64,000 nt of DNA from Candidatus Nitrosopelagicus sp. (GTDB taxonomy: Archaea > Thermoproteota > Nitrososphaeria > Nitrososphaerales > Nitrosopumilaceae). Below the pieces are notes generated by a model that worked only from the letters and a program-made list of their open reading frames with translations, ran no database searches and was not told where the DNA came from. The DNA lies in the NCBI GenBank assembly GCA_022450565.1, contig JAKUOP010000007.1, forward strand, positions 48,693 through 112,692, written 5' to 3'. Both the position numbers and the translations under genes were made by a program. Of the stretch, positions 1-64,000 are shown in pieces (position 1 is the first letter of the stretch; each line of letters begins with the position of its first letter).

Positions 1-297
1 CGTGTAGAAAACATCATCAAAAAGTAGACCTTTTGAGCCTAAAATATGACCAGTGTCAATTAGTGAAAAATCATCTAATTCACTCTGCGAATCAAATGAA
101 AAACCACGAATTTTAGCAATTTCAGATGTCTCCTTAGATGTAATAATTTTACCTGAACCACCGTTTGGTAGATGGTCTATATGTGCATGTGAAACGAAAT
201 TAATGCCTTCATTTTGTACGGTTTTTGGATCAAGATATACTGAAGTGTTGTTATTTCTATATCTAATACCATTTTTTGTTAACCTAACATTTCCCAT
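1..297 (-). CDS. MBL-fold exonuclease-like protein, N-terminal part (cut by window edge)
   Basis: Reading the reverse strand from the ATG at 297 gives 99 residues open to the window edge. It carries SHAHIDHLP near residue 36, the HxHxDH zinc-binding signature of metallo-beta-lactamase hydrolases, followed by a DTGHILGSKG segment typical of the beta-CASP/RNA-processing exonuclease branch (COG1236-like). The ORF track shows only an antisense shadow here. A TATA-like TATAAATT at 321-328 lies about 27 bp before the start, supporting this start. The substrate (RNA or DNA) cannot be decided from the N-terminus alone. Confidence 0.85.
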   Translation of the reverse strand, partial: MGNVRLTKNGIRYRNNNTSVYLDPKTVQNEGINFVSHAHIDHLPNGGSGKIITSKETSEIAKIRGFSFDSQSELDDFSLIDTGHILGSKGLLFDDVFYT

Positions 298-360
298 GTA
301 ATTCTAACTCGTATTTTGATTATAAATTACAATATTGATCGATTGTTCACAAACCAATGC

Positions 361-369
361 TTTATTTTA
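361..369 (+). promoter_or_regulatory. TATA box of purN
   Basis: TTTATTTTA is centred about 26 bp before the TTG start at 391, the usual archaeal TATA-to-transcription-start distance. The purN message is therefore probably leaderless and starts directly at TTG. Confidence 0.5.
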
Positions 370-390
370 ATGACATCATAAAAGAGATTA

Positions 391-1011
391 TTGCAAAACT
401 TGGGAATATTAATTTCTGGTAGAGGTAGCAACATGGAATCAATTCTAAAAGCAATAAAAAAACAAAGAATTCCAATTAATCCATCGATTGTAATATCAAA
501 TAAACCAGATGCCAAAGGATTGAAAATTGCAGAGAAATTAGGTGTTAAAACATTAGTTATTGACAGTAAAGAATACAAAAATAAAAGAACCCAATATGAT
601 AAGAAAATAATTAAGGAATTAGAAAAAAATGGTGTAACACCAAGAAATGGACTTGTTTGTCTAGCAGGATTTATGAGAATTATTAGCCCACATTTTATCA
701 AAAAGTATAAAAATAGAATTTTGAATATTCACCCAGCATTACTACCTGCATATCCTGGATTAAATGCACAGAAACAAGCTATACAAAATGGAGCAAAATT
801 TTCAGGATGCACAGTACATTTTGTTGATGAAGGTGTGGATTCTGGTCCAATTATTTTACAATCAGTAGTTAAAGTTAGAAATAATGATAATGAAAAAACA
901 TTATCAAAAAGAATTCTAACAGAAGAACATAAAATCTATCCAGAAGCAGTAAAACTTTTTGCAAAAAAGAAAATTCATTTGTCAGGAAAACGAGCTATGT
1001 TACTTGATTAG
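391..1011 (+). CDS. purN: Phosphoribosylglycinamide formyltransferase (GART)
   Basis: Transfers the formyl group of 10-formyl-THF to GAR in step 3 of purine synthesis, in the cytoplasm. The 206 residues match the usual length of about 200. SGRGSNMESIL at the N-terminus binds the phosphoribosyl group. NIHPALLPAYPG holds the catalytic Asn/His pair, and HFVDEGVDSGPII holds the catalytic Asp. The TTG start is supported by a TATA box 26 bp upstream. FolD and the formyl-THF cyclo-ligase, which manage its cofactor, lie just downstream, with PurD beyond them. Confidence 0.95.
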   Translation: MQNLGILISGRGSNMESILKAIKKQRIPINPSIVISNKPDAKGLKIAEKLGVKTLVIDSKEYKNKRTQYDKKIIKELEKNGVTPRNGLVCLAGFMRIISPHFIKKYKNRILNIHPALLPAYPGLNAQKQAIQNGAKFSGCTVHFVDEGVDSGPIILQSVVKVRNNDNEKTLSKRILTEEHKIYPEAVKLFAKKKIHLSGKRAMLLD

Positions 1012-1014
1012 AAA

Positions 1015-1329
1015 TCAAGAACCGCCAAAAAAATACAAAACTGTTAGCTTTTTTGTGTTACCAAAAAAATAATGCGGTGTGTTTTTTGGTACAAAAAATG
1101 CTTTTCCAGGCTTTAATTTATAATCATTTTTGTTAATTCGCAAGAAACCATTTCCTTTTAGCACGTAATACATTTCATCAGATTCATGTGGTTCTTGTGT
1201 ATCCTCCTCGCCTGGATCTAATGACAAAACTCCAGCTGCTAAGGATTTTTTATCAAGAAATGTATTAAAATAAGAATTTGAGTTAGAAATTTGTTTTAGA
1301 TATGCATCAGTGTCATATTCATATTTCAT
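1015..1329 (-). CDS. Small cupin-domain protein
   Basis: A 104-residue single-domain cupin. PHESDEMYYVLKGNG gives the first motif (His, Glu and a Gly turn) and PGKAFFVPKNTPHYF the second, with a metal-binding His. It is convergent with purN, whose stop is 3 bp away. Small cupins of this type may be dioxygenases, isomerases or sugar sensors. No substrate can be assigned from sequence. Confidence 0.8.
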   Translation of the reverse strand: MKYEYDTDAYLKQISNSNSYFNTFLDKKSLAAGVLSLDPGEEDTQEPHESDEMYYVLKGNGFLRINKNDYKLKPGKAFFVPKNTPHYFFGNTKKLTVLYFFGGS

Positions 1330-1373
1330 ACATTAAATCAATACTATGAATCTAAAAATCTTAGTATAGTGTA

Positions 1374-1382
1374 ATTAAATAA
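1374..1382 (+). promoter_or_regulatory. TATA box of the folD operon
   Basis: ATTAAATAA is centred about 27 bp before the folD ATG at 1405, consistent with leaderless transcription. Confidence 0.5.
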
Positions 1383-1404
1383 GAACAAATTCCTATTTTT
1401 TTCT

Positions 1405-2274
1405 ATGACTGGCACAAAAATTGATGGCTTGGAAGTTGCTAAAAATGTCAAACAGAATGTATCAGAGATTGTTACAAAATTATCTGAACACGGAATTAAA
1501 CCATGCTTAGCAACAATTCTTGTAGGTGAGAATCCGGCATCCCAAACTTATGTTAGAAATAAGCATAAAGCATGTGAAGAGGTTGGAATAACTACACAGG
1601 ATCATCAACCATCGGCTGATATTACACAAGAAAAATTGAATGCATTAATTGATTCTCTCAATAATGATACATCTGTACATGGTATTTTATTACAACTCCC
1701 ACTTCCTAGTGGATTAAATGAATTTGAGGCAACATCAAGGATTCTCCCAGAAAAAGATGTAGATGGATTAACACCACATAATGTTGGACTATTATCTATT
1801 GGAAGTGGAATACTAAAGCCATGTACCCCTTCAGGAATAATTGAGATGCTTGAATATTACAAAATTTCTCTTGAAGGTAAAAATGTTGTAATTATTAACA
1901 GAAGCAATCTTGTAGGTAAACCACTATACCATTTACTATTACAAAGAAGCTCTACAGTTACTACATGTCATTCTAGAACTCTGAATTTACAAGAAATTTG
2001 TAAAAATGCTGATATTGTAATAAGCGGCGTTGGTAATAGAGACAAATTTACACTTACAAGTGATATGATTAAAGAAAATGCAATAGTAATTGATGTTGCA
2101 ACAACACATCATGATGGGAAACTAAAAGGTGATTCAAATTTTGATGAAATAATTTCTAAAGCATCATATGCATCACCTGTTCCAGGTGGAGTTGGTCCAA
2201 TGACTGTTGCAATGCTTTTAAAAAATACTGTTACTGCAGCTGCATTAAGCAAAGGAATTGACATCAAATCCTGA
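1405..2274 (+). CDS. folD: Bifunctional methylene-THF dehydrogenase / methenyl-THF cyclohydrolase
   Basis: Interconverts 5,10-methylene-, methenyl- and 10-formyl-THF. At 289 residues it has normal FolD length. Visible family motifs are LLQLPLPSGL, DVDGLTPHNVG (substrate loop), NRSNLVGKPLYHLL (dinucleotide-binding loop) and PVPGGVGPMTVAML near the C-terminus. It overlaps the next gene by 17 bp, so the two are translationally linked. It supplies 10-formyl-THF for PurN. Confidence 0.96.
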   Translation: MTGTKIDGLEVAKNVKQNVSEIVTKLSEHGIKPCLATILVGENPASQTYVRNKHKACEEVGITTQDHQPSADITQEKLNALIDSLNNDTSVHGILLQLPLPSGLNEFEATSRILPEKDVDGLTPHNVGLLSIGSGILKPCTPSGIIEMLEYYKISLEGKNVVIINRSNLVGKPLYHLLLQRSSTVTTCHSRTLNLQEICKNADIVISGVGNRDKFTLTSDMIKENAIVIDVATTHHDGKLKGDSNFDEIISKASYASPVPGGVGPMTVAMLLKNTVTAAALSKGIDIKS

Positions 2275-2818
2275 AAAAGATGCTTTACGAAAGCATCTTT
2301 TAGAAAAAAGAGACGCTATGTCCTTTGAGATAATGGGAATTCACGCTCAAAAAATTTTATCAGAATTGAAAAAAATGAAATCATTCTCTGAAGCAAAATC
2401 AGTCGGGTGTTATTATTCCATTGGGAGTGAAGTGCAAACCAATAATATAATCAAATCCCTATTAGATGCAAAAAAAATAGTTTCTTTGCCTAAAGTCACT
2501 GATGACACAATGGTTTTTAGAAAAATTGATGATATAACAAAGCTTGAAAAAGGTAATTATGATATTTCAGAGCCTAAAGAAAATTGTCCTATCGAAGAAA
2601 ACCACGATGTGGTACTAGTTCCATGCATAGGGTTAGACAATAATGGGAATAGAATTGGTTATGGCTATGGATTTTATGATAGATACCTTACAAAAAATGA
2701 TTCAATCAAGATTGCGTTAACATATTCAAAACAAATTATAAAATCAATTCCAACTTCAGAACATGATGTTAAAATGGATTGGATTGTAACAGAAACTGAT
2801 ATAATTAAAACATCATAG
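2258..2818 (+). CDS. 5-formyltetrahydrofolate cyclo-ligase
   Basis: ATP-dependent conversion of 5-formyl-THF to methenyl-THF, rescuing an inhibitory folate form. The 186 residues include RKHLLEKRDAM at the N-terminus, GCYYSIGSEVQT, and the family signature RIGYGYGFYDRYL near residue 128. The start lies inside the 3-prime end of folD. It converges on purD, with the stop codons overlapping by 6 bp. Confidence 0.9.
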   Translation: MTSNPEKDALRKHLLEKRDAMSFEIMGIHAQKILSELKKMKSFSEAKSVGCYYSIGSEVQTNNIIKSLLDAKKIVSLPKVTDDTMVFRKIDDITKLEKGNYDISEPKENCPIEENHDVVLVPCIGLDNNGNRIGYGYGFYDRYLTKNDSIKIALTYSKQIIKSIPTSEHDVKMDWIVTETDIIKTS

Positions 2819-4075
2819 ATACGAAAGTCCCTTTTTTCCTATATCATTTCGTTGATACTTGTTTTCCCAATGAATTTTTTCTGCAACATTATATGCATTA
2901 TTTATTGCATCATTTAGAGAAGAACCTAATGCAGTAACGCCCAAAACACGACCACCATTTGAGACAATTTTTCCATCATCATTTTTTGTTCCTGCATGAA
3001 AAACAAAAGAATTTTGAGGGATATTATCAAAACCAGAGATTTCATCACCTTTAGGATAAGAATTTGGATATCCATTTGATGCCAGAACAATACAAACTGC
3101 TGATTCATCTTTCCAAGAAATTTCTGATAAATCATTTAATTTTCCTTCTGATGAAGCTTTGAGATACTTGTACAAATCAGAGTTCAAACGCATCAATATT
3201 GGCTGACATTCAGGGTCACCCATTCGTACATTATACTCTAAAACATATGGTTTGCCATCACGAATCATTATTCCAGCATATAGAAATCCTCGAAACTCTA
3301 TTCCCTCTTTACTCATTGATGAAATTGTTTTAGCAATAATTTCTTCTTGGATTACGTTACTAAGTTTGTCATCTATTACAGGTGTTGGTGAATATGCACC
3401 CATACCGCCAGTATTTGGTCCTTTATCATCATCGTAGATTCTTTTATGATCTTGACTTGTAGCCATAGGAATTCCTATTTGCCCATCACATAATGCAATG
3501 TATGATGCTTCAATACCATCAACTCTTTCTTCAATTATGATTTTTGAGCCAGCATCACCAAATTCTTTTTTGACCAGAATTTTATCAATTGCATCATTTG
3601 CTTCGTCGTTATTAGAACAAACAATCACACCTTTACCTGCTGCAAGCCCATCAGCCTTGATTACTACTTGTTTCTCATATGTACTGACAAATTCTTTTGC
3701 TTTTTGTGCATCATCAAATATTTCAAAATCAGCAGTTGGTATGTCATTTCTTTTCATAAATTCTTTAGCCCAAATTTTACTAGATTCTAATTGTGCAGCT
3801 TGTTTTGATGGACCAAATACTGCTAAACCCTTTTCAATGAACTTGTCAACTAGACCATTTGCCAGAGGTGCTTCAGGACCAACTACTGTAAAACAACTTT
3901 TTTCTTGAGCAAAATTTGCCAAAGCATCAATATCATCTACCGAAATTGGAATATTTTGTGATGTTCCACCATTCCCAGGTGCAACATAAACCTCATCAAC
4001 TAATTCTGACTGAGATAACTTCCAAGATAAGGCATGTTCACGTCCACCAGAGCCAACAACTAAAACATTTACCAA
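2813..4075 (-). CDS. purD: Phosphoribosylamine--glycine ligase (GAR synthetase)
   Basis: ATP-dependent ligation of phosphoribosylamine to glycine, the step before PurN. The 420-residue ATP-grasp enzyme begins NVLVVGSGGREHAL, has HKRIYDDDKGPNTGGMGAYS in the centre and EYNVRMGDPECQPIL around the metal/ATP site. It starts with TTG, and a TATATATT box lies about 26 bp upstream. It is divergent from ileS, and the two promoters sit within 72 bp. Confidence 0.95.
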   Translation of the reverse strand: MVNVLVVGSGGREHALSWKLSQSELVDEVYVAPGNGGTSQNIPISVDDIDALANFAQEKSCFTVVGPEAPLANGLVDKFIEKGLAVFGPSKQAAQLESSKIWAKEFMKRNDIPTADFEIFDDAQKAKEFVSTYEKQVVIKADGLAAGKGVIVCSNNDEANDAIDKILVKKEFGDAGSKIIIEERVDGIEASYIALCDGQIGIPMATSQDHKRIYDDDKGPNTGGMGAYSPTPVIDDKLSNVIQEEIIAKTISSMSKEGIEFRGFLYAGIMIRDGKPYVLEYNVRMGDPECQPILMRLNSDLYKYLKASSEGKLNDLSEISWKDESAVCIVLASNGYPNSYPKGDEISGFDNIPQNSFVFHAGTKNDDGKIVSNGGRVLGVTALGSSLNDAINNAYNVAEKIHWENKYQRNDIGKKGLSYL

Positions 4076-4097
4076 TAATTATACAACAGAATTGTAC

Positions 4098-4105
4098 TAT
4101 ATATT
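4098..4105 (-). promoter_or_regulatory. TATA box of purD
   Basis: TATATATT is centred 26 bp before the purD TTG start on the reverse strand. It lies 12 bp from the ileS TATA box, so the two divergent promoters probably compete for TBP/TFB. Confidence 0.45.
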
Positions 4106-4116
4106 CAAAGAGATTA

Positions 4117-4124
4117 TTATTATA
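4117..4124 (+). promoter_or_regulatory. TATA box of ileS
   Basis: TTATTATA is centred about 27 bp before the ileS ATG at 4148, predicting a leaderless transcript. Confidence 0.45.
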
Positions 4125-4147
4125 GGAAAAAACATTCCAGACGTTAT

Positions 4148-7100
4148 ATGAAACAAGTAGAAAACTTCGATATCAAAGAAATTGAAAAAATTGTCAATGA
4201 GGATTTGAAAAATAAGGACGTGGCAAAGATGATTCAAGACTCTGGTGATAAAACAGATGAAATCATGTTTATCGAGGGTCCGCCTACAATGAATGGAATA
4301 CCTCATGCTGGTCATCTTCGAGGTCGAGTTTTCAAAGACTTGTGGTATAGATACAATGTCCTACTGGGAAATAAAGTAATTTTTAATGCAGGGTGGGATA
4401 CACAAGGACTTCCAGTAGAGCTTCAAGCAGAAAAAGAATTAGGAATTGAAAATGGCAAAAATGACATTACAACACCAGAAGACATTGAAAGGCTTGTAAC
4501 TGAATGTAAGAAAATTGTGAAAAAATACCATACCAAATGGGTTGAAGCCGATGACATGCTAGGAATGTCACTTAATCAAGATAATGCATACTGGACATAC
4601 AAAGATGAATTTATTGAAAATGAATGGAAACTAATGAAAAAGGCATTTGAAAATGACATACTTACTGAAGGATTTAGAGTAGTAGCATACTGCCCAAGCT
4701 GCCAGACATCACTTAGTCATTCTGAAGTAAATCAAGGCTATGACATGGTAAAAGATCCGTCATTATACTATAAAGTAAAACTTGCACAGGAGGATAAATT
4801 TTTGATTGTATGGACTACAATGCCATTTACACTAGTTACAGATGCAATGGTTGGTGTAAATCCAAAAGAAGAATATGTAGAGATTGCAGTAAATGGTGAA
4901 ACATGGGTTGTAGGAAAAACTAGACTAGAAGAATTCATGAATGAGGTAAAAATTGAGGACTACAAAATAGAAAAAACATTTCTAGGCTCTGAGATGGAGG
5001 GTAAAAAATACATTCACCCACTTTTAGATGAGATTCCAAAACTTGCAGAAATTGCAAAGCAAGACAACTATCATGTTACAGTTGCAGAAGATTTTGTTGA
5101 TGTAAACGCAGGAAGTGGTCTTGTGCATTTGTCACCTGCAAATGGTGAAGAAGACCATAACATTGCAATAAAAAGAAAAGTCACAGTTTTTTCTCCAATT
5201 GATGATGCAGTAAAATTTACTGAAGATGCAGGAAAATATTCAGGATTATTTGTTAGAGATGCTGATGAGAAATTAGTAGAATCAATCAAAGAAAAAAATG
5301 CCCTAGTAAAGATTGGTAAAATTAAACACAAGTATCCTCTTTGCTGGCGTTGCAACCATGGACTAGTCTGGCTTGCAAGAAGAGAGTATTTTTACATGCT
5401 TGATAAGCTTGATGACAAAGCAATCAAGGCAGCTGAAGATGTAGAGTACTTTTTTGAGGCTCCAAAGAACCGATTTTTAGAAATTATCAAAGAAAAGCAC
5501 CCATGGTGTATATCACGTGAACGCTTTTGGGGCTGCCCAATTCCAATATGGAACTGTAAAGAGTGTGGTAACATAGAAAGACTATTTTCAAGAAAAGAAA
5601 TCATAGAGGCGTCATCAGAACTTCCTAATGGCGAAGACTTTGAGCTACACAGACCCTGGATTGACAATGTACTGATCAAATGTAAGAAATGTAATGCAAC
5701 TATGGAAAGAGAGGAATTTGTACTTGACACCTGGCACAACAGCGGTTCTGCTCCATTTGCTTCCTTAGATGAGGCACAATACAAGGAAAAAATTCCTGCT
5801 CCATTTTTTACAGAAGGAATAGACCAAACCAGAGGATGGGCATACACACTACTAATTGAAAATGTAATACTAAACAACGCACCAGTATCACCTTACAAGT
5901 CATTTCTATTCCAAGGTCACGTACTAGATGAAAATGGAAACAAGATGAGTAAAAGTAAAGGAAATGTAATTGAAGCATCAGAACTTTTAGAGAAATATCC
6001 AGTAGATCTAGTCAGATTCTATTTTATGTGGAAATCAAGCCCAATTGAACCATTAAACTTTAGCACAAAAGAGCTCATGTCAAGACCATATCAGGTCATA
6101 AGTACGCTTTATCACCTTCATACATTTTACAGGCAAAACAGTGAATATGACAAATTTAACATAAATGAGACAACTATAGAATGGGCAAAGAAAAATAACT
6201 TACTTACACCACCTGACATTTGGCTTTTATCAAAACTTCAAAGAATGGTACAAAAAACAACAGATGCAAATGACACATGCAAATTCCACGAGTCAGGAAA
6301 AGCAATAGAAGACTTTTTGATAAACTCACTTAGCCAGATTTACATTCCAATTACAAAGTCAGAACTATGGGACGAAGATGATTCGCAAAAAGATAGACGT
6401 TCTACAATTTATGCAATCCTTGCAAAGACACTCAAGACAATTGACATACTAATTCATCCATTTTCGCCATTTACAACACAGTACCTTTACAGTACGACAT
6501 TTGGTGAAAAAGAAAACATTTTACTTGAGACATGGCCAAAACAAGATACCTCATTAATTGATGAAAAAATTGAAGAGTCATTTGACTTGTTAAAAGACGT
6601 AGTTTCAGTGGCATCTGCTGCTAGAATGAAAGGAAAGCTGAAAAGAAGATGGCCACTTAATGAGGCAATAATCTGCCTAGCAAAGGGACAGAAAAATATT
6701 CTAGAGTCACTCTCAGAATTAGTCAAATCTCAAATGAACATTCAAAACTACAAAATTTTTGAAATCAAAAGCAACGAAGGAATAGCACAATACCTTGAGT
6801 TAAAACAAAATGGATTACCAGTAATACCAAAAATTGAGCTGGAAAGAAGTGGAATTGGACCAAAAGCGAAACAAGACATGGGTAAATTACTAAAAATGTT
6901 CTCAGAAACTGAGCCTGAGGAAATTATTAATCAACTGAACGACAAAGACACGTTCACATTCCAAATTGACCAAAATTCCATAGTTTTAGACAAGGGAGAT
7001 TTCATTATTGACTTTGACGTTGATGAGAAATATCAATATGCAAAAAGACAAAGTCTGATAGTCATGATTTCCCTCGAAAGAGATAATGAAATGATGGCTA

Positions 7101-7348
7101 AAGGTTTGATCAAAGATCTAGCTAGACGATTACAGACACTAAGGAAAGAAAGGGGCTATAATCCAACTGATATTTTGTCCAAAGCATCAATTTTAGAACT
7201 TGATTCTGAGTCACTTGATTTGATAAAGGGAAAAACTGATGAAATTGCGTTTTTGGTCAGAGTAAAGGAAGTAGATTTTGAAGAATCATGCAAAAAATAC
7301 AAAAATGACGATATTGATGGCCTGAAAATTCGTATTTCCGTTGAATGA
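4148..7348 (+). CDS. ileS: Isoleucyl-tRNA synthetase
   Basis: Class I aminoacyl-tRNA synthetase charging tRNA-Ile. Its 1066 residues are typical of the archaeal/eukaryotic type. The HIGH-like motif is HAGHLRGR near residue 54 and the KMSKS loop is NKMSKSKGN near residue 598. Cys pairs follow in CWRCNHG, CKECGN and CKKC, consistent with zinc binding. The WTTMPFTL editing-domain segment is present. The C-terminal anticodon-binding region is intact. Confidence 0.96.
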   Translation: MKQVENFDIKEIEKIVNEDLKNKDVAKMIQDSGDKTDEIMFIEGPPTMNGIPHAGHLRGRVFKDLWYRYNVLLGNKVIFNAGWDTQGLPVELQAEKELGIENGKNDITTPEDIERLVTECKKIVKKYHTKWVEADDMLGMSLNQDNAYWTYKDEFIENEWKLMKKAFENDILTEGFRVVAYCPSCQTSLSHSEVNQGYDMVKDPSLYYKVKLAQEDKFLIVWTTMPFTLVTDAMVGVNPKEEYVEIAVNGETWVVGKTRLEEFMNEVKIEDYKIEKTFLGSEMEGKKYIHPLLDEIPKLAEIAKQDNYHVTVAEDFVDVNAGSGLVHLSPANGEEDHNIAIKRKVTVFSPIDDAVKFTEDAGKYSGLFVRDADEKLVESIKEKNALVKIGKIKHKYPLCWRCNHGLVWLARREYFYMLDKLDDKAIKAAEDVEYFFEAPKNRFLEIIKEKHPWCISRERFWGCPIPIWNCKECGNIERLFSRKEIIEASSELPNGEDFELHRPWIDNVLIKCKKCNATMEREEFVLDTWHNSGSAPFASLDEAQYKEKIPAPFFTEGIDQTRGWAYTLLIENVILNNAPVSPYKSFLFQGHVLDENGNKMSKSKGNVIEASELLEKYPVDLVRFYFMWKSSPIEPLNFSTKELMSRPYQVISTLYHLHTFYRQNSEYDKFNINETTIEWAKKNNLLTPPDIWLLSKLQRMVQKTTDANDTCKFHESGKAIEDFLINSLSQIYIPITKSELWDEDDSQKDRRSTIYAILAKTLKTIDILIHPFSPFTTQYLYSTTFGEKENILLETWPKQDTSLIDEKIEESFDLLKDVVSVASAARMKGKLKRRWPLNEAIICLAKGQKNILESLSELVKSQMNIQNYKIFEIKSNEGIAQYLELKQNGLPVIPKIELERSGIGPKAKQDMGKLLKMFSETEPEEIINQLNDKDTFTFQIDQNSIVLDKGDFIIDFDVDEKYQYAKRQSLIVMISLERDNEMMAKGLIKDLARRLQTLRKERGYNPTDILSKASILELDSESLDLIKGKTDEIAFLVRVKEVDFEESCKKYKNDDIDGLKIRISVE

Positions 7349-7423
7349 TTTACAAAACGTTGACAATTGATCAAACTAGAAGATACCAAGTCAGGTTAAA
7401 TACAAAATTGGACATACAGTATC

Positions 7424-7753
7424 ATGGTTAAGCAGATTAGCCTTGATACATGGTCAGTGCATCATCTGCAGGATCTATTAGAAAAGACTAGAAATATTAT
7501 CAGTCAGACAAATGTTCCAGTGGTCTTGTATCGAGAAACATTGGAAGAAAATGACGACGTATATGAAGAAATTGTATGCACATTAGGACAGGAACATGTT
7601 GTTGAACAAGTTATCATTTCAGGTGGCATGGTAGTTCCTGAAATTAAACAACAACTTGTTTTTACTATAGAAGAATTTCCAGACAGATTACTGAATAAAA
7701 GTAAAGACCTGTTTGCAGAAGTAGTTGAGCAATTAGAAGACCAATTTAGATAG
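7424..7753 (+). CDS. Conserved-looking small acidic protein, unknown function
   Basis: A 109-residue soluble acidic protein I do not recognise. It has no signal peptide, membrane segment or Cys cluster. A predicted helix (HHLQDLLEKTRNIIS) precedes a beta-rich middle and a C-terminal helical stretch. It sits between ileS and sucC on the same strand, 43 bp before sucC, so co-transcription with sucCD is possible. Confidence 0.65.
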   Translation: MVKQISLDTWSVHHLQDLLEKTRNIISQTNVPVVLYRETLEENDDVYEEIVCTLGQEHVVEQVIISGGMVVPEIKQQLVFTIEEFPDRLLNKSKDLFAEVVEQLEDQFR

Positions 7754-7796
7754 ACCAGCAAACAGATTATAAAGTCCTCAAATGAGACTTGATTAG

Positions 7797-8903
7797 ATGC
7801 GCCTTTTAGAGTATCAAGCAAAGGAATTATTCAAAGAATTTGGAATTAGAGTTCCAGAAAGTATTGCATCAAAAGATATTGAACAGGGTAGAATTGATGC
7901 AAAAAAATTGGGATACCCATTTGTAATCAAAGCCCAAGTTCCAGTTGGAGGAAGAGGGAAAGCAGGTGGGATTCAAAAATGTAATAGTGATGATGAATTT
8001 GAGATAAAATATCCCCAAATTTTGGGAATGTCAATTAAAGGCGAAAAAACACGAGCAATACTCTTAGAAAAAATGGCTGAGATTGAAAAAGAGCTGTATC
8101 TATCGTTATTTCTTAATCGTAGTAAAAGATGCTATACAATTATTGCATCGTCAGAGGGTGGAGTTGAAATTGAATCTGTTAAAAATCAAACCATAAAAGA
8201 GGTTGGATTAGGCGATGTTGGTGATGAGACTGCAAAAGAAGTCGCAAATGAAATTGGTCTTCAAGGAAGTCAAGAGGAAGAATTTGTTACAATGTTAAAA
8301 CAACTTTCAAAACTTACAGTAGAAAAGGAGGCAGAACTTGCAGAAATTAACCCACTTGCAATTCTCAAAGATGGTTCCATAATGGCACTTGATGGAAAAG
8401 TAATGACTGATGATAATTCAAACTTTAGACATGAAGAACTTTCAAAGTATCAAGAAAAATCAGAACTGGAAGAACGAGCTGAAAAAAGTGGATTTTCTCT
8501 AGTTGAACTTGATGGAAACATTGCAGTGATTGGTAATGGTGCTGGACTTGTTATGTCTACATTTGATATGCTTGCTGATAACGGTGGAAAGCCAGCAACA
8601 TTTTTGGATGTAGGTGGTGGTGCAACTACTGAATCAGTATATGAAGCACTAACTCTTATTAGTAAAATGAATAGAGTGAAAGGAATTTTAGTAAATCTTT
8701 ATGGTGGCATTGTTAAAACAACAACTGTTGCTTCAGCATTTATCAAAGCATATGATGAAAATTTGATTGATCTACCAGTGTTTGCAAGATTAATGGGTGC
8801 AGAATCAGACAAAGCAAAAGAGATGTTAAAAAATACTAAAACAAAAATATTTGATTCAGTTGAGGATGCAATTAACACCGCAGTAATGGAGGTAAATAGA
8901 TGA
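7797..8903 (+). CDS. sucC: Succinyl-CoA synthetase (ligase) beta subunit
   Basis: Nucleotide-binding subunit of succinate-CoA ligase, 368 residues. It has the N-terminal ATP-grasp fold (EYQAKELFKEFGIRVPES and GGRGKAGGI) and a C-terminal ligase-CoA domain with FLDVGGGATTESVYEAL. The sucD start overlaps its end by 4 bp. In thaumarchaea the complex links succinyl-CoA to succinate around the 3-hydroxypropionate/4-hydroxybutyrate and incomplete TCA routes; that role is inferred from family knowledge. Confidence 0.93.
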   Translation: MRLLEYQAKELFKEFGIRVPESIASKDIEQGRIDAKKLGYPFVIKAQVPVGGRGKAGGIQKCNSDDEFEIKYPQILGMSIKGEKTRAILLEKMAEIEKELYLSLFLNRSKRCYTIIASSEGGVEIESVKNQTIKEVGLGDVGDETAKEVANEIGLQGSQEEEFVTMLKQLSKLTVEKEAELAEINPLAILKDGSIMALDGKVMTDDNSNFRHEELSKYQEKSELEERAEKSGFSLVELDGNIAVIGNGAGLVMSTFDMLADNGGKPATFLDVGGGATTESVYEALTLISKMNRVKGILVNLYGGIVKTTTVASAFIKAYDENLIDLPVFARLMGAESDKAKEMLKNTKTKIFDSVEDAINTAVMEVNR

Positions 8904-9814
8904 CAGACATTTATGAACTTCTAAGAGGACAGAAAGATGGAAATGGAAATTATCAGAGGCAGCCAGTTATTGTTCAAGGAATAACTGGAAAGTATGGTTC
9001 AACCCATACAAAATTAATGATGGAGTATGGAACAAACATTGTTGCTGGAGTTACTCCTGGCAAAGGTGGTCAGAAATTTGAAGATAAAATTCCAATTTTT
9101 GAAAAAGTTAGTGAAGCAGTTGCTGCTACTAATGCAAAAATCTCAATTGTTTTTGTACCTGCAAAATTTTTTCTAGAGGCTGCAACTGATGCATTAGAAT
9201 CTGGGATTAAACTTCTAGTTGCAATACCAGAGCATGTCCCAGTACGAGACACAATGAAGATTATTGAATTGGCAAAAGAGAAGGATGCTGTAATGATTGG
9301 TCCAAATACACCAGGTGTAATAATTCCAAATTTGACCAAAATTGGAATTATGCCTGCAAGCCCCTACTCCCCTGGAAAAATTGCTGTTCTATCAAAAAGT
9401 GGTACGTTGCTATATGAAATATCAAATAATCTAACTACAGCAGGATTTGGACAAAGTATCACTATTGGAATTGGGGGTGACCCTGTTAATGGTACTAGAA
9501 TGATTGATGCATTTGATATGATAAAAGATGATCCTGAATTGGATGGAATTGTTGTTGTTGGTGAAATTGGTGGTGATGCAGAAGAAATCTTAGCACAACA
9601 CATTATTGACATAAGTTTTGATAAACCAATTGTGGGATACATAGCAGGAAGACGTGCGCCTAAAGAAAAACGAATGGGACATGCAGGTGCAATTGTAATG
9701 GGAACATATGGATCTGCAGAGTCAAAAATTGCAATGTTTACTAAAGCAAACATACCAGTGGCCAAAAGACCTGGAGAAGTAGCAGTCCTTCTTGCAGGTA
9801 AAATGACTACATAA
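8900..9814 (+). CDS. sucD: Succinyl-CoA synthetase (ligase) alpha subunit
   Basis: CoA-binding subunit, 304 residues. The N-terminal Rossmann region reads [19 protein letters not shown], with GVTPGKGG binding Co[10 protein letters not shown] near residue 255 contains the phosphorylated active-site His. It overlaps sucC by 4 bp and ends within 1 bp of the methyltransferase start, indicating one operon. Confidence 0.94.
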
Positions 9815-10434
9815 TGGACAAAACTGCAAAGTATTTTGATCATTGGGCAAATATTGGAAGATCAGAGGACATGGAAAAAGGTCATGGGACAACTGTCAAT
9901 AAGTTTCTAAGTAAAATATCATTTGAAAAAAAATTCTCATTTCTAGACATTGGTTGTGGAAATGGTTGGGTAGTAAAGAAGATTGCACAATTGGATACCT
10001 GCACGAGGTCAGTTGGGATAGACAAGAGTAAAAACATGATAAGAAAGGCTAAGAAGACAAAAATTTCAACCAAAGAACAGTACTACACCACAGATTTGGA
10101 GTCATCCAAGTTTTCTGCAAAATTTGATGTTATTTTTTCAATGGAGTCGTTATACTATTCAGTTCCAATGGAGCCTGCATTGCACAAGGTATACAAATTA
10201 CTGAAGAATGGTGGAATTTTTTATTGCGGAACTGACTTTTACAAGGATAACCATCTTACAACACGCTGGATTAAAGATATGAAAATCCCAATGGACTTGC
10301 GCTCTGAATCAGAATGGAAAAAAATGTTCAAAGAAGTGGGTTTCAAAACAAGAATAAAGCATGTCACTGATCCAAAAAATAAGACTAAGTGGAAAAGAGA
10401 ATTTGGGACATTATTTTTAATTGGAATCAAGTAA
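9814..10434 (+). CDS. Class I SAM-dependent methyltransferase
   Basis: A 206-residue protein with the SAM-binding motif FLDIGCGNGWVVKKIA near residue 48 and a post-motif region FDVIFSMESLYYS. These are typical of methyltransferase domain 11/25 proteins. The substrate is unknown. Its start overlaps the sucD stop, suggesting co-transcription, and it converges on the solute-binding protein gene with an 8 bp overlap. Confidence 0.85.
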   Translation: MDKTAKYFDHWANIGRSEDMEKGHGTTVNKFLSKISFEKKFSFLDIGCGNGWVVKKIAQLDTCTRSVGIDKSKNMIRKAKKTKISTKEQYYTTDLESSKFSAKFDVIFSMESLYYSVPMEPALHKVYKLLKNGGIFYCGTDFYKDNHLTTRWIKDMKIPMDLRSESEWKKMFKEVGFKTRIKHVTDPKNKTKWKREFGTLFLIGIK

Positions 10435-12922
10435 GCGGTTTTTTCTCTCTTTGAGTTTTTGCCTTAATCACAAAGATTATTGCTGCACCTAAGACCAAAA
10501 TAATTATTATTAAAAGAAATGAATAGTCATTCTGATTTGATTCCGATAATGATGTAGTAATTTCTACGCTTGGAAGGGCTGTTAGTGTATCAGAAACCAG
10601 AAAACTGGTTGAATATTCAAATGGTCTCAAGACATCATCAGATACGGCAAAAACTTTGAGCGTGTTTGCGCCTGTATTAAGATTAGACAAAGTTTGTTCA
10701 TCCAATGAAATTATTGATTTGTTGTTATCAACTATCACTTTACCTTCAGAAATCATCACCCCGCGTGAATTAGAAATAAAATAGTAAATTTCAGACGAAT
10801 CTGTTGTTATTATTGGAATCTTAGTGTCAGAATCGCTTGATAAAAGTTCATCAATTTCAATAGAAGTTATCTTAGGAAACGCGATATGTTCAAAGTCACT
10901 CCATTTTCCAGGCTCAAGTGGATAATCACCATAATCAAATGATTTGACTACTATAGTTCTAGATTCTGGTGAATATCTATCAAGGTAAAATGGACCGTTG
11001 CTTATTATCGCATGATCATTTTCAACAATCCAGTCAATGGATTGTTGATACCGATCCTCGAAATATTGAATGTTGGTTTCAAATTTATCTAGTGCTGCAG
11101 GTGTATGCTTGTTTATTTTGTAATCCTCGAGAATATGTTGGATGATTTTTGCATCCTGCGGTATAATCAGTGAAAGCCAGCTAACGTTTTTTGTAGTTGC
11201 ATCTGAGCGCGAAAATGCCACTTTTCCATCAATGACAGATTTTTCCATTGCGGCCATAATTTCCCAAGGTGTTGTACTCCAGACACCAGCCCATGATGCA
11301 ATCTGATTTTTATCAAAATGCCAATAATCTGTGTATACTTCAATTGTATCTGCATCCACAATCCTAAATCCAATTAACGAGTTTACATTTTGAACTGCCT
11401 GAGGTGAGAAACTAGAATCATATGTTTTATCGTTTACTCCTTTTTCAGAACCCCATTCAGAAAGAAAATAGATTGAATACAAAACATCATTCATGTCCAT
11501 TGTCTCTCCATTATGCCACTGACTGAAATTAAGATCAAAAGTTACCTTACTAGTTGCCGTTGAGTCAGTTTCAACTTTTTCCCATCTTTGTGTTTCTGTA
11601 TCCCAAAGTATCGAGTCATCATGTACAGGTACTGAGGAATGTAAACCATTGGTTTCAATGGTCCATGTGGTTCTAAGTGGCTGAATCTCACCAGTGAATG
11701 GATGCCCATACATTCCAGGATCAGAAAGTATTGTCCAAATCTGATTGCTGTAAATATCACCTAATCCAGCAACTGGATTCCATGCGCCTTGATAGATTTG
11801 TTTTACACCAATAACTAAGGAATCATCTTCCGAACCTGCATTAATTGGTGTAAATCTACTTGGTACGCCTGCGCCAAGCGCATTAATTATTCCAGTTACA
11901 CTCTCATTTGCAACATATTGATCAACTTTACTAGCAAGAAAAATTCTTACCGATTCATTAACACCTTCCTTTGTTGCGTCTTTGATTAGTAACGTTCTCT
12001 CGTCTGATGTCTCAAAATTCCCAGAATAGATGTTCTGTGTAACAGTATCTAAGAATTCATTTTGATAATTCCAATAACTCGGCGTGTTATTTCCAGGCAT
12101 ATTAGAAAACCATGGTGCATACATCTGTGCCAATGAAATTGAATCATACCTTGAAAATCCAGTACTGCTCCATGCTTCAGTATATAGATTCCATTTCTGC
12201 TCACTTGGATCAGACCCATACACAATCACATATGCTTTGTTCAAATCTCCAAAGTCCTTTTTCACGATAAATCCAAACGATTCTAGTTCGGATGATATGA
12301 TTTCACCAATAGATTTTCTAACTGGATCATCACTTCTAATGAAAATTGTAATTTCTATAGGATCATTATTGAAATTCCATATGCCGTCAATTTTTTTTGC
12401 TCCTGACTTTTCTAACTGTTCAGTGATAATCTGTTCTGCAAGAACAGGGTTATAGGTAAACTGAAATGATTCTGTGACGTCTAGTATACCAAGATAGTCG
12501 GCAGAAAATATTCCATAATTTGAAACCATTGTAGACCCAAAGCCACCCAGAAGTTCATTGACAATGAGATTCCTATCAATAATATAGTTTAGTGCAAATC
12601 TTACCTCCTTGATAGAAAATGGATTGAATTTTCCAGAGTCTGTAGGATTTGCAAGTATGCTGTAATAACTACCAGTTGATTCAAAAACCTGTAGATTTTT
12701 TCTTGAATCGAAATCTTCTAACCTATCTGATGGCACCCTAAAATAATACAGATCAAGATTCCCATTTCTTACTTCTTGAAGTGCGGTATTTTCATCAAGA
12801 TACTGTATGAATTTAATCTCATCAACTAACGTCCCTTTATCAGCAAATGAAGGCGGAAATACAAAAAGCAAAACTGCGATAACAAAAAGAAGTTTAAACT
12901 TGATCAATTCTTCTAACACCAA
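10427..12922 (-). CDS. Large membrane-anchored family-5 extracellular solute-binding protein
   Basis: An 831-residue protein with an N-terminal signal/membrane segment (LLFVIAVLLFVFPPSFA) and a C-terminal transmembrane helix (YSFLLIIIILVLGAAIIFVIKA) followed by KAKTQREKK. The body resembles SBP_bac_5 (DppA/OppA) proteins: SIKEVRFALNYIIDRNLI is a hallmark, and a second region shows WHNGETMDMNDVLYS. It is longer than the usual 500-600 residues and is tethered by the C-terminal helix. No permease or ATPase genes are adjacent. Peptide or oligosaccharide capture at the cell surface is an inference. Confidence 0.8.
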   Translation of the reverse strand: MVLEELIKFKLLFVIAVLLFVFPPSFADKGTLVDEIKFIQYLDENTALQEVRNGNLDLYYFRVPSDRLEDFDSRKNLQVFESTGSYYSILANPTDSGKFNPFSIKEVRFALNYIIDRNLIVNELLGGFGSTMVSNYGIFSADYLGILDVTESFQFTYNPVLAEQIITEQLEKSGAKKIDGIWNFNNDPIEITIFIRSDDPVRKSIGEIISSELESFGFIVKKDFGDLNKAYVIVYGSDPSEQKWNLYTEAWSSTGFSRYDSISLAQMYAPWFSNMPGNNTPSYWNYQNEFLDTVTQNIYSGNFETSDERTLLIKDATKEGVNESVRIFLASKVDQYVANESVTGIINALGAGVPSRFTPINAGSEDDSLVIGVKQIYQGAWNPVAGLGDIYSNQIWTILSDPGMYGHPFTGEIQPLRTTWTIETNGLHSSVPVHDDSILWDTETQRWEKVETDSTATSKVTFDLNFSQWHNGETMDMNDVLYSIYFLSEWGSEKGVNDKTYDSSFSPQAVQNVNSLIGFRIVDADTIEVYTDYWHFDKNQIASWAGVWSTTPWEIMAAMEKSVIDGKVAFSRSDATTKNVSWLSLIIPQDAKIIQHILEDYKINKHTPAALDKFETNIQYFEDRYQQSIDWIVENDHAIISNGPFYLDRYSPESRTIVVKSFDYGDYPLEPGKWSDFEHIAFPKITSIEIDELLSSDSDTKIPIITTDSSEIYYFISNSRGVMISEGKVIVDNNKSIISLDEQTLSNLNTGANTLKVFAVSDDVLRPFEYSTSFLVSDTLTALPSVEITTSLSESNQNDYSFLLIIIILVLGAAIIFVIKAKTQREKKPLT

Positions 12923-12946
12923 CTAAACAAATGATGAATTTTAGGC

Positions 12947-12956
12947 TTTTAATATT
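12947..12956 (+). promoter_or_regulatory. TATA box of the PD-(D/E)XK gene, which fixes its start
   Basis: TTTTAATATT is centred about 27 bp before the ATG at 12979. It lies inside the longer ORF-track reading frame (12931), so the upstream ATGs there are unlikely to be used. Confidence 0.55.
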
Positions 12957-12978
12957 AACCAAATTTACTAGATTCGTC

Positions 12979-13440
12979 ATGAATGGTGGCAAACTCGAGG
13001 CTGCATTTACCGCAATTACAGATGGCTGTCCAATAGAGGAAGTTTCAGAGTGGTTGGATTGGAGAGATTTTGAAGGGTTGGTAAGCCAGATTTTACTTGA
13101 AAATGGATTTCAAGTAGAAAAAAATGTGATTTTAACAAAACCAAGAATGGAGATTGACGTTATAGGGGTAAAACTCAATGTTGTAATACTAATTGATTGC
13201 AAACACTGGAAGAGAATGAGTAGTTCTGCTCTAAACGAGATTGTGAGAAAACAGATTAACAGGGTAAAGAGATATGCCCATGAAATCAGTGATGTTGTGA
13301 CAGTTCCGGTGATAGTAACCCTACATCAAGAGCAGATTTCTTTTATTAACAAAGTCCCAATAGTTCCAATCATGCAGATATCATCATTTTTGGATGAACT
13401 GTATGGTAATTTAGAACAGGTAAAAACTATAGAAAAATAG
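12979..13440 (+). CDS. Stand-alone PD-(D/E)XK (restriction-endonuclease-like) protein
   Basis: A 153-residue protein starting MNGGKLEAAF, chosen because a TATA box overlaps the longer frame. An N-terminal helical part is followed by FEGLVSQILLENGFQVEKN and then MEIDVIG and ILIDCKHWKR, giving the Asp...(D)xK arrangement of Mrr-like nuclease cores. No methyltransferase or specificity gene is adjacent, so a restriction-modification role is not supported. DNA repair or RecB/archaeal resolvase-like roles are possible. It converges on the DUF2070 gene with 14 bp overlap. Confidence 0.7.
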   Translation: MNGGKLEAAFTAITDGCPIEEVSEWLDWRDFEGLVSQILLENGFQVEKNVILTKPRMEIDVIGVKLNVVILIDCKHWKRMSSSALNEIVRKQINRVKRYAHEISDVVTVPVIVTLHQEQISFINKVPIVPIMQISSFLDELYGNLEQVKTIEK

Positions 13441-15169
13441 ATAGTGCAAACAATCCAGCATCAGCAAGCAAGAAAACCTTTGTTATGTTCATCGATTTAT
13501 TCATGCATTTGAGATAATCAGCGTAGATGTCAGATCCCATCACTTTAACTTTAGATTGGTTTTCTAGAATTTCAAAACTGCATTCACTCATTTGCTTTTC
13601 TGCTTTTTGTGCTAATTCTAAATACCAGTTTGCAAGCTGCGTTGGCTCTGATATCATACCTAATTGAAAGTAGCCATTTTTGTTTCTTGCACCATCAGCA
13701 GTATAATGCGTATCAGATGTACAAATCTCAATTAATTCATAGCCAATATTTGCAAAATGTTTTACAATTTGCTCTCTAACCCCATTTTCCATATTGTTAG
13801 CATCAGCCCAACCTACAAAGTATTTTTTATTGTTAATTTCTAAACATAAAATTGCAATTCCCCCCATAGCAATATCGGCCTTTTTTATGTTCATATCATT
13901 TGAATTCTGGTAGCCAAACTTGAATGGGTAACTCTGTTTTGTTTTTAATGTATCTAAAGTCGATTTTGCGGCAATCAGTAAATCTTCAGAGTCTTCCTTA
14001 GAAATCTCATCACCCATTGCATTATGTGTATCTACAATCATAACTTGTTCAAAATTTCTATTTTTTGCAAATTGTTCAATCTGAGTTCTAATATCCATAG
14101 TCAAGTCTTCCATTCCATGTGGCGATAGAGACAAAAATAATAATGCAGTCTTGTCAAATAATAGTCCTCCAGCTCTTGCATTGTTAATTTGAACAATAAC
14201 TGGTTCTGTGCAACCAACCCCATTTCTTAGAACTTGGCTATCTGATATGCTAGTAAGATAGTTGTTTACTTCCTCTTGACTTGGTAAATTAAGATCATGA
14301 TTTGATATACTATGCATTACCATAGCAGTTGAATCCATATTTTTGTAAATCAGGTATGGAATGTTACTTCCTCCAACTGGATGAAATGGTCCTGGATGAA
14401 TATCTGGTAGGACCATACTGAATCTCACTTGTTTATCATTTGATTGAAATTTGATTTGAGTAGTTGACACGGTTGAATGTTTTGATTTTCGCTCAATAAT
14501 TTGCTCCATTTCCGTTGGATCATTTTTTGATGCAGATGTAACATATGCTTGAATTAATTCGTGTGTACTATCAACTGCCGGTCTACCTGCTCTATCTGTA
14601 AAATAACTCCAACCAGTTGCTAATCCTAAAAATGCAGCACCAAACAATAGTGCCATTGGATTAGTTAACGAGTCAATCCACATTGTAGAAGGAATCAAAA
14701 TTAGATACATTGCCAATGGCTGAATGAATGCAACGCCCCATGCTTTTTTCAAACTTGCCCCAAGAATGGTTGTAAATATTCCAATTCTAAAACTAGCAAA
14801 AACAAACATTCCTATTGTAACATAGAACAAGTCAAGATTGTCTTTGGCAAACAACATCATGGCGCCAAATCCAATTAGTGTACTTACAAAAAATAATCCA
14901 TTACCAAATAATGAAACATGTAATGATTTTGAATATTCTTTATGTCTAGCAAATAAAATATCTAAAAATTGTGTTCCCACAAGTACACCGATAACACCAA
15001 GGACAGGAAAAATAATATCGGTCATATTTAGATATGTAAGTGACACAAATGCTGCCATAATTCCTGCAACAACAACTGAAATTACTAATGAAATATAGTG
15101 CGATGATGGATTGATTAGAGTTAATGAATACCTCTTCTGAATTTTACTAACGTCATCTTGTTCAGACAT
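13427..15169 (-). CDS. DUF2070 family integral membrane protein
   Basis: A 580-residue protein. About seven hydrophobic segments occupy the first 190 residues (from YISLVISVVVAGIMAAFVS onward). A large soluble C-terminal domain follows, containing PDIHPGPFHPVGGSN, VDTHNAMGDE and SDTHYTADGARN. This domain layout and the conserved His/Asp motifs match the archaeal DUF2070 family as I know it. A hydrolase-like metal site is an inference. It lies directly downstream of Sec61-beta (6 bp). Confidence 0.8.
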   Translation of the reverse strand: MSEQDDVSKIQKRYSLTLINPSSHYISLVISVVVAGIMAAFVSLTYLNMTDIIFPVLGVIGVLVGTQFLDILFARHKEYSKSLHVSLFGNGLFFVSTLIGFGAMMLFAKDNLDLFYVTIGMFVFASFRIGIFTTILGASLKKAWGVAFIQPLAMYLILIPSTMWIDSLTNPMALLFGAAFLGLATGWSYFTDRAGRPAVDSTHELIQAYVTSASKNDPTEMEQIIERKSKHSTVSTTQIKFQSNDKQVRFSMVLPDIHPGPFHPVGGSNIPYLIYKNMDSTAMVMHSISNHDLNLPSQEEVNNYLTSISDSQVLRNGVGCTEPVIVQINNARAGGLLFDKTALLFLSLSPHGMEDLTMDIRTQIEQFAKNRNFEQVMIVDTHNAMGDEISKEDSEDLLIAAKSTLDTLKTKQSYPFKFGYQNSNDMNIKKADIAMGGIAILCLEINNKKYFVGWADANNMENGVREQIVKHFANIGYELIEICTSDTHYTADGARNKNGYFQLGMISEPTQLANWYLELAQKAEKQMSECSFEILENQSKVKVMGSDIYADYLKCMNKSMNITKVFLLADAGLFALSIFL

Positions 15170-15175
15170 TTAGAA

Positions 15176-15340
15176 TCAGGGTATAAAAGATAAATCCAGA
15201 AACCAAGACAATGCGATTAAGCTAATTGGAAGAAGTAGGACAATTTTTGGTGAGACCTTGACCCCTTTAGTTTCATCCTCAAAGAATCTTAACAAACCAG
15301 CACTTGATGCAGGCAATGGATTGCTCTTTTTATCTGCCAT
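15176..15340 (-). CDS. secG: Preprotein translocase subunit Sec61-beta (SecG-like)
   Basis: A 54-residue gene missing from the ORF track. Reverse translation from the ATG at 15340 gives MADKKSNPLPASSAGLLRFF, then DETKGVKVSPKIVLLLPISL and a single C-terminal transmembrane helix. The SSAGLLRFFEDE...KVSPKIVL pattern is characteristic of archaeal Sec61-beta, the tail-anchored partner of SecYE. It is followed within 6 bp by the DUF2070 gene, as in an operon. Confidence 0.9.
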   Translation of the reverse strand: MADKKSNPLPASSAGLLRFFEDETKGVKVSPKIVLLLPISLIALSWFLDLSFIP

Positions 15341-15379
15341 TAGTTCGGATTCACGGTAATAAGAATAAAAACTTTTGTC

Positions 15380-15700
15380 TTATTTTTTGAGTTTGTCAAT
15401 GGACTCTATAAGCAAATTAATTGATTTCAGGATCAATTGTTGTTTTTCATGTGATTGTTCATTTGATAATTCATCTGTCAGATCAGATAGTTTTTTTTCT
15501 AGTTTTTCGAGTGTTGGTTTATCTGATGAAACAAAGTTGTCGTCAACTGTTTTTTGTTCTGGTTCACGTCCACAGCTAGCGCATAACGCATTTCCATCTT
15601 TCATTACACGTACTCCTTTACAATATGGACAAGGTTCGCTAAGAAGTGTGGCACCGTTAAGCAACATGTCAACTGCCTTTTTTGTTAGTCCTTTTGACAT
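15380..15700 (-). CDS. Autoantigen p27 / ZNRD2-like zinc-ribbon protein (UPF0148 type)
   Basis: A 106-residue protein whose first half carries MSKGLTKKAVDMLLNGATLL followed by PCPYCKGVRVMKDGNALCAS, a four-Cys zinc ribbon (CPYC...CASC). The second half is charged and coiled-coil-like (LEKLEKKLSDLTDEL). This is the architecture of archaeal relatives of Sjogren/scleroderma autoantigen 1. The molecular role is not established. It is the likely first gene of a cluster with Sec61-beta. Confidence 0.85.
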   Translation of the reverse strand: MSKGLTKKAVDMLLNGATLLSEPCPYCKGVRVMKDGNALCASCGREPEQKTVDDNFVSSDKPTLEKLEKKLSDLTDELSNEQSHEKQQLILKSINLLIESIDKLKK

Positions 15701-15799
15701 GAGATTAGTTAATTGTCTTCATAAAAAAATTTAGTTACTGACAGACTTGCCAATTTCACCAAGGCTTAATAATACGTATTTACTAAGATTTTCGAACTA

Positions 15800-16108
15800 A
15801 TGGCGGTAATTTGTAATACTTGTGGTCTACCTGAAGATTTATGCGCCTGTGGAGATTTAGATAAGGATAGTAATCATATTATCATAAGATTAGAAACTAG
15901 ACGATTTAAAAAGAAAGGCACGATGATTGAGGGACTTGATCCAAAAATTAACAACTTGGAAAGTGTTGCAAAAGAACTAAAGAGCAAATATGCATGTGGA
16001 GGAACTGCAAAGGAAGGATATATTTTCCTACAAGGTGATCATAGAGAAACGATAAAAGAAACTCTTGTTAATTTAGGGTTCGCAGAAGAAACTATCGAGC
16101 TTCATTAG
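15800..16108 (+). CDS. Translation initiation factor aIF1 (SUI1/eIF1 family)
   Basis: 102 residues. The N-terminal CNTCGLPEDLCACGD is a Cys motif seen in archaeal SUI1 proteins. The SUI1 core follows: RRFKKKGTMIEGLD and KELKSKYACGGTAKEGYI, ending in GDHRETIKETLVNLGF. It acts at the small ribosomal subunit in start-codon selection. It is the first gene of a three-gene run with the CPBP protease and the BtuF-like protein. Confidence 0.94.
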   Translation: MAVICNTCGLPEDLCACGDLDKDSNHIIIRLETRRFKKKGTMIEGLDPKINNLESVAKELKSKYACGGTAKEGYIFLQGDHRETIKETLVNLGFAEETIELH

Positions 16109-16115
16109 AAGAAAC

Positions 16116-17120
16116 TTGACATTTTTAGCAAACGTTCTTCAAACGATTGGAATACCTTACTCAGCACTAATTTCTATCATCTTTGGTTTGATGATTGTAT
16201 CATTTCCAATTGGTGCTTACGTGGTTTTTAATTCAGAAATTGGTGATAACATTGACTTTGGCTTCCCATTAGAAAAATTTGATCTCTTTATTGCAGGTAT
16301 CAACATGGAGATTCCTTTTGAATATCAGATTGGCGATGCGTTTGTGGTAGTATGGTGTGTTTTTGCAGTTTTATTTACAATTGCCATTATTGGTCCAAAA
16401 AAGAGTTTTCTAGGATCAATAAGCGGATTACTGATTAGAGAGAAAAATCTTACAGATGCAAACTATCTCATAACCATCATAAAATGGTTTTCAGTTCTTG
16501 TAGTGATATCTGGTGTGATTAATTTTGTTCAAGAAAGTTTTGGTATTGTTACAGAGCCACCAGAATCAACTAATGATTTAATACTATTTTTAGCTGTTAC
16601 AATTGCGCCAATAATTGAAGAAATAGGTTTTAGAGTAATACTAATTGGCATTCCATTATTTCTAATCTATTCATTCAAGACATCAATTCGTTCATTCTTT
16701 CATGTACTGTGGCATCCTTATGAGAATCTACACATCGTTGATAATAAAAAAGCAATTTTGTTAATTGTGCTAGTTGGAATATTTTTTGGTGCGGCTCATA
16801 TAATTTCTGGTGAACCATGGAGTAGTGGAAAATTTGCTCAGGCGGCTGTTAGCGGAATTATAATTGGATGGGTGTACTACAGATATGGGCTTATCGCTGC
16901 AATACTTATTCACTGGGCGACAAATTACTTTATCTTCTCATACGTATTTGCAATTTCTGAAATCAATGGTATATCAATTGAAAGCGCAATAACACATACA
17001 ATGGTAAACACGCTTGAAATAATTTTAGTCGTGACTGGAATAGTGTCAATTTCCATCATAATCATGAATTATCTTAATTCAAAAAATCAAAATGAAGTAA
17101 ACAAAGCAGAAATGTTGTAA
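16116..17120 (+). CDS. CPBP-family (Rce1/CAAX-like) intramembrane metalloprotease
   Basis: A 334-residue, multi-pass membrane protein starting at TTG, 7 bp after SUI1. The catalytic motifs appear in order: EEIGFR (EExxxR), FFGAAHIISG (FxxxH) and HWATN (HxxxN). It is therefore a predicted glutamic intramembrane protease. Substrates are unknown. Family members act in prenyl-protein processing, immunity or signalling. Confidence 0.87.
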   Translation: MTFLANVLQTIGIPYSALISIIFGLMIVSFPIGAYVVFNSEIGDNIDFGFPLEKFDLFIAGINMEIPFEYQIGDAFVVVWCVFAVLFTIAIIGPKKSFLGSISGLLIREKNLTDANYLITIIKWFSVLVVISGVINFVQESFGIVTEPPESTNDLILFLAVTIAPIIEEIGFRVILIGIPLFLIYSFKTSIRSFFHVLWHPYENLHIVDNKKAILLIVLVGIFFGAAHIISGEPWSSGKFAQAAVSGIIIGWVYYRYGLIAAILIHWATNYFIFSYVFAISEINGISIESAITHTMVNTLEIILVVTGIVSISIIIMNYLNSKNQNEVNKAEML

Positions 17121-17122
17121 AA

Positions 17123-18046
17123 ATGTCAGCTGCAAGAATTGTGTCATTTTTACCAAGTGCAACAGAATTAATTTTTGAACTTGGCTATCAGGATAAGCTA
17201 TTTGGTGTGACACATGAATGCCTATATCCTAAAGATGCACAACTGAAACCACGTGTGATTGAAAGTGTTTTTGATCCATCCATTCTATCAAGCAAACAGA
17301 TTGATGACAAAATTATGAAGTTAACATCAGAGAAAAAAGATATTTTCAAATTAAATAGTGAAAAATTAAAAGATGCCAATCCAGATTTGATAATATCTCA
17401 AGAAATATGTGAAGTGTGTTCTGCATACACAAACCAAGTTAATGATGCCATGAATATACTAGAAAGAAAACCAGATGTCTTAACAATGAATCCACATGAC
17501 ATCGAAGGAATATTGTTAACAATTATAGACATTTCAAAAAAAATTGGTGCAGAGGAAAAAGGTAAGCAGATAGTTGCTGATCTTCGGACACGAATTGAAC
17601 ATGTGGGGATGAAAGAATTCAAGCATGAGCCGAAAGTTCTTGCAATAGAATGGATTAATCCATTTTTTACAGCTGGACACTGGATCCCTGAAATGGTGGA
17701 GGTGGTTGGTGCAAAGAATCTCATTAGTAAAAAAAGCGAACACTCTAGAAAAATGACACTTGATGAAATAATTGACACTGATCCTGACATCATAATTCTA
17801 ATGCCATGTGGATTCGATGTTGATAGAACCGTTAAAGAATACAAAGAAAACCTATTGACAAATACGGAATGGAGTAAATTAAGGGCTGTAAAAGAAAATA
17901 ATATTTTTGCAGTTGATGCAAATTCATTTTTCAGTAAGCCAAGTCTTAGAACAATAATTGGTATAGAAATTCTGGCAAAGATTATTCAGCCAGAAATTTT
18001 TAATGAATTAAAGGTTCCAGTAAAATCTTATACAAAAATAACTTAG
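17123..18046 (+). CDS. BtuF-like (cobalamin/helical-backbone) metal-binding protein without signal peptide
   Basis: 307 residues of the BtuF/FecB fold: ARIVSFLPSATELIFELGY at the N-terminus, PDLIISQEICEVC, PHDIEGILLTI and a central long helix, ending with a second lobe (DPDIIILMPCGFDVDR). No secretion signal or lipobox precedes the domain, so it should be cytoplasmic, unlike classical BtuF. The gene begins 2 bp after the CPBP gene. Cobalamin or precursor binding is inferred from the family. Confidence 0.8.
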   Translation: MSAARIVSFLPSATELIFELGYQDKLFGVTHECLYPKDAQLKPRVIESVFDPSILSSKQIDDKIMKLTSEKKDIFKLNSEKLKDANPDLIISQEICEVCSAYTNQVNDAMNILERKPDVLTMNPHDIEGILLTIIDISKKIGAEEKGKQIVADLRTRIEHVGMKEFKHEPKVLAIEWINPFFTAGHWIPEMVEVVGAKNLISKKSEHSRKMTLDEIIDTDPDIIILMPCGFDVDRTVKEYKENLLTNTEWSKLRAVKENNIFAVDANSFFSKPSLRTIIGIEILAKIIQPEIFNELKVPVKSYTKIT

Positions 18047-18054
18047 AAGATTGT

Positions 18055-18135
18055 TTATTCTTCTTCAGCTTCGTCTAGATCTTCAACTTCGCTAGTACTT
18101 CTTGATGGTCTAATTGGTATGTAGATTTTTGACAT
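18055..18135 (-). CDS. Putative 26-residue peptide with acidic tail
   Basis: Reverse-strand ORF MSKIYIPIRPSRSTSEVEDL with an acidic end (DEAEEE). It has an in-frame stop 6 bp upstream, so it cannot be longer. It is too short for the track. The bipartite basic/acidic composition looks gene-like, but I see no clear promoter or ribosome site, so it remains tentative. Confidence 0.35.
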   Translation of the reverse strand: MSKIYIPIRPSRSTSEVEDLDEAEEE

Positions 18136-18222
18136 GATTTAGATGACATTGTAGATGGTTAGTCTACTTGGTTACAAAAAATTGGCTTTTTGTATAAGAA
18201 ATGTTTAACCAACTGGAAACTG

Positions 18223-18483
18223 TTAAGATTTCTTTGATGTCTTTGATTTCTTTGATTTCTTTGATGTCTTTGATTTCTTTGATTTCTTTGATTTCTTTGG
18301 TTTTTTCTTGTCTACTTTCTTCTCTTTCTTTTTCTCTTTCTTCTCTTTCTTTTTCTCTTTCTTCTCTTTCTTTTTCTCTTTCTTCTTGTCTTCGATTTCT
18401 AGTTCGATTTCAATTTCAGACTCTATTGCTTTTTCACAATGAGGGCATGTAATATGGATCTTCTTTTTAATTTCGTATTCCAT
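18223..18483 (-). CDS. Zinc-finger-like protein with Lys-rich tandem-repeat tail
   Basis: 86 residues. The first 30 are a beta-rich head with CPHCEKAIESE, a CxxC knuckle. The rest is almost pure Lys, Glu and Ser: three exact 21-bp repeats encode KKEKKEK-type units, followed by KKSKKSKTS units built from 9-bp repeats. The strand choice follows the CxxC head and normal start codon; the opposite frame is an artefact of the repeats. The tail may contact nucleic acid, as in histone H1-type tails, but this is inference. Confidence 0.65.
   Translation of the reverse strand: MEYEIKKKIHITCPHCEKAIESEIEIELEIEDKKKEKKKEKKEKKKEKKEKKKEKKVDKKKPKKSKKSKKSKTSKKSKKSKTSKKS
18317..18382. repeat. 21-bp tandem repeat in the Lys-rich gene
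   Basis: The unit TTCTCTTTCTTTTTCTCTTTC occurs three times in a row without mismatch, plus a partial copy. A 9-bp degenerate repeat (TTTGATTTC) lies next to it (about 18232-18300). Both keep the reverse-strand frame as whole codons, so copy-number change would alter protein length but not frame. Confidence 0.85.
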
Positions 18484-18553
18484 GATTTGAAAAGAATTTC
18501 AAAGTATTAAGATTTTAGATAAATACAGCAAAAATACTAAGGATTCTAAACAA

Positions 18554-19228
18554 TTACAATAGGGAATTTATTGTTTTTTCAAAGACGGAATAAGGCTGTG
18601 CGCCAACAATTTTTTCTTCGTTGCCAGTTTCAGTATTTACAATGATAAATGTTGGTGTACTGTTTGCACCGCCAGCTGATGCCTTCTGCCAGTTTAATTT
18701 CACCCGTTCGTCATATTTACTAGAATCAAGACACTCCCCAAATTCATCCATATTCAAATCAAGGTTAAATGCAAACGACTTTAATCTATCATAGTTTGCC
18801 CAACCAGAATTCATGTGGCCTTGATAGTCATATAATATTATATGGTAGTCCCAGTACTTGCCTTGATCATCTGCACAATATGTAGCCTCTGCAGCTAATG
18901 CTGAATCAGGGCCTAGGATAGGATAATCAATAAAAAACATGTTAGCTTTTCCTGTGTCAATAAAATTCTCAATGATTTTTGGTCTACTTTCATCGTACCA
19001 CCGCTTGCACATTTCACATTGATAGTCACCCATCTCTATAATTGTCACAGGTGCAGTTTGTGAACCCAAAAGTGGTGGGAGATGTATGGTGGATAAAACA
19101 TCAGCTTCATTTTCAGTACTTTGTGTTTGCTGTTCAACTTGTCCAATATATGATGAAAATGATGCAGCCACCCCAACTACGATTGCAATTCCAACAATAG
19201 CAACTAATGCTTTTTTCTTGTCAACCAC
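18554..19228 (-). CDS. Membrane-anchored DsbA-like thiol-disulfide oxidoreductase
   Basis: 224 residues with an N-terminal membrane anchor (ALVAIVGIAIVVGVAAS). The thioredoxin-fold DsbA/BdbD-type domain has GDYQCEMCKRWYDE (CxxC active site) and the cis-Pro segment ANSTPTFIIVN. It acts outside the membrane in disulfide formation or isomerisation. Thaumarchaeal genomes carry several such proteins, fitting their many secreted copper proteins. The start codon appears to be GTG. Confidence 0.88.
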   Translation of the reverse strand: MVDKKKALVAIVGIAIVVGVAASFSSYIGQVEQQTQSTENEADVLSTIHLPPLLGSQTAPVTIIEMGDYQCEMCKRWYDESRPKIIENFIDTGKANMFFIDYPILGPDSALAAEATYCADDQGKYWDYHIILYDYQGHMNSGWANYDRLKSFAFNLDLNMDEFGECLDSSKYDERVKLNWQKASAGGANSTPTFIIVNTETGNEEKIVGAQPYSVFEKTINSLL

Positions 19229-19282
19229 AGTTTATGACCAAAATTTTAATTAAAAAACCTATTCAAAAATTTGGGATGCATT

Positions 19283-19414
19283 CTACTTTTTCTGCCTAAA
19301 TAGACCGACTAATTTTCCAATTACAGAGTCAATTGGGCATGAATCACACGAAACACCTGAATTTTCACGCTCAATCTGTTCGTCTAGTTCTTCTTTGGTT
19401 TTTTTATCTTCCAT
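19283..19414 (-). CDS. Small 43-residue protein with CDSC motif
   Basis: Not in the ORF track. It reads MEDKKTKEELDEQIERENSG, then VSCDSCPIDSVIGKLVGLFR and QKK. The acidic helical start, CxxC pair and amphipathic basic end resemble a small metal- or membrane-associated protein. It lies between the DsbA-like gene and the helicase promoter. Function is unknown. Confidence 0.55.
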   Translation of the reverse strand: MEDKKTKEELDEQIERENSGVSCDSCPIDSVIGKLVGLFRQKK

Positions 19415-19550
19415 AACAACTAATCATAAATCTACATTATAAACAATCTCAAATTTAGGATTTAACAAATTTACCAAAACCGTCATGATGTTTGAAGCAT
19501 TGGTTTATTAGACGTAGAAAAAGCGATAAAAACAGAAATAATGGTGGATT

Positions 19551-19577
19551 AAGCAAATGCTTTCTCTGTCATTGCTT
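19551..19577 (+). promoter_or_regulatory. Hairpin in the 5-prime leader of the DEAD-box helicase
   Basis: AAGCAAATG and CATTGCTT pair with one bulged A around a 10-nt loop. The structure ends 13 nt before the helicase ATG at 19591. It would be in an untranslated leader if the upstream frame is not used. RNA-helicase genes are often autoregulated or cold-responsive through leader structure; applying that here is inference. Confidence 0.4.
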
Positions 19578-19590
19578 TAAAGATAGAGAA

Positions 19591-20925
19591 ATGAATGCAT
19601 TTGATGAAATAAAAGTAAAAGAAACCATACTGAAAGGAATTCAGGAATTAGGATTTGTTACACCATTTCCTATACAAGCACAAACAATACCATTACTACT
19701 AGATGGTAATGACGTTATAGGTCAAGCACATACTGGAACTGGCAAAACTGCATCGTTTGGAATTCCACTATTAGAGCACATTTCCAATAACGGTGGAATA
19801 CAGGGTTTGATCTTGGCACCAACCAGAGAACTTGCGATGCAAATTACCACTGAGATAAAAAAGGTTGGAAAATTTACAGGAACTAAGGTTGCAACTGTTT
19901 ATGGTGGACAGGGAATGGGTATACAATTAGATGCGTTAAGAAATAAACCAGAGATTGTTGTTGCAACCCCGGGAAGATTAATTGATCATATAAACAGAGG
20001 TACAATTAAGATTGATAATGTAAAGTACATGGTCCTTGATGAAGCAGATGTTATGTTAGATATGGGATTTATAGATGACATTGAATTTGTTTTAGAAAGA
20101 GTACCTGAAAATAGAATAACTTCTTTATGGTCTGCAACAATGCCAGCAGAAATTTTAAGACTGGCTGATAAATATTTGAATGAGCCAAAAAGAGTTCTGA
20201 TAGATGCTGATGATCTAAGCGGAGAAGGAATAAACCAATCATTTCTAGTCATTAGAGACCGAGAGAAACAGAAGTATCTCACCAGTTTTATCAAGGATAA
20301 TAGAAAGGGTCAAACAATTGTTTTTTGTTCCACAAAAATTCGTACCAGAAATGTGTCAAGAGATCTACAGAAAGCTAAGTTCAACGTAGTTGCCATAGAA
20401 GGTGATATGTCTCAAAGTAGGAGAGAACATTCGATGTCAAAGTTTAGAAGAACTAAAGCAGATGTGCTAGTAGCAACAGATGTAGCCGCACGTGGTATTG
20501 ATGTTCCCAAAGTGGGTCTGGTAGTCAATTATGATGTCCCAAACCAAGACATGGTTTATTTTCATAGAATTGGTCGAACCGCAAGAGCAGGTGCAAAGGG
20601 TAATGCAATTACACTTGTGTCATATTCCTCAGTTGGAGACTGGAATATAATTAAAAAACAAATTAAATCTGAAATGACTGACTTGAATCAAAAACTAGGA
20701 ATTGAAATCAATATTCCAGACCCATTAAAAAGACAAGTAGGTAGAAGAATGACACCACAAATACGTTCTAGTTACGGAAGGAGAGATGGTAAGTTTAGAA
20801 GTTATGGTTCAGGTGGTAGAAGAACTGGTGGACATAGAAGGGATGGACCTGCAAGAGACCAATATAAGAAGAAGAAGTTTGCTCGTTCGTCATATAGTAG
20901 AAATTCAAGTCGTAAAAGATGGTAA
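19591..20925 (+). CDS. DEAD-box ATP-dependent RNA helicase
   Basis: 444 residues from ATG 19591. The track start at 19492 adds 33 residues unlike any DEAD-box N-terminus, whereas NAFDEIKVKETILKGIQELG is the expected opening. All motifs are present: AHTGTGKT (I), PTRELA (Ia), TPGRL (Ib), DEAD (II), SAT (III), ARGIDV (V) and HRIGRTARAG (VI). The C-terminus is an Arg/Gly/Lys-rich RNA-binding tail (SYGSGGRRTGGHRRDG). It probably unwinds RNA in ribosome assembly or cold adaptation. Confidence 0.94.
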   Translation: MNAFDEIKVKETILKGIQELGFVTPFPIQAQTIPLLLDGNDVIGQAHTGTGKTASFGIPLLEHISNNGGIQGLILAPTRELAMQITTEIKKVGKFTGTKVATVYGGQGMGIQLDALRNKPEIVVATPGRLIDHINRGTIKIDNVKYMVLDEADVMLDMGFIDDIEFVLERVPENRITSLWSATMPAEILRLADKYLNEPKRVLIDADDLSGEGINQSFLVIRDREKQKYLTSFIKDNRKGQTIVFCSTKIRTRNVSRDLQKAKFNVVAIEGDMSQSRREHSMSKFRRTKADVLVATDVAARGIDVPKVGLVVNYDVPNQDMVYFHRIGRTARAGAKGNAITLVSYSSVGDWNIIKKQIKSEMTDLNQKLGIEINIPDPLKRQVGRRMTPQIRSSYGRRDGKFRSYGSGGRRTGGHRRDGPARDQYKKKKFARSSYSRNSSRKRW

Positions 20926-20926
20926 T

Positions 20927-20950
20927 CAAGACGATTTTGAAAAAACAGTT
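20927..20950 (+). repeat. 24-bp direct repeat, upstream copy
   Basis: The 24 bases beginning CAAGACGATTTTG and ending AACAGTT, just after the helicase stop, are identical to 21130-21153 inside the following RAM-domain gene. A chance match of this length is very unlikely, so this looks like a duplicated gene fragment. Confidence 0.85.
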
Positions 20951-20985
20951 AAAGAATAGTATTGTTATAGAAAACTAAGAAGAAA

Positions 20986-21222
20986 ATGCATGTTGGATTT
21001 GTACTATTGAACTGTGATTTAGGTGCAGAAGAATACATTCTGGACGAATTAAAGCAAGTATCCCAAGTAAAGAATGCATATGTAACATTTGGTGCATATG
21101 ATATTATTGCTGAAATTCATGGGGAGTCGCAAGACGATTTTGAAAAAACAGTTTCAATGAAAATTAGACGTCTGTCACGAATAGTCAGTACCATGACATT
21201 AAATGTTGTAAAATCAGGATAA
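20986..21222 (+). CDS. Stand-alone RAM (Lrp/AsnC C-terminal) domain protein
   Basis: 78 residues forming one alpha-beta RAM domain: HVGFVLLNCDLGAEEYILDE, then VTFGAYDIIAEIHGES and a C-terminal strand region. It has no DNA-binding HTH, so it probably binds a small ligand or modulates partner Lrp proteins by oligomerising. A 24-bp piece of its coding sequence is repeated upstream. Confidence 0.85.
   Translation: MHVGFVLLNCDLGAEEYILDELKQVSQVKNAYVTFGAYDIIAEIHGESQDDFEKTVSMKIRRLSRIVSTMTLNVVKSG
21130..21153 (+). repeat. 24-bp direct repeat, copy inside the RAM gene
   Basis: Identical to 20927-20950. Here it encodes the QDDFEKTV part of the RAM domain, so this is the likely parental copy and the upstream one a fragment. 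Confidence 0.85.
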
Positions 21223-21243
21223 ATTTGTAAATCAAAGTGAAAT

Positions 21244-21537
21244 ATGATGCAGGAAAAAGTAGAATATTCCGGAACAGTTTGGGCACTAAGTCATAATGAT
21301 CCAGAACCATTAGTGCAACATAGTATTAAGAAAATACAGGAATGTGGAGTTAAAAAAGAAGATATCAGAATTGTTGATGCACCTGAAAACCCTGCAGTCG
21401 GTGAAATTGTAGTTGAAATCTGGCCTCATGAATTAGTGATAGCCAGGATTAGAACTGTTAGAGGTGAATCATTTATCAGCGGTACAGAGTTCACAGTAGA
21501 ATTAAAGTCTGATGAATCCGGTAATTACATAGATTAA
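21244..21537 (+). CDS. Small conserved-looking soluble protein, unknown function
   Basis: 97 residues I do not recognise. There is no signal peptide or membrane segment. A possible ferredoxin-like alpha-beta pattern is seen (TVWALSHNDPEPLVQHSIKK, then GEIVVEIWPHELVIARIRTV). It ends 1 bp before the next gene, so the two are probably co-transcribed with the RAM gene. Confidence 0.6.
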   Translation: MMQEKVEYSGTVWALSHNDPEPLVQHSIKKIQECGVKKEDIRIVDAPENPAVGEIVVEIWPHELVIARIRTVRGESFISGTEFTVELKSDESGNYID

Positions 21538-21538
21538 G

Positions 21539-22045
21539 TTGGTACGAAAACCCAAGAAAAATAAGGGAATAGGAAGGCTTGCAACTCTTGGCATTTTAGC
21601 TATTCTAATTGGTATTGCAATCTATTATTTTTATTCAGCAGATCAAGGACAGATGAGAGGATTGCAATTTGGTAATGAATTACAGGCAATTCAAGAAGAA
21701 TTAAAGGCAGAACAGGCAGAATACTATTCCAACGTTTCAATGTGGCAAGAAGATAGTATATCAACAGAAGAGATGTTACAAATTTCAGATCTTCATCTAG
21801 TAAGAATGGATAATATCATTTCAAAATATGCAGACCTTCAGATTCCTGATACATTCTCAGGTGCTGTAAAACTGTTCAAACTATCCACAGAGTCACAATT
21901 AGAGAGTGACATACATCTTATCAATTGGATTGAAACTGGGAATGAAAGTGAAAAAATTAGATCTGATGAGTTACTTCAGCAATCTTTTGAATACGAACTA
22001 GCAGGATTAACGTCGTATAATGATGCAAAGAAAGGAAATCCATAA
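21539..22045 (+). CDS. Membrane-anchored helical protein, unknown function
   Basis: 168 residues from a TTG start directly after the previous stop. A basic N-terminus (RKPKKNKGIGR) precedes one transmembrane helix (LATLGILAILIGIAIYYFY). The outer part is Glu/Gln-rich and helical (LQAIQEELKAEQAEYYS). It is probably extracytoplasmic and coiled. Function is unknown. Confidence 0.6.
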   Translation: MVRKPKKNKGIGRLATLGILAILIGIAIYYFYSADQGQMRGLQFGNELQAIQEELKAEQAEYYSNVSMWQEDSISTEEMLQISDLHLVRMDNIISKYADLQIPDTFSGAVKLFKLSTESQLESDIHLINWIETGNESEKIRSDELLQQSFEYELAGLTSYNDAKKGNP

Positions 22046-22075
22046 AATCTTTAAACATACAGAATTAGGTAATTT

Positions 22076-22855
22076 ATGAAAAAATTATTTTTTCTGATAC
22101 CGCTGCTACTGATTGGCCAAGTGGCATATGGTGATGTAATCATACAAAATGATCAAAAGTATGTTGACACTGATGGGTTACTACATATCGTAGGTGAAAT
22201 TGAGAATAAAACAATAACACCGCTAAATCAAATTAAAATTTCAGCGATACTGATAGATGAGAATGGAAATAACGTTGAAAGTGTTGTAGGGGAAACTGTC
22301 TCAAACGTTGTAATGCCAGAGACGAAAGGTGCGTTTGACATTCTAATTAAAAATGTAAAGAGTGAAAATATCAGTGATTATAAACTGAATCTTGATTACA
22401 ATCTGACGGAACCAAAGAATCAAGTAATTGAGATTTCAGATACTATACTTGCTAAAGATAAACATAACAATACAGTGATTACAGGAATGTTAGAAAACAA
22501 GGGAGACATTACAGCAAATATGATTAGGGTTATTGCAACGCTTTATGACCGTGATGGTAATGTCCTAACAGTTTCTGAGTCATATACAAAACCCGACTTT
22601 TTGCGTGCAGGTGATAATAGTAATTTTATAATTCCATTCCATGAAAAAACTCAATCTATTCAAGCAGTTGACTATAGTATTACTGCAGAATCAGACGAGT
22701 ATGTCACAGTTCCTGAGTTTCCATTAGGCACAGGATTACTCTTAATTGTGTCAGTTACATCATATATTTTGTTTTCAAAAAATCCAGAAAAAGTCACTAA
22801 TATTATTTCAAGTATGAGTAATTCAAAGAAATTATTTATGAAAAGACCGGGTTAA
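22076..22855 (+). CDS. Secreted FxLYD-like protein with PEF-type C-terminal sorting signal
   Basis: 259 residues. The signal peptide is LFFLIPLLLIGQVAYG. Two related beta-sandwich halves follow, each with a GE-x-ENKT/GMLENKG start and IL-x-D-x-NGN / LYDRDGN motifs (FxLYD-like repeats). The C-terminus shows VPEFPLGTGLLLIVSVTSYI followed by basic residues, resembling the PEF(G)-CTERM archaeosortase signal of thaumarchaea. It is predicted to be surface-anchored after processing. Confidence 0.72.
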   Translation: MKKLFFLIPLLLIGQVAYGDVIIQNDQKYVDTDGLLHIVGEIENKTITPLNQIKISAILIDENGNNVESVVGETVSNVVMPETKGAFDILIKNVKSENISDYKLNLDYNLTEPKNQVIEISDTILAKDKHNNTVITGMLENKGDITANMIRVIATLYDRDGNVLTVSESYTKPDFLRAGDNSNFIIPFHEKTQSIQAVDYSITAESDEYVTVPEFPLGTGLLLIVSVTSYILFSKNPEKVTNIISSMSNSKKLFMKRPG

Positions 22856-22884
22856 CTATTATAGAAAGATGATATCTATTACAT

Positions 22885-23169
22885 ATGACAATCTCTGACA
22901 ATAATAGAAAATTTTTGGAGGATCTAATAGAATATTATATTAACGAATCAAGCTCCTATATGCAAATTGCTGAAGAATATACTGGTATAACTGACTCAAA
23001 AACTGATACTGCATTTGGAATAATTGTTGGTATAGTTTATTCAAGCTTTTTACAGACTTATTCAAACCAAGGAATATCTGTAGAACTTGATGACATGAAG
23101 GAATTCTATGAGTTGATTAAAGATAATGCCAGTAAAATCAAGGAATCTTTCAAACAAGATGATGCATAA
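22885..23169 (+). CDS. Small helical acidic protein, unknown function
   Basis: 94 residues, all-helical in appearance (NRKFLEDLIEYYINESSSYM) with no Cys or membrane segment. I do not recognise it. It follows the secreted protein by 29 bp and precedes another small gene on the same strand. Confidence 0.55.
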   Translation: MTISDNNRKFLEDLIEYYINESSSYMQIAEEYTGITDSKTDTAFGIIVGIVYSSFLQTYSNQGISVELDDMKEFYELIKDNASKIKESFKQDDA

Positions 23170-23199
23170 AGATAAATTTCAATGAAATCTTGAGTGTTT

Positions 23200-23520
23200 A
23201 TGTCAGAAGTAATTGCCTACAAGATTACACAGATAGTTGATAATGGTAATGTTATACAAATGACACTTGTTGAGGATGTTCAGACTGAACCATTATCCCA
23301 AAAACAACTAATCATGGAAAACGTATCAAAAAAACTGGATGCCGACACAAAGCAACAGGTAATGCCATTACTAGAGGCAATACTTCAAGCACAGCCAACA
23401 ATCAAACTAAAAAGCTATGCACAAACATCTGTTGCAATTACTTTGCCAAAAAATAGATATCAACAGATGGGTCGACCACAAGTTGGACAAAAATTACAGG
23501 TTGATCTTAAGGTTATCTAG
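23200..23520 (+). CDS. Small conserved-looking protein, unknown function
   Basis: 106 residues from the ATG at 23200; the track uses a GTG two codons earlier. The opening [20 protein letters not shown] and the ending [12 protein letters not shown] suggest beta structure around a helical middle. Its stop overlaps the stop of the convergent DUF255 gene by 4 bp. Confidence 0.55.
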
Positions 23521-25544
23521 ATCTCGTTTTCAATATCTTCAAAATTTATCAATGGTAATGAGCATGTGAAGTTTTTACATACAAAAACAGATGTTTGTGA
23601 CGGTTCAAATTTTTTTCCTGAAAAGAATGAATAATCAGACAATTCTTTCAATTCTTCATCATTTTTCAATAAAACCATAATTGATTCTGGAATGAATTTT
23701 CTGTTTAATTGTGTAATTAATTCAGAGTTTTTGTCATTAAGTATGGTAATTTCCGTAGGTTTCTGCGTGTAAAGATAAAGAACATTTAGTAGATAGCCAA
23801 ACGCAAATGGGTTTTCAGCTGCTAATGGACCTTGATTTTCTAAAATTTTTGTAGAAATTTCTAAGAATTTTTTGTCCTGCAAAATATGATACAGCCTTAA
23901 CAAAACATTAGATGCGACTGAATTTCCTGATGGCATTGACAAGTCATAATTACTCTTAGGACGTATTATCAATTTTTCATGTGTGTCACTTGTAAAAAAG
24001 AAACTGTTACTTGAATCGTCCCAAAAGTGATTTACCATATAAGCAGAAAGATCATAAGCAAATGTTAGATATTTTCTTTCTCCAGTTATTTCGAATAGAT
24101 CAAGTATTCCATTTGCAAGGTAGGCATAATCATCAAGATATGCATTAAGCTTAGGAATTCCATTTTTGAATGTTCTATACAAAATATTATTTTTCTGGAA
24201 CTCGGTAAGGAAAAAATCAGAAGCGGTTTTAGCAGTGTCAAGATATGAATTATTCCCAGTTACTCTGTATCCCTTGGAAAATGCAGATATCATCAAACCA
24301 TTCCATGAAGTGATAACTTTATCATCTTTACCAGGCTGGGTTCGCTTATTTCTAACGGTCAGAAGTTTTTGTGAACACTCTTTAATTTTCTCTTTAATCT
24401 CGTCTTCAGGAATATTAAACTTGAATGCCAAGGCAGAAGTGTTGACATTATTTGCAAGTATAGTTTGCCCCTCAAAATTTCCTCCGTCGGTGACATCATA
24501 GTATATGCAGAATAATTCTGAGTCATTCCCTAAAATTTCTGTAATCTCTTTTTTCTTCCAAACAAATGTTTTGCCTTCTTCCCCATCAGTGTCAGCATCT
24601 TGTGCAGAAAAAAATGTTCCATGATTGGAAGTCATTTCACGAATTACATAATCAAGTGTTTTCTGTACAACATTAGCAAAAAATTCATCTTTGGTTATTT
24701 GATATGCTTCTGAATAAACTATTGGTAATAACGCATTGTCATACAACATCTTTTCAAAATGTGGTACAAGCCATCTGGCATCAGTTGAATAACGATGAAA
24801 ACCACCCCCAATCTGATCAAATATTCCACCTTTTGCCATTTTTTTCAGAGTCAATAATGCAAAATCCTTGAATTTTGATATTCCAGATAATTTCCAGTAT
24901 CTTAACATGAACGATAGGTTAGATGCGTTTGGAAATTTTGGTGCTTGACCAAATCCACCATACGTAACATCTGCAATTTGTAAAAGATTTACTGCTGCCT
25001 CATCAAGAATGGATTTATCTATTTTATCTGGTGTTGTTACTTGTTCTAATCTTTTCAAATTACTCATAAAATTATCAGCCGCCTTTTCAATATCAGATGG
25101 TTTTTCTTTCCATGATTGAGCTAACTGTCTACAAAGACTTCCAAATCCAGGACGACCATATGAATCCAAAACAGGAAAATATGTACCAACATAGAATGGA
25201 CGTTGATCAGGAGTCAAAAATACACTTAGTGGCCAACCGCCTTGTCCTGTTGACATTTGACATATTTTTTGATAGATGTCATCAATATCAGGTCGTTCTT
25301 CTCGGTCAACTTTGATATTTACAAAATACTCATTCATTATTTTTGCTACATCATCATTCTCAAAAGATTCATGTGCCATGACATGGCACCAATGACAAGA
25401 ACTGTAACCTACAGATAGAAAGATTGGTTTATTTTCTTGTTTTGCCTTGCTTAATGCTTCATCATTCCAAGAATACCAATCAACTGGATTGTCTTTATGT
25501 TGTAAAAGATATGGACTCGATTCATTAGCAAGGCTGTTTGACAT
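23517..25544 (-). CDS. Thioredoxin-domain protein of the YyaL/SSP411 (DUF255) family
   Basis: 675 residues, normal for the family. The N-terminal thioredoxin-like domain has [19 protein letters not shown] (CxxC) and [10 protein letters not shown]. The C-terminal (alpha/alpha)6 barrel resembles N-acylglucosamine-epimerase/glycosidase folds ([20 protein letters not shown]). The biochemical role of the family is unclear. It converges with the gene at 23200. Confidence 0.92.
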
Positions 25545-25580
25545 GACAGTTTTATGTACAATGATTATTTGTATCTACCA

Positions 25581-25808
25581 TTATTTCCAAATAGCTGAAT
25601 CATCACGCCTGTAAATCTCAATGTTAATCTCTTTTAGGAGTTTTCTCTTTGATTTGTTTGCTTTTTTTTCATGAGTATAATCTTTTTTTTCAACAAGCTC
25701 TTCCAAACGAATCAATTGCTCTAAGGTCAAATTATTGAATTTATTTTTCTGAACCTCATTTAGAAGTTTTATTCTTTCTTTATCCTCATCAGTTAACTTA
25801 TAATCCAT
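25581..25808 (-). CDS. Small charged helical protein, unknown function
   Basis: 75 residues starting MDYKLTDEDKERIKLLNEVQ. I chose the second ATG because a TTTTAATT box lies 26 bp before it, inside the longer frame. It is Lys/Glu-rich and helical, ending in a basic region (KANKSKRKLLKEI). Function is unknown. Confidence 0.5.
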   Translation of the reverse strand: MDYKLTDEDKERIKLLNEVQKNKFNNLTLEQLIRLEELVEKKDYTHEKKANKSKRKLLKEINIEIYRRDDSAIWK

Positions 25809-25882
25809 AAATGAGTAATGTGGGATCAATTTTAATTCTTATCGCTCCAAAAATTTAAGAGCGGTTATAACAGGTGTAAATC

Positions 25883-26920
25883 ATGCCTGAAAAGATGAGA
25901 GCCATGGTTCTTAATGAATTGGGATTGGTTGAATCAAAGCCACTAAAGCTTACTGAAATTGATAGGCATGAAATACAAACACCCAAGGAAGTTTTGATTA
26001 AGATTGAAGCATGTGGTGTATGTCATTCACAGCTTCATGGAATTGAAGGTGATTGGAAAGATATTGGTATTCCACCTACATTACCAACAGTTCCAGGGCA
26101 CGAGATTGTTGGAAAAATTATTGAAATTGGTGCAGAAGTAAAAAAGTTCTCAGTTGGTGACAGAGTTGGTATCACACCATTACTTGGTTCTTGTATGCAA
26201 TGTCAGTACTGTATGGATGAAAAAGAATACCTTTGCGAAAAAATGGAAGTGACAGGGGAATCACTGAAAGGTGGATACTCAGAATTTATTACTGCATCAG
26301 AAGATTTTATTACAAAAGTTCCAGACATAATGAAACCTGAATATGCCGCACCACTATTTTGTGCAGGTATTACTGCATACAAAGCAGTTAAGGCGGCAGA
26401 ACCTGAACAAAATAAAAAAATTGCCATTTTTGGAATTGGTGGAGTTGGTCATATGGCAATACAATTTGCCAAAATAAGTGGATGTGAAGTCACTGGAGTT
26501 TCAAGGAAAGAGAATCACCTTAACGTTGCAAAAAAACTTGGTGCAGATCATACACTTGTATACTCAACTAAACAAGATGAGTTTCTAGAGAATTTAGCCA
26601 ACAAACATGGACTGTTTGATGCAGCAATAGTATTTGCACCATCAGATGATGTTACGGACACTGCAATAAAATCAATCAAAAAAGGTGGATTGGTAGTAAT
26701 AGCAACAGTTGGAAATGTTCCAAGTTTTCTTGCATTTGAAGAGAAAACTATCAGGGGTACATTAATTGGTTCCAGAAAGGATATGCAGGAAGTCATTAAG
26801 ATTGCTTCAGAAAAAAAATTACATGTAGTTACTGAAACATTCCCATTAGAGCAAGCAAATGAAGTTTTAGAAATGCTAAAAACATCAAAAGTGGATGCAA
26901 GAGCAGTGCTTATTCCTTAA
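25883..26920 (+). CDS. Zinc-dependent alcohol dehydrogenase (MDR family)
   Basis: 345 residues. The catalytic zinc ligands lie in EACGVCHSQLHG and VPGHEIVG. The structural zinc loop contains CMQCQYCMDEKEYLC. The cofactor-binding site is IFGIGGVGHMAIQFAK. Substrate cannot be assigned; relatives oxidise or reduce short alcohols and aldehydes. A TATA-like AATTTAAG sits about 26 bp before the ATG. Confidence 0.92.
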   Translation: MPEKMRAMVLNELGLVESKPLKLTEIDRHEIQTPKEVLIKIEACGVCHSQLHGIEGDWKDIGIPPTLPTVPGHEIVGKIIEIGAEVKKFSVGDRVGITPLLGSCMQCQYCMDEKEYLCEKMEVTGESLKGGYSEFITASEDFITKVPDIMKPEYAAPLFCAGITAYKAVKAAEPEQNKKIAIFGIGGVGHMAIQFAKISGCEVTGVSRKENHLNVAKKLGADHTLVYSTKQDEFLENLANKHGLFDAAIVFAPSDDVTDTAIKSIKKGGLVVIATVGNVPSFLAFEEKTIRGTLIGSRKDMQEVIKIASEKKLHVVTETFPLEQANEVLEMLKTSKVDARAVLIP

Positions 26921-26945
26921 AATATAGAATTGGAATTGAAACATT

Positions 26946-27098
26946 ATGATTTGTAGAAGATGCCATCATACAGATGAGGTTCATAAAAATAGTAATTCGA
27001 CAGAATCCATGTTGAGAAGGGGCTCATGTAATATTCCAGATTGCCCATGCAGACAATTTCTAGATGCATTCGAAGAAATTGATGATGAACAGCTATAA
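26946..27098 (+). CDS. Small putative zinc-binding protein (CRRCHH)
   Basis: A 50-residue ORF missed by the track: MICRRCHHTDEVHKNSNSTE, a linker, then GSCNIPDCPCRQFLDAFEEI and an acidic end. The CxxCHH and CNIPDCPC clusters give five Cys plus His residues suited to binding one zinc. It starts 25 bp after the alcohol dehydrogenase, probably in the same transcript. Unknown function. Confidence 0.65.
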   Translation: MICRRCHHTDEVHKNSNSTESMLRRGSCNIPDCPCRQFLDAFEEIDDEQL

Positions 27099-27131
27099 AT
27101 CATTCATATTATCTATAATTAGAAAAAGAAT

Positions 27132-27371
27132 ATGAAAAAACATGCTCCTGCTGATGAAATGAAAAAAGATTTAGAAAATCTTTTATCAAGAATAAATGCA
27201 TTGGAAGTGTCTGCTCCAGATGACTACCAAAAAAGTTTGACCAAAGTTCTCCGTGCATTAACTGAGGGTCAGATACATTCTATTAATGAATTCGAGCATC
27301 TAAAAAAAGCAATTGATCTTTTAACAATGCAGTTATTTGATACACAAAACAAAATCAATCAAAAGAGTTAG
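27132..27371 (+). CDS. Small coiled-coil protein, unknown function
   Basis: 79 residues, mostly helical with heptad-like hydrophobic spacing (EMKKDLENLLSRINALEVS and INEFEHLKKAIDLLTMQL). No membrane segment. It follows the small Cys protein by 33 bp. Confidence 0.5.
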   Translation: MKKHAPADEMKKDLENLLSRINALEVSAPDDYQKSLTKVLRALTEGQIHSINEFEHLKKAIDLLTMQLFDTQNKINQKS

Positions 27372-27389
27372 TTACAATAATACTACAAA

Positions 27390-27713
27390 TTATTCAACAT
27401 TACAAACTGGTTTATACTTGGAAATTATCTTCTGAACAATTCTTTCGCGATCATCTTTTTCAGAATCCCACATTGGGTATATCGATAAGTACAGTTGATT
27501 CTCAGATCCAGCATGTTGCAGCCAACACTTGAATTTTTCATTTTTTATGAAAAAATTATTCTCAGTTACCTTCTCGCTTTGATCCGTAAAAATCATTGTA
27601 TAGCCCTCCTTTATCTTTCCAAAAAGAACGTACACAACTTCATCCATTGGTGGACCCCATTCAGAGATCTTTATTGGACCTAGAAACTCATAATGGAGTA
27701 TTTGTATAGTCAA
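27390..27713 (-). CDS. Hypothetical soluble protein
   Basis: 107 residues from a TTG start. It is beta-rich in the first half (EVVYVLFGKIKEGYTMIFTD) with a C-terminal helix and one late Cys. I do not recognise it. It is convergent with the coiled-coil gene (18 bp). Confidence 0.5.
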   Translation of the reverse strand: MTIQILHYEFLGPIKISEWGPPMDEVVYVLFGKIKEGYTMIFTDQSEKVTENNFFIKNEKFKCWLQHAGSENQLYLSIYPMWDSEKDDRERIVQKIISKYKPVCNVE

Positions 27714-27787
27714 CTACATTAAATGATTAAAGGTAGTTTTTCACTCTTTCCAAATCAAAACATGGGTTAGTACTAGATTTCTCAAAG

Positions 27788-27796
27788 ATTAAATTT
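27788..27796 (+). promoter_or_regulatory. TATA box of the plastocyanin-like gene
   Basis: ATTAAATTT is centred 27 bp before the ATG at 27819, predicting a leaderless transcript for this copper protein. Confidence 0.5.
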
Positions 27797-27818
27797 AACC
27801 AAATTTGCCTCATAACAA

Positions 27819-28430
27819 ATGTCAGAGTTAGAAAATCCACATTATCATAGAAAAGTAGGCTATGCAATGATTATGGTTGCAGCCTCACTTGCTGCAATTG
27901 GATTAATTCACATAACTATTGGTGAGAATGTTCTCTTTGCAGATGAAATTCAAAGAGAAAAGACAGCAGCCTTTGAAGAATGTAAAACAAATGACTTTGT
28001 GGGTGATGAATGTCAAAAATATTTCAAAGCAGGAAACACTCTGGAAGAAATTCCTAGGCTTAATCCAGATGGGACAATGGACGAAGATATAATGGAAATC
28101 ACTGAAGAATCCGAGTCTGTTGCAGAATCAGCTAATGAAACAGTAGCAATAGCTGTAGGTTCTGGAACGCCTGGATGTGAAGAAACTAACGAATGCTATA
28201 TTCCATATTCATTAAACATTACAACCGGAACTGGTGTTACATGGGAGAATGTTGATAGTGCAGCACACACAGTTACAAGTGGAACTCCAGAGAACGGACC
28301 AAACGGTAATTTTGATTCAAGTATAATCATGGCAGGTGCAACATTTGATCACGAGTTTAGTGCGGCTGGTGAAGAACCATACTTTTGCATTGTTCATCCT
28401 TGGATGACTGGAATCGTTGTTATAGAATAA
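27819..28430 (+). CDS. Membrane-anchored plastocyanin-like cupredoxin
   Basis: 203 residues with an N-terminal transmembrane anchor (YAMIMVAASLAAIGLIHITI), an acidic linker, and a C-terminal cupredoxin domain. The type 1 copper ligands are visible as AAHTVTSG (His) and FCIVHPWM (Cys, His, Met). Such blue copper proteins are thought to replace cytochrome c as electron carriers in ammonia-oxidising archaea. Its electron partners are not known from sequence. Confidence 0.92.
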   Translation: MSELENPHYHRKVGYAMIMVAASLAAIGLIHITIGENVLFADEIQREKTAAFEECKTNDFVGDECQKYFKAGNTLEEIPRLNPDGTMDEDIMEITEESESVAESANETVAIAVGSGTPGCEETNECYIPYSLNITTGTGVTWENVDSAAHTVTSGTPENGPNGNFDSSIIMAGATFDHEFSAAGEEPYFCIVHPWMTGIVVIE

Positions 28431-29123
28431 TCATTGGTCGTTCATATAATCTTCCCACTTGTTCAGATTAGCAGTTAATCGGTTCATCTGATACATTGCC
28501 CCACCTAATATTCCAGCATGATAAAATGCGTAAAGAAATACCTGTGAGTTAGTAGGATCTGATTGGGTAATACTCAAACTTATCATTGTGAAAAATCCAA
28601 ATGTACCTGCAAATGTAATTATTTTACCAAGTACTCCACCACCAAGACCAACTATTCGTCTTGTTGCCGCAGCCATAATTGTAATACTTGACGCAATTAG
28701 GAATGTAACTCCACCATTTGATGAAATCAATTCAACTGTCCATGGAATTATGCTATCAGATGTAAGTTCCATCTCTGGTGCAAATGCACCACCATGAAGT
28801 GCAAAGCTTACTGAGCTGAACAAGCCACCAATAACTAAGAAAAATAAAAACACCTTCATTATTTTCCGTTTAAACGCACTTCTAGTTTCAGATGGGTGTA
28901 TGGCTTTTTCAGCTATCTTCAATCCATATAAAAATCCAATTACAAAAGCAGGAATATACAATATGTTTATGATTATTGGATTTTCAGTGAACAAATCTGT
29001 AAAAAATGTGTTAAGAATCACTGCAATAATTAATGCTGAACATGCACCTGCAGCAAAAACTAAGAAATTTGAATACTTGAAGAATTTTGAATCCTCAACA
29101 TCAGAATTATTCCACGAATACAC
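28431..29123 (-). CDS. Multi-pass membrane protein, unknown function
   Basis: 230 residues with about six hydrophobic helices (from YSNFLVFAAGACSALIIAVI to VFLYAFYHAGILGGAMYQM). It starts at GTG. The Gly-rich loop RRIVGLGGGVLGKI lies between helices. No family recognised. It converges on the cupredoxin gene with no gap. Confidence 0.65.
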   Translation of the reverse strand: MYSWNNSDVEDSKFFKYSNFLVFAAGACSALIIAVILNTFFTDLFTENPIIINILYIPAFVIGFLYGLKIAEKAIHPSETRSAFKRKIMKVFLFFLVIGGLFSSVSFALHGGAFAPEMELTSDSIIPWTVELISSNGGVTFLIASSITIMAAATRRIVGLGGGVLGKIITFAGTFGFFTMISLSITQSDPTNSQVFLYAFYHAGILGGAMYQMNRLTANLNKWEDYMNDQ

Positions 29124-29255
29124 AGAAACTGCTCAAATAATCTAGATTAAAGAACCTAGTCAAAATTGATTAGTGTATTTTGTAAATTCTGATAAGCTAT
29201 TCGTCAAACAATCAATAAGTACTGATTGATAAGCAAGAGGGAGGGAATCAGGCAT

Positions 29256-29462
29256 ATGAATTCAATTCCAATCATTATTGCAGGTATAATTATCATGATT
29301 TTTGGAGTCATATTTCAATTCCAAGGGCAAGGCATGGTAGGACCAGAGGAATCGTTCATGTATGAGAATCCGAATTGGATTGATAACGGAATATACATTG
29401 GAATGACTGGAGTGGTAGTAATTTTGATTGGATATATCGTAGAAAAGAAAAAGTCTGTTTAG
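29256..29462 (+). CDS. Small two-helix membrane protein
   Basis: 68 residues from ATG 29256; the track start adds ten residues of poor quality. A purine-rich GAGGGAGG precedes it by about 12 bp as a possible ribosome site. Two hydrophobic helices (IPIIIAGIIIMIFGVIF and GMTGVVVILIGYIV) flank a loop with PNWIDNG, and a basic tail ends it. Unknown function. Confidence 0.6.
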   Translation: MNSIPIIIAGIIIMIFGVIFQFQGQGMVGPEESFMYENPNWIDNGIYIGMTGVVVILIGYIVEKKKSV

Positions 29463-29914
29463 TTTTTTTGAAAGTATTTTTGATGGTATTCTTCTGCACG
29501 ATAAAATGGCACTGCAGACTTAATCTCAGTTACAATCTCATTACCAAATCTTTCCTTTGCAATAGGGTTTAGCTTGTCTTTTACTTCTTTAGCTAGTTCC
29601 TCTTGCTCAGAATCATGATAGAATATAGCAGATCTATATTGTATTCCTACATCTGGACCTTGTCTATTAGGTGTAGTTGGATTATGATTTTCAAAAAAGA
29701 CTTTGAGTAGTTCTTTATATGAAATTTCTTCAGGTTCGTATTCAACTTGTATTGCCTCTGCGTGACCAGTTCTATCTGTACAAACTTGTTCATATGTAGG
29801 ATTTTCCACACTACCACCGGTATAACCAACTTGAGTAGATTTTACACCAGGTGTCTTAGTAAATACTTCTTCAACATGCCAAAAACACCCAGCTGCAAAT
29901 GTTGCTTTTTTCAT
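29459..29914 (-). CDS. msrA: Peptide methionine-S-sulfoxide reductase
   Basis: Repairs oxidised methionine (S-epimer) in proteins. 151 residues with the catalytic ATFAAGCFWHVEEVF near the N-terminus. QVGYTGG, HAEAIQVEYEPE and QYRSAIFYH match the MsrA core. It converges on the small membrane protein with a 4 bp overlap. Confidence 0.96.
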   Translation of the reverse strand: MKKATFAAGCFWHVEEVFTKTPGVKSTQVGYTGGSVENPTYEQVCTDRTGHAEAIQVEYEPEEISYKELLKVFFENHNPTTPNRQGPDVGIQYRSAIFYHDSEQEELAKEVKDKLNPIAKERFGNEIVTEIKSAVPFYRAEEYHQKYFQKN

Positions 29915-29953
29915 AAAATCAGTATATTCAATTTTAATAAATAATTTTCTAGT

Positions 29954-31150
29954 CTAAAACCCATTTTCTAAAGGATTCTCAGGTTTTAGAATTTCGCGAA
30001 GAACAATTGTGGCATACGAACCACGTGAAAGGTTAAACTTTACAATATTATCATTGGTTTCAAAATCATTACACTGTATAGCGGCATTCCTAAAACCACC
30101 TTCAACTGAAATTTCCTGAAAATCCTTGATAAAAAAATCATTAAGGGAAACTTGCTCCTCTTCGAGAATCTTCTGTATGTAAAAGTCAAATCTTGTCTTT
30201 TTGAAATAAGAATGACCAACTAATGGTATTGCAAGTCTTTGTGATGGGTCATTTTGAAATTTTCCCAAGATGTAGTTCCTGTCAAAACATACATCACCAT
30301 CTTTTGCAGAAAAAAGTTCTTCACCGTAATCAAATGAAAGACTGAGAGTTTTGTTATATATGTACGATTGATAGGCTTGAATGTAAAAACGCCTCATTTG
30401 TAATGGGATTGATCTTATTACAACCTGCAAATCTTTAGTCTCTGATAATTTTTTGAGCAACGCAATTTCAATATCCATTGATTTTGGAATTTTATCTATT
30501 ATAGATAGTTCAGTAGTGCGTTGCGCTATGATTTTTCTGTTAGCGTTATTTTCTTTAGTATCATACTCAGAAGAATAGTTTAGGAGTAAATCCAATGCCG
30601 CCTGATAGTTTTTTTGTATTATAGCCTTACCAACTAGATGTGTTATTGGTCGTTTTGACCCAAATCTTTGATATCCAAAGAAGTTCAAAATTTTTTCATA
30701 CTCATTAAATTCTGAAATACGTTTTGATGAGTTATTGATTTTTATTTCAAAATGATTTCCAATCATATCTTTTTTTGAAAATGGTTTTTTTACAAACCCT
30801 AATCGCTTTAATGTATAATTTTTTCCTTGAATTGTTTCAAATGACTTTGAAATTCTCTTAGAAAATGTATATTGTTCGGTTACCGCATTTGCATCTTTTA
30901 ATCCAAGTGATTTCAAGACCAATCCAAATCGTTTTTCAACATCCCTCAATGCATGGGATGTGTCGATACCATTTTTTTGCAGACTATATACTGAAAAACC
31001 ATTATCGTTTGAAATTGTCTTTAATGCTTTCTCTGAAAGAAGTTCTTTGACTTTGAAATCATCATTTGATTTCTTTATTGAACCACCTGTACCAACCGAC
31101 TTTGTTGTATAAAGAGAGATTCCTATGTCAGAATCAATTTTAGGGATCAC
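29954..31150 (-). CDS. truD: tRNA pseudouridine synthase D (TruD/Pus7 family)
   Basis: 398 residues. GLKDANAVTEQ near residue 85 holds the catalytic Asp, and FGSKRPITHLVGKAI is the second family signature. SRGSYATIVLREIL closes the C-terminus. It modifies a uridine in tRNA (position 13 in characterised enzymes). The GTG start overlaps the stop of the upstream Vgb-like gene (GTGA). Confidence 0.92.
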   Translation of the reverse strand: MIPKIDSDIGISLYTTKSVGTGGSIKKSNDDFKVKELLSEKALKTISNDNGFSVYSLQKNGIDTSHALRDVEKRFGLVLKSLGLKDANAVTEQYTFSKRISKSFETIQGKNYTLKRLGFVKKPFSKKDMIGNHFEIKINNSSKRISEFNEYEKILNFFGYQRFGSKRPITHLVGKAIIQKNYQAALDLLLNYSSEYDTKENNANRKIIAQRTTELSIIDKIPKSMDIEIALLKKLSETKDLQVVIRSIPLQMRRFYIQAYQSYIYNKTLSLSFDYGEELFSAKDGDVCFDRNYILGKFQNDPSQRLAIPLVGHSYFKKTRFDFYIQKILEEEQVSLNDFFIKDFQEISVEGGFRNAAIQCNDFETNDNIVKFNLSRGSYATIVLREILKPENPLENGF

Positions 31151-32754
31151 GATTCTATTTTTACGTTGATGAATTTGGACACTGTGATTTCATCATTACC
31201 AATACCAACAAGTACTTTATAATCTCCAGATAATGCATTTTCACTTGCGTTAATAGTAACAAAGATGCTTTCATTGTTATTTTGAAGTGGTTGGCGGGAT
31301 GAAGTGATTTCAATATCAGAGAAATTAATGGTTTTAGCTGCAGTGTGTGCATATAGGAATTCACTGTTAACGTAACTACTACTGTCATTGTAATTCACGT
31401 TAAGTACGACATCAATAGATTCACCTTTCTTTAGTGCTATCTCTCGAGTATCCGTTTCCACGGTAAATGGTAATGATTTTTCTGTGTTTAACACTCCAAT
31501 ATTATTTTCGACCCACTCGGTGAACCAGATTTTTTTGCCATGAATTGCAAAGTCAAATACCTGTGCAATTCCACAATCTTTCAAATCACCACAGTCACCC
31601 CAGTTGGGATTCTTTGATGGGATCATGTATTCAATAAATGATTCAGTGGATATATTGAAAATTCCAATTCTATTTGACGTTTGTTCGTTAAACACAAGAT
31701 TTCCAAAATTATCAAGATCTGTCCAATATGGTCTAGATATTGGATCTTTGATCATTCCAGTTTCATTTCCATAGGTAGATGGATGAGGTACATGCGTAAT
31801 GTATTTTGTAAATTCTTCAGTTGTTGGATCAAACTTGAAGAAGAAACTACTTGATGTGTCAACAATCCATACATCTCCATTAGAGTCAATTGATAACCCG
31901 TTTGCCGTGTTAAGATCCCGTGGGAATTCAAATGCTTCAACATCATCTTCTGATAGTGTTTCATCTTGGTTCAAATCTCGTGTATACATAGAGATGTTGA
32001 CTTTAGCAAGTACACCTACATCGTCTGGTCTCCAAGATGTATACCAAACGTTATCTTCAGAATCTAAACCAAAGTCACCAGTAAAGCTTTCAGGAATTGG
32101 ATTGACTATACTGGTATATTCTACTGCACCTGTATTCTGACTAATGTCAAACATCGTTAATTTTCCTCCAGTAAAATCATTTACAAACACATTCGAACCA
32201 TAGATTTCTAATCTTTGAGGTAAGGAACCAGAGTCAGACACAGGATATGTTAATGCGGTATAATTTTTGTCGTTAATGCTAAACTGCCATATAGAATCAG
32301 AACTACCATCAGTATACCATAATGAATTATCTGAAGAGTGATCTATTCCCCAATTCATAGAGCGACTAGCCTCAGGCCAATATGGATTATCATATTCGGT
32401 GAAGGTCTCTGTTATTGGATCAAAGTTTGCAATTCTACCTACATTGCTTTCAACAAACCATACCTGACCATCAGGAGTTACTTGGATGGCAAGCGGCTGT
32501 GTACAAACAGTTGGAATTTTGTATTCTGTGACAAATGTGTTTGATTTTGCATCTCCTGTCCCACAAAATGTATCACGTTGTTCATCGGGATAGTTATCCA
32601 TTGGGCTTCCAGTTTTAGTTATTTCTGCTTCTGGAATCATTTCTGCATCAGTCATTGTTGGAGATGGTGGTGGAAGTGCAAACAATATAGTAGATGTTAA
32701 TAAAATACCACCCAAAAATGCGAATGCAAGATATGCCTTTGTCTTTTGTTTCAC
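31147..32754 (-). CDS. Secreted Vgb/NHL-type beta-propeller protein
   Basis: 535 residues starting at GTG. The N-terminal signal/anchor AYLAFAFLGGILLTSTILFA is followed by propeller blades with Vgb-like repeats (QVTPDGQVWFVESNVGRIAN, GIDHSSDNSLWYTDG, GLSIDSNGDVWIVD). A C-terminal beta domain ends the protein. It is probably extracellular. Despite the streptogramin-lyase resemblance, lyase activity is not implied. The TruD gene overlaps its stop by 4 bp. Confidence 0.8.
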   Translation of the reverse strand: MKQKTKAYLAFAFLGGILLTSTILFALPPPSPTMTDAEMIPEAEITKTGSPMDNYPDEQRDTFCGTGDAKSNTFVTEYKIPTVCTQPLAIQVTPDGQVWFVESNVGRIANFDPITETFTEYDNPYWPEASRSMNWGIDHSSDNSLWYTDGSSDSIWQFSINDKNYTALTYPVSDSGSLPQRLEIYGSNVFVNDFTGGKLTMFDISQNTGAVEYTSIVNPIPESFTGDFGLDSEDNVWYTSWRPDDVGVLAKVNISMYTRDLNQDETLSEDDVEAFEFPRDLNTANGLSIDSNGDVWIVDTSSSFFFKFDPTTEEFTKYITHVPHPSTYGNETGMIKDPISRPYWTDLDNFGNLVFNEQTSNRIGIFNISTESFIEYMIPSKNPNWGDCGDLKDCGIAQVFDFAIHGKKIWFTEWVENNIGVLNTEKSLPFTVETDTREIALKKGESIDVVLNVNYNDSSSYVNSEFLYAHTAAKTINFSDIEITSSRQPLQNNNESIFVTINASENALSGDYKVLVGIGNDEITVSKFINVKIES

Positions 32755-32793
32755 GATTCTTCAAAATCTAAGCTTGTTATATCTTATTCCGAA

Positions 32794-33147
32794 TTATAGG
32801 AGTTTTAGATTACCTGTAATTTTGTCAATCAAATCTTCTGGTGCAGGACCCAACGATATGCAGGTTGTAGTTCCAGGTGCAATCTGAGTATGACCTGCAT
32901 CTGTAACTTCTGACCAAGGAATTGCTATTTCAATTGCGCCATCTCGAATTTTTTCTAATTCCTTCAAGCCAGAAACTTTTACAACAACTTTTTCTTGTCC
33001 GTTCCACCATTTTGTAAACCAATCAGGATTAGATTTTCTAACATGTTCTGCACCAAGCACACATGCATGACCAACCTGTGCGGCAATTTTTCCTTTACCC
33101 ATGTCAAGATCAGTTCTAACCACAATCACTTGTTTAATATCAGTCAT
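32794..33147 (-). CDS. pth2: Peptidyl-tRNA hydrolase, archaeal type (Pth2)
   Basis: 117 residues, family length. The opening QVIVVRTDLDMGKGKIAAQV with GHACVLGA is diagnostic, and TDAGHTQIAPGTTTCISLGP forms the conserved C-terminal half. It releases tRNA from stalled peptidyl-tRNA. Confidence 0.96.
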   Translation of the reverse strand: MTDIKQVIVVRTDLDMGKGKIAAQVGHACVLGAEHVRKSNPDWFTKWWNGQEKVVVKVSGLKELEKIRDGAIEIAIPWSEVTDAGHTQIAPGTTTCISLGPAPEDLIDKITGNLKLL

Positions 33148-33231
33148 AACTTATATGAAAAAACCGTCATGATAAACTTTACAATTAAGAATTTATTCAA
33201 ACATAAATTGGATTAAATAATTCAAATTTTG

Positions 33232-34377
33232 ATGACTAGTATGTATGATGTTATAATTGCAGGTGGTAGTATTTCTGGATTATTAACTGCACGTGAAATT
33301 GCTAAGAATGGACATTCTGTACTAGTTCTAGAGGAAGGATTTGAGGTAGGAAGTCCAGAACATTGTGGTGGTCTAGTAAGTAAATCGGCACTAAGTGATT
33401 TAGGAATTGAGCCATCCGTAAAATCATTTGAATGTAAAATTAATTCTGCAAAAATATTCTTTCCAAATGATAATCATTTTAATTTAGATTCAAGGAATCA
33501 AGAAATCATTGTTGTGAATAGACGTGAACTTGATAAACAAGCCGCAAGACAAGCAAAAGATAATGGTGCAGAAATCATTGTAAAAGCTAGTTTCAAAAAC
33601 AAAACTTTGAATAAAATTGAGACAACAATAGGTGAATTTGACTGTAAGGTGTTTGTTGATTGTAGGGGTGCATCAGTATTAGTAAACAAGAATAAAGATG
33701 GAACCTATCCTACGGCACAATATGAAGTGTATGCAGATTGGATAAAAAAAGATCAGGTAGAAGTCTATCTTGATCAAGAAAAATTTCCTGGATTCTTTGC
33801 ATGGATAATTCCTTCTGGTGATGGAGTTGGAAAAGTTGGTGTATCAGGTAATTTGGTTAGTTCAATATCAACAATCAATGAATTTTTGGAGAATAAAGGA
33901 AATTTCTCTGTGATTAGAAAAATTTATGCCCCAATTTGGATTAAGGGTCCAATTAAACAGTTTGTTCATGGTAACACAGTAATTGTAGGTGATGCCGCTG
34001 GTCAAGCAAAACCAACTACTGCTGGAGGAATCTACTCATGTGGTATGGCAGGAATATTTGCTGGTCAATCAATCTCCAAATATCTGAAAACCAATGATGA
34101 ATCAGATCTAAGAAACTATGAGACACTATGGAGAAACAAATTTGGAAAAGAATTTGAAAAGCAGATACTAGCTAGAAAAATTCTTTCAAGAATTGATAAT
34201 AGCACAGTAAACAAAATTTTTGATTTGATAACACCTGAAATTATTGAGGATATTTCGAAAAAAGATGATTTTGATTTCCATACAAATTCAATTATTAAAC
34301 TACTAGGCTTGAAAGGAACACTTGGAACTGCACAAGCATTAATTGGTAATGAAATAAAAAAACTAATTCCTAGTTAA
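33232..34377 (+). CDS. Geranylgeranyl reductase family flavoprotein
   Basis: 381 residues from ATG 33232; ATG 33241 is an equally plausible start. The FAD-binding DVIIAGGSISGLLTAREIAK and GLVSKSAL are typical of digeranylgeranylglycerophospholipid reductases. GDAAGQAKPTTAGGIYSCGM is the family's second FAD contact. It saturates isoprenoid chains of archaeal membrane lipids or quinones. Confidence 0.88.
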   Translation: MTSMYDVIIAGGSISGLLTAREIAKNGHSVLVLEEGFEVGSPEHCGGLVSKSALSDLGIEPSVKSFECKINSAKIFFPNDNHFNLDSRNQEIIVVNRRELDKQAARQAKDNGAEIIVKASFKNKTLNKIETTIGEFDCKVFVDCRGASVLVNKNKDGTYPTAQYEVYADWIKKDQVEVYLDQEKFPGFFAWIIPSGDGVGKVGVSGNLVSSISTINEFLENKGNFSVIRKIYAPIWIKGPIKQFVHGNTVIVGDAAGQAKPTTAGGIYSCGMAGIFAGQSISKYLKTNDESDLRNYETLWRNKFGKEFEKQILARKILSRIDNSTVNKIFDLITPEIIEDISKKDDFDFHTNSIIKLLGLKGTLGTAQALIGNEIKKLIPS

Positions 34378-34397
34378 CCGTGAAATTTCAAGGAAGG

Positions 34398-34405
34398 TAT
34401 AAATT
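34398..34405 (+). promoter_or_regulatory. TATA box of the Zn-ribbon / aEF1-beta / CDC48 operon
   Basis: TATAAATT is centred 26 bp before the ATG at 34427. This is one of the best TATA matches in the window and predicts a leaderless polycistronic message. Confidence 0.6.
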
Positions 34406-34426
34406 CCGAATTAGAAGCACGGAATT

Positions 34427-34606
34427 ATGTCTTCAAACATAGAATTACCTGTCTGCAGTTGTTGCCACAGACATATCATGCCTAATGATAAATGTGTAAA
34501 ATTCAATTGTCCAGAATGCGATGCCGTTTTACTATGGAGATGCGAAAGCTGTAGAGAAGCAGCTACATCATATACATGTGATTCTTGTAAATTCTCAGGA
34601 CCTTAA
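34427..34606 (+). CDS. Small Zn-ribbon RNA-binding protein linked to translation (COG2888 type)
   Basis: A 59-residue ORF absent from the track: [20 protein letters not shown], then [20 protein letters not shown] and [11 protein letters not shown]. It contains four CxxC knuckles, as in the archaeal two-zinc-finger family predicted to act in translation. The family is commonly next to aEF1-beta, exactly as here (2 bp gap). Confidence 0.88.
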
Positions 34607-34608
34607 AA

Positions 34609-34890
34609 ATGGCTAGACTGTTACTGATTGTAAAAATCCTTCCAACTGGAACTGAGGTTAATTTGGATGAACTGGCTAACGCTATCAAAAGTCAACTCAA
34701 AGATAGTATTGAGATGAAAGAGTATTCTAAAGAACCACTTGCATTTGGACTGGAATTCATTAAAGCACAATTTACTCTTGACGATGCAGAGGGCCAAATG
34801 GATTCATTAGAAAATTCAGTTAAATCAATTGATGGTGTAAGTGAATTTGAAGTTCTAAACATGAGTCGAATGTCTGTTGACATGAAATAG
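34609..34890 (+). CDS. Translation elongation factor 1-beta (aEF1-beta)
   Basis: 93 residues: [20 protein letters not shown] at the start and [20 protein letters not shown] in the middle are characteristic of the GDP/GTP exchange factor for aEF1-alpha. It lies between the Zn-ribbon gene and the CDC48 homologue in one operon. Confidence 0.94.
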
Positions 34891-34900
34891 GTGATTTTAC

Positions 34901-37072
34901 TTGGTACAAAATGTTGACCCACTTCAGATGAGAGTAGGAGAAGCAAAAAACAGAGACGTGGGTAAAAAGCGTGCACGAATAGGTCCTGATGCAATGGATT
35001 ATCTTCATGCATCACCAGGTGACACAATTAAGATTAATGCAAAAAATTCTACATGTGCAATCATCTGGCCCACTGATGAAGATGAAAAATATCCAGACAC
35101 AATTAGAATTGATGGTCAAACAAGAAAGAATCTTGGTGTGGCACTAAATGATGTTGTTGAAATTCAAAAAATTAAGACGTCTCAAGCAAAAACTGTTACA
35201 TTAGTACCAGTTAGTGATATTGTTGCTGTAGATAAGGAATTTACAGATTTTGTTAAAAATAGATTGAAAGGAATGCCTCTTAGTCAAGGGGATGAAATTT
35301 CAGTAATGATTCTAGGTAATTCAATGGATTTCAAAATAAAAAAAGTTTCGCCAAAGGGAATAGTCAAAATTGAGAGACCAACACAGCTTGTAATTCTTTC
35401 AGAAACATCTGGGGATAAAAAATCTGGAATAACGTATGAAGAAGTTGGTGGACTAAGGGCAGAAATTAAAGTAATGCGTGAAATAGTAGAATTGCCATTA
35501 AGGCATCCAGAATTATTTACTAGATTAGGTGTGGAGCCACACAGTGGAATTTTACTGTACGGTCCACCTGGATGTGGAAAAACATTGCTTGCAAAAGTTT
35601 TGGCTAGTGAATCAGAAGCAAATATGTTTTCAATCAATGGTCCAGAAATTATGAACAAGTATTATGGTGAGACTGAAGCGAGATTAAGAGACATCTTCAA
35701 AGAGGCAAAAGAGAACTCGCCTAGTATTATTTTTATTGACGAAATTGATGCAATTGCACCAAAACGAGAAGAAGCTTATGGTGATGTTGAAAAAAGAGTG
35801 GTTGCGCAATTACTTGCATTAATGGATGGACTAACAGATAGAGGTAATGTAATTGTTCTTGGTGCAACAAATCGTCCAGATAGTGTTGATCCTGCACTGC
35901 GTAGACCTGGTAGATTTGATAGAGAAATGGAAATTTCAGTGCCAAATGCAGATGGCAGATTAGAAGTGTTACAAATTCATACTAGAGGAATGCCAATTGG
36001 TGATGATGTTGAACTAAAAATGCTAGCGTCAGAGCTACATGGTTACACAGGCGCAGATATGAAATCCCTTTGTAGAGAAGCAGCAATGAAGTCGATAAGA
36101 AGATATTTGCCAAAGATAGATCTGGAAACTGAAAAAATCCCTTCAAAAATTCTTCAAGCAATGGAAATTAAAATAATTGATTTTTACGATGCAATGCACG
36201 AGGTAGTTCCAACTGCAATGAGAGAGTTTTATGTTGAACGATCCAAAATTTACTGGGAAAATGTTGGTGGACTAGATGATGCAAAGAAAATTTTAGAAGA
36301 GAATTTGATTTCTGCAATGAATGAACCCGAGAAATTTCTAAAGATGGGAATTAAACCACCAAAGGGTGCATTACTTTATGGACCACCAGGCTGTGGGAAA
36401 ACAATACTAGCTAGAGCACTATCCACAGAAAGTGGAGGTAACATGATACTTGTTAGAGGACCAGAAATTCTATCAAAATGGGTTGGTGAATCTGAAAAAG
36501 CCATAAGAGAAATTTTTAGGAAAGCAAAATCTTCATCACCATGTGTAATAATCTTTGATGAATTAGATTCTCTTGCAAAGCTAAAATCTAGTGAAGAAAA
36601 TGGTGTGGGAGAAACAATACTAAGTCAATTACTTACAGAGATGGAAGAAGGTTCAAGTTCAAGAGTAGTAGTAATTGGTATCACCAATAGACCAGATATA
36701 ATAGATAATTCATTACTACGTTCAGGCAGATTAGATTTGAGGATTTTTGTACCTCCACCAGATGAAAAAGGTAGATTGAACATAATTGAAATTCTAACTG
36801 AAAATATGCCTCTCTCATCGGATGTAAATCTAAAAGAAATTGCCGTTGCGACACAAAATTATTCTGGAGCTGATCTTGCAGCATTATGTAGAGAAGCAGC
36901 AGTTGAAGCAATGCAATATAACTCGACAAAAATTACAAGCAAAAACTTTGCATTAGGATTAAAACGAATTAAACCATCTATTAGTAAGGATGTAGAAACA
37001 TGGTATGACAAAATCAAAGAGGGGGTTTCAAACGTAGTTCCACAAAAGATGGATAATACGTTCTACGGTTAA
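34901..37072 (+). CDS. CDC48/p97 (VAT)-type AAA ATPase
   Basis: 723 residues from a TTG start. An N-domain ([20 protein letters not shown]) precedes two AAA modules. D1 has [12 protein letters not shown] and [14 protein letters not shown]2 has [12 protein letters not shown] and [10 protein letters not shown], with Arg-finger-like GATNRPD and GITNRPD segments. It is a protein-unfolding segregase that likely feeds the proteasome. It ends 1 bp before the winged-helix gene. Confidence 0.96.
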
Positions 37073-37073
37073 A

Positions 37074-37367
37074 ATGGCTATTCCAATAAGAAATCAAATA
37101 TTAGAAAAAATTAATGAGAAAGAAGGTCTTACAGATAAGGAACTAAATAAAATACTTGTTAAAGACGAAATTGTACTTACAGAAAATGAATTTAATAAAA
37201 TTCTTCTAGATTTAGAAATTATGGGTTTAATATCAGTCTCATGGATGACTAAAGATACAAAACGAATTGAGGCTGTTACAATCAAAGAGGAAGAGGATGA
37301 GTATGATAAACAAATACAAAAAACTGATGAAAAAGATTATGAAGCCAGTTTTCCTGGAACAGAATAA
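37074..37367 (+). CDS. Small winged-helix-like protein
   Basis: 97 residues: RNQILEKINEKEGLTDKELN and a second helix with LLDLEIMGLISVSWMTKDTK look like a winged helix-turn-helix, followed by an acidic tail. It is the last gene of the CDC48 operon. DNA binding or a protein-interaction role is inference. Confidence 0.65.
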   Translation: MAIPIRNQILEKINEKEGLTDKELNKILVKDEIVLTENEFNKILLDLEIMGLISVSWMTKDTKRIEAVTIKEEEDEYDKQIQKTDEKDYEASFPGTE

Positions 37368-37375
37368 AAAATAAT

Positions 37376-38248
37376 TTAAAACCTAAAGTGAAATGCAGCA
37401 TCTAATGCAATTGCTAAAAATATAATTGTAAGATATGGTGCAGTCACCTTGTAAGCTTTCCACGCAAATTCTGAAGTAGGAAGTTTTGTTAATTTATAAT
37501 GATATACCAACATTAAACCTCCTGCAGCAGCAGCTATACCAGTATAAACTAATCCCATACCAAACGCATAAAGCATTAAAGAGTATGGCAAAAGAATTAG
37601 AGTGTTAACTAGAATGTAAGTTGATGTCTTTTGCATTCCAATTAATACTGGTAGCATTGGAACTTTTGCTTCAGAATATTCATCCTTCATTTTCATAGCC
37701 AAACACCAAAAGTGTGAAGGAGTCCAAACAAATACCAAAAATCCAATTAGAAATCCAAGAATATCCATTGAGCCTGTTGCCGCTGACCAACCTGCCATAG
37801 AAGCAGCACTTCCTGCAAATCCTCCAATTACAATATTTGAGGAGTTAAGTCGTTTCAACCAAGCAGTGTATATTATGACATAAAAGAAAATTCCAAGTGC
37901 TATAAAAAACGCTGAAATGTAATTCAAAGTTAATGCGCCATATACTACCGAAATAACACTTACTGTAAGACCATACAATAAAACAGAATTTGGTTTCATT
38001 CGTCCAGAAGGGATTGGTCTTGTACTTGTTCTTTTCATCAATGGATCAATATCTCTATCATAGTAATGGTTCAATGCACTTGAACCAGCAGATGCTAATG
38101 CACCAGCAATTATTATGTGCAACAGACCCCAATAATCAAGCTCTGGTCCTACCAGTTTACTTGCAGCAAACATTGACGTTACTGCAGTTATTACTAAAAG
38201 AACTACAATTCTTGGCTTAGATATTTCAAGAATTTCACTGAAACCCAT
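37376..38248 (-). CDS. ctaB: Protoheme IX farnesyltransferase (heme O synthase)
   Basis: 290 residues, UbiA-type prenyltransferase with about eight helices. The Asp-rich motif NHYYDRDIDPLMKRTSTRPI matches CtaB/CyoE, and SSNIVIGGFAGSAASMAGW fits the second conserved region. It farnesylates heme B to make heme O (then A) for terminal oxidases. It is divergent from the membrane cupredoxin gene. Confidence 0.95.
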   Translation of the reverse strand: MGFSEILEISKPRIVVLLVITAVTSMFAASKLVGPELDYWGLLHIIIAGALASAGSSALNHYYDRDIDPLMKRTSTRPIPSGRMKPNSVLLYGLTVSVISVVYGALTLNYISAFFIALGIFFYVIIYTAWLKRLNSSNIVIGGFAGSAASMAGWSAATGSMDILGFLIGFLVFVWTPSHFWCLAMKMKDEYSEAKVPMLPVLIGMQKTSTYILVNTLILLPYSLMLYAFGMGLVYTGIAAAAGGLMLVYHYKLTKLPTSEFAWKAYKVTAPYLTIIFLAIALDAAFHFRF

Positions 38249-38270
38249 GATTTACTTCGTCTATATAACG

Positions 38271-38278
38271 AATTTATA
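38271..38278 (-). promoter_or_regulatory. TATA box of ctaB
   Basis: On the reverse strand TATAAATT lies 27 bp before the ctaB ATG. Confidence 0.5.
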
Positions 38279-38345
38279 CCAATCTAATAGCGATCATAGT
38301 TATTTCACAAAGATAAAATATTACTGAGAAACCATCAAAGCTAAA

Positions 38346-39149
38346 TTGAGTAATTGGGATTTAATTATGCCTGGTGCAGGTCTAACAGCTATAGGATTAG
38401 CTGGATTAGTAACATCATATTCTGGAATTGCCCATACATTCATTGATGGCATGCATGCTCTAACTGGGCTTCTGACTATGATTGGCTTGATTATACTTGC
38501 AGCCGGTATTTTAGAGGGAGGTGTTTCCACAACTAATAGAACTAAAGCTGTTGTTCTGGTGATTGTTTCAATTTGTCTTGCATTTGGAACATTTGCAACT
38601 ACTCTGACTGAAAATTCTACGTTACCAGTATACTTTGGATTATTAATTATGATTACAATACCAGCTATTGTAGTTGCATACTTTGCAATGAAAATTCCTC
38701 AATATGTTAAACCAATTGGAATAATTTTCATTTTAGCAATAGGAAGTGGTGTTGGATTATATGTTGCATTTGGTTTTACTGGTCCTGATGCATACTTGGT
38801 GACAGAAGAAGTTGTGGAAGTTGAAGAAATTATTGAAGTAATTCCTGAAGGTCCAATATTTGCAATTTCAATTCTAGCAGGTTCAGCTGAACAAGGAAAC
38901 CCTGATTATGAACCAGATGAATCAATTGTCTCTCAGGGTTATGTAATAGAATGGTTAAACAATGATGAAATGCCACACACTGTGACAAGTTCAATAGATT
39001 TTGGTGAAACATTTGATTCAGGTATGTTAATGTCTGGAGAGTCTTACAGCCTGGATAGTAATACACTTGATTTAGGCACGTATGAATACATGTGTATTGT
39101 ACATCCTTGGATGGTAGCAACATTTGTTATAGACGAACCAATAGAATAA
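38346..39149 (+). CDS. Integral membrane protein fused to a C-terminal cupredoxin
   Basis: 267 residues from a TTG start, with a TATA-like box at about 38313-38322. Five hydrophobic helices fill residues 1-140. An acidic linker (EEVVEVEEIIEVIPEGP) leads to a blue copper domain with MPHTVTSS (His) and MCIVHPWM (Cys, His, Met). The domain should face the outside, giving a membrane-tethered electron carrier. It is divergent from heme O synthase, fitting a respiratory role. Confidence 0.9.
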   Translation: MSNWDLIMPGAGLTAIGLAGLVTSYSGIAHTFIDGMHALTGLLTMIGLIILAAGILEGGVSTTNRTKAVVLVIVSICLAFGTFATTLTENSTLPVYFGLLIMITIPAIVVAYFAMKIPQYVKPIGIIFILAIGSGVGLYVAFGFTGPDAYLVTEEVVEVEEIIEVIPEGPIFAISILAGSAEQGNPDYEPDESIVSQGYVIEWLNNDEMPHTVTSSIDFGETFDSGMLMSGESYSLDSNTLDLGTYEYMCIVHPWMVATFVIDEPIE

Positions 39150-39151
39150 TT

Positions 39152-39583
39152 GTGAAAAAAATAATTCTAAATCAGGCACAAAAAGATTTACTACAAGAAC
39201 ATGCTGCAAAATATAGTTCGAATGAATCATGTGCAATGTTACTTGGTATACATAATGGGGAAGAATGGAATGTTAAGGAGATTTTTCTAACACGTAATTC
39301 AAGTGAAAACTCTGAAGTAACTTTTGGAATTGCGCCAGAAGAACTTCTACAGGGATACAAACTCGCAGATGAAAAGAATTTAGAATTAGTTGCTATATTT
39401 CATTCTCATCCAAATTCAAATGCACTGCCGTCAAATACTGATAAAAAATTCATGAAATTGAATGGTGACATTCCATGGATTATTTTCTCTGGAATTAACA
39501 TTGATTTCAAGGCATACGTACTAGATGAAGAAATTGAAGAGATTCCAATCAAAATTATGGAAAGACATTTTTTCAATAATTAA
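39152..39583 (+). CDS. JAMM/MPN+ metalloprotease-like protein
   Basis: 143 residues from GTG 39152. The track start at 39092 lies in the previous gene and is rejected. The JAMM zinc signature is HSHPNSNALPSNTD (HxHx7Sx2D). The upstream catalytic Glu is probably in SCAMLLGIHNGEEWNV. Such proteins cleave isopeptide bonds of ubiquitin-like modifiers in archaea. It starts 2 bp after the cupredoxin stop. Confidence 0.88.
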   Translation: MKKIILNQAQKDLLQEHAAKYSSNESCAMLLGIHNGEEWNVKEIFLTRNSSENSEVTFGIAPEELLQGYKLADEKNLELVAIFHSHPNSNALPSNTDKKFMKLNGDIPWIIFSGINIDFKAYVLDEEIEEIPIKIMERHFFNN

Positions 39584-39644
39584 TAGATTCTAAGAAAAAA
39601 TAATGAATTGTTTGAATTAAATACTCCTTGATTCATGTTATGAT

Positions 39645-39908
39645 ATGGCAATGGATATACATGTCTACGACACTTATGTTAAAGCCAAAGATGGTCATAC
39701 AATGCACTTTGATGTAATTACTGACGTGCAGGATCATGACAAGGCAATTGAATTTGCAAAAGAATGGCTAGCAACTGTTGGTGAAGAAGGTGCAGTCGTA
39801 ACAGGAGAGGAATGCCAATTCTGTCACACACAAGGCGCCCCAGAACCAGTAGAAAATGAGATTAAAGAAAAAGGTTATTTCATCCAAAAAATGGAAGGCT
39901 GTCCTTAA
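39645..39908 (+). CDS. DUF2024 family protein
   Basis: 87 residues: MDIHVYDTYVKAKDGHTMHF, then CQFCHTQGAPEPV and a short C-terminal strand with a Cys. The N-terminal motif is the DUF2024 hallmark. The CxxCH could bind metal or be redox-active. A TATA-like AATTAAATA sits about 26 bp upstream. Function is unknown. Confidence 0.82.
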   Translation: MAMDIHVYDTYVKAKDGHTMHFDVITDVQDHDKAIEFAKEWLATVGEEGAVVTGEECQFCHTQGAPEPVENEIKEKGYFIQKMEGCP

Positions 39909-39917
39909 TTCTATAAT

Positions 39918-39937
39918 CTTTTTTTATTTTATTTTTC
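39918..39937 (+). terminator. T-rich terminator after the DUF2024 gene
   Basis: CTTTTTTTATTTTATTTTTC begins about 10 bp after the stop. Oligo-T tracts terminate archaeal RNA polymerase without a required hairpin. Its position before a convergent gene supports the call. Confidence 0.45.
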
Positions 39938-39942
39938 TATAA

Positions 39943-40146
39943 TTAGAGTTCGGATCTAACATTTTCCATTTTTTGAGCAAAATAGAAGCATATTACAACA
40001 CCAACTATACCTACCGCAATGAATGGGATAGACATGCCAAATGTTTCAGATGTAAATCCATAAAACATTATCAAATTACTTGGAATAATTCCAGCTATAC
40101 TTCCAAAAATACAGCCTATCAAAATTACAATAAATTTTGGTATCAC
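39943..40146 (-). CDS. Small two-helix membrane protein
   Basis: 67 residues: KFIVILIGCIFGSIAGIIPS and IPFIAVGIVGVVICFYFA are membrane helices, with a charged tail (KMENVRSEL). It follows no obvious family and lies 36 bp from the PPase gene end on the same strand. Confidence 0.55.
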   Translation of the reverse strand: MIPKFIVILIGCIFGSIAGIIPSNLIMFYGFTSETFGMSIPFIAVGIVGVVICFYFAQKMENVRSEL

Positions 40147-40182
40147 AAATAATTACTATCACCTACAAAATATAGGGATTTT

Positions 40183-42243
40183 CTATAACACTATGATTGC
40201 AAAGAATACAGGTACGAATACAATTGCAATTGTATTTAGTAGTTTGATTACTGTGTTTAGTGCAGGGCCTGCAGTATCTTTGTAAGGATCACCTATAATA
40301 TCACCTACAACTGCGACTTTGTGTTCTTCTGTTCCTTTTTCACCTTTCATCTCAATGAGTTTCTTTGCATTATCCCATGCGCCACCAGTATTTGCCAAGT
40401 GATATGCAAGGAATATTCCAGTAACTACTGCTCCCATAAGTAGACCTGCAACTGCAGATGGACCTAACAATATACCAACAACAATTGGTGCAGCTACTGC
40501 AATTGATGCAGACTTCCAAAGTTCGCCTATTGATGCTAATGTAGCAACATCAACACATTTTGCATAATCAGGTTTTGACTTTCCAGTTAGTATTTCAGGA
40601 TCGCCTTTGAATTGTCTTCTCACTTCATCCACCATTTTCTTGGCAGCCCTTTCAACACCACTGATTAATTGACCAGTGATAATGAATGGAATCAATCCGC
40701 CAACAAGTAGGCCTACAATTACTGAAGGGTTTGATAATCCATAATCAATTACCATTTCAGTGAAATAATGTGATGCCTCAAATTGAAATGCCTGAATCAT
40801 TGCTAATGCAGCCAATGCAGCACTTGCAATCGCAAATCCTTTTGTAACTGCCTTTGTAGTATTACCAACTGCATCAATTTCATCAGTGATTTTACGATTA
40901 TCCTCACCCATTCCAGTCATTTCTACAATTCCACCTGCGTTATCTGCAATTGGACCAAATGCATCAATAGCAAGAACAATTCCTGCAAGACTTAACATTG
41001 CCATTGCAGTAAGTGCAGTTCCAAATATTCCATAAAGTAATGGGTCAGAACCTTCTGGTGCAGCTGAAGAACACATAGCAAATGATATGATGATTGCTGC
41101 TACTAATGCAATCATGAATGGCCCAGTTGACTGTAATCCCTTAATGATTCCCATTAATGTTAATGATGCGTATCCCCATTTTGCAGATTCTGCAATTTCT
41201 ACAACTGGTTTGTACTTGTAATTTGTATAGTGATCTGTAATCTTTTGAATTACAGGAACAAGTATTACACCAATAACAGTGGCACCAAACAATGCATATG
41301 CAATTGGAGTTGTACCTAAAATTATGTATGTAAATACAAAGTTTAATGCGATTGCAATTGCAGCTGTAACATAAAATGAGATATTAAGTGGCTTCATGAC
41401 ATCTGTAATCTTTCTTGTACCAATTGTAGCAGTACCAATGATTGAAGCAATTAATCCTGATGCACCAATTAGTATAGGATATGCAAAATTTTCAGGTGAA
41501 CCGATTAGTGCAGCAATAAGTAATGCTGCAAGAATTGTTACAATATATGATTCATAGACATCGGAGCCCATTCCTGCAGCGTCACCTACATTATCACCCA
41601 CATTATCTGCAATTGTTGCAGGATTACGTGGGTCATCTTCTGGAATGTTAGCCTCAACTTTACCTACCAAGTCTGCACCCATGTCTGCTGCTTTAGTAAA
41701 TATTCCACCACCAATTCTAATGAATAATGCTATTAGACTTGCACCAATTCCAACACCTGCAATAGTAATTGGATTTGGGAATATCATATACAATATAGCA
41801 ATAGCAACTAATGCCATAGCGGGAATTGCTAAACCAACAGTTGCACCACCTCTAAAAGCAATTGCAAATGTTTTACCTAAACCAGAATCTGTTGCATTAG
41901 CTGCTCTTACAGCTGCTTTAACAGTAACTTTTAGTGAAATAATTCCTGCAATTGCAGAAAGTGTTGCGCCAACTGCAAATGCAATTCCATTTGAACCACC
42001 AATAAAGAATCCAATAATAACAGATAATCCAATTGCTATTGGAACAATAATTTTCATCTCTCGTCTAAGAAATGCGGCAGCTCCTTCTTTTACTGCATTT
42101 GAAATATCCATCATTTCTTTTGTACCTGGATTCTGTTTTGCAACCCAGCTTGTATAGCCTCCTGCAACTGCAAATGCGGCAATTGCTGCAATAACTGGTA
42201 AAATAACCTCTAATGGTAGAGGTAAAGTATTCTCAATAGCCAT
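40183..42243 (-). CDS. hppA: Membrane-bound H+-translocating pyrophosphatase (K+-independent type)
   Basis: 686 residues with about 16 helices. The pyrophosphate site includes GGGIFTKAADMGADLVGKVE and DDPRNPATIADNVGDNVGD. In VGNTTKAVTKG a Lys occupies the position that is Ala in K+-dependent enzymes (GNTTAA), marking the K+-independent class. It converts biosynthetic pyrophosphate into a proton gradient. An inverted repeat sits between its TATA-like box and start. Confidence 0.95.
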   Translation of the reverse strand: MAIENTLPLPLEVILPVIAAIAAFAVAGGYTSWVAKQNPGTKEMMDISNAVKEGAAAFLRREMKIIVPIAIGLSVIIGFFIGGSNGIAFAVGATLSAIAGIISLKVTVKAAVRAANATDSGLGKTFAIAFRGGATVGLAIPAMALVAIAILYMIFPNPITIAGVGIGASLIALFIRIGGGIFTKAADMGADLVGKVEANIPEDDPRNPATIADNVGDNVGDAAGMGSDVYESYIVTILAALLIAALIGSPENFAYPILIGASGLIASIIGTATIGTRKITDVMKPLNISFYVTAAIAIALNFVFTYIILGTTPIAYALFGATVIGVILVPVIQKITDHYTNYKYKPVVEIAESAKWGYASLTLMGIIKGLQSTGPFMIALVAAIIISFAMCSSAAPEGSDPLLYGIFGTALTAMAMLSLAGIVLAIDAFGPIADNAGGIVEMTGMGEDNRKITDEIDAVGNTTKAVTKGFAIASAALAALAMIQAFQFEASHYFTEMVIDYGLSNPSVIVGLLVGGLIPFIITGQLISGVERAAKKMVDEVRRQFKGDPEILTGKSKPDYAKCVDVATLASIGELWKSASIAVAAPIVVGILLGPSAVAGLLMGAVVTGIFLAYHLANTGGAWDNAKKLIEMKGEKGTEEHKVAVVGDIIGDPYKDTAGPALNTVIKLLNTIAIVFVPVFFAIIVL

Positions 42244-42251
42244 CTTAATAA

Positions 42252-42269
42252 TCAGAAACGAAATTCTGA
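42252..42269. promoter_or_regulatory. Inverted repeat in the hppA leader
   Basis: TCAGAA-ACGAAA-TTCTGA, a 6-bp perfect inverted repeat with a 6-nt loop, begins 8 bp upstream of the hppA ATG and close to the predicted transcription start. It could be an operator or an RNA hairpin; evidence is positional only. Confidence 0.3.
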
Positions 42270-42301
42270 AGAATATAAATCATCAAGGTTTTTTGTTTTA
42301 G

Positions 42302-42664
42302 TTATTTTCGTTTTTTATATGGTGGGAATGTTCTACCTTTCAATCCTAACCGTACTAATTTGTTAAATCGTTTCCCATGACTGAGATATGGGAATCTATG
42401 ATGGATCAGTTCGTGGACAATTGTATTCTCAAGTGTCTTTTCATCGGGAATTTTTTTTACATTGATAAAAATAGAGTTATGCTCCAAGTAGGCTACACCA
42501 TAATATTTGTATGCTGTTGTACGACGACCCTCTGTAACTATTTTGGGTGCCATCAATACTTCCTTGCTTGTTAGAAATGCTTGAGGTTCTGATATTGAAA
42601 ATCGATCTGAATAAACACCGATTTTTTCTAGAATGGATAATCTTACATCGTCATCTAGTTTCAT
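42302..42664 (-). CDS. Minimal SprT/DUF45-like zinc metalloprotease
   Basis: 120 residues. HELIHHRFPYLSHGKRFNKL carries HExxH plus a downstream His (SHGKRF), as in SprT/WLM/YgjP-type proteases. A basic end (FPPYKKRK) may contact DNA. SprT-like enzymes cut DNA-protein crosslinks; that role here is inference. It is in the same orientation as hppA, 58 bp upstream. Confidence 0.75.
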   Translation of the reverse strand: MKLDDDVRLSILEKIGVYSDRFSISEPQAFLTSKEVLMAPKIVTEGRRTTAYKYYGVAYLEHNSIFINVKKIPDEKTLENTIVHELIHHRFPYLSHGKRFNKLVRLGLKGRTFPPYKKRK

Positions 42665-42788
42665 GCTTAATTTCTAAAAAAAACTGTTTATTTGATAATG
42701 TCAATTGTTACTAGCTTTTTCATAAAATAATGAGGTCAGAGTTTAGTGTTGTAATCATGAATCATACAGCCACCGTCTCATCATTCCC

Positions 42789-43286
42789 TTAATTCATTGT
42801 ATTAACTATTTTTTGAACTTTTTCCTTTATTTCATGATTAATCTTAATGATAACCAAGCCCTCATTAGGTTGCCCATACATAACAACAAAGTTTTCTGGT
42901 GCATAAAGGCACACAGGTAATACCAGGAGGTCCTCTTCACCATCAACTGTTAATCTAATAGGAGGTTTCAATTCAAATGCATTTTTAATAATAGTAATGC
43001 TCTCTTGCGAAATCTCTCCTGATGGATTTTGGCAATCAAGGTTTGTTATAATAGATTCAGACTCTGGAATATTACGTTTTATTCTTTTTTCTTGACCATC
43101 GACAATTTGTAGAAATGGTACTAATCCCATTTTTAGAAGTTTATCAGTTGTAGCATCACCTACAGTTACAACTAATGAGTTTGCATATGCATCTTTGATA
43201 ATTTCTTCTTGCTCTGAATCAGTCTCTAACACTAGTCTGCCTAGTGGTGTTTTTAATTGAATGCGTAAATTTTCTGGTAGAATCAA
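42789..43286 (-). CDS. GTP-dependent dephospho-CoA kinase (DUF359)
   Basis: 165 residues from a TTG start 5 bp after the Mrp stop. The track's longer frame overlaps Mrp by over 100 bp and its extension is the other frame of Mrp. LPENLRIQLKTPLGRLV, VTVGDATTDKLLKMGLVPFL and IVDGQEKRIKR are the motifs of the archaeal DUF359 kinase, characterised in Thermococcus as the last step of CoA synthesis. It is coupled to mrp. Confidence 0.85.
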   Translation of the reverse strand: MILPENLRIQLKTPLGRLVLETDSEQEEIIKDAYANSLVVTVGDATTDKLLKMGLVPFLQIVDGQEKRIKRNIPESESIITNLDCQNPSGEISQESITIIKNAFELKPPIRLTVDGEEDLLVLPVCLYAPENFVVMYGQPNEGLVIIKINHEIKEKVQKIVNTMN

Positions 43287-43290
43287 AGTA

Positions 43291-44382
43291 TTAGTTAGTT
43301 GATGGTGCAGTTTCAGCTTGCATTTGTTCTTGTAATTTGGCTGCAACAATACTACATTGTGCAGCGACATTTTTTGCTGAGATTCTAAATGCTTCTGCAC
43401 TTGGAGAATCAGAGTTTGTCATCATAACAGGTTTACCTAAATCAGAACCTTCCATAATACCTGAGTTAAGAGGAATTTCCCCTAAGAATGGAATATTATG
43501 TTTTTCACTAATTTTTTTTGCGCCACCATTTCCAAAGATATAATGGTTATTCGAACAATCAGGACACTGAAAGTAACTCATATTTTCTACAACACCAAGA
43601 ATTGGGACATTTAGTTTCTCAAACATGCCTATTGCCTTTACTGCTACATTACTAGCAACATCTTGCGGTGTTGTTACAACCAGAATTCCTGTAATTGGAA
43701 TAGTCTGTGCAAGTGTCAAAGGAATATCACCTGTTCCTGGTGGAAGATCAACAATTAGATAATCAAGGTTTGACCAGTTGGTATCAACTAGGAATTGTTT
43801 AAGAATTCCAGATATAATTGGACCACGATAAATTGCAGCCTGATGTTCTTGTTCAGCAAAAAAACCAAATGAAACGACTTTGAGGTCATTGAAATCTGCT
43901 GGTTGAAGTTTGTTATCTTCGACTTCCATAGCACCATCTTTCATTCCAAGCATTAGTGGTATTGACGGTCCATAGATATCTGCATCTAGTAATCCAACTT
44001 TGGCTCCTGTTTGTGATAATGCTATTGCAAGATTTAATGAAACGGTTGATTTTCCAACACCACCTTTTCCACTTGCAACACCGATAACATTTTTTACAGT
44101 TGCCATAGATTCGTCTGCATCTAATGACCTGCCTTCCATTACCTTTGCTGTAACTTTCATATCAAAATTTTTGATATCATCTAATTCGTCTATTGCTTTT
44201 CGTACATCTGCCTCAATTTCATCGTTAAATGGACATGCAGGTGTTGTTAACTCCAACGTAAATTTCAAGTCTCCAGAATTCAGTTCTAGGTCTTTTATCA
44301 TTCCCATTGACACTATATCCTTTTTTAAATCAGGATCAATGACAGTTGCCAATTTCTCTAATACTTGATCTACGCCAACCAT
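43291..44382 (-). CDS. Mrp/NBP35-type Fe-S cluster carrier ATPase with MIP18 domain
   Basis: 363 residues. Residues 1-85 form a MIP18/DUF59 domain (VIDPDLKKDIVSMGMIKDLE), followed by the deviant Walker A GKGGVGKSTVSLN, the A' region DADIYGPSIPLM, and CPDC, which ligates an Fe-S cluster. It delivers Fe-S clusters to apoproteins. A promoter-like TTAAAATAAAG lies about 26 bp upstream. Confidence 0.94.
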   Translation of the reverse strand: MVGVDQVLEKLATVIDPDLKKDIVSMGMIKDLELNSGDLKFTLELTTPACPFNDEIEADVRKAIDELDDIKNFDMKVTAKVMEGRSLDADESMATVKNVIGVASGKGGVGKSTVSLNLAIALSQTGAKVGLLDADIYGPSIPLMLGMKDGAMEVEDNKLQPADFNDLKVVSFGFFAEQEHQAAIYRGPIISGILKQFLVDTNWSNLDYLIVDLPPGTGDIPLTLAQTIPITGILVVTTPQDVASNVAVKAIGMFEKLNVPILGVVENMSYFQCPDCSNNHYIFGNGGAKKISEKHNIPFLGEIPLNSGIMEGSDLGKPVMMTNSDSPSAEAFRISAKNVAAQCSIVAAKLQEQMQAETAPSTN

Positions 44383-44530
44383 TATCCCAAATCACTATAC
44401 ACTTTATTTTAACTTAGATTAACTTAGTCTAAACTAATTCAAATTTTCATTAATTGAGAGTAAAAACTTGCTTTAATCGCGAAAAAATTGTCATTTCACC
44501 ATTAAATTATCAAATTTCACCCAAAGGTTC

Positions 44531-44537
44531 ATAAATT
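44531..44537 (+). promoter_or_regulatory. TATA box of the rpo7 operon
   Basis: ATAAATT is centred 27 bp before the TTG start at 44561, predicting a leaderless message beginning at TTG. The surrounding 178-bp gap also holds direct 10-bp repeats (AACTTAGATT, AACTTAGTCT) near 44412-44432 with no assigned role. Confidence 0.5.
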
Positions 44538-44560
44538 GAAATTCATAAAAAAATTCACAG

Positions 44561-45166
44561 TTGTTTTCTGTTTCAACGCTTGTAGATATTGTAAGGATAC
44601 CACCTAATCTATTTGGTACAACACTCAAAAAAGCAGCTGAAAACATTTTGAAATCAAAATATGAAAGTATGATAAATCAGGATTTAGGATACATCATAAT
44701 GATAATGGGTGCTAAAGTTAATCCACTAGGAAAAATGATTCCTGGAGATGGTGGAACATTTCATCGAGTAGAGTTTCAAGCATTAACATTTTATCCAAAA
44801 CTTCAAGAAATTGTAAATGGTGAATTGGTTGACATCACAGACTTTGGTGCATTTGTAAGAATTGGGCCAACTGATGCTTTACTACATTTATCACAAGTTA
44901 TGGATGATTATCTAAAGAGTGATGTTGCTTCAGGAATGATTGTTGCAAATCAAAGTGGAAAAACATTGAAAGTTGGTTCTACAATTCGTGCTAGAATAAC
45001 TGCTGTTTCTCTTGGTAAAGCAGCATCTATGGGAAAGATTGGTATCACATGTAGACAACCATTCTTAGGTGCAGATGATTGGATAGCTGATGAAATTAAA
45101 AATACTGAAGATGGTGATAAAACTACGGAAGAAAAATCATCAGTAGTAAAAGTAAAGGAGAAGTAA
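44561..45166 (+). CDS. rpo7: DNA-directed RNA polymerase subunit Rpo7 (RpoE')
   Basis: 201 residues from TTG. The N-terminal Rpb7 domain (VDIVRIPPNLFGTTLKKAAE and GDGGTFHRVEFQALTFYP) is followed by an S1 RNA-binding domain (GELVDITDFGAFVRIGPTD) and a charged tail. It forms the polymerase stalk with Rpo4. It overlaps no gene, and Spt4 follows after 1 bp. Confidence 0.95.
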   Translation: MFSVSTLVDIVRIPPNLFGTTLKKAAENILKSKYESMINQDLGYIIMIMGAKVNPLGKMIPGDGGTFHRVEFQALTFYPKLQEIVNGELVDITDFGAFVRIGPTDALLHLSQVMDDYLKSDVASGMIVANQSGKTLKVGSTIRARITAVSLGKAASMGKIGITCRQPFLGADDWIADEIKNTEDGDKTTEEKSSVVKVKEK

Positions 45167-45167
45167 T

Positions 45168-45356
45168 ATGGCAAAAGAATTAGCATGTAGAAAATGTAAA
45201 CATGTAACAATTGGGAAAGTTTGCAGCGTGTGCAAATCTACGGATCTTTCACCTGATTGGAGTGGAATTGCATTAGTTGTTGATCCTACAACATCTCAAA
45301 TAGCTAAAACACTTGGGATTACTCAAAAAGGAAAATATGCATTAAAGGTTACGTAA
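45168..45356 (+). CDS. spt4: Transcription elongation factor Spt4 (RpoE'')
   Basis: 62 residues. Zinc-binding CRKCKHVTIGKVCSVCKSTD is followed by WSGIALVVDPTTSQIAKTLG. It pairs with Spt5 to keep polymerase processive. It sits between rpo7 and nadC with 1-bp gaps, forming a tightly packed operon. Confidence 0.96.
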   Translation: MAKELACRKCKHVTIGKVCSVCKSTDLSPDWSGIALVVDPTTSQIAKTLGITQKGKYALKVT

Positions 45357-45357
45357 G

Positions 45358-46179
45358 TTGGGCTTTAATGCAAAACGTGAACTTAAAAGATTTCTAGAAG
45401 AAGATATTGGAAAAGGCGATATTACAAGTAAGCTTATCAAACAACAGCAAATTACAGCAAAAATTATCTCAAGAGAAGAAACTATTGTTGCAGGAGTAAA
45501 TTTTGCTAAGCAAATTTTTGCATTGAAAGGATGTCGTGTAAAAGTAGTCACAAATAACGGGAAAAAAAGTAAAGTGAATCAAACAATACTAGAAGTGAGA
45601 GGCAACGCCTATGCAGTTTTAAGTTGTGAAAGAACAGCACTTAATTTGTTATCAAGAATGTGTGGTATTGCGAACAAAACAAATCACCTAGCAAAAATAC
45701 TGAGAAAAACTAGATCAAGATCAAAATTGTTTGCAACTAGAAAAACCGCCCCTGGCTTAAGACAATTCGATAAAATTGCAGTAGAAATTGGTGGTGGTCA
45801 TAAACATAGAATGTCACTAGACGAAATGATTATGATCAAAGATAATCATATTTCAGTAGAATCACTTGAATTACTAATTAAAAAAGCAAAAAAAACTAGA
45901 AAACCAATTGAAGTTGAAGTAGAGAATCAGAACGATGCAATTTTTGCAGCAGAAATGGGTGTAGAAATAATCATGCTGGATAATTTCAGACCATCACAAA
46001 TAACTAGTGTCATGAAAAAGATGAAAAATCTGGGCTTGTTGAAAAATATTAAACTGGAAGCATCTGGAAGAATTAACGAGAAGAACATTTCCAAATATGG
46101 AAAGACTGGTGTAGATATGATTTCTGTTGGAGAAATAACTAATTCAGTAAATGGTGTAGACCTAAGTTTGGAAATTTAG
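45358..46179 (+). CDS. nadC: Nicotinate-nucleotide pyrophosphorylase (carboxylating)
   Basis: 273 residues from TTG, converting quinolinate and PRPP to nicotinate mononucleotide. ELKRFLEEDIGKGDIT at the N-terminus, RKTAPGLRQFDKIAVEIGGG and the substrate loop KHRMSLDEMIMIKDNHI are diagnostic. It converges on nadA, with stops overlapping by 4 bp. Confidence 0.96.
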   Translation: MGFNAKRELKRFLEEDIGKGDITSKLIKQQQITAKIISREETIVAGVNFAKQIFALKGCRVKVVTNNGKKSKVNQTILEVRGNAYAVLSCERTALNLLSRMCGIANKTNHLAKILRKTRSRSKLFATRKTAPGLRQFDKIAVEIGGGHKHRMSLDEMIMIKDNHISVESLELLIKKAKKTRKPIEVEVENQNDAIFAAEMGVEIIMLDNFRPSQITSVMKKMKNLGLLKNIKLEASGRINEKNISKYGKTGVDMISVGEITNSVNGVDLSLEI

Positions 46180-47111
46180 CTAATAGCCAGCATTCTTTCT
46201 ATTGCCAATCTTGCTTTGTCAGCTATTTTCTTTGGTACTTTTACCTCGTATTTTTCATTTAGTAAGGAGTCATAGACCTTATCAAGTGTAATCATTTTCA
46301 TAAATTCACATTCTGCCTTTGCAGATGCAGGAACAAAATTCTTAGTTGGATTTTGCTGCTTCATTCTGTATAGTATACCAGTTTCTGTAGCAACTACAAA
46401 ATCATTTGATTGGGAATTTTGAACATGATTCATCATTCCCTCAGTTGATAATATTTGGACTTGACGTTCATTGTAACTTCCTGCAGCAACATCATAAAGC
46501 ATAGGAGATGTACAGCTACATTCTGGATGAATCAAAAATTCAGCATTCTGGAAGGAATCAAGCTTTGATTTCACATCATCTGGTGTAATTCCTGCATGAA
46601 CATGGCACTCACCAGCCCAAATGAACATGTTTTTTCTACCAGTCATTCTTGCTACGTACGAACCTAGAAACATGTCAGGTAGGAAGAGAATTTCTTTATC
46701 AGTTGGTATTGATTTTACTATATTTACTGCATTAGATGAAGTGCAACAATAATCTAGTTCAGATTTTATCTCTGCAGTTGTGTTTACATATCCTACAGAA
46801 ATTGCGTCTGGATGTTCCTTTTTCCATTTTTGTAATTGTGACAGTGTAATAGAATCAGATAGTGAGCATCCAGCATCTAAATCGGGAATTAAGACTTTCT
46901 TGTCTGGGCTTATTATTGCTGCAGTTTCTGCCATAAAATGTACTCCGCAGAATAGAATTGTTTTGTGATTAGTTTTTGCTGCCTGTCTTGCAAGTCCTAA
47001 CGAATCACCTACAAAATCTGCAACGTCCTGAACTTCTGGAATTTGATAATTATGTGCTAGAATAACAACGTCAGTTTCCTCTTTTAGTTTGGCTACCTTA
47101 TCTTTTAACAT
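46176..47111 (-). CDS. nadA: Quinolinate synthase
   Basis: 311 residues. Fe-S cluster Cys ligands appear in LFCGVHFMAETA, ELDYCCTSSNAVN and HPECSCTSPM. It condenses iminoaspartate with dihydroxyacetone phosphate. The oxygen-labile cluster is typical. It is on the opposite strand to nadC and in line with, and downstream of, aspartate dehydrogenase. Confidence 0.96.
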   Translation of the reverse strand: MLKDKVAKLKEETDVVILAHNYQIPEVQDVADFVGDSLGLARQAAKTNHKTILFCGVHFMAETAAIISPDKKVLIPDLDAGCSLSDSITLSQLQKWKKEHPDAISVGYVNTTAEIKSELDYCCTSSNAVNIVKSIPTDKEILFLPDMFLGSYVARMTGRKNMFIWAGECHVHAGITPDDVKSKLDSFQNAEFLIHPECSCTSPMLYDVAAGSYNERQVQILSTEGMMNHVQNSQSNDFVVATETGILYRMKQQNPTKNFVPASAKAECEFMKMITLDKVYDSLLNEKYEVKVPKKIADKARLAIERMLAIS

Positions 47112-47137
47112 CCGAAAAATTATCGGTATTGATTATC

Positions 47138-47144
47138 ATTTAAA
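47138..47144 (-). promoter_or_regulatory. TATA box of nadA
   Basis: Reverse-strand TTTAAAT lies 27 bp before the nadA ATG, showing nadA has its own promoter rather than relying only on aspDH read-through. Confidence 0.45.
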
Positions 47145-47203
47145 GGATTATCTACTGCCAATTTTTTTAACAAATATTTATCAGAGTGGCAATTTTTGCC
47201 GTT

Positions 47204-48022
47204 CTAGGTACCAATCTTAATTTCATCAGTACAAATTGAGCGTAGCGTCTCTATGGCTGAAAGAACAGCTAGCCGACTTGTTTTTGGGTTAGTTGAATCT
47301 GGAACATTTTCTACGGTCGTTGTAATCTTGCCAAAACTTCCTTTGGATTCAATATAATGTGTGTTCATGTCTGTATTAGGGTCTACTACAACCTTTACTA
47401 TAGTCTCGTGACTTCCTATTCCAGCCAGACTAAGTAATGCTGATACGTTGACATTTTTTGGGAACAGTCTAACTGCCTCACTTGCAGAGCCCTCGAAAAT
47501 TGTTGTTACTTCTGAAATACTGTCAAGTTCAATATTTGATGTTTCAAAAAATTTAGCACCTTTCAAAGAGTCTGGATGTTTTGTTGTAGTAATTGTTACT
47601 GACTCTAATTCATTTCTTACAGATTTTAGTGCGTCCAATCCTGATATTGCACCTGATGGAAGATAAACAGTTTTTTTGAATTCCTTACACGCCTCAGAAA
47701 TTATCTCATAGACAGATTCATCCAGAAGCGCACCACCACTCATAATCATCAAATCCTTTCTGTTCTGCAAAATGCTTAATGCATTATCACTAACTGCATC
47801 TTGCGATGCAGCTTCTATAACCAAGTCCAAAGAATTTGATGAGAGTAGATGTGCATTCCCAACTATCTCAGGCTTTTGTTTTAATTTTGTTGCTAATGCA
47901 TCTGCCTTTGACCTATCAGAATCAAAAACATGCGTTAGTTGTGCTGGAATCATTCCTGTATCAATTGCTATTGCAATTTGAGTACCTATAGCACCACATC
48001 CTAGTAACCCTATACGCTTCAT
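47204..48022 (-). CDS. nadX: L-aspartate dehydrogenase (NadX)
   Basis: 272 residues. GLLGCGAIGTQIAIAIDTGM is the NAD(P)-binding loop, and MSGGALLDESVY and YLPSGAISGLDALKSV match the family. It oxidises aspartate to iminoaspartate, replacing the flavoenzyme NadB as supplier to NadA. No nadB is in the window. Confidence 0.9.
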   Translation of the reverse strand: MKRIGLLGCGAIGTQIAIAIDTGMIPAQLTHVFDSDRSKADALATKLKQKPEIVGNAHLLSSNSLDLVIEAASQDAVSDNALSILQNRKDLMIMSGGALLDESVYEIISEACKEFKKTVYLPSGAISGLDALKSVRNELESVTITTTKHPDSLKGAKFFETSNIELDSISEVTTIFEGSASEAVRLFPKNVNVSALLSLAGIGSHETIVKVVVDPNTDMNTHYIESKGSFGKITTTVENVPDSTNPKTSRLAVLSAIETLRSICTDEIKIGT

Positions 48023-48096
48023 TTCGATAATTTGGTGTAGGGATAATAAATAAACTCTGAGTTATAGGCAAAAAACACAAACAAAAAAGATTTAGT

Positions 48097-48113
48097 GCTG
48101 GCTAATAGCCAGC
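48097..48113. promoter_or_regulatory. GC-rich hairpin between nadX and nurA
   Basis: GCTGGCT-AAT-AGCCAGC is a perfect 7-bp inverted repeat with a 3-nt loop in otherwise AT-rich intergenic DNA. It lies 22 bp upstream of the nurA TATA box, between two divergent genes. A terminator for neither gene is implied, so an operator is more likely. Confidence 0.4.
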
Positions 48114-48134
48114 TAATTTTCTACCCTAATGTTC

Positions 48135-48142
48135 ATATTTAT
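48135..48142 (+). promoter_or_regulatory. TATA box of the nurA operon
   Basis: ATATTTAT is centred about 25 bp before ATG 48163, favouring this start over the TTG at 48157. Confidence 0.5.
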
Positions 48143-48162
48143 GAAATGCCAGATTATTGATT

Positions 48163-48999
48163 ATGCTAAATAGTGTGTTCAAGGAAGCAATTCAAAATAG
48201 AGAAAAGACACTTTCTATTCTCAAAGGACCAAAATATGAAAAAATAATTCAAAAGGCAAAAGAAAATTGGGTTGAATACAAACCACAGAAACAAGAGGTG
48301 ATTTCTGCAGGAATAGATAGTAGTTTTAACAGTACAAAATTTCAAGGTGCAGAACTTTGGGCCGTTACTGCAGTTTCTATAAAGTCAGATGGTGAAATTA
48401 TTGCAGATTTGCATGATTTTGGATTGGACACAAGTCCAGAACTGGCATCAATGGCAAGCAAGATGGAGATAGAAGCATGTAACATGTCAATTGATAATGC
48501 AGATTTGGTTTTGATGGATGGTTCACTTTATTCACAATTTATGACTAGGCAAGCATCTTTAACACAATTAATGATCGAATCCATAAAAAAGAGAGGTAAT
48601 GTGGTATTTGTTTCAAAAACATCTAACACACGAAAACAGTTTGAAGATTTAGGAGCAATAGCTGGTGACATTTTTTATTATAATCATGCAACTTCCACTC
48701 CTGGTTTCAGTAAGATTTTTGAGGATTCAAAATTTGGAAATGACAAAATAATCACATCTGTATTTGCGCGGTTAGCAGATTCTTTACCTTTAATCAAAGT
48801 GGAACTTTTTGGTTCAGGGCATACAGACAATGATGTAATTCAAATTTTAAACAAGATTTACAAAAATAGCATTGGTGGATATCCGTATTCATTGAAGCTT
48901 GCACACAACAATTGTAAAATTTCAGGAAATGACCTTACGAAACTGGCTAGTATTCACGGATTATCCAATGAAATTGGCTCTAGAGAGGTTCTAGGATGA
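48163..48999 (+). CDS. nurA: NurA 5-prime-3-prime nuclease
   Basis: 278 residues. The catalytic Asp residues are seen in SAGIDSSFNSTKFQGAELWA and LVLMDGSLYSQF. NurA degrades the 5-prime strand together with HerA during break resection. It starts a four-gene operon and its stop overlaps the herA start by 4 bp. Confidence 0.9.
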   Translation: MLNSVFKEAIQNREKTLSILKGPKYEKIIQKAKENWVEYKPQKQEVISAGIDSSFNSTKFQGAELWAVTAVSIKSDGEIIADLHDFGLDTSPELASMASKMEIEACNMSIDNADLVLMDGSLYSQFMTRQASLTQLMIESIKKRGNVVFVSKTSNTRKQFEDLGAIAGDIFYYNHATSTPGFSKIFEDSKFGNDKIITSVFARLADSLPLIKVELFGSGHTDNDVIQILNKIYKNSIGGYPYSLKLAHNNCKISGNDLTKLASIHGLSNEIGSREVLG

Positions 49000-50522
49000 C
49001 ATTAGGCTTTGTTATTGGTGAGTCAAAACCAACACTGGTCACGGCACAGACATCGAGGTCATTGCCAATAGGTGAATATGTCATTATTGATTCTCAAGAT
49101 GGAAAAATTGTTGGTTTGGCAGAGAAATCAGTTGTTTCAAGTGCAGCACTTGGTGACATCAAAAACTATGATGAGGCATTGGAAAGTATTGAAGTTGCGG
49201 AGTTGAACAAGCGTGACAAAAGTTACACTGCATCAATTCGAATATTGGGATTTCTGGAATCATTACAAAAAGGCAAGGCTATACTACCTGCAGTACCACC
49301 AATTCCTGGAACACAAGTCATAAAGGCAACAAAAGAAGACTTGGGTCAAATCTTTGGTCCTGAAAATAATGAGTGGATAAAGATTGGTAATCTGCTTAGA
49401 AACTCAGAAATAGATTCACTGATAAATTTGAACAAGATTGTTTCACGCCATGTCGGAATACTTGCTATGACTGGTATGGGAAAAAGTAATCTAGTTACAC
49501 TACTTGCAATGCAAATTGCAAAACTTGATGGAACTGTAATCATATTTGATTATCATAATGACTACTCTGATCTAAATATTCCAAAAATTAACGTCATTGA
49601 TGCAAAGATAAATCCAAGACTTTTGGAGGCTGATACCCTTTCAGATGTGCTAGAAATTAGAGAAAGTGCCGATGTACAACAAAGAATTTTGCGCCTAGCG
49701 TTTACTCCCGAAATTAAGGAATCTGCCAATTTCTGGGAAGCTTTAGATGAACAAGTGCAGTATATTGGTGCAAATCCAGAAAGAAAGGAAGATAGACATT
49801 CTGCTGACAGAGTTCAGGATAAAATTGATGATGCACGAAACAGAGCATCTGAGATACTTGATCCTGATATGACAAATCCAGTCGGTCTTATCAAAGAAGG
49901 AAGGTTAAACATTCTAAATGTCTCAGAGTTTACTGATAAACAGGCAAATGTTGCTATTTCGTATTATCTGCAAGAACTTTTAGCTGACAGAAAAGCTGCA
50001 GTTAATGCAAAGAGTGCAAAGTCAAAATTAAAAAGAAATTATAGATTTAACACGCCAATCTTTGTCATTATCGAAGAGGCACACGTATTCATACCTAAAA
50101 ATGAGGATGCCAAAGCCAAATACTGGGCAGGTAAAATTGCCAGAGAGGGAAGGAAGTTTGGTCTTGGCCTAGGAATTGTCTCACAGAGACCAAGAGATAT
50201 TGATGCTAATGTGCTTAGTCAAATGGGCTCACTTGCAGTAATGAAGATAGTTCAAGAGGATGACCAAAGACAAATTGCATCTGCTGCAGAATCAATTAGC
50301 CGTGAATTCATTTCACAACTCACTTCACTAAATATTGGTGATTCTGTGTTGGTTGGACAGTGGGTTAACCTTCCAGCAATTGTACATATTGATGAAGTAA
50401 AAGGAAAGACTATTGGTTCTGACCAGAATGCTGTTGGTGAATGGGCAGTAGCAAAAAAGATTGATGATGCAGGAACAAAATCTAGTCAAGACCTAGTTCA
50501 AAAAGATCTTCTAATGGATTGA
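48996..50522 (+). CDS. herA: HerA bipolar DNA helicase/translocase
   Basis: 508 residues, FtsK/HerA ATPase. A HAS-barrel-like N-terminus is followed by Walker A GMTGMGKSNLVTLL and Walker B-like VIIEEAHVFIPK. GIVSQRPRDIDANVLSQ is a family C-terminal motif. It forms a hexamer that pumps DNA to NurA. Confidence 0.95.
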   Translation: MTLGFVIGESKPTLVTAQTSRSLPIGEYVIIDSQDGKIVGLAEKSVVSSAALGDIKNYDEALESIEVAELNKRDKSYTASIRILGFLESLQKGKAILPAVPPIPGTQVIKATKEDLGQIFGPENNEWIKIGNLLRNSEIDSLINLNKIVSRHVGILAMTGMGKSNLVTLLAMQIAKLDGTVIIFDYHNDYSDLNIPKINVIDAKINPRLLEADTLSDVLEIRESADVQQRILRLAFTPEIKESANFWEALDEQVQYIGANPERKEDRHSADRVQDKIDDARNRASEILDPDMTNPVGLIKEGRLNILNVSEFTDKQANVAISYYLQELLADRKAAVNAKSAKSKLKRNYRFNTPIFVIIEEAHVFIPKNEDAKAKYWAGKIAREGRKFGLGLGIVSQRPRDIDANVLSQMGSLAVMKIVQEDDQRQIASAAESISREFISQLTSLNIGDSVLVGQWVNLPAIVHIDEVKGKTIGSDQNAVGEWAVAKKIDDAGTKSSQDLVQKDLLMD

Positions 50523-50568
50523 ATTTAGTTGATCGGAAATAATTTACAAAATAAGGTAGAAAACTAAC

Positions 50569-51702
50569 ATGATATTTTCACATATTTCTGATACACATCT
50601 TGGGTTGCAACAATATGGATTAGAGGAAAGAGAGCAAGACATCTATGATTCATTCAATCAAGCAATTGATATTTCAATAAAGGATAAAGTGGAGTTTGTA
50701 ATATTTGCTGGTGACATATTCCATACACCAAATCCAAACGGTAAGGCAATATTACAAATGGCAAATGCGCTAAAGAAATTAAAACAAAATTCTATTGAGT
50801 CATTCTTTATTCTAGGAGAGCATGACATTAGTAGAATTCGTGCTACACCTGTACCTTACGTATATCATAACTTGGAATTTTCAAAATATGTTGGAAGAGG
50901 GGAACCAGTTTTTTACAAAGATGTAATGATTGCAGGAATTGATAAAATAAGAAAAAACGAAATTACATCATTCGAGGAGAAATTTAGAAAACTTGACAGT
51001 ATAGCAAAACAGCACAATGGTCATAAAATTCTTGTACTACATCAAGGAATTACTGAGATTAACCAGTTTGCTGGAGAGTTAAACGCTTCTGATCTGCCAA
51101 AAAACTTTACTTATTACGCCATGGGACACTTGCACGACAAACTTGTAAAAGACTTTGACCAACTTGGAGGACCACTCGTATACCCAGGTTCTACTGAGAT
51201 GACAACAAGTGAGGGAATAAAAGAAACTGAGAAAGGATTCTTTGAGGTTGATATTTCATCAAATGAGGCTAAACCAACTTGGATTAAACTGGATACTAGA
51301 CCACAATTCTCTACAAAAGTTGATTTTGAAGGATTTGACAATTCCATGACTGAAATAATAGAAAAAATAGGCATGTTTGACAAAAAACCAGTAATTGAGA
51401 TTAAGATACATGGAAAAAATGCTGAAAGAGATGTAATAGAAGCAAAAATTTCCCAGATAATTCCAAAAACATTACACTGTTCATGGAAGATATCACAAAG
51501 TGATGATGGCACCTCTGTTCTTCTAGATAGACCAGCAAGAATAGATGAAGAATTATTCAAACTTGCAGTTAATGCCTTAAAATCAGAAAAACTTGCAGGA
51601 TTTGCAGTCAATGATTTACTTCCACTTTTATCAACAAATCAACTTGATCAGGCAACTCAACTGGTAATTGAAAACTTTGAACTGTATAAGGAGAAAAAAT
51701 GA
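50569..51702 (+). CDS. mre11: Mre11 DNA repair nuclease
   Basis: 377 residues of the calcineurin-like fold. The motifs are SHISDTHLG (I), FAGDIFHTPNPNG (II), LGEHDISR (III), LVLHQGITE (IV) and YAMGHLHDK (V). The usual GNHD of motif III reads GEHD here, replacing a conserved Asn that helps position the metals. It overlaps rad50 by 4 bp (ATGA). Confidence 0.93.
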   Translation: MIFSHISDTHLGLQQYGLEEREQDIYDSFNQAIDISIKDKVEFVIFAGDIFHTPNPNGKAILQMANALKKLKQNSIESFFILGEHDISRIRATPVPYVYHNLEFSKYVGRGEPVFYKDVMIAGIDKIRKNEITSFEEKFRKLDSIAKQHNGHKILVLHQGITEINQFAGELNASDLPKNFTYYAMGHLHDKLVKDFDQLGGPLVYPGSTEMTTSEGIKETEKGFFEVDISSNEAKPTWIKLDTRPQFSTKVDFEGFDNSMTEIIEKIGMFDKKPVIEIKIHGKNAERDVIEAKISQIIPKTLHCSWKISQSDDGTSVLLDRPARIDEELFKLAVNALKSEKLAGFAVNDLLPLLSTNQLDQATQLVIENFELYKEKK

Positions 51703-53780
51703 TAAAAAGTATTGAGTTAGTTGATTTCCTGTCACATTCTGACACAAAACTACAGTTTGATGATGACACAAGTGTATTTGTTGGACAGAATGGTGCTGGT
51801 AAATCAAGCATTATTGATGCAATTACATTTGCATTGTTTGGTAACCACACAAGAAAAAACAATAAGAGCTTAATCAGACGTGGGGCAAATCAGGGATTTG
51901 CTAGGATTGAATTCTCTGCAAATGGAAAAAACTATCAAGCCTTAAGAAAAATTAATTCAAAGGGAGAACTTATTGCACAATTCTCGGAGGAGATCAATGG
52001 TAGTTTAAAAATAATTGCTGAAGGAGAAAGAAAGCAATTTGATGAATCAATGACAGTACAAATTGAAAAGACACTTGGTATTGATTTTGAGAAATTAAAG
52101 ATTGCATCAATTGTTCAACAAGGCGAACTTGATACAATCATAAAAGCAAAGCCAAAAGAATTCAAGGAATTATTGAATGCAATAATCGGTATAGATAGAT
52201 TAGATACTGCACTAAGTTCAATGAGAACTGTACAAAAAGATTTCAGAACCCATATACAGAAAAAACTTGGTTATGATGACACACAGGTACAACTTATTGA
52301 AAATCAAATCACTGAGTATGAGAATGAATCCAAAAATGCCAAACCAAGATTGGAAAAACTTGTAACAGAAAAAGAGAAAATTAGGGGATTAATCTCGAAT
52401 CTTGAGGAAGAAATCGAGACTAATGCTTCAAAAGAGTCACAGTTGAAAGAACTAGATTCCAGAAAAAATGAATTAATTTCCTATGTCAGAGACATAATAA
52501 AATCAATCCAGAGGGAGGTTTCAGAAAAAGAACAAACAGTAAATGAGTGTAAACCATGTTTTGCTGTATCTAGAAATACGGAGGAACTACAGCTTGAGAA
52601 TAAGAAAAATCAGAAAGACCTTGTGGCAATAGAAACTGAACTTAACGATTTAGAGAAAAAACAGGTAAGATTGGAAGAACATGAAGATCTTGCTGAGAGA
52701 CTAGAGTTGAAGGATGGCAAATGTCCTGTTTGTGACTCTTCTGTTGATCATCTAAATCCATTATTCCAAAAAGAGCACATAGTAACTGAGATTGCAGTTA
52801 TACAAAGGGACATAGCTCAATTAGAAACTGAAAGAGCAAAGCTAATAGAAAAATCAGAAAAACTTGAAGATGAGTTAGAAGAATCAAAAGAAGCTGAAAC
52901 AATACTAAAAACTCATAAAATTACCGATGAGTCACAGCTTGAAGAAATTGTTGCTGAAATCAAAATTAAAACAAAACAGATTCAAAAAATACCTATCACA
53001 GTTAACTCTGGTCAACTTGTTGAGGCTGCAACATTAGATTCTCATGCAAAAACTCTCTATGAGAGTATTGCATCACTTGAAAAATCAACAGAAGGATTTG
53101 ATCAAGAAGCATTTCTGAAAATGAAAGAATCTCTACATGATTACAGAAATGAATTAAGCCAAATTGATCAAGAATATGGAGAGATTTCTGGTAACAATAA
53201 AAAAATAAGTTTGAAGCTTGAAAAACTTGGAACGATATTAAAAGATCTCAAACATGTTCATGGTTATGTTGGAGAACTTGAGGAAATACAAAATTCTGTT
53301 TACAACCGTGATGGTCCTGTAGGAAAAAGTCTAAGATCATGGGCATTGGAAGTTATCTCAGTGAAAGCCTCAGAATACTTGGAGAAACTAAATACAAAAA
53401 TTCAGAGAATTTCATTATCAGAGAAAAATACAAAAATAGACATTACATGCTATTCAAGAAATACCACTCTTGAACTTGAATCACTTAGTGGAGGTGAACA
53501 AGTTAGTATCGCATTAGCGCTTAGATTGGGTATGGCTCATCTTCTTGGTGCGTCAAATCTCAACTTCATGATACTTGACGAGCCTACAACACATCTAGAC
53601 TCAGAACGAAGAAAATCACTAGTAAATGTTCTATCCCAACTTACAAACATCAAACAAAATGGCTCGTCAATGCAATTCATAATCATAACTCATGATGCTG
53701 AAATCTTTGATGACTCTTCAGTTGAAAACATATACAAATTCGAACCTTCACAGAACGGAACTATAGTTTCTGCTCTTTAG
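51699..53780 (+). CDS. rad50: Rad50 SMC-like ATPase
   Basis: 693 residues, shorter than typical archaeal Rad50 (about 850-900), mainly in the coiled coil. Walker A is FVGQNGAGKSSIIDAI near residue 27, the signature is ESLSGGEQVSIALAL near 597, and Walker B is MILDEPTTHLD. The zinc hook is GKCPVCDSSVDHLNP at about residue 340. A second CKPC sits near 282. It partners Mre11. Confidence 0.95.
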   Translation: MIKSIELVDFLSHSDTKLQFDDDTSVFVGQNGAGKSSIIDAITFALFGNHTRKNNKSLIRRGANQGFARIEFSANGKNYQALRKINSKGELIAQFSEEINGSLKIIAEGERKQFDESMTVQIEKTLGIDFEKLKIASIVQQGELDTIIKAKPKEFKELLNAIIGIDRLDTALSSMRTVQKDFRTHIQKKLGYDDTQVQLIENQITEYENESKNAKPRLEKLVTEKEKIRGLISNLEEEIETNASKESQLKELDSRKNELISYVRDIIKSIQREVSEKEQTVNECKPCFAVSRNTEELQLENKKNQKDLVAIETELNDLEKKQVRLEEHEDLAERLELKDGKCPVCDSSVDHLNPLFQKEHIVTEIAVIQRDIAQLETERAKLIEKSEKLEDELEESKEAETILKTHKITDESQLEEIVAEIKIKTKQIQKIPITVNSGQLVEAATLDSHAKTLYESIASLEKSTEGFDQEAFLKMKESLHDYRNELSQIDQEYGEISGNNKKISLKLEKLGTILKDLKHVHGYVGELEEIQNSVYNRDGPVGKSLRSWALEVISVKASEYLEKLNTKIQRISLSEKNTKIDITCYSRNTTLELESLSGGEQVSIALALRLGMAHLLGASNLNFMILDEPTTHLDSERRKSLVNVLSQLTNIKQNGSSMQFIIITHDAEIFDDSSVENIYKFEPSQNGTIVSAL

Positions 53781-54265
53781 CCGCCAGTGAGTTTCGCAAA
53801 TTTTTCATTTTTGCTTAGAGTTTTCATGAACTCCAGATTCGAAAGTGCAACTACTGCAGAATGTCGTACAGACTCCTCTGGATCATTGAGTGCTTTCTCT
53901 AAAACATCAGAACCACTTTTTGAACCTACCACACCCAATGCCACTGCTGCCTCATGTCTTACAAACATACTAGGATCATTTGCAGTTGCATCCTCTAAAG
54001 GCACAATTCCGCTGTTATAACACATCTGACCTAATGAGAATGCTGCTTCATGACGAACAAGTTCGTTTGGATCCTCTTTGAGAACTTTAGCCACATACTG
54101 AACTTTGTCTTCACCACCTATGTCTACTAGAATACATGTTGCCCTACATCTTACAACATAGTCATCATGATCAAGTAGTTTTACAAAATACTCTGTATCC
54201 TGTTTTTCATAGCGTGATTCCATCTCTGCAAAGAGATCTATTCTAGATTGTGGAACTACTTCCAT
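53777..54265 (-). CDS. HEAT/PBS-lyase repeat protein
   Basis: 162 residues with about four 30-residue HEAT-like repeats (DHDDYVVRCRATCILVDIGG, NELVRHEAAFSLGQM, SMFVRHEAAVALGVVG, ESVRHSAVVALSNLE). These pack as a scaffold for protein binding. Similar proteins include phycobilisome lyases and deoxyhypusine hydroxylase-like proteins, but the metal-binding His-Glu pairs of the latter are not evident throughout. It converges on rad50 with 4 bp overlap. Confidence 0.8.
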   Translation of the reverse strand: MEVVPQSRIDLFAEMESRYEKQDTEYFVKLLDHDDYVVRCRATCILVDIGGEDKVQYVAKVLKEDPNELVRHEAAFSLGQMCYNSGIVPLEDATANDPSMFVRHEAAVALGVVGSKSGSDVLEKALNDPEESVRHSAVVALSNLEFMKTLSKNEKFAKLTGG

Positions 54266-54321
54266 GCTTAGACTCTTTTCAAGTCCTTTTTAATTCTATT
54301 TTTGTAAAACGCCAGTTATGT

Positions 54322-54329
54322 TTTTAATA
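54322..54329 (+). promoter_or_regulatory. TATA box of the redoxin gene
   Basis: TTTTAATA is centred 26 bp before ATG 54351. It overlaps the longer ORF-track frame, so the start at 54318 is unlikely. Confidence 0.5.
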
Positions 54330-54350
54330 GAAAAAACAATGGAATCTATC

Positions 54351-55007
54351 ATGGTAACCATCGGAGAAAAATCACCAAACCTCAAAATCTCAAAATGGGT
54401 TCAGGGGATGGATACAAATCTTGACAAAGAGGAAGACAATGTAAAACTGGTTGAAGTTTTTCAGGTAAATTGCCCAGGATGCTTCATTTATGGAATTCCT
54501 GAAGCGATTAATATTTACAATAAATACAAGTCAGAAGGATTGACTGTCCTTGGACTGGCTACAGCGTTTGAGGATTATGACAAAAATACGCTTGAAAACC
54601 TAGAATTGCTACTTAGCACTGGTGAAGTAATTGGGGATACAAAACAAGGTTTATCCCAATACAATCAGCTTAATGATGGAAAATTGCAGTATAAGATTCC
54701 ATATCCAGTTGCAATGGATTCATTAGTAAAAGAGAACGGCGAACCATCCCAAGAAAAAATGAACGCATTCATCAATAATCAAATTCCAAACTTTGACTCA
54801 CAGCCTCAAGAGTATAAAGATAAAATCTACGATAGAGTGAAAGAATATTACAAGTCAAAAGAGTTTTCTGCTGAAACATTTGAAATGTTTTCTTTACAAG
54901 GTACACCATCAACAATACTAGTAGATAGGAAAGGAATTCTACGTGACGTTTCATTTGGTCAGAACGCTAACTTAGAATCTATGGTTAAAACATTGATTGG
55001 TGAATAA
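54351..55007 (+). CDS. TlpA/redoxin-like thioredoxin-fold protein
   Basis: 218 residues starting VTIGEKSPNLKISKWVQG after the initiator Met. FQVNCPGCFIYGIPEAIN shows a CPGC active site in a redoxin-type domain, and LQGTPSTILVDRKGILRD contains the cis-Pro. There is an insertion of about 80 residues between them. No signal peptide, so probably a cytoplasmic thiol reductase or peroxidase-like protein. Confidence 0.82.
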   Translation: MVTIGEKSPNLKISKWVQGMDTNLDKEEDNVKLVEVFQVNCPGCFIYGIPEAINIYNKYKSEGLTVLGLATAFEDYDKNTLENLELLLSTGEVIGDTKQGLSQYNQLNDGKLQYKIPYPVAMDSLVKENGEPSQEKMNAFINNQIPNFDSQPQEYKDKIYDRVKEYYKSKEFSAETFEMFSLQGTPSTILVDRKGILRDVSFGQNANLESMVKTLIGE

Positions 55008-55499
55008 CTAATAGTTCAGTCTTTTAAAACGCTTCAAAATAACTATAATTCCAATTAGTGACGTAGCCAGTACGATTGGTGCTACTTCTGCAAATTCTGG
55101 GAGATATGTTGTCCCAATGATCTCAAGTGTATGCTTGCCTGTACCTTCAAATTCAATAGTAATAAAGGAATTATTATCATCTATGTTAAAACGAGGAAAT
55201 ATCTCCGAGCCATCTAGTAGAAATGTAAATTCACCATTAATCAAATTTTTAGGAATTAAAATTTCGAGTAGATTGTAATCGAGTGAACTATCAATATAGA
55301 ATGTAATCATCTTCCTATCTTTATCAAATGAAAGATCTGTAACATCAAGATTCCCTGTAGCCTCTACTGGAAAATCATACCCGCCGGTTGGAACAATGAA
55401 TGTGTGTTTTAATCCTGTGCCTTCTTCAGACAATACAAGTCCTAACGCGGAAGGTATTGTAATTATCATTGATAAAAGTAATATGAAAAATACTTTCAT
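55008..55499 (-). CDS. Secreted protein with PEF-like C-terminal anchor
   Basis: 163 residues. The signal peptide is VFFILLLSMIITIPSALGLV. A beta-rich domain follows, and the C-terminus reads YLPEFAEVAPIVLATSLIGI before a basic end (KRFKRLNY). PEF followed by a hydrophobic helix and basic tail matches an archaeosortase-type sorting signal. Its ATG shares one base with the L15e stop (TAATG). Confidence 0.7.
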   Translation of the reverse strand: MKVFFILLLSMIITIPSALGLVLSEEGTGLKHTFIVPTGGYDFPVEATGNLDVTDLSFDKDRKMITFYIDSSLDYNLLEILIPKNLINGEFTFLLDGSEIFPRFNIDDNNSFITIEFEGTGKHTLEIIGTTYLPEFAEVAPIVLATSLIGIIVILKRFKRLNY

Positions 55500-55957
55500 T
55501 ATGCTACACTAGATAGCACTCTTTTTCTCAGCTCTTTATCTTTTTTGATTCTTGGATGTGATGCATCAGCAAGAATGACCTCATACCAATAATGCATTCC
55601 GTCTTTATAGATAAAATATGAACCTAAAAGACTCATGTTTGGATATCTTTCTAGAACTCTTCGTTCAGCAACTTGTCTCATATTTACTGCTGCTTTAATT
55701 CTAGTAACACCAAGATGCTTTGGCCTTCTACCACCAGTTGGTCTCTTTTTTCTCATTCCGCCTGTACCAACTCTCATTCGAACTACTATGATTCCTTGTT
55801 TTGCCTTGTAGCCAAGTCGTCTTGCTCTGAGAATTCTACTAGGTTTTTCGATTCTGGTTACTGCGTCCTGTTTTCTCCATGAAACAACCCTGTCCCGAAG
55901 TTCGGGTGAGTTTTCTTTCCATAGTTTTAACCAAATTTTGTCTTGGGCAGTATTCAT
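55499..55957 (-). CDS. rpl15e: Ribosomal protein L15e
   Basis: 152 residues from ATG 55957, chosen because a TTAATATT box lies 26 bp before it. The track adds four residues from a TTG. RVVSWRKQDAVTRIEKPSRI and GTGGMRKKRPTGGRRPKHLG are L15e motifs. It is a large-subunit protein of archaea and eukaryotes. Confidence 0.96.
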   Translation of the reverse strand: MNTAQDKIWLKLWKENSPELRDRVVSWRKQDAVTRIEKPSRILRARRLGYKAKQGIIVVRMRVGTGGMRKKRPTGGRRPKHLGVTRIKAAVNMRQVAERRVLERYPNMSLLGSYFIYKDGMHYWYEVILADASHPRIKKDKELRKRVLSSVA

Positions 55958-55978
55958 AGTTAAAGTCAAAAATCGCCC

Positions 55979-55986
55979 TTAATATT
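55979..55986 (-). promoter_or_regulatory. TATA box of the L15e gene
   Basis: Reverse-strand AATATTAA is centred about 26 bp before ATG 55957 and decides the start. Confidence 0.55.
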
Positions 55987-56059
55987 CGTATTAGGTATTA
56001 AAAAAACTCAAACCAAAATCAAAATGATTTATAATTAGTTTCAGGATTTTTTTGGTTAA

Positions 56060-56719
56060 ATGTTTAAAATTATGATATTAGTTTTAATGGTGTTTTCTGT
56101 TTCAGTTTTGACGACAAGTGCCTTTGCACAAAACGTTCCAACAGCAGAAATTATTATTTCATCTGAGACATACAAGTTTGGTGACAAATTGGAATACCAA
56201 ATTGCTGTCTCAGAAGTGACCAATGAGAATGCAGTTGTATACATTACAGATGAATCTGGTGTTAGAAGTAATTTATTTACTATTCCAATTCAGATAGAAA
56301 ATACAATTGTCACTGCACAGTTTCCTTTTGACAGTATAGTTTGGAAGGAAGGACGATATATTTTAGAATTGGAATATTCTGGTGCAAGTTCCACTACCGA
56401 ATTTTATCTAGTAGATGATGGAACTACTAATCTTCCATTTTGGATACGAGACATAACAAAGATGTGGGTTGGTGATGAAGCAACTGACAAAGACTATGTA
56501 AGAAATGTGATTAGTCAGCTTATTGAAGAAGGAATAATTGACAAGTATTATCAATCAGAGCTGGATGAAAATGTAATTCTAATTCCAGAGTGGTACAAGA
56601 CAGTAGCAGGGTGGTGGGCATTGGGATATATATCAGATACAGAACTTGTTAATAATTTAAAATTTTTACTTGAAGAGAATATCATAATTATTTCTGATAT
56701 ACAGTTACAAGAAAACTAA
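56060..56719 (+). CDS. Secreted thaumarchaeal protein with GWW-type repeat domain
   Basis: 219 residues with a signal peptide (MILVLMVFSVSVLTTSAFAQ). A beta-sandwich-like region (EIIISSETYKFGDKLEYQIA) is followed by IPEWYKTVAGWWALGYISDT plus a hydrophobic end. This matches the short W-rich domain (P-x-W-x3-x-A-GWW...) I know from many secreted thaumarchaeal proteins. Its role, possibly cell-wall interaction, is not established. Confidence 0.7.
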   Translation: MFKIMILVLMVFSVSVLTTSAFAQNVPTAEIIISSETYKFGDKLEYQIAVSEVTNENAVVYITDESGVRSNLFTIPIQIENTIVTAQFPFDSIVWKEGRYILELEYSGASSTTEFYLVDDGTTNLPFWIRDITKMWVGDEATDKDYVRNVISQLIEEGIIDKYYQSELDENVILIPEWYKTVAGWWALGYISDTELVNNLKFLLEENIIIISDIQLQEN

Positions 56720-57430
56720 TCAGTTCTTTTCTGGTGGAATTTCTTTATTACTTCTTTTGCCTATTCCCCATAGAATTAGTAATACTGCCAATCCAATACC
56801 CATAGCACCAAACATACCGTAGATTAATGGTGATGAATCAATTGGGGTTGATTCGATAATTGGATTTTCAAGAACACATACACCGTCCTCAAGAATTGTC
56901 CCTTCTCCACATTGCTCTTCTAATATGGAAATTATTTCTGCTTCTTTTTCTGCTTCTGCCTGCTCTATGGCTTCTTCTTCAGCTTCAACTTGAGCTTGAA
57001 CTTCAGCCTCTTTTTCTAAAATATATGAAACACCTGCAATCTCACTTCCAATAATTTCAATTTCCTCAGTGCCAGGATCAACTAAGAATGATATACTTCT
57101 ATGAGAATCATCTTTGGTTTCGGTAAATGATAATTCATCGCCATCAACAAGTACAAAGAAGTCATCATCTTCAGAGCCTAATTTAGCATCAAAAAAGTTT
57201 CTTTCAAAATTAAATTCTAATTCTCCCCCACTACCTACTACTTCTACTTCAAAAATTAACGAGATGAAGCCCATATCTGCTGTAACAGATCTTATTTCCA
57301 CATTACTGGATGTATACTCGATATCATATGTGGAATCACCTGTATTGACAGAGATTGAATCAGCAAACGCAGCAGGTACTAGTGCGAATATAGCAAAAGC
57401 CGCAATTGCAAATGCTGTTTTTTGGAACAA
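56720..57430 (-). CDS. Secreted protein with C-terminal membrane anchor and Glu/Ala-rich stalk
   Basis: 236 residues from TTG. It has a signal peptide (AIAAFAIFALVPAAFA), a beta-rich domain, a Glu/Ala coiled stretch (EVQAQVEAEEEAIEQAEAEK), two Cys in EEQCGEGTILEDGVCVL, and a C-terminal helix (GMFGAMGIGLAVLLILWGI) with a basic-acidic tail. The Cys loop resembles a short secreted thaumarchaeal CGxGTxLxDGxC motif. It lies 2 bp downstream of serA. Confidence 0.72.
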   Translation of the reverse strand: MFQKTAFAIAAFAIFALVPAAFADSISVNTGDSTYDIEYTSSNVEIRSVTADMGFISLIFEVEVVGSGGELEFNFERNFFDAKLGSEDDDFFVLVDGDELSFTETKDDSHRSISFLVDPGTEEIEIIGSEIAGVSYILEKEAEVQAQVEAEEEAIEQAEAEKEAEIISILEEQCGEGTILEDGVCVLENPIIESTPIDSSPLIYGMFGAMGIGLAVLLILWGIGKRSNKEIPPEKN

Positions 57431-57432
57431 GC

Positions 57433-58365
57433 CTAGATAACGCCTCTAAGTATCTGTATTATTTTCTCTGCTATAACATTTGCAGCTAAAGACTGAGCTT
57501 CTTTTGTCTGAGCACCCATATGAGGCGTGGAAATGAAGTTTGGGAGCGCAGTAAGCTTGTTTGTTGTAGCAGGTTCAACTTCAAAAACATCCAACGCTGC
57601 ACCGCCAAGTTGTCCATTTTTTAATGCTTCATACAATGCTTCCTCATCTATTACACCACCACGTGATGTATTGATTATTCTCGCAGTGTTCTTCATTGAT
57701 GCCATTTTTGTAGAGTCAATCATATGTTTTGTACTGTCTAGTAGTGGAACGTGTAATGAAACATAATCAGAACTTGCAAGTAATGTGTCTATATCAGTTT
57801 TCATTAGACCAACTTCCTTTGAGAACTCATCATCAATTGGAACAACATCAAATCCAATGATATTCATATTTAATGCTCTAGCTAAACGACCCAACCGTTT
57901 TCCAATGTTACCTAAACCTACAATTCCAAGATATTTACCGCGGAGTTCGGTTCCCATCAATTCTTTTTTGATCCAATTACCATTTCTAACTTCTCTATCA
58001 GCTCTAGGAATTTCTCTTGCTAAAGATAACATAAGTCCAATAACCAATTCTGCAACTGCATTCATTGCACCCTCAACAGCATTAATTACTCTAATGCCTT
58101 TTTCTTTTGCAGCGTTTTGATCAATATTGTCCAGTCCAACTCCAACTCTAGCTATAATTTTGCATTTACTTGCTTTTTCAATCAAATCTTTGGTCAGTTT
58201 TGTTCTACTTCTAACAATTACAACATCAAAATTTTCAATCTTTTCTGAAATTTGTTCTGGAGTAATTTCTGGTTCATATGTTATCTTTAAACCATTTTTT
58301 TCTAAAATCTCATTTAAGGTAGGATTAACCTGGTCGCATATTAGTACAGACTGCTCAAGGCTCAT
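57433..58365 (-). CDS. serA: D-3-phosphoglycerate dehydrogenase (short form)
   Basis: 310 residues of the D-2-hydroxyacid dehydrogenase family, lacking the C-terminal ACT regulatory domain. GVGLDNIDQNAAKEKGIRVI, GKYLGIVGLGNIGKRLGRLA (NAD loop) and IINTSRGGVIDEEAL match SerA, with TPHMGAQTKEA holding the catalytic His. It begins serine synthesis. The exact substrate within the family is less certain. Confidence 0.85.
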   Translation of the reverse strand: MSLEQSVLICDQVNPTLNEILEKNGLKITYEPEITPEQISEKIENFDVVIVRSRTKLTKDLIEKASKCKIIARVGVGLDNIDQNAAKEKGIRVINAVEGAMNAVAELVIGLMLSLAREIPRADREVRNGNWIKKELMGTELRGKYLGIVGLGNIGKRLGRLARALNMNIIGFDVVPIDDEFSKEVGLMKTDIDTLLASSDYVSLHVPLLDSTKHMIDSTKMASMKNTARIINTSRGGVIDEEALYEALKNGQLGGAALDVFEVEPATTNKLTALPNFISTPHMGAQTKEAQSLAANVIAEKIIQILRGVI

Positions 58366-58447
58366 GCAAGTCAGGATTTTTCATTTAATATAATTATTGT
58401 GAGTTAGATAGCATTACTAAAATTTGGTTGAGACTGACAGTAATTGT

Positions 58448-58552
58448 ATGGAAATCACTAATGATTTATTGTTTCAGGTTCTTCCAATAGTTTGTATTGT
58501 GGCGGCAGTGGGAATTTTAGTTGGAACAAGAGTCTGGATTATGTTCAAATAG
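58448..58552 (+). CDS. 34-residue single-span membrane protein
   Basis: Not in the ORF track. It reads MEITNDLLFQVLPIVCIVAA, then VGILVGTRVWIMFK. One hydrophobic helix with a Cys and a basic end fits a small membrane protein, such as an accessory subunit. It is convergent with nirK, 58 bp from its end. Tentative but clean. Confidence 0.5.
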   Translation: MEITNDLLFQVLPIVCIVAAVGILVGTRVWIMFK

Positions 58553-58575
58553 GCATAACCCAGTTTTTGAAAAGT

Positions 58576-58602
58576 TCAAAAAAAGAAGAAAAAAGGAAAA
58601 TA
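58576..58602 (-). terminator. T-rich terminator of nirK
   Basis: On the reverse strand the sequence just after the nirK stop reads TTTTCCTTTTTTCTTCTTTTTTT. Pyrimidine/oligo-T tracts terminate archaeal transcription, and nirK is expected to be strongly expressed. Confidence 0.5.
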
Positions 58603-58610
58603 GAAAGAGT

Positions 58611-60044
58611 CTACAGACCAGCTTCAGCTAGTATTGCAGGAACTGCTTCCCATAGTGGGATTGCGCCATCAGCTATTTGAGCTGCTGCTACATCGTCAGT
58701 ACACATACAATGCACATTCTTAGCTGCGTGGTCAATGGTGTTCATTCCTGCTGGAGGAATTGCATCATAAGGATTTCCTAATGCACCAACATATGATCCA
58801 GCTGCTACTGCGCCATCAATAACTGGGAATTTCTCAGTTGAGATTGCTGCTGCTGTCTCGTTAATTGGAGCTAATGGTAGTCCTGCAACCATTACGGTTG
58901 CTGCACCACTATAGATTGCTGCATAATCGTGATTTACTGCAACATAAACGCCTGGTTCGTCAAAGACGACATCAGCAATCATGTTTTGTGAACCACCAAG
59001 TAACCAAGTCTCGGTTCCTTGTGCTTGCACTCTGTTAGCTTGTGTTATTCTGTCAATGATCTCACCGACAATGTGCCAGTAAACTGGCATGTTGCCTTGA
59101 TTCTCAACGAAGAATCTTACGTGAGTGTCAGTTGGGAAGAACAACAACTGTGATTGGTACTGTTTCAAATCCATTGAATTCCATGGCTGTGCAACAAAGA
59201 TGTTCTTATCCATGTCGCCGAACATCAATAAGTTATGAATTGAGTTTGGTACATAACCAAATTGTTGTCCGTTAACTACAGTTCCTGTAGTTGAGTGTGC
59301 CATCATCTTACCCATGTCATAATTGCCATCGGTAACATATAGCTGGTTGTATTGAAGTTGGAACTCCAATGCATCTGCACTATAGAATTGTCTGTCTTTA
59401 GAAACTTCTCCACCTGAAACTGTTGTCTTGTCTACCATCAATCGTTTGTAACCATCGAGTGGGTCAACAATGGTGATACCATACATACCAGATAGTACGT
59501 GTTGGTCCATTGCTGCGACATTAACACCAGAGCAGTGATACTTGTAAACGCCTGGTACTTCTGCAATGTAGCAGTATTCACCAGTCTCACCAATGTTTAC
59601 TGCTCCCATGTAAGGTACAGCAGACATTTGTGATGCGTGCATATCGTTTCCGTGTTGTGTTGGCTCGTCACTTGGGATAGTCAAAGTCATGTGAACTACG
59701 TCACCTTGTGTAACTCTGAGTGTTGGTCCTGGGATTTGACCGCTGAAAGTCATTGCATTGTAGTTACCGCCTAACATTGGTAACTCGTGACTCTCACCTG
59801 TCAAATCAAAGTTTACAACAGGTCTATCTGAGTTTAGAAGCTCATCACAAGTACCTGAAACTGCATATGCACCTGGCATTACAAGTTGCAAGCCGCCCAT
59901 TCTTTCTACTGCTTCAAGTGCTGATACTGGAGTATCTGCGCCTTGTACAGAGATTGGGGCTGCTGTGAGTGTACTTCCGAATAATGCGCCGGCCATAACT
60001 GCTACTGCAGCCATGGACATTATTGTTGAATAACGCTTATTCAT
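58611..60044 (-). CDS. nirK: Copper-containing nitrite reductase (NirK)
   Basis: 477 residues with a signal peptide (SMAAVAVMAGALFGSTLTAA). Both copper sites are complete by alignment to known NirK: type 1 His in TQHGNDMHAS, Cys in KYHCSG, His and Met in DQHVLSGM; type 2 His in NDMHA, YHC and VNHDYAAIYSGA. The catalytic Asp (GND) and His (YWHIVGE) are also present. A C-terminal extension carries VHCMCTDD. It reduces nitrite to NO, a key intermediate in archaeal ammonia oxidation. Its codons are richer in G/C than its neighbours, fitting high expression. Confidence 0.94.
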   Translation of the reverse strand: MNKRYSTIMSMAAVAVMAGALFGSTLTAAPISVQGADTPVSALEAVERMGGLQLVMPGAYAVSGTCDELLNSDRPVVNFDLTGESHELPMLGGNYNAMTFSGQIPGPTLRVTQGDVVHMTLTIPSDEPTQHGNDMHASQMSAVPYMGAVNIGETGEYCYIAEVPGVYKYHCSGVNVAAMDQHVLSGMYGITIVDPLDGYKRLMVDKTTVSGGEVSKDRQFYSADALEFQLQYNQLYVTDGNYDMGKMMAHSTTGTVVNGQQFGYVPNSIHNLLMFGDMDKNIFVAQPWNSMDLKQYQSQLLFFPTDTHVRFFVENQGNMPVYWHIVGEIIDRITQANRVQAQGTETWLLGGSQNMIADVVFDEPGVYVAVNHDYAAIYSGAATVMVAGLPLAPINETAAAISTEKFPVIDGAVAAGSYVGALGNPYDAIPPAGMNTIDHAAKNVHCMCTDDVAAAQIADGAIPLWEAVPAILAEAGL

Positions 60045-60066
60045 TAAAATTTTTAATTTTTTTTCT

Positions 60067-60076
60067 TTTAATAAAC
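60067..60076 (-). promoter_or_regulatory. TATA box of nirK
   Basis: Reverse-strand TTTATTAAAA is centred 26 bp upstream of about 60046, next to the nirK ATG at 60044, so the leader is nil or a few bases. Confidence 0.5.
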
Positions 60077-60087
60077 CCTTCTAGAAA

Positions 60088-60099
60088 TGTACCAGTACA
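60088..60099. promoter_or_regulatory. Palindrome upstream of the nirK TATA box
   Basis: TGTAC-CA-GTACA is a 5+5 perfect inverted repeat 11 bp upstream of the TATA box, next to the BRE. That is where archaeal activators or repressors bind. Confidence 0.45.
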
Positions 60100-60135
60100 A
60101 CTAATGGAAATCGATATCCTAGATGGATCATGTTT

Positions 60136-60150
60136 TAATATCTGATATTA
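60136..60150. promoter_or_regulatory. Second palindrome in the nirK upstream region
   Basis: TAATATC-T-GATATTA is a 7+7 perfect inverted repeat with one central base, about 95-105 bp upstream of nirK and also upstream of the divergent lyase gene. A nearby GCCAC...GTGGC (60162-60183) could form a further stem. Confidence 0.45.
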
Positions 60151-60223
60151 GCAAATTGATCGCCACTTTTTGTTTAATGTGGCAAGATAATTTTACAAAA
60201 GTGTAGTACAATCCTCGAATAAT

Positions 60224-60230
60224 CTTTATG
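60224..60230 (+). promoter_or_regulatory. TATA-like box of the fumarase/aspartase gene
   Basis: CTTTATG is centred 27 bp before the GTG start at 60254, predicting a leaderless message. Confidence 0.4.
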
Positions 60231-60253
60231 TTTAATGTCAGATTAGAATTAAT

Positions 60254-61615
60254 GTGAAAAACAGAACGGATAAAGATTCATTGGGTTCTGTAAAGATTCC
60301 ATCTAATGCATACTATGGACCTTTCACAGGAAGAGCAATTAAACAATACCACGTAACTGGAAAAACTGCACATCCAAATTTAATTAAATCATTTGTAATG
60401 ATAAAACGTTCAGCTGCAATTGCAAATATGAAAACAAAAGCAATTAACAGAAAACAAGGACTTGCAATTGTTAAAGCATGTGATAGTATACTGAAAGGTA
60501 AAGCACAAGATCAATTTGTTGTTGATATGATAAACTCTGGTGCAGGCACTGCGCTTAACATGAACACAAACGAAGTTATTTCAAACGTTGCATTAAGAGT
60601 TTTAGGTAAAAGACAAGGTCAATACCAATTTCTTCATCCTAATGATCATGTGAACATGTCACAGTCAAGTAATGACACATATCCAACTGCAATGCACATG
60701 GCAATTTTATTTTCATTGCAAAATTTGATTCCTGAGATTGAAAAATTAATAAAATCACTGGATAGAAAAGCAAAGAAATTTTCAAAATTCAAAAAAATTG
60801 GACGCACCCACCTAATGGATGCACTGCCAGTCACACTTGGTAGTGAGTTTGGTGCATATGTAAGTGCATTAACAAATAGCAAGGACTCAATTTTAGAATC
60901 AAAAAAACAATTAGAACAAGTTGCATTAGGTGGAACGGCAGTTGGTACTGGTGCTAATACACCACGTGGTTATAGAAAAATTGTAATTTCAGAGCTTGGA
61001 AAAGTTTCAAAACTTAATTTAAAACCCGAAAAAGATATGCAGTATTCTCTACAAAGTAAATTTCCAGTAACTAATGCATCATCAGCATTGAAAAACTTTG
61101 CAATAGAACTTGGAAAAGTTTCAAACGATATTAGATTAATGGCATCAGGACCAATTGCTGGTCTTAGTGAACTTGGAATACCTACAGTACATGCAGGTTC
61201 ATCAATAATGCCTGGTAAAGTAAATCCTTCACTTGCAGAATGTATGAACATGATTTGTTTTAGTGTGATAGGAAATGATACTACTGTTTCTTTTTCAGCA
61301 CAAGCTGGGCAGTTTGAACTAAATGTGATGCTGCCTGGAATGTTAAAAGCAGTACTTGACTCTACAGACATGCTAACGAACTTTTTACCAATTTTCTCTG
61401 CAAACCTTATTGATGGACTTACAGCAAATCAATCAAAACTCAGAGAAAATATTGAGAATAGCCCAGTAATTGTCACACTATTAGCACCAAAAATTGGATA
61501 CCAAAAATCTGCTGAATTATTCAAAGAATCTCTAAAAACTGGAAAAACAATACGGGAATTAGTTGTTTCAAAAAAGTTATTGACAAATAAAGAAGTGAAT
61601 TCTCTACTAGGTTAG
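60254..61615 (+). CDS. Class II fumarase / aspartate ammonia-lyase family enzyme
   Basis: 453 residues from GTG. GSSIMPGKVNPSLAE is the superfamily signature. Some segments match aspartase (SNAYYGPFTGRAI, VIGNDTTVSF), others match FumC (SQSSNDTYPTAMHMA, IGRTHLMDALPVTLG), so substrate is undecided between fumarate hydration and aspartate deamination. It is divergent from nirK and followed after 1 bp by the methylthiotransferase gene. Confidence 0.85.
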   Translation: MKNRTDKDSLGSVKIPSNAYYGPFTGRAIKQYHVTGKTAHPNLIKSFVMIKRSAAIANMKTKAINRKQGLAIVKACDSILKGKAQDQFVVDMINSGAGTALNMNTNEVISNVALRVLGKRQGQYQFLHPNDHVNMSQSSNDTYPTAMHMAILFSLQNLIPEIEKLIKSLDRKAKKFSKFKKIGRTHLMDALPVTLGSEFGAYVSALTNSKDSILESKKQLEQVALGGTAVGTGANTPRGYRKIVISELGKVSKLNLKPEKDMQYSLQSKFPVTNASSALKNFAIELGKVSNDIRLMASGPIAGLSELGIPTVHAGSSIMPGKVNPSLAECMNMICFSVIGNDTTVSFSAQAGQFELNVMLPGMLKAVLDSTDMLTNFLPIFSANLIDGLTANQSKLRENIENSPVIVTLLAPKIGYQKSAELFKESLKTGKTIRELVVSKKLLTNKEVNSLLG

Positions 61616-61616
61616 T

Positions 61617-62885
61617 ATGGCAAAAATTTGGGTGGAAGCATATGGATGCTCTGCTAGTTTTTCAGACTCTGAAATGATTTCAGGTTTGATTGTAAATGGC
61701 GGACATACTTTAGCTGATAGTTCAGAAGAATCAGATCTCAATGTTATCGTTACATGCTCTGTAAAAGATGCAACGGCAGCAAAAATGGTTCATAGAATTA
61801 AGGAGTCAAACTCTAAGCCATTAGTCGTAGCAGGATGCCTGCCAAAGGCAGAACAGCATACTGTTGAGAAATTTGCTGAAAATGCGAGCCTATTAGGCCC
61901 AAATTCTATCGGAAAAACGCTTCAAGTCATCAAGTCAACACTTGATGGGCAAAAAATTATTGCACTGGAAGATACTGACATAACAAAGATCGGATTGCCA
62001 AAGATCCGTCTAAACTCTGCTATTGGAATTGTTGAAATTGCAAGTGGATGCATGAGTGAATGTACATTTTGCCAGACCAAACTGTCGAAGGGAGACTTGA
62101 AAAGTTATAGAATTGGTGATGTGGTAAGGCAGGTCAAAACAGAAATTTCTGATGGATGTAATGAGGTTTGGCTAACGTCTACTGACAATGGCTGCTATGG
62201 TTTAGATATTGGAGCCGATTTACCTGAATTAGTTAATGCCGTATCAGAAATAGACAATAAGTTTTTCATTCGTGTCGGAATGATGAACCCAATGTATATG
62301 CCAAAAATTCGAGATGGTCTGCTGAAATCATTTGAAAGTACCAAAGTCTTCAAATTTTTACATGTTCCAGTTCAGAGTGGAAGTAACAAAGTACTGAATG
62401 ATATGAAAAGGGGTCATACTGAGCAAACTTTTAGGGATGTTACTAACAAATTTAGAGATAAATTTGAGAAATTTACAATCTCTACTGATGTAATTGTTGG
62501 ATTTCCAACGGAAACTGAGGAAGACTTTGAAGCAACATTGAAGCTTTTGAAAGAGACCAAGCCAGATATTGTAAATCTATCAAGATACAGTCAAAGACCT
62601 GGAACATATGCGGCTGAAATGAGGCAAATTGACGTAACTGAAGTCAAGCGAAGAAGCAAAACTGCATATGAACTAATCAATGAGATTTCTGAAGAAAATA
62701 ATAAAAATTGGATTGGATGGGAAGGCCAAGTCATTTTTGATGAAGAGCATGAAGACCAAATAAGAGGGAGGAATTTTGCATACAAGCCTATCTTTGTAAA
62801 AGAAAAACCAAAAATTGGTCAGATTTCTACTGTCAAAATCATAGATTCTACAACCCACAGTCTAATTGGTCAGATTATGAGCTAA
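61617..62885 (+). CDS. tRNA methylthiotransferase (MiaB-like, archaeal/CDKAL1 type)
   Basis: 422-residue radical-SAM enzyme. An N-terminal UPF0004 domain has three cluster Cys (EAYGCSASFSD, VTCSVKDA, AGCLPKAE). The radical-SAM CxxxCxxC is ASGCMSECTFCQTK, and a C-terminal TRAM domain is seen. By family it adds methylthio groups to t6A37 in tRNA. It follows the lyase gene by 1 bp. Confidence 0.92.
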   Translation: MAKIWVEAYGCSASFSDSEMISGLIVNGGHTLADSSEESDLNVIVTCSVKDATAAKMVHRIKESNSKPLVVAGCLPKAEQHTVEKFAENASLLGPNSIGKTLQVIKSTLDGQKIIALEDTDITKIGLPKIRLNSAIGIVEIASGCMSECTFCQTKLSKGDLKSYRIGDVVRQVKTEISDGCNEVWLTSTDNGCYGLDIGADLPELVNAVSEIDNKFFIRVGMMNPMYMPKIRDGLLKSFESTKVFKFLHVPVQSGSNKVLNDMKRGHTEQTFRDVTNKFRDKFEKFTISTDVIVGFPTETEEDFEATLKLLKETKPDIVNLSRYSQRPGTYAAEMRQIDVTEVKRRSKTAYELINEISEENNKNWIGWEGQVIFDEEHEDQIRGRNFAYKPIFVKEKPKIGQISTVKIIDSTTHSLIGQIMS

Positions 62886-62947
62886 AAATTTTAGATCGGA
62901 ATTCTAACCAAAACTAAGTAAACAGTTTTTTATCAGAATTTGCAATA

Positions 62948-63898
62948 ATGTTCATGACTTTTGAGATAGCCGAGCCTGTATTGGTCGTTGGTCTTGGTGG
63001 CGCAGGCTCAAAACTTGCAATGGAGTTGAAAGAAGTAATGAATTCTGACTGTGTTTGCATCAGTAATGACAAAAAAGACCTAAATTATGAAAATTCAATT
63101 GAGATTTCTACAAAATCAATCATCAATCCTTCAATCCAGCTGATTAGAGGTTGTGCATTAGAGCATGCTGATGAAATTACCAAATGCGTGTCAAACTACA
63201 AGACTGTCATTATCATGGCAAACTTGGCTGGTAAGGCAGGTGCAGCACTATCACCAATTGTTTCTTCAGTATCTAAAGAGCAAAACAAAAATGTATTGTC
63301 ATTTGCCATCATGCCATTTAAATTTCAAAAAGACAGAATTTTCCAATCAGGTATATCGCTAAAAAGACTTCGAACAAATTCTGATTGCACAATAATTATT
63401 GATAATGACGCATTACTTGACAGCAATCCAGATCTTACTCCAGAGAAATGCTACGAAATCACAAATAAAGCAATTCATTGCCTTACAACTTCACTGAAAT
63501 CATCACCACTCTCTGACGACATGAATATAATGTCAACAAGTAAAAATGCAGAAGATCTTGAAACATCCTTGAAAGATTCCATGAGAATGCTATACGAGGA
63601 TGCAGCCCCAACAAGTATCAAGCGTTCCATGTTGTATGTATATGGCGGAAGTAAAATACCAGTTGGCGTGATAAACTCGATATCAAATATTGTAGGTGGT
63701 ATATTTGAGGAAGATAATACACATGTAGATATGTCAACATCTGAAAATTCAAATGTTGTAATGCTTAGTTCAATTCAAGGTGAAACACGCTTTGATAAAT
63801 ATGATCCACTTGGAATTATTTCTCATGATAAGACAATTGATTGGGATGAACCAGAGTGTAGTATTGAATGTGAACTTGATATCCCACAGTTAGAGTAA
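62948..63898 (+). CDS. Divergent FtsZ-family protein with degenerate GTPase motifs
   Basis: 316 residues; ATG 62954 is an alternative start supported by a TTTTTTATC box 26 bp upstream. The fold is recognisable as FtsZ: LVVGLGGAGSKLAMEL (residues 12-27), SFAIMPFKFQKDRIFQSGIS (residues 118-137), TIIIDNDALLD, and a C-terminal domain with MLYVYGGSKIPVGVI. However the tubulin/FtsZ signature GGGTGTG is replaced by ANLAGKAGAALSPIV (from residue 91) and the NxDxxD catalytic loop is absent. GTP hydrolysis is thus doubtful. It resembles the diverged thaumarchaeal FtsZ known from literature. Confidence 0.82.
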   Translation: MFMTFEIAEPVLVVGLGGAGSKLAMELKEVMNSDCVCISNDKKDLNYENSIEISTKSIINPSIQLIRGCALEHADEITKCVSNYKTVIIMANLAGKAGAALSPIVSSVSKEQNKNVLSFAIMPFKFQKDRIFQSGISLKRLRTNSDCTIIIDNDALLDSNPDLTPEKCYEITNKAIHCLTTSLKSSPLSDDMNIMSTSKNAEDLETSLKDSMRMLYEDAAPTSIKRSMLYVYGGSKIPVGVINSISNIVGGIFEEDNTHVDMSTSENSNVVMLSSIQGETRFDKYDPLGIISHDKTIDWDEPECSIECELDIPQLE

Positions 63899-63903
63899 AA
63901 TAA

Positions 63904-64000
63904 TTATTCAGATTTCTTTGGTGCAGCTTTTGGTTTAGACTCTTTCTTTGGTGCAGCTTTTGGTTTAGACTCTTTCTTTGGTGCAGCTTTTGGTTTAGAC
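63904..64000 (-). CDS. C-terminal tail of a Lys/Pro/Ala-rich repeat protein (cut by window edge)
   Basis: Reverse-strand frame ending KPKAAPKKSE before TAA at 63904. Upstream it repeats KPKAAPKKES three times in the visible part, from exact 30-bp DNA units. Such tails are typical of proteins binding nucleic acid. The head of the gene lies outside the window, so identity is unknown. It converges on the FtsZ-like gene. Confidence 0.6.
   Translation of the reverse strand, partial: SKPKAAPKKESKPKAAPKKESKPKAAPKKSE
63913..64000. repeat. 30-bp tandem repeat
   Basis: The unit TTTCTTTGGTGCAGCTTTTGGTTTAGACTC is repeated almost three times without a mismatch to the window end. It encodes a 10-residue basic repeat on the reverse strand. 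Exact repeats at DNA level suggest recent expansion or strong homogenisation. Confidence 0.9.

Follow-up and report, generated by a model that had tools for sequence, protein, structure and literature searches.

Ammonia-oxidising archaea carry an FtsZ alongside the Cdv division system, and a 2024 study still describes its function in Nitrososphaeria as not fully understood (PMC11082331). The best-described example is Nmar_1262 of Nitrosopumilus maritimus, in which AGKAGSA stands in the place of the GGGTGTG signature and the T7 loop is absent. In yeast this protein formed no polymers, and putting GGGTGTG in did not rescue it (Ng et al. 2013, PMC3684127). The portion of Santana-Molina et al. (2023, PMC9871819) considered here describes "divergent FtsZs" of Crenarchaeota that branch outside FtsZ1 and FtsZ2. 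Archaeal SepF, for its part, is the membrane anchor of FtsZ and binds the FtsZ C-terminal peptide with its GID motif (Pende et al. 2021, PMC8178401).

We found a member of this FtsZ family near the 3' end of the window, a stretch of 64,000 nucleotides from Candidatus Nitrosopelagicus sp. (Table 1). The open reading frame at 62948-63898 on the forward strand comprises 316 aa. Translation probably starts at the third codon, ATG 62954, rather than at 62948, because close relatives begin at the equivalent of M3 and this residue is at least 90% conserved. The product is an FtsZ-family member with the Tubulin/FtsZ fold: the Pfam Tubulin profile matches at 3.5e-17 (63.8 bits, cut-off 33 bits), a PDB sequence search matched FtsZ structures with E-values down to 6.7e-11, and a fold search of the PDB with the AlphaFold model (mean pLDDT 91) returned top matches that are all FtsZ (E about 1e-16, TM 0.58-0.70). 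CetZ or tubulin as closest kin was rejected, as the best PDB matches by sequence and by fold are FtsZ and tubulins and CetZ reached E-values of about 0.01-0.1. The comparison with FtsZ, CetZ and tubulin structures that the first-pass annotation had proposed thus points to FtsZ, and the FtsZ-like glycine-rich loop (GLGGAG), the MPFKF segment and the C-terminal domain that it had recognized are all present. The score against the NCBIfam FtsZ equivalog TIGR00065 (59.1 bits) lies far under the cut-off of 295.2. A TrkA_N Pfam match was set aside as an effect of the glycine loop common to both. A single-protein scan yielded one locus, in Candidatus Nitrosopelagicus AH-558-D10, as the closest named relative (94% identical).

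Table 1. Features of the divergent FtsZ gene and its neighbours, in window coordinates.
Feature	Position	Strand	Basis or remark
FtsZ-family CDS, predicted pseudo-GTPase	62954..63898	+	ORF, Pfam Tubulin, starts of relatives, dN/dS; first-stage start 62948
T1 glycine loop and start of H1, retained, VLVVGLGGAGS (residues 11-21)	62978..63010	+	alignment
T3 region, rewritten, NPSIQLIRG (residues 60-68), replacing the FtsZ GAG/GGG loop	63125..63151	+	alignment
T4 phosphate loop, replaced, ANLAGKAGAALS (residues 91-102)	63218..63253	+	alignment
T5 segment IMPFKFQKDR (residues 121-130), P134, F135 and R142 equivalents kept	63308..63337	+	alignment
T6 segment IIDNDA (residues 150-155), Asn equivalent of E. 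coli N165 kept	63395..63412	+	alignment
Deletion site of T7 loop and H8, between end of H7 (residue 183) and start of S7 (192)	63497..63520	+	AlphaFold model, alignment gaps
C-terminal segment and tail, conserved, FDKYDPLGIISHDKTIDWDEPECSIECELDIPQLE (residues 282-316)	63791..63895	+	conservation, f20 proteins, match to other-class tails
MiaB-like-B tRNA methylthiotransferase (TIGR01578), upstream neighbour	61617..62885	+	inherited context
eL31 gene, convergent, 3' end	63904..64000	-	30-bp tandem repeat of KESKPKAAPK units at the end of the contig

We compared the pocket positions by alignment, in E. coli FtsZ numbering. The T4 loop of the protein reads NLAGKAGAALSP, and its FtsZ counterpart GLGGGTGTGAAP; NLAGKAGAA occupies the GGGTGTG region, and AGKAGAA aligns with GGGTGTG itself. 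This replacement of the G-box, claimed at first for the single protein, extends to all 50 sequences of families f1, f2, f3 and f5. The NxDxxD (T7) loop, which had been reported as not visible, is in fact deleted outright: 50 of 50 aligned sequences of the same families have gaps at E. coli positions 207-212, and in the AlphaFold model H7 (165-183) runs straight into S7 (192-197), so that helix H8 is gone as well as T7. Since the identical change is fixed across the family, the alterations of T4 and T7 are due neither to chance nor to sequencing error. Model and alignment show that both catalytic and interface elements have been lost, and a protein devoid of its phosphate-binding and interfilament catalytic loops should therefore neither hydrolyse GTP nor form FtsZ-type filaments. 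A variant that builds filaments without GTP, for budding or vesicle formation, might be envisaged, given that a 2024 cryo-EM study speculates on a role of FtsZ in apparently budding N. maritimus cells (PMC11082331). Because T7-H8, which forms part of the protofilament interface, is deleted and yeast showed no filaments (PMC3684127), we regard this as improbable.

The alignment indicates that the GTP pocket is rewritten rather than erased, because several of its positions (G19, G22, R142, N165) are retained. Equivalents of G19, G22, E138, R142 and N165, which we take to be nucleotide-contact residues of FtsZ structures, are found in most f1 sequences; at E138 the protein itself has Q and most relatives have E. 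G20 is invariant in alignment A1. The rewritten T3 segment is likewise conserved in f1, where 33 of 34 sequences carry N at E. coli position 71. The first-pass annotation had also offered a nucleotide-free regulator, which does not stand as established while part of the pocket is kept, and the protein may bind a ligand without hydrolysis. Such a pocket could act as a switch, in which a nucleotide or phosphate ligand, held by T1, T5, T6 and the Lys/Arg of T4, controls partner binding. The retained contact residues would fit this reading, as would the Lys or Arg at position 107 (32/34 f1, 12/12 f3 and f5, 4/4 f2 sequences) and the rank of the pocket-side segments among the most conserved stretches of the protein. 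Still, the phosphate contacts of T3 and T4 are replaced, and one group of relatives, f20, dispenses with most of the T1-T5 region and nonetheless keeps the tail, which leaves the switch possible but rather unlikely.

These f20 proteins (L173-L176, L080) are core-truncated FtsZ relatives of about 220-250 residues in which the GTP-binding half is mostly missing and the tail segment LGDRVLDLEPEE is retained. Because f20 keeps the tail, and because D286 is invariant and P287 and D298 are conserved in at least 90% of 48 diverse sequences, the tail has, by these comparisons, lasted better than any other part of these proteins. In the protein of the window it reads EPECSIECELDIPQLE, and the GID-type archaeal C-terminal peptide is not present. 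Over roughly its final 20 residues it is similar to the tails of intact FtsZ from another class of the phylum. The individual E-values are weak (0.004-0.4), but when a tail profile was searched against 1,034 tails, 1,000 of them shuffled, the nine best were real tails of this intact group, a result that is convincing for the group and not for single members.

Of the 300 class genomes, 259 contain a homologue of the protein, and pairwise dN/dS against the gene of the window is 0.07-0.17; the gene is therefore constrained and under strong purifying selection. As had been suggested as a check on repurposing, loss of the same residues is conserved across ammonia-oxidising families, and together with the strong selection this supports a repurposed protein. 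Ng et al. (2013, PMC3684127) suggested a functionless relic that is being lost since Cdv took over division, and the absence of both catalytic sites and the failure to polymerise (PMC3684127) agree with that view, as does the disappearance of both divergent FtsZ and SepF from some lineages. Low dN/dS, retention in most genomes, and conservation of the tail and of the replacement loop are difficult to reconcile with decay, however, and make a relic very improbable.

In our tree, which was computed without named archaeal FtsZ1/FtsZ2 references and without CetZ, one branch (100/100) sets the divergent family apart, and another (99/91) does so for the intact FtsZ of the same class. The divergent family sits on a long branch, and deeper placement is unsure because the branches are long. 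Intact FtsZ of this class, as defined by matches to alignment A2, occurs in 16 of 300 genomes, in several of them together with the divergent protein. The AlphaFold model of this canonical paralogue (pLDDT 70.5) is too weak for detailed comparison. In the order's other families, as well as in f16, T4 reads GLGGxxGS and the catalytic Asp residues are mostly missing from the T7-H8 region; f1, f2, f3 and f5 combine an NLAG-type T4 loop with the T7-H8 deletion. This series of present-day sequences suggests a stepwise decay that began with T7 catalysis, continued with the G-box and ended with H8. Two loci in other-class families (L100 in G401, L104 in G548) show a separate decay of the T4 and T7 motifs with the tail kept, possibly a parallel loss. 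Within family f2 (L048, L050, L052, L054), the divergent FtsZ has open frames of 392-437 aa with low-complexity insertions between core elements.

The genomic neighbourhood is informative about descent. The MiaB-like gene adjoins the family gene in 17 of the 20 loci that were compared, but it also flanks GTPase-intact FtsZ genes in another class and thus represents inherited context; the special link to the divergent gene that had been considered at first finds no footing here. PHP and MetRS neighbours are common to f16 and the intact FtsZ of the other class. Based on this synteny (MiaB, PHP, MetRS) and the weak tail match, the family is a probable positional orthologue of the intact other-class FtsZ. 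Descent from a GTPase-intact FtsZ is what the synteny points to, although the tail match is weak and the family lies on a long branch. The downstream Lys-rich gene, once proposed as a partner, was dismissed as such: it encodes ribosomal protein eL31, whose Lys/Glu tail is repetitive (L31e match of 3.2e-16 at L124 6960-7436). A perfect 30-bp tandem repeat (KESKPKAAPK units) spans window positions 63913-64000 at the contig end, and the assembly probably broke in it. These neighbours would fit a factor linked to translation or tRNA and connected with the MiaB-like enzyme and with eL31, which lies nearby in several families. Such a role is highly doubtful, as MiaB accompanies intact FtsZ too and protein-synthesis genes are frequent neighbours of archaeal ftsZ (PMC9871819), so that the context predates the loss.

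The most likely partner candidate is SepF. The genome of the window encodes one at G000 C13:16609-16827 (PF04472, 3.2e-12; a 92-aa ORF in L125). PF04472 was detected in 268 of 300 class genomes, and 248 of the 300 contain both divergent FtsZ and SepF (248 of the 259 with the protein), while 21 contain neither; this co-occurrence (Fisher p 1.6e-13) ignores phylogeny and partly reflects shared ancestry. Both proteins are absent from all 11 sampled f17 genomes and from both genomes of genus g25. Snf7/CdvB relatives persist in eight of nine checked genomes that lack the pair. The pairing is broken in some near-complete genomes: G008 has SepF and no divergent FtsZ, and in G112, which has the divergent FtsZ, no SepF was found. 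A class-specific SepF profile retrieved no additional SepF from all 32 SepF-negative genomes. Among genomes with intact FtsZ, G309, G314 and G307 yielded no SepF with PF04472. The SepF proteins of the class differ in their N-termini from those of the other class: only 7-27 codons precede the core, mostly with a low amphipathic moment, compared to 27-54 codons with moments of 0.60-0.92 in that other class. A few extensions in the class reach 0.5-0.64; these are longer stretches with uncertain starts. The SepF of this class thus lacks the N-terminal amphipathic extension and, we infer, its membrane anchor.

Taken together, these results lead us to propose that the protein is an FtsZ-derived pseudo-GTPase adaptor that binds a partner, most likely the core-only SepF, through its tail and acts as an accessory to Cdv, a proposal to which we give an even chance. 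A true FtsZ ancestor would have become a pseudo-GTPase that kept the FtsZ fold; loss of the phosphate-binding and catalytic loops would have ended GTP hydrolysis and FtsZ-type filaments, presumably also in vivo, and cells would have kept the protein as an adaptor that forms no filaments. A partner, most likely the SepF of the same genome, could then bind to its C-terminal tail; this SepF itself lacks the extension that elsewhere anchors SepF to membranes. The FtsZ-SepF pair may form a module, accessory or regulatory, that works alongside Cdv/ESCRT-based division. The difference of the tail from the GID motif, the exceptions G112 and G008, the share of common ancestry in the co-occurrence, the weak tail homology between the classes, and the partial pocket, which leaves room for a nucleotide, count against this adaptor. 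More tentatively, and with less likelihood, FtsZ and SepF could have changed together across the class, the one losing its GTPase and filament interface and the other its membrane anchor, to leave a soluble adaptor beside Cdv that is held by the tail. The observed pattern sharpens the question of whether the conserved tail binds an anchor-less SepF. If so, a cytoskeletal GTPase would have turned into an adaptor while its partner changed in step, and the pair would reveal which parts of the FtsZ-SepF system outlive FtsZ-based cell division.

Compared to known systems, the protein is closest to Nmar_1262, a member of the same family with the AGKAGSA motif and no T7 loop from a lineage that encodes Cdv proteins; only the divergence between the genera is evident. 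The losses in T4 and T7 are themselves not new, as they were published for Nmar_1262 (PMC3684127). SepF, the tail, synteny and the wider class lay outside the scope of that study, and our analysis adds signs of descent from a working FtsZ, of continuing selection and of a preserved tail with which the protein may bind a partner. The clade of the window is probably included among the "divergent FtsZs" of Santana-Molina et al. (2023, PMC9871819), where the branching is noted; motif loss, tail and SepF are not analysed in the portion of that work considered here. Canonical archaeal FtsZ of the other class (L098, L099, L101-L103) shares the fold, the MiaB neighbour and a tail of the form EPE..l.l.LyQ(M/L)E, and with family f16 the PHP and MetRS neighbours, but keeps GLGGGTGTG and N(L/I)DFAD, neither of which the protein of the window possesses. 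The second FtsZ clade within the class (L082-L093; 73% mean column identity) has the same fold and is encoded together with the divergent protein in several genomes, but differs in its intact T4 and T7, its different tail, its position as a separate clade and its restriction to those 16 genomes. Like the archaeal SepF-FtsZ system (PMC8178401), the pair described here comprises a SepF core and an FtsZ-fold protein whose C-terminal tail is conserved; unlike that system, it has no GID motif, no amphipathic SepF extension and no GTPase signature.
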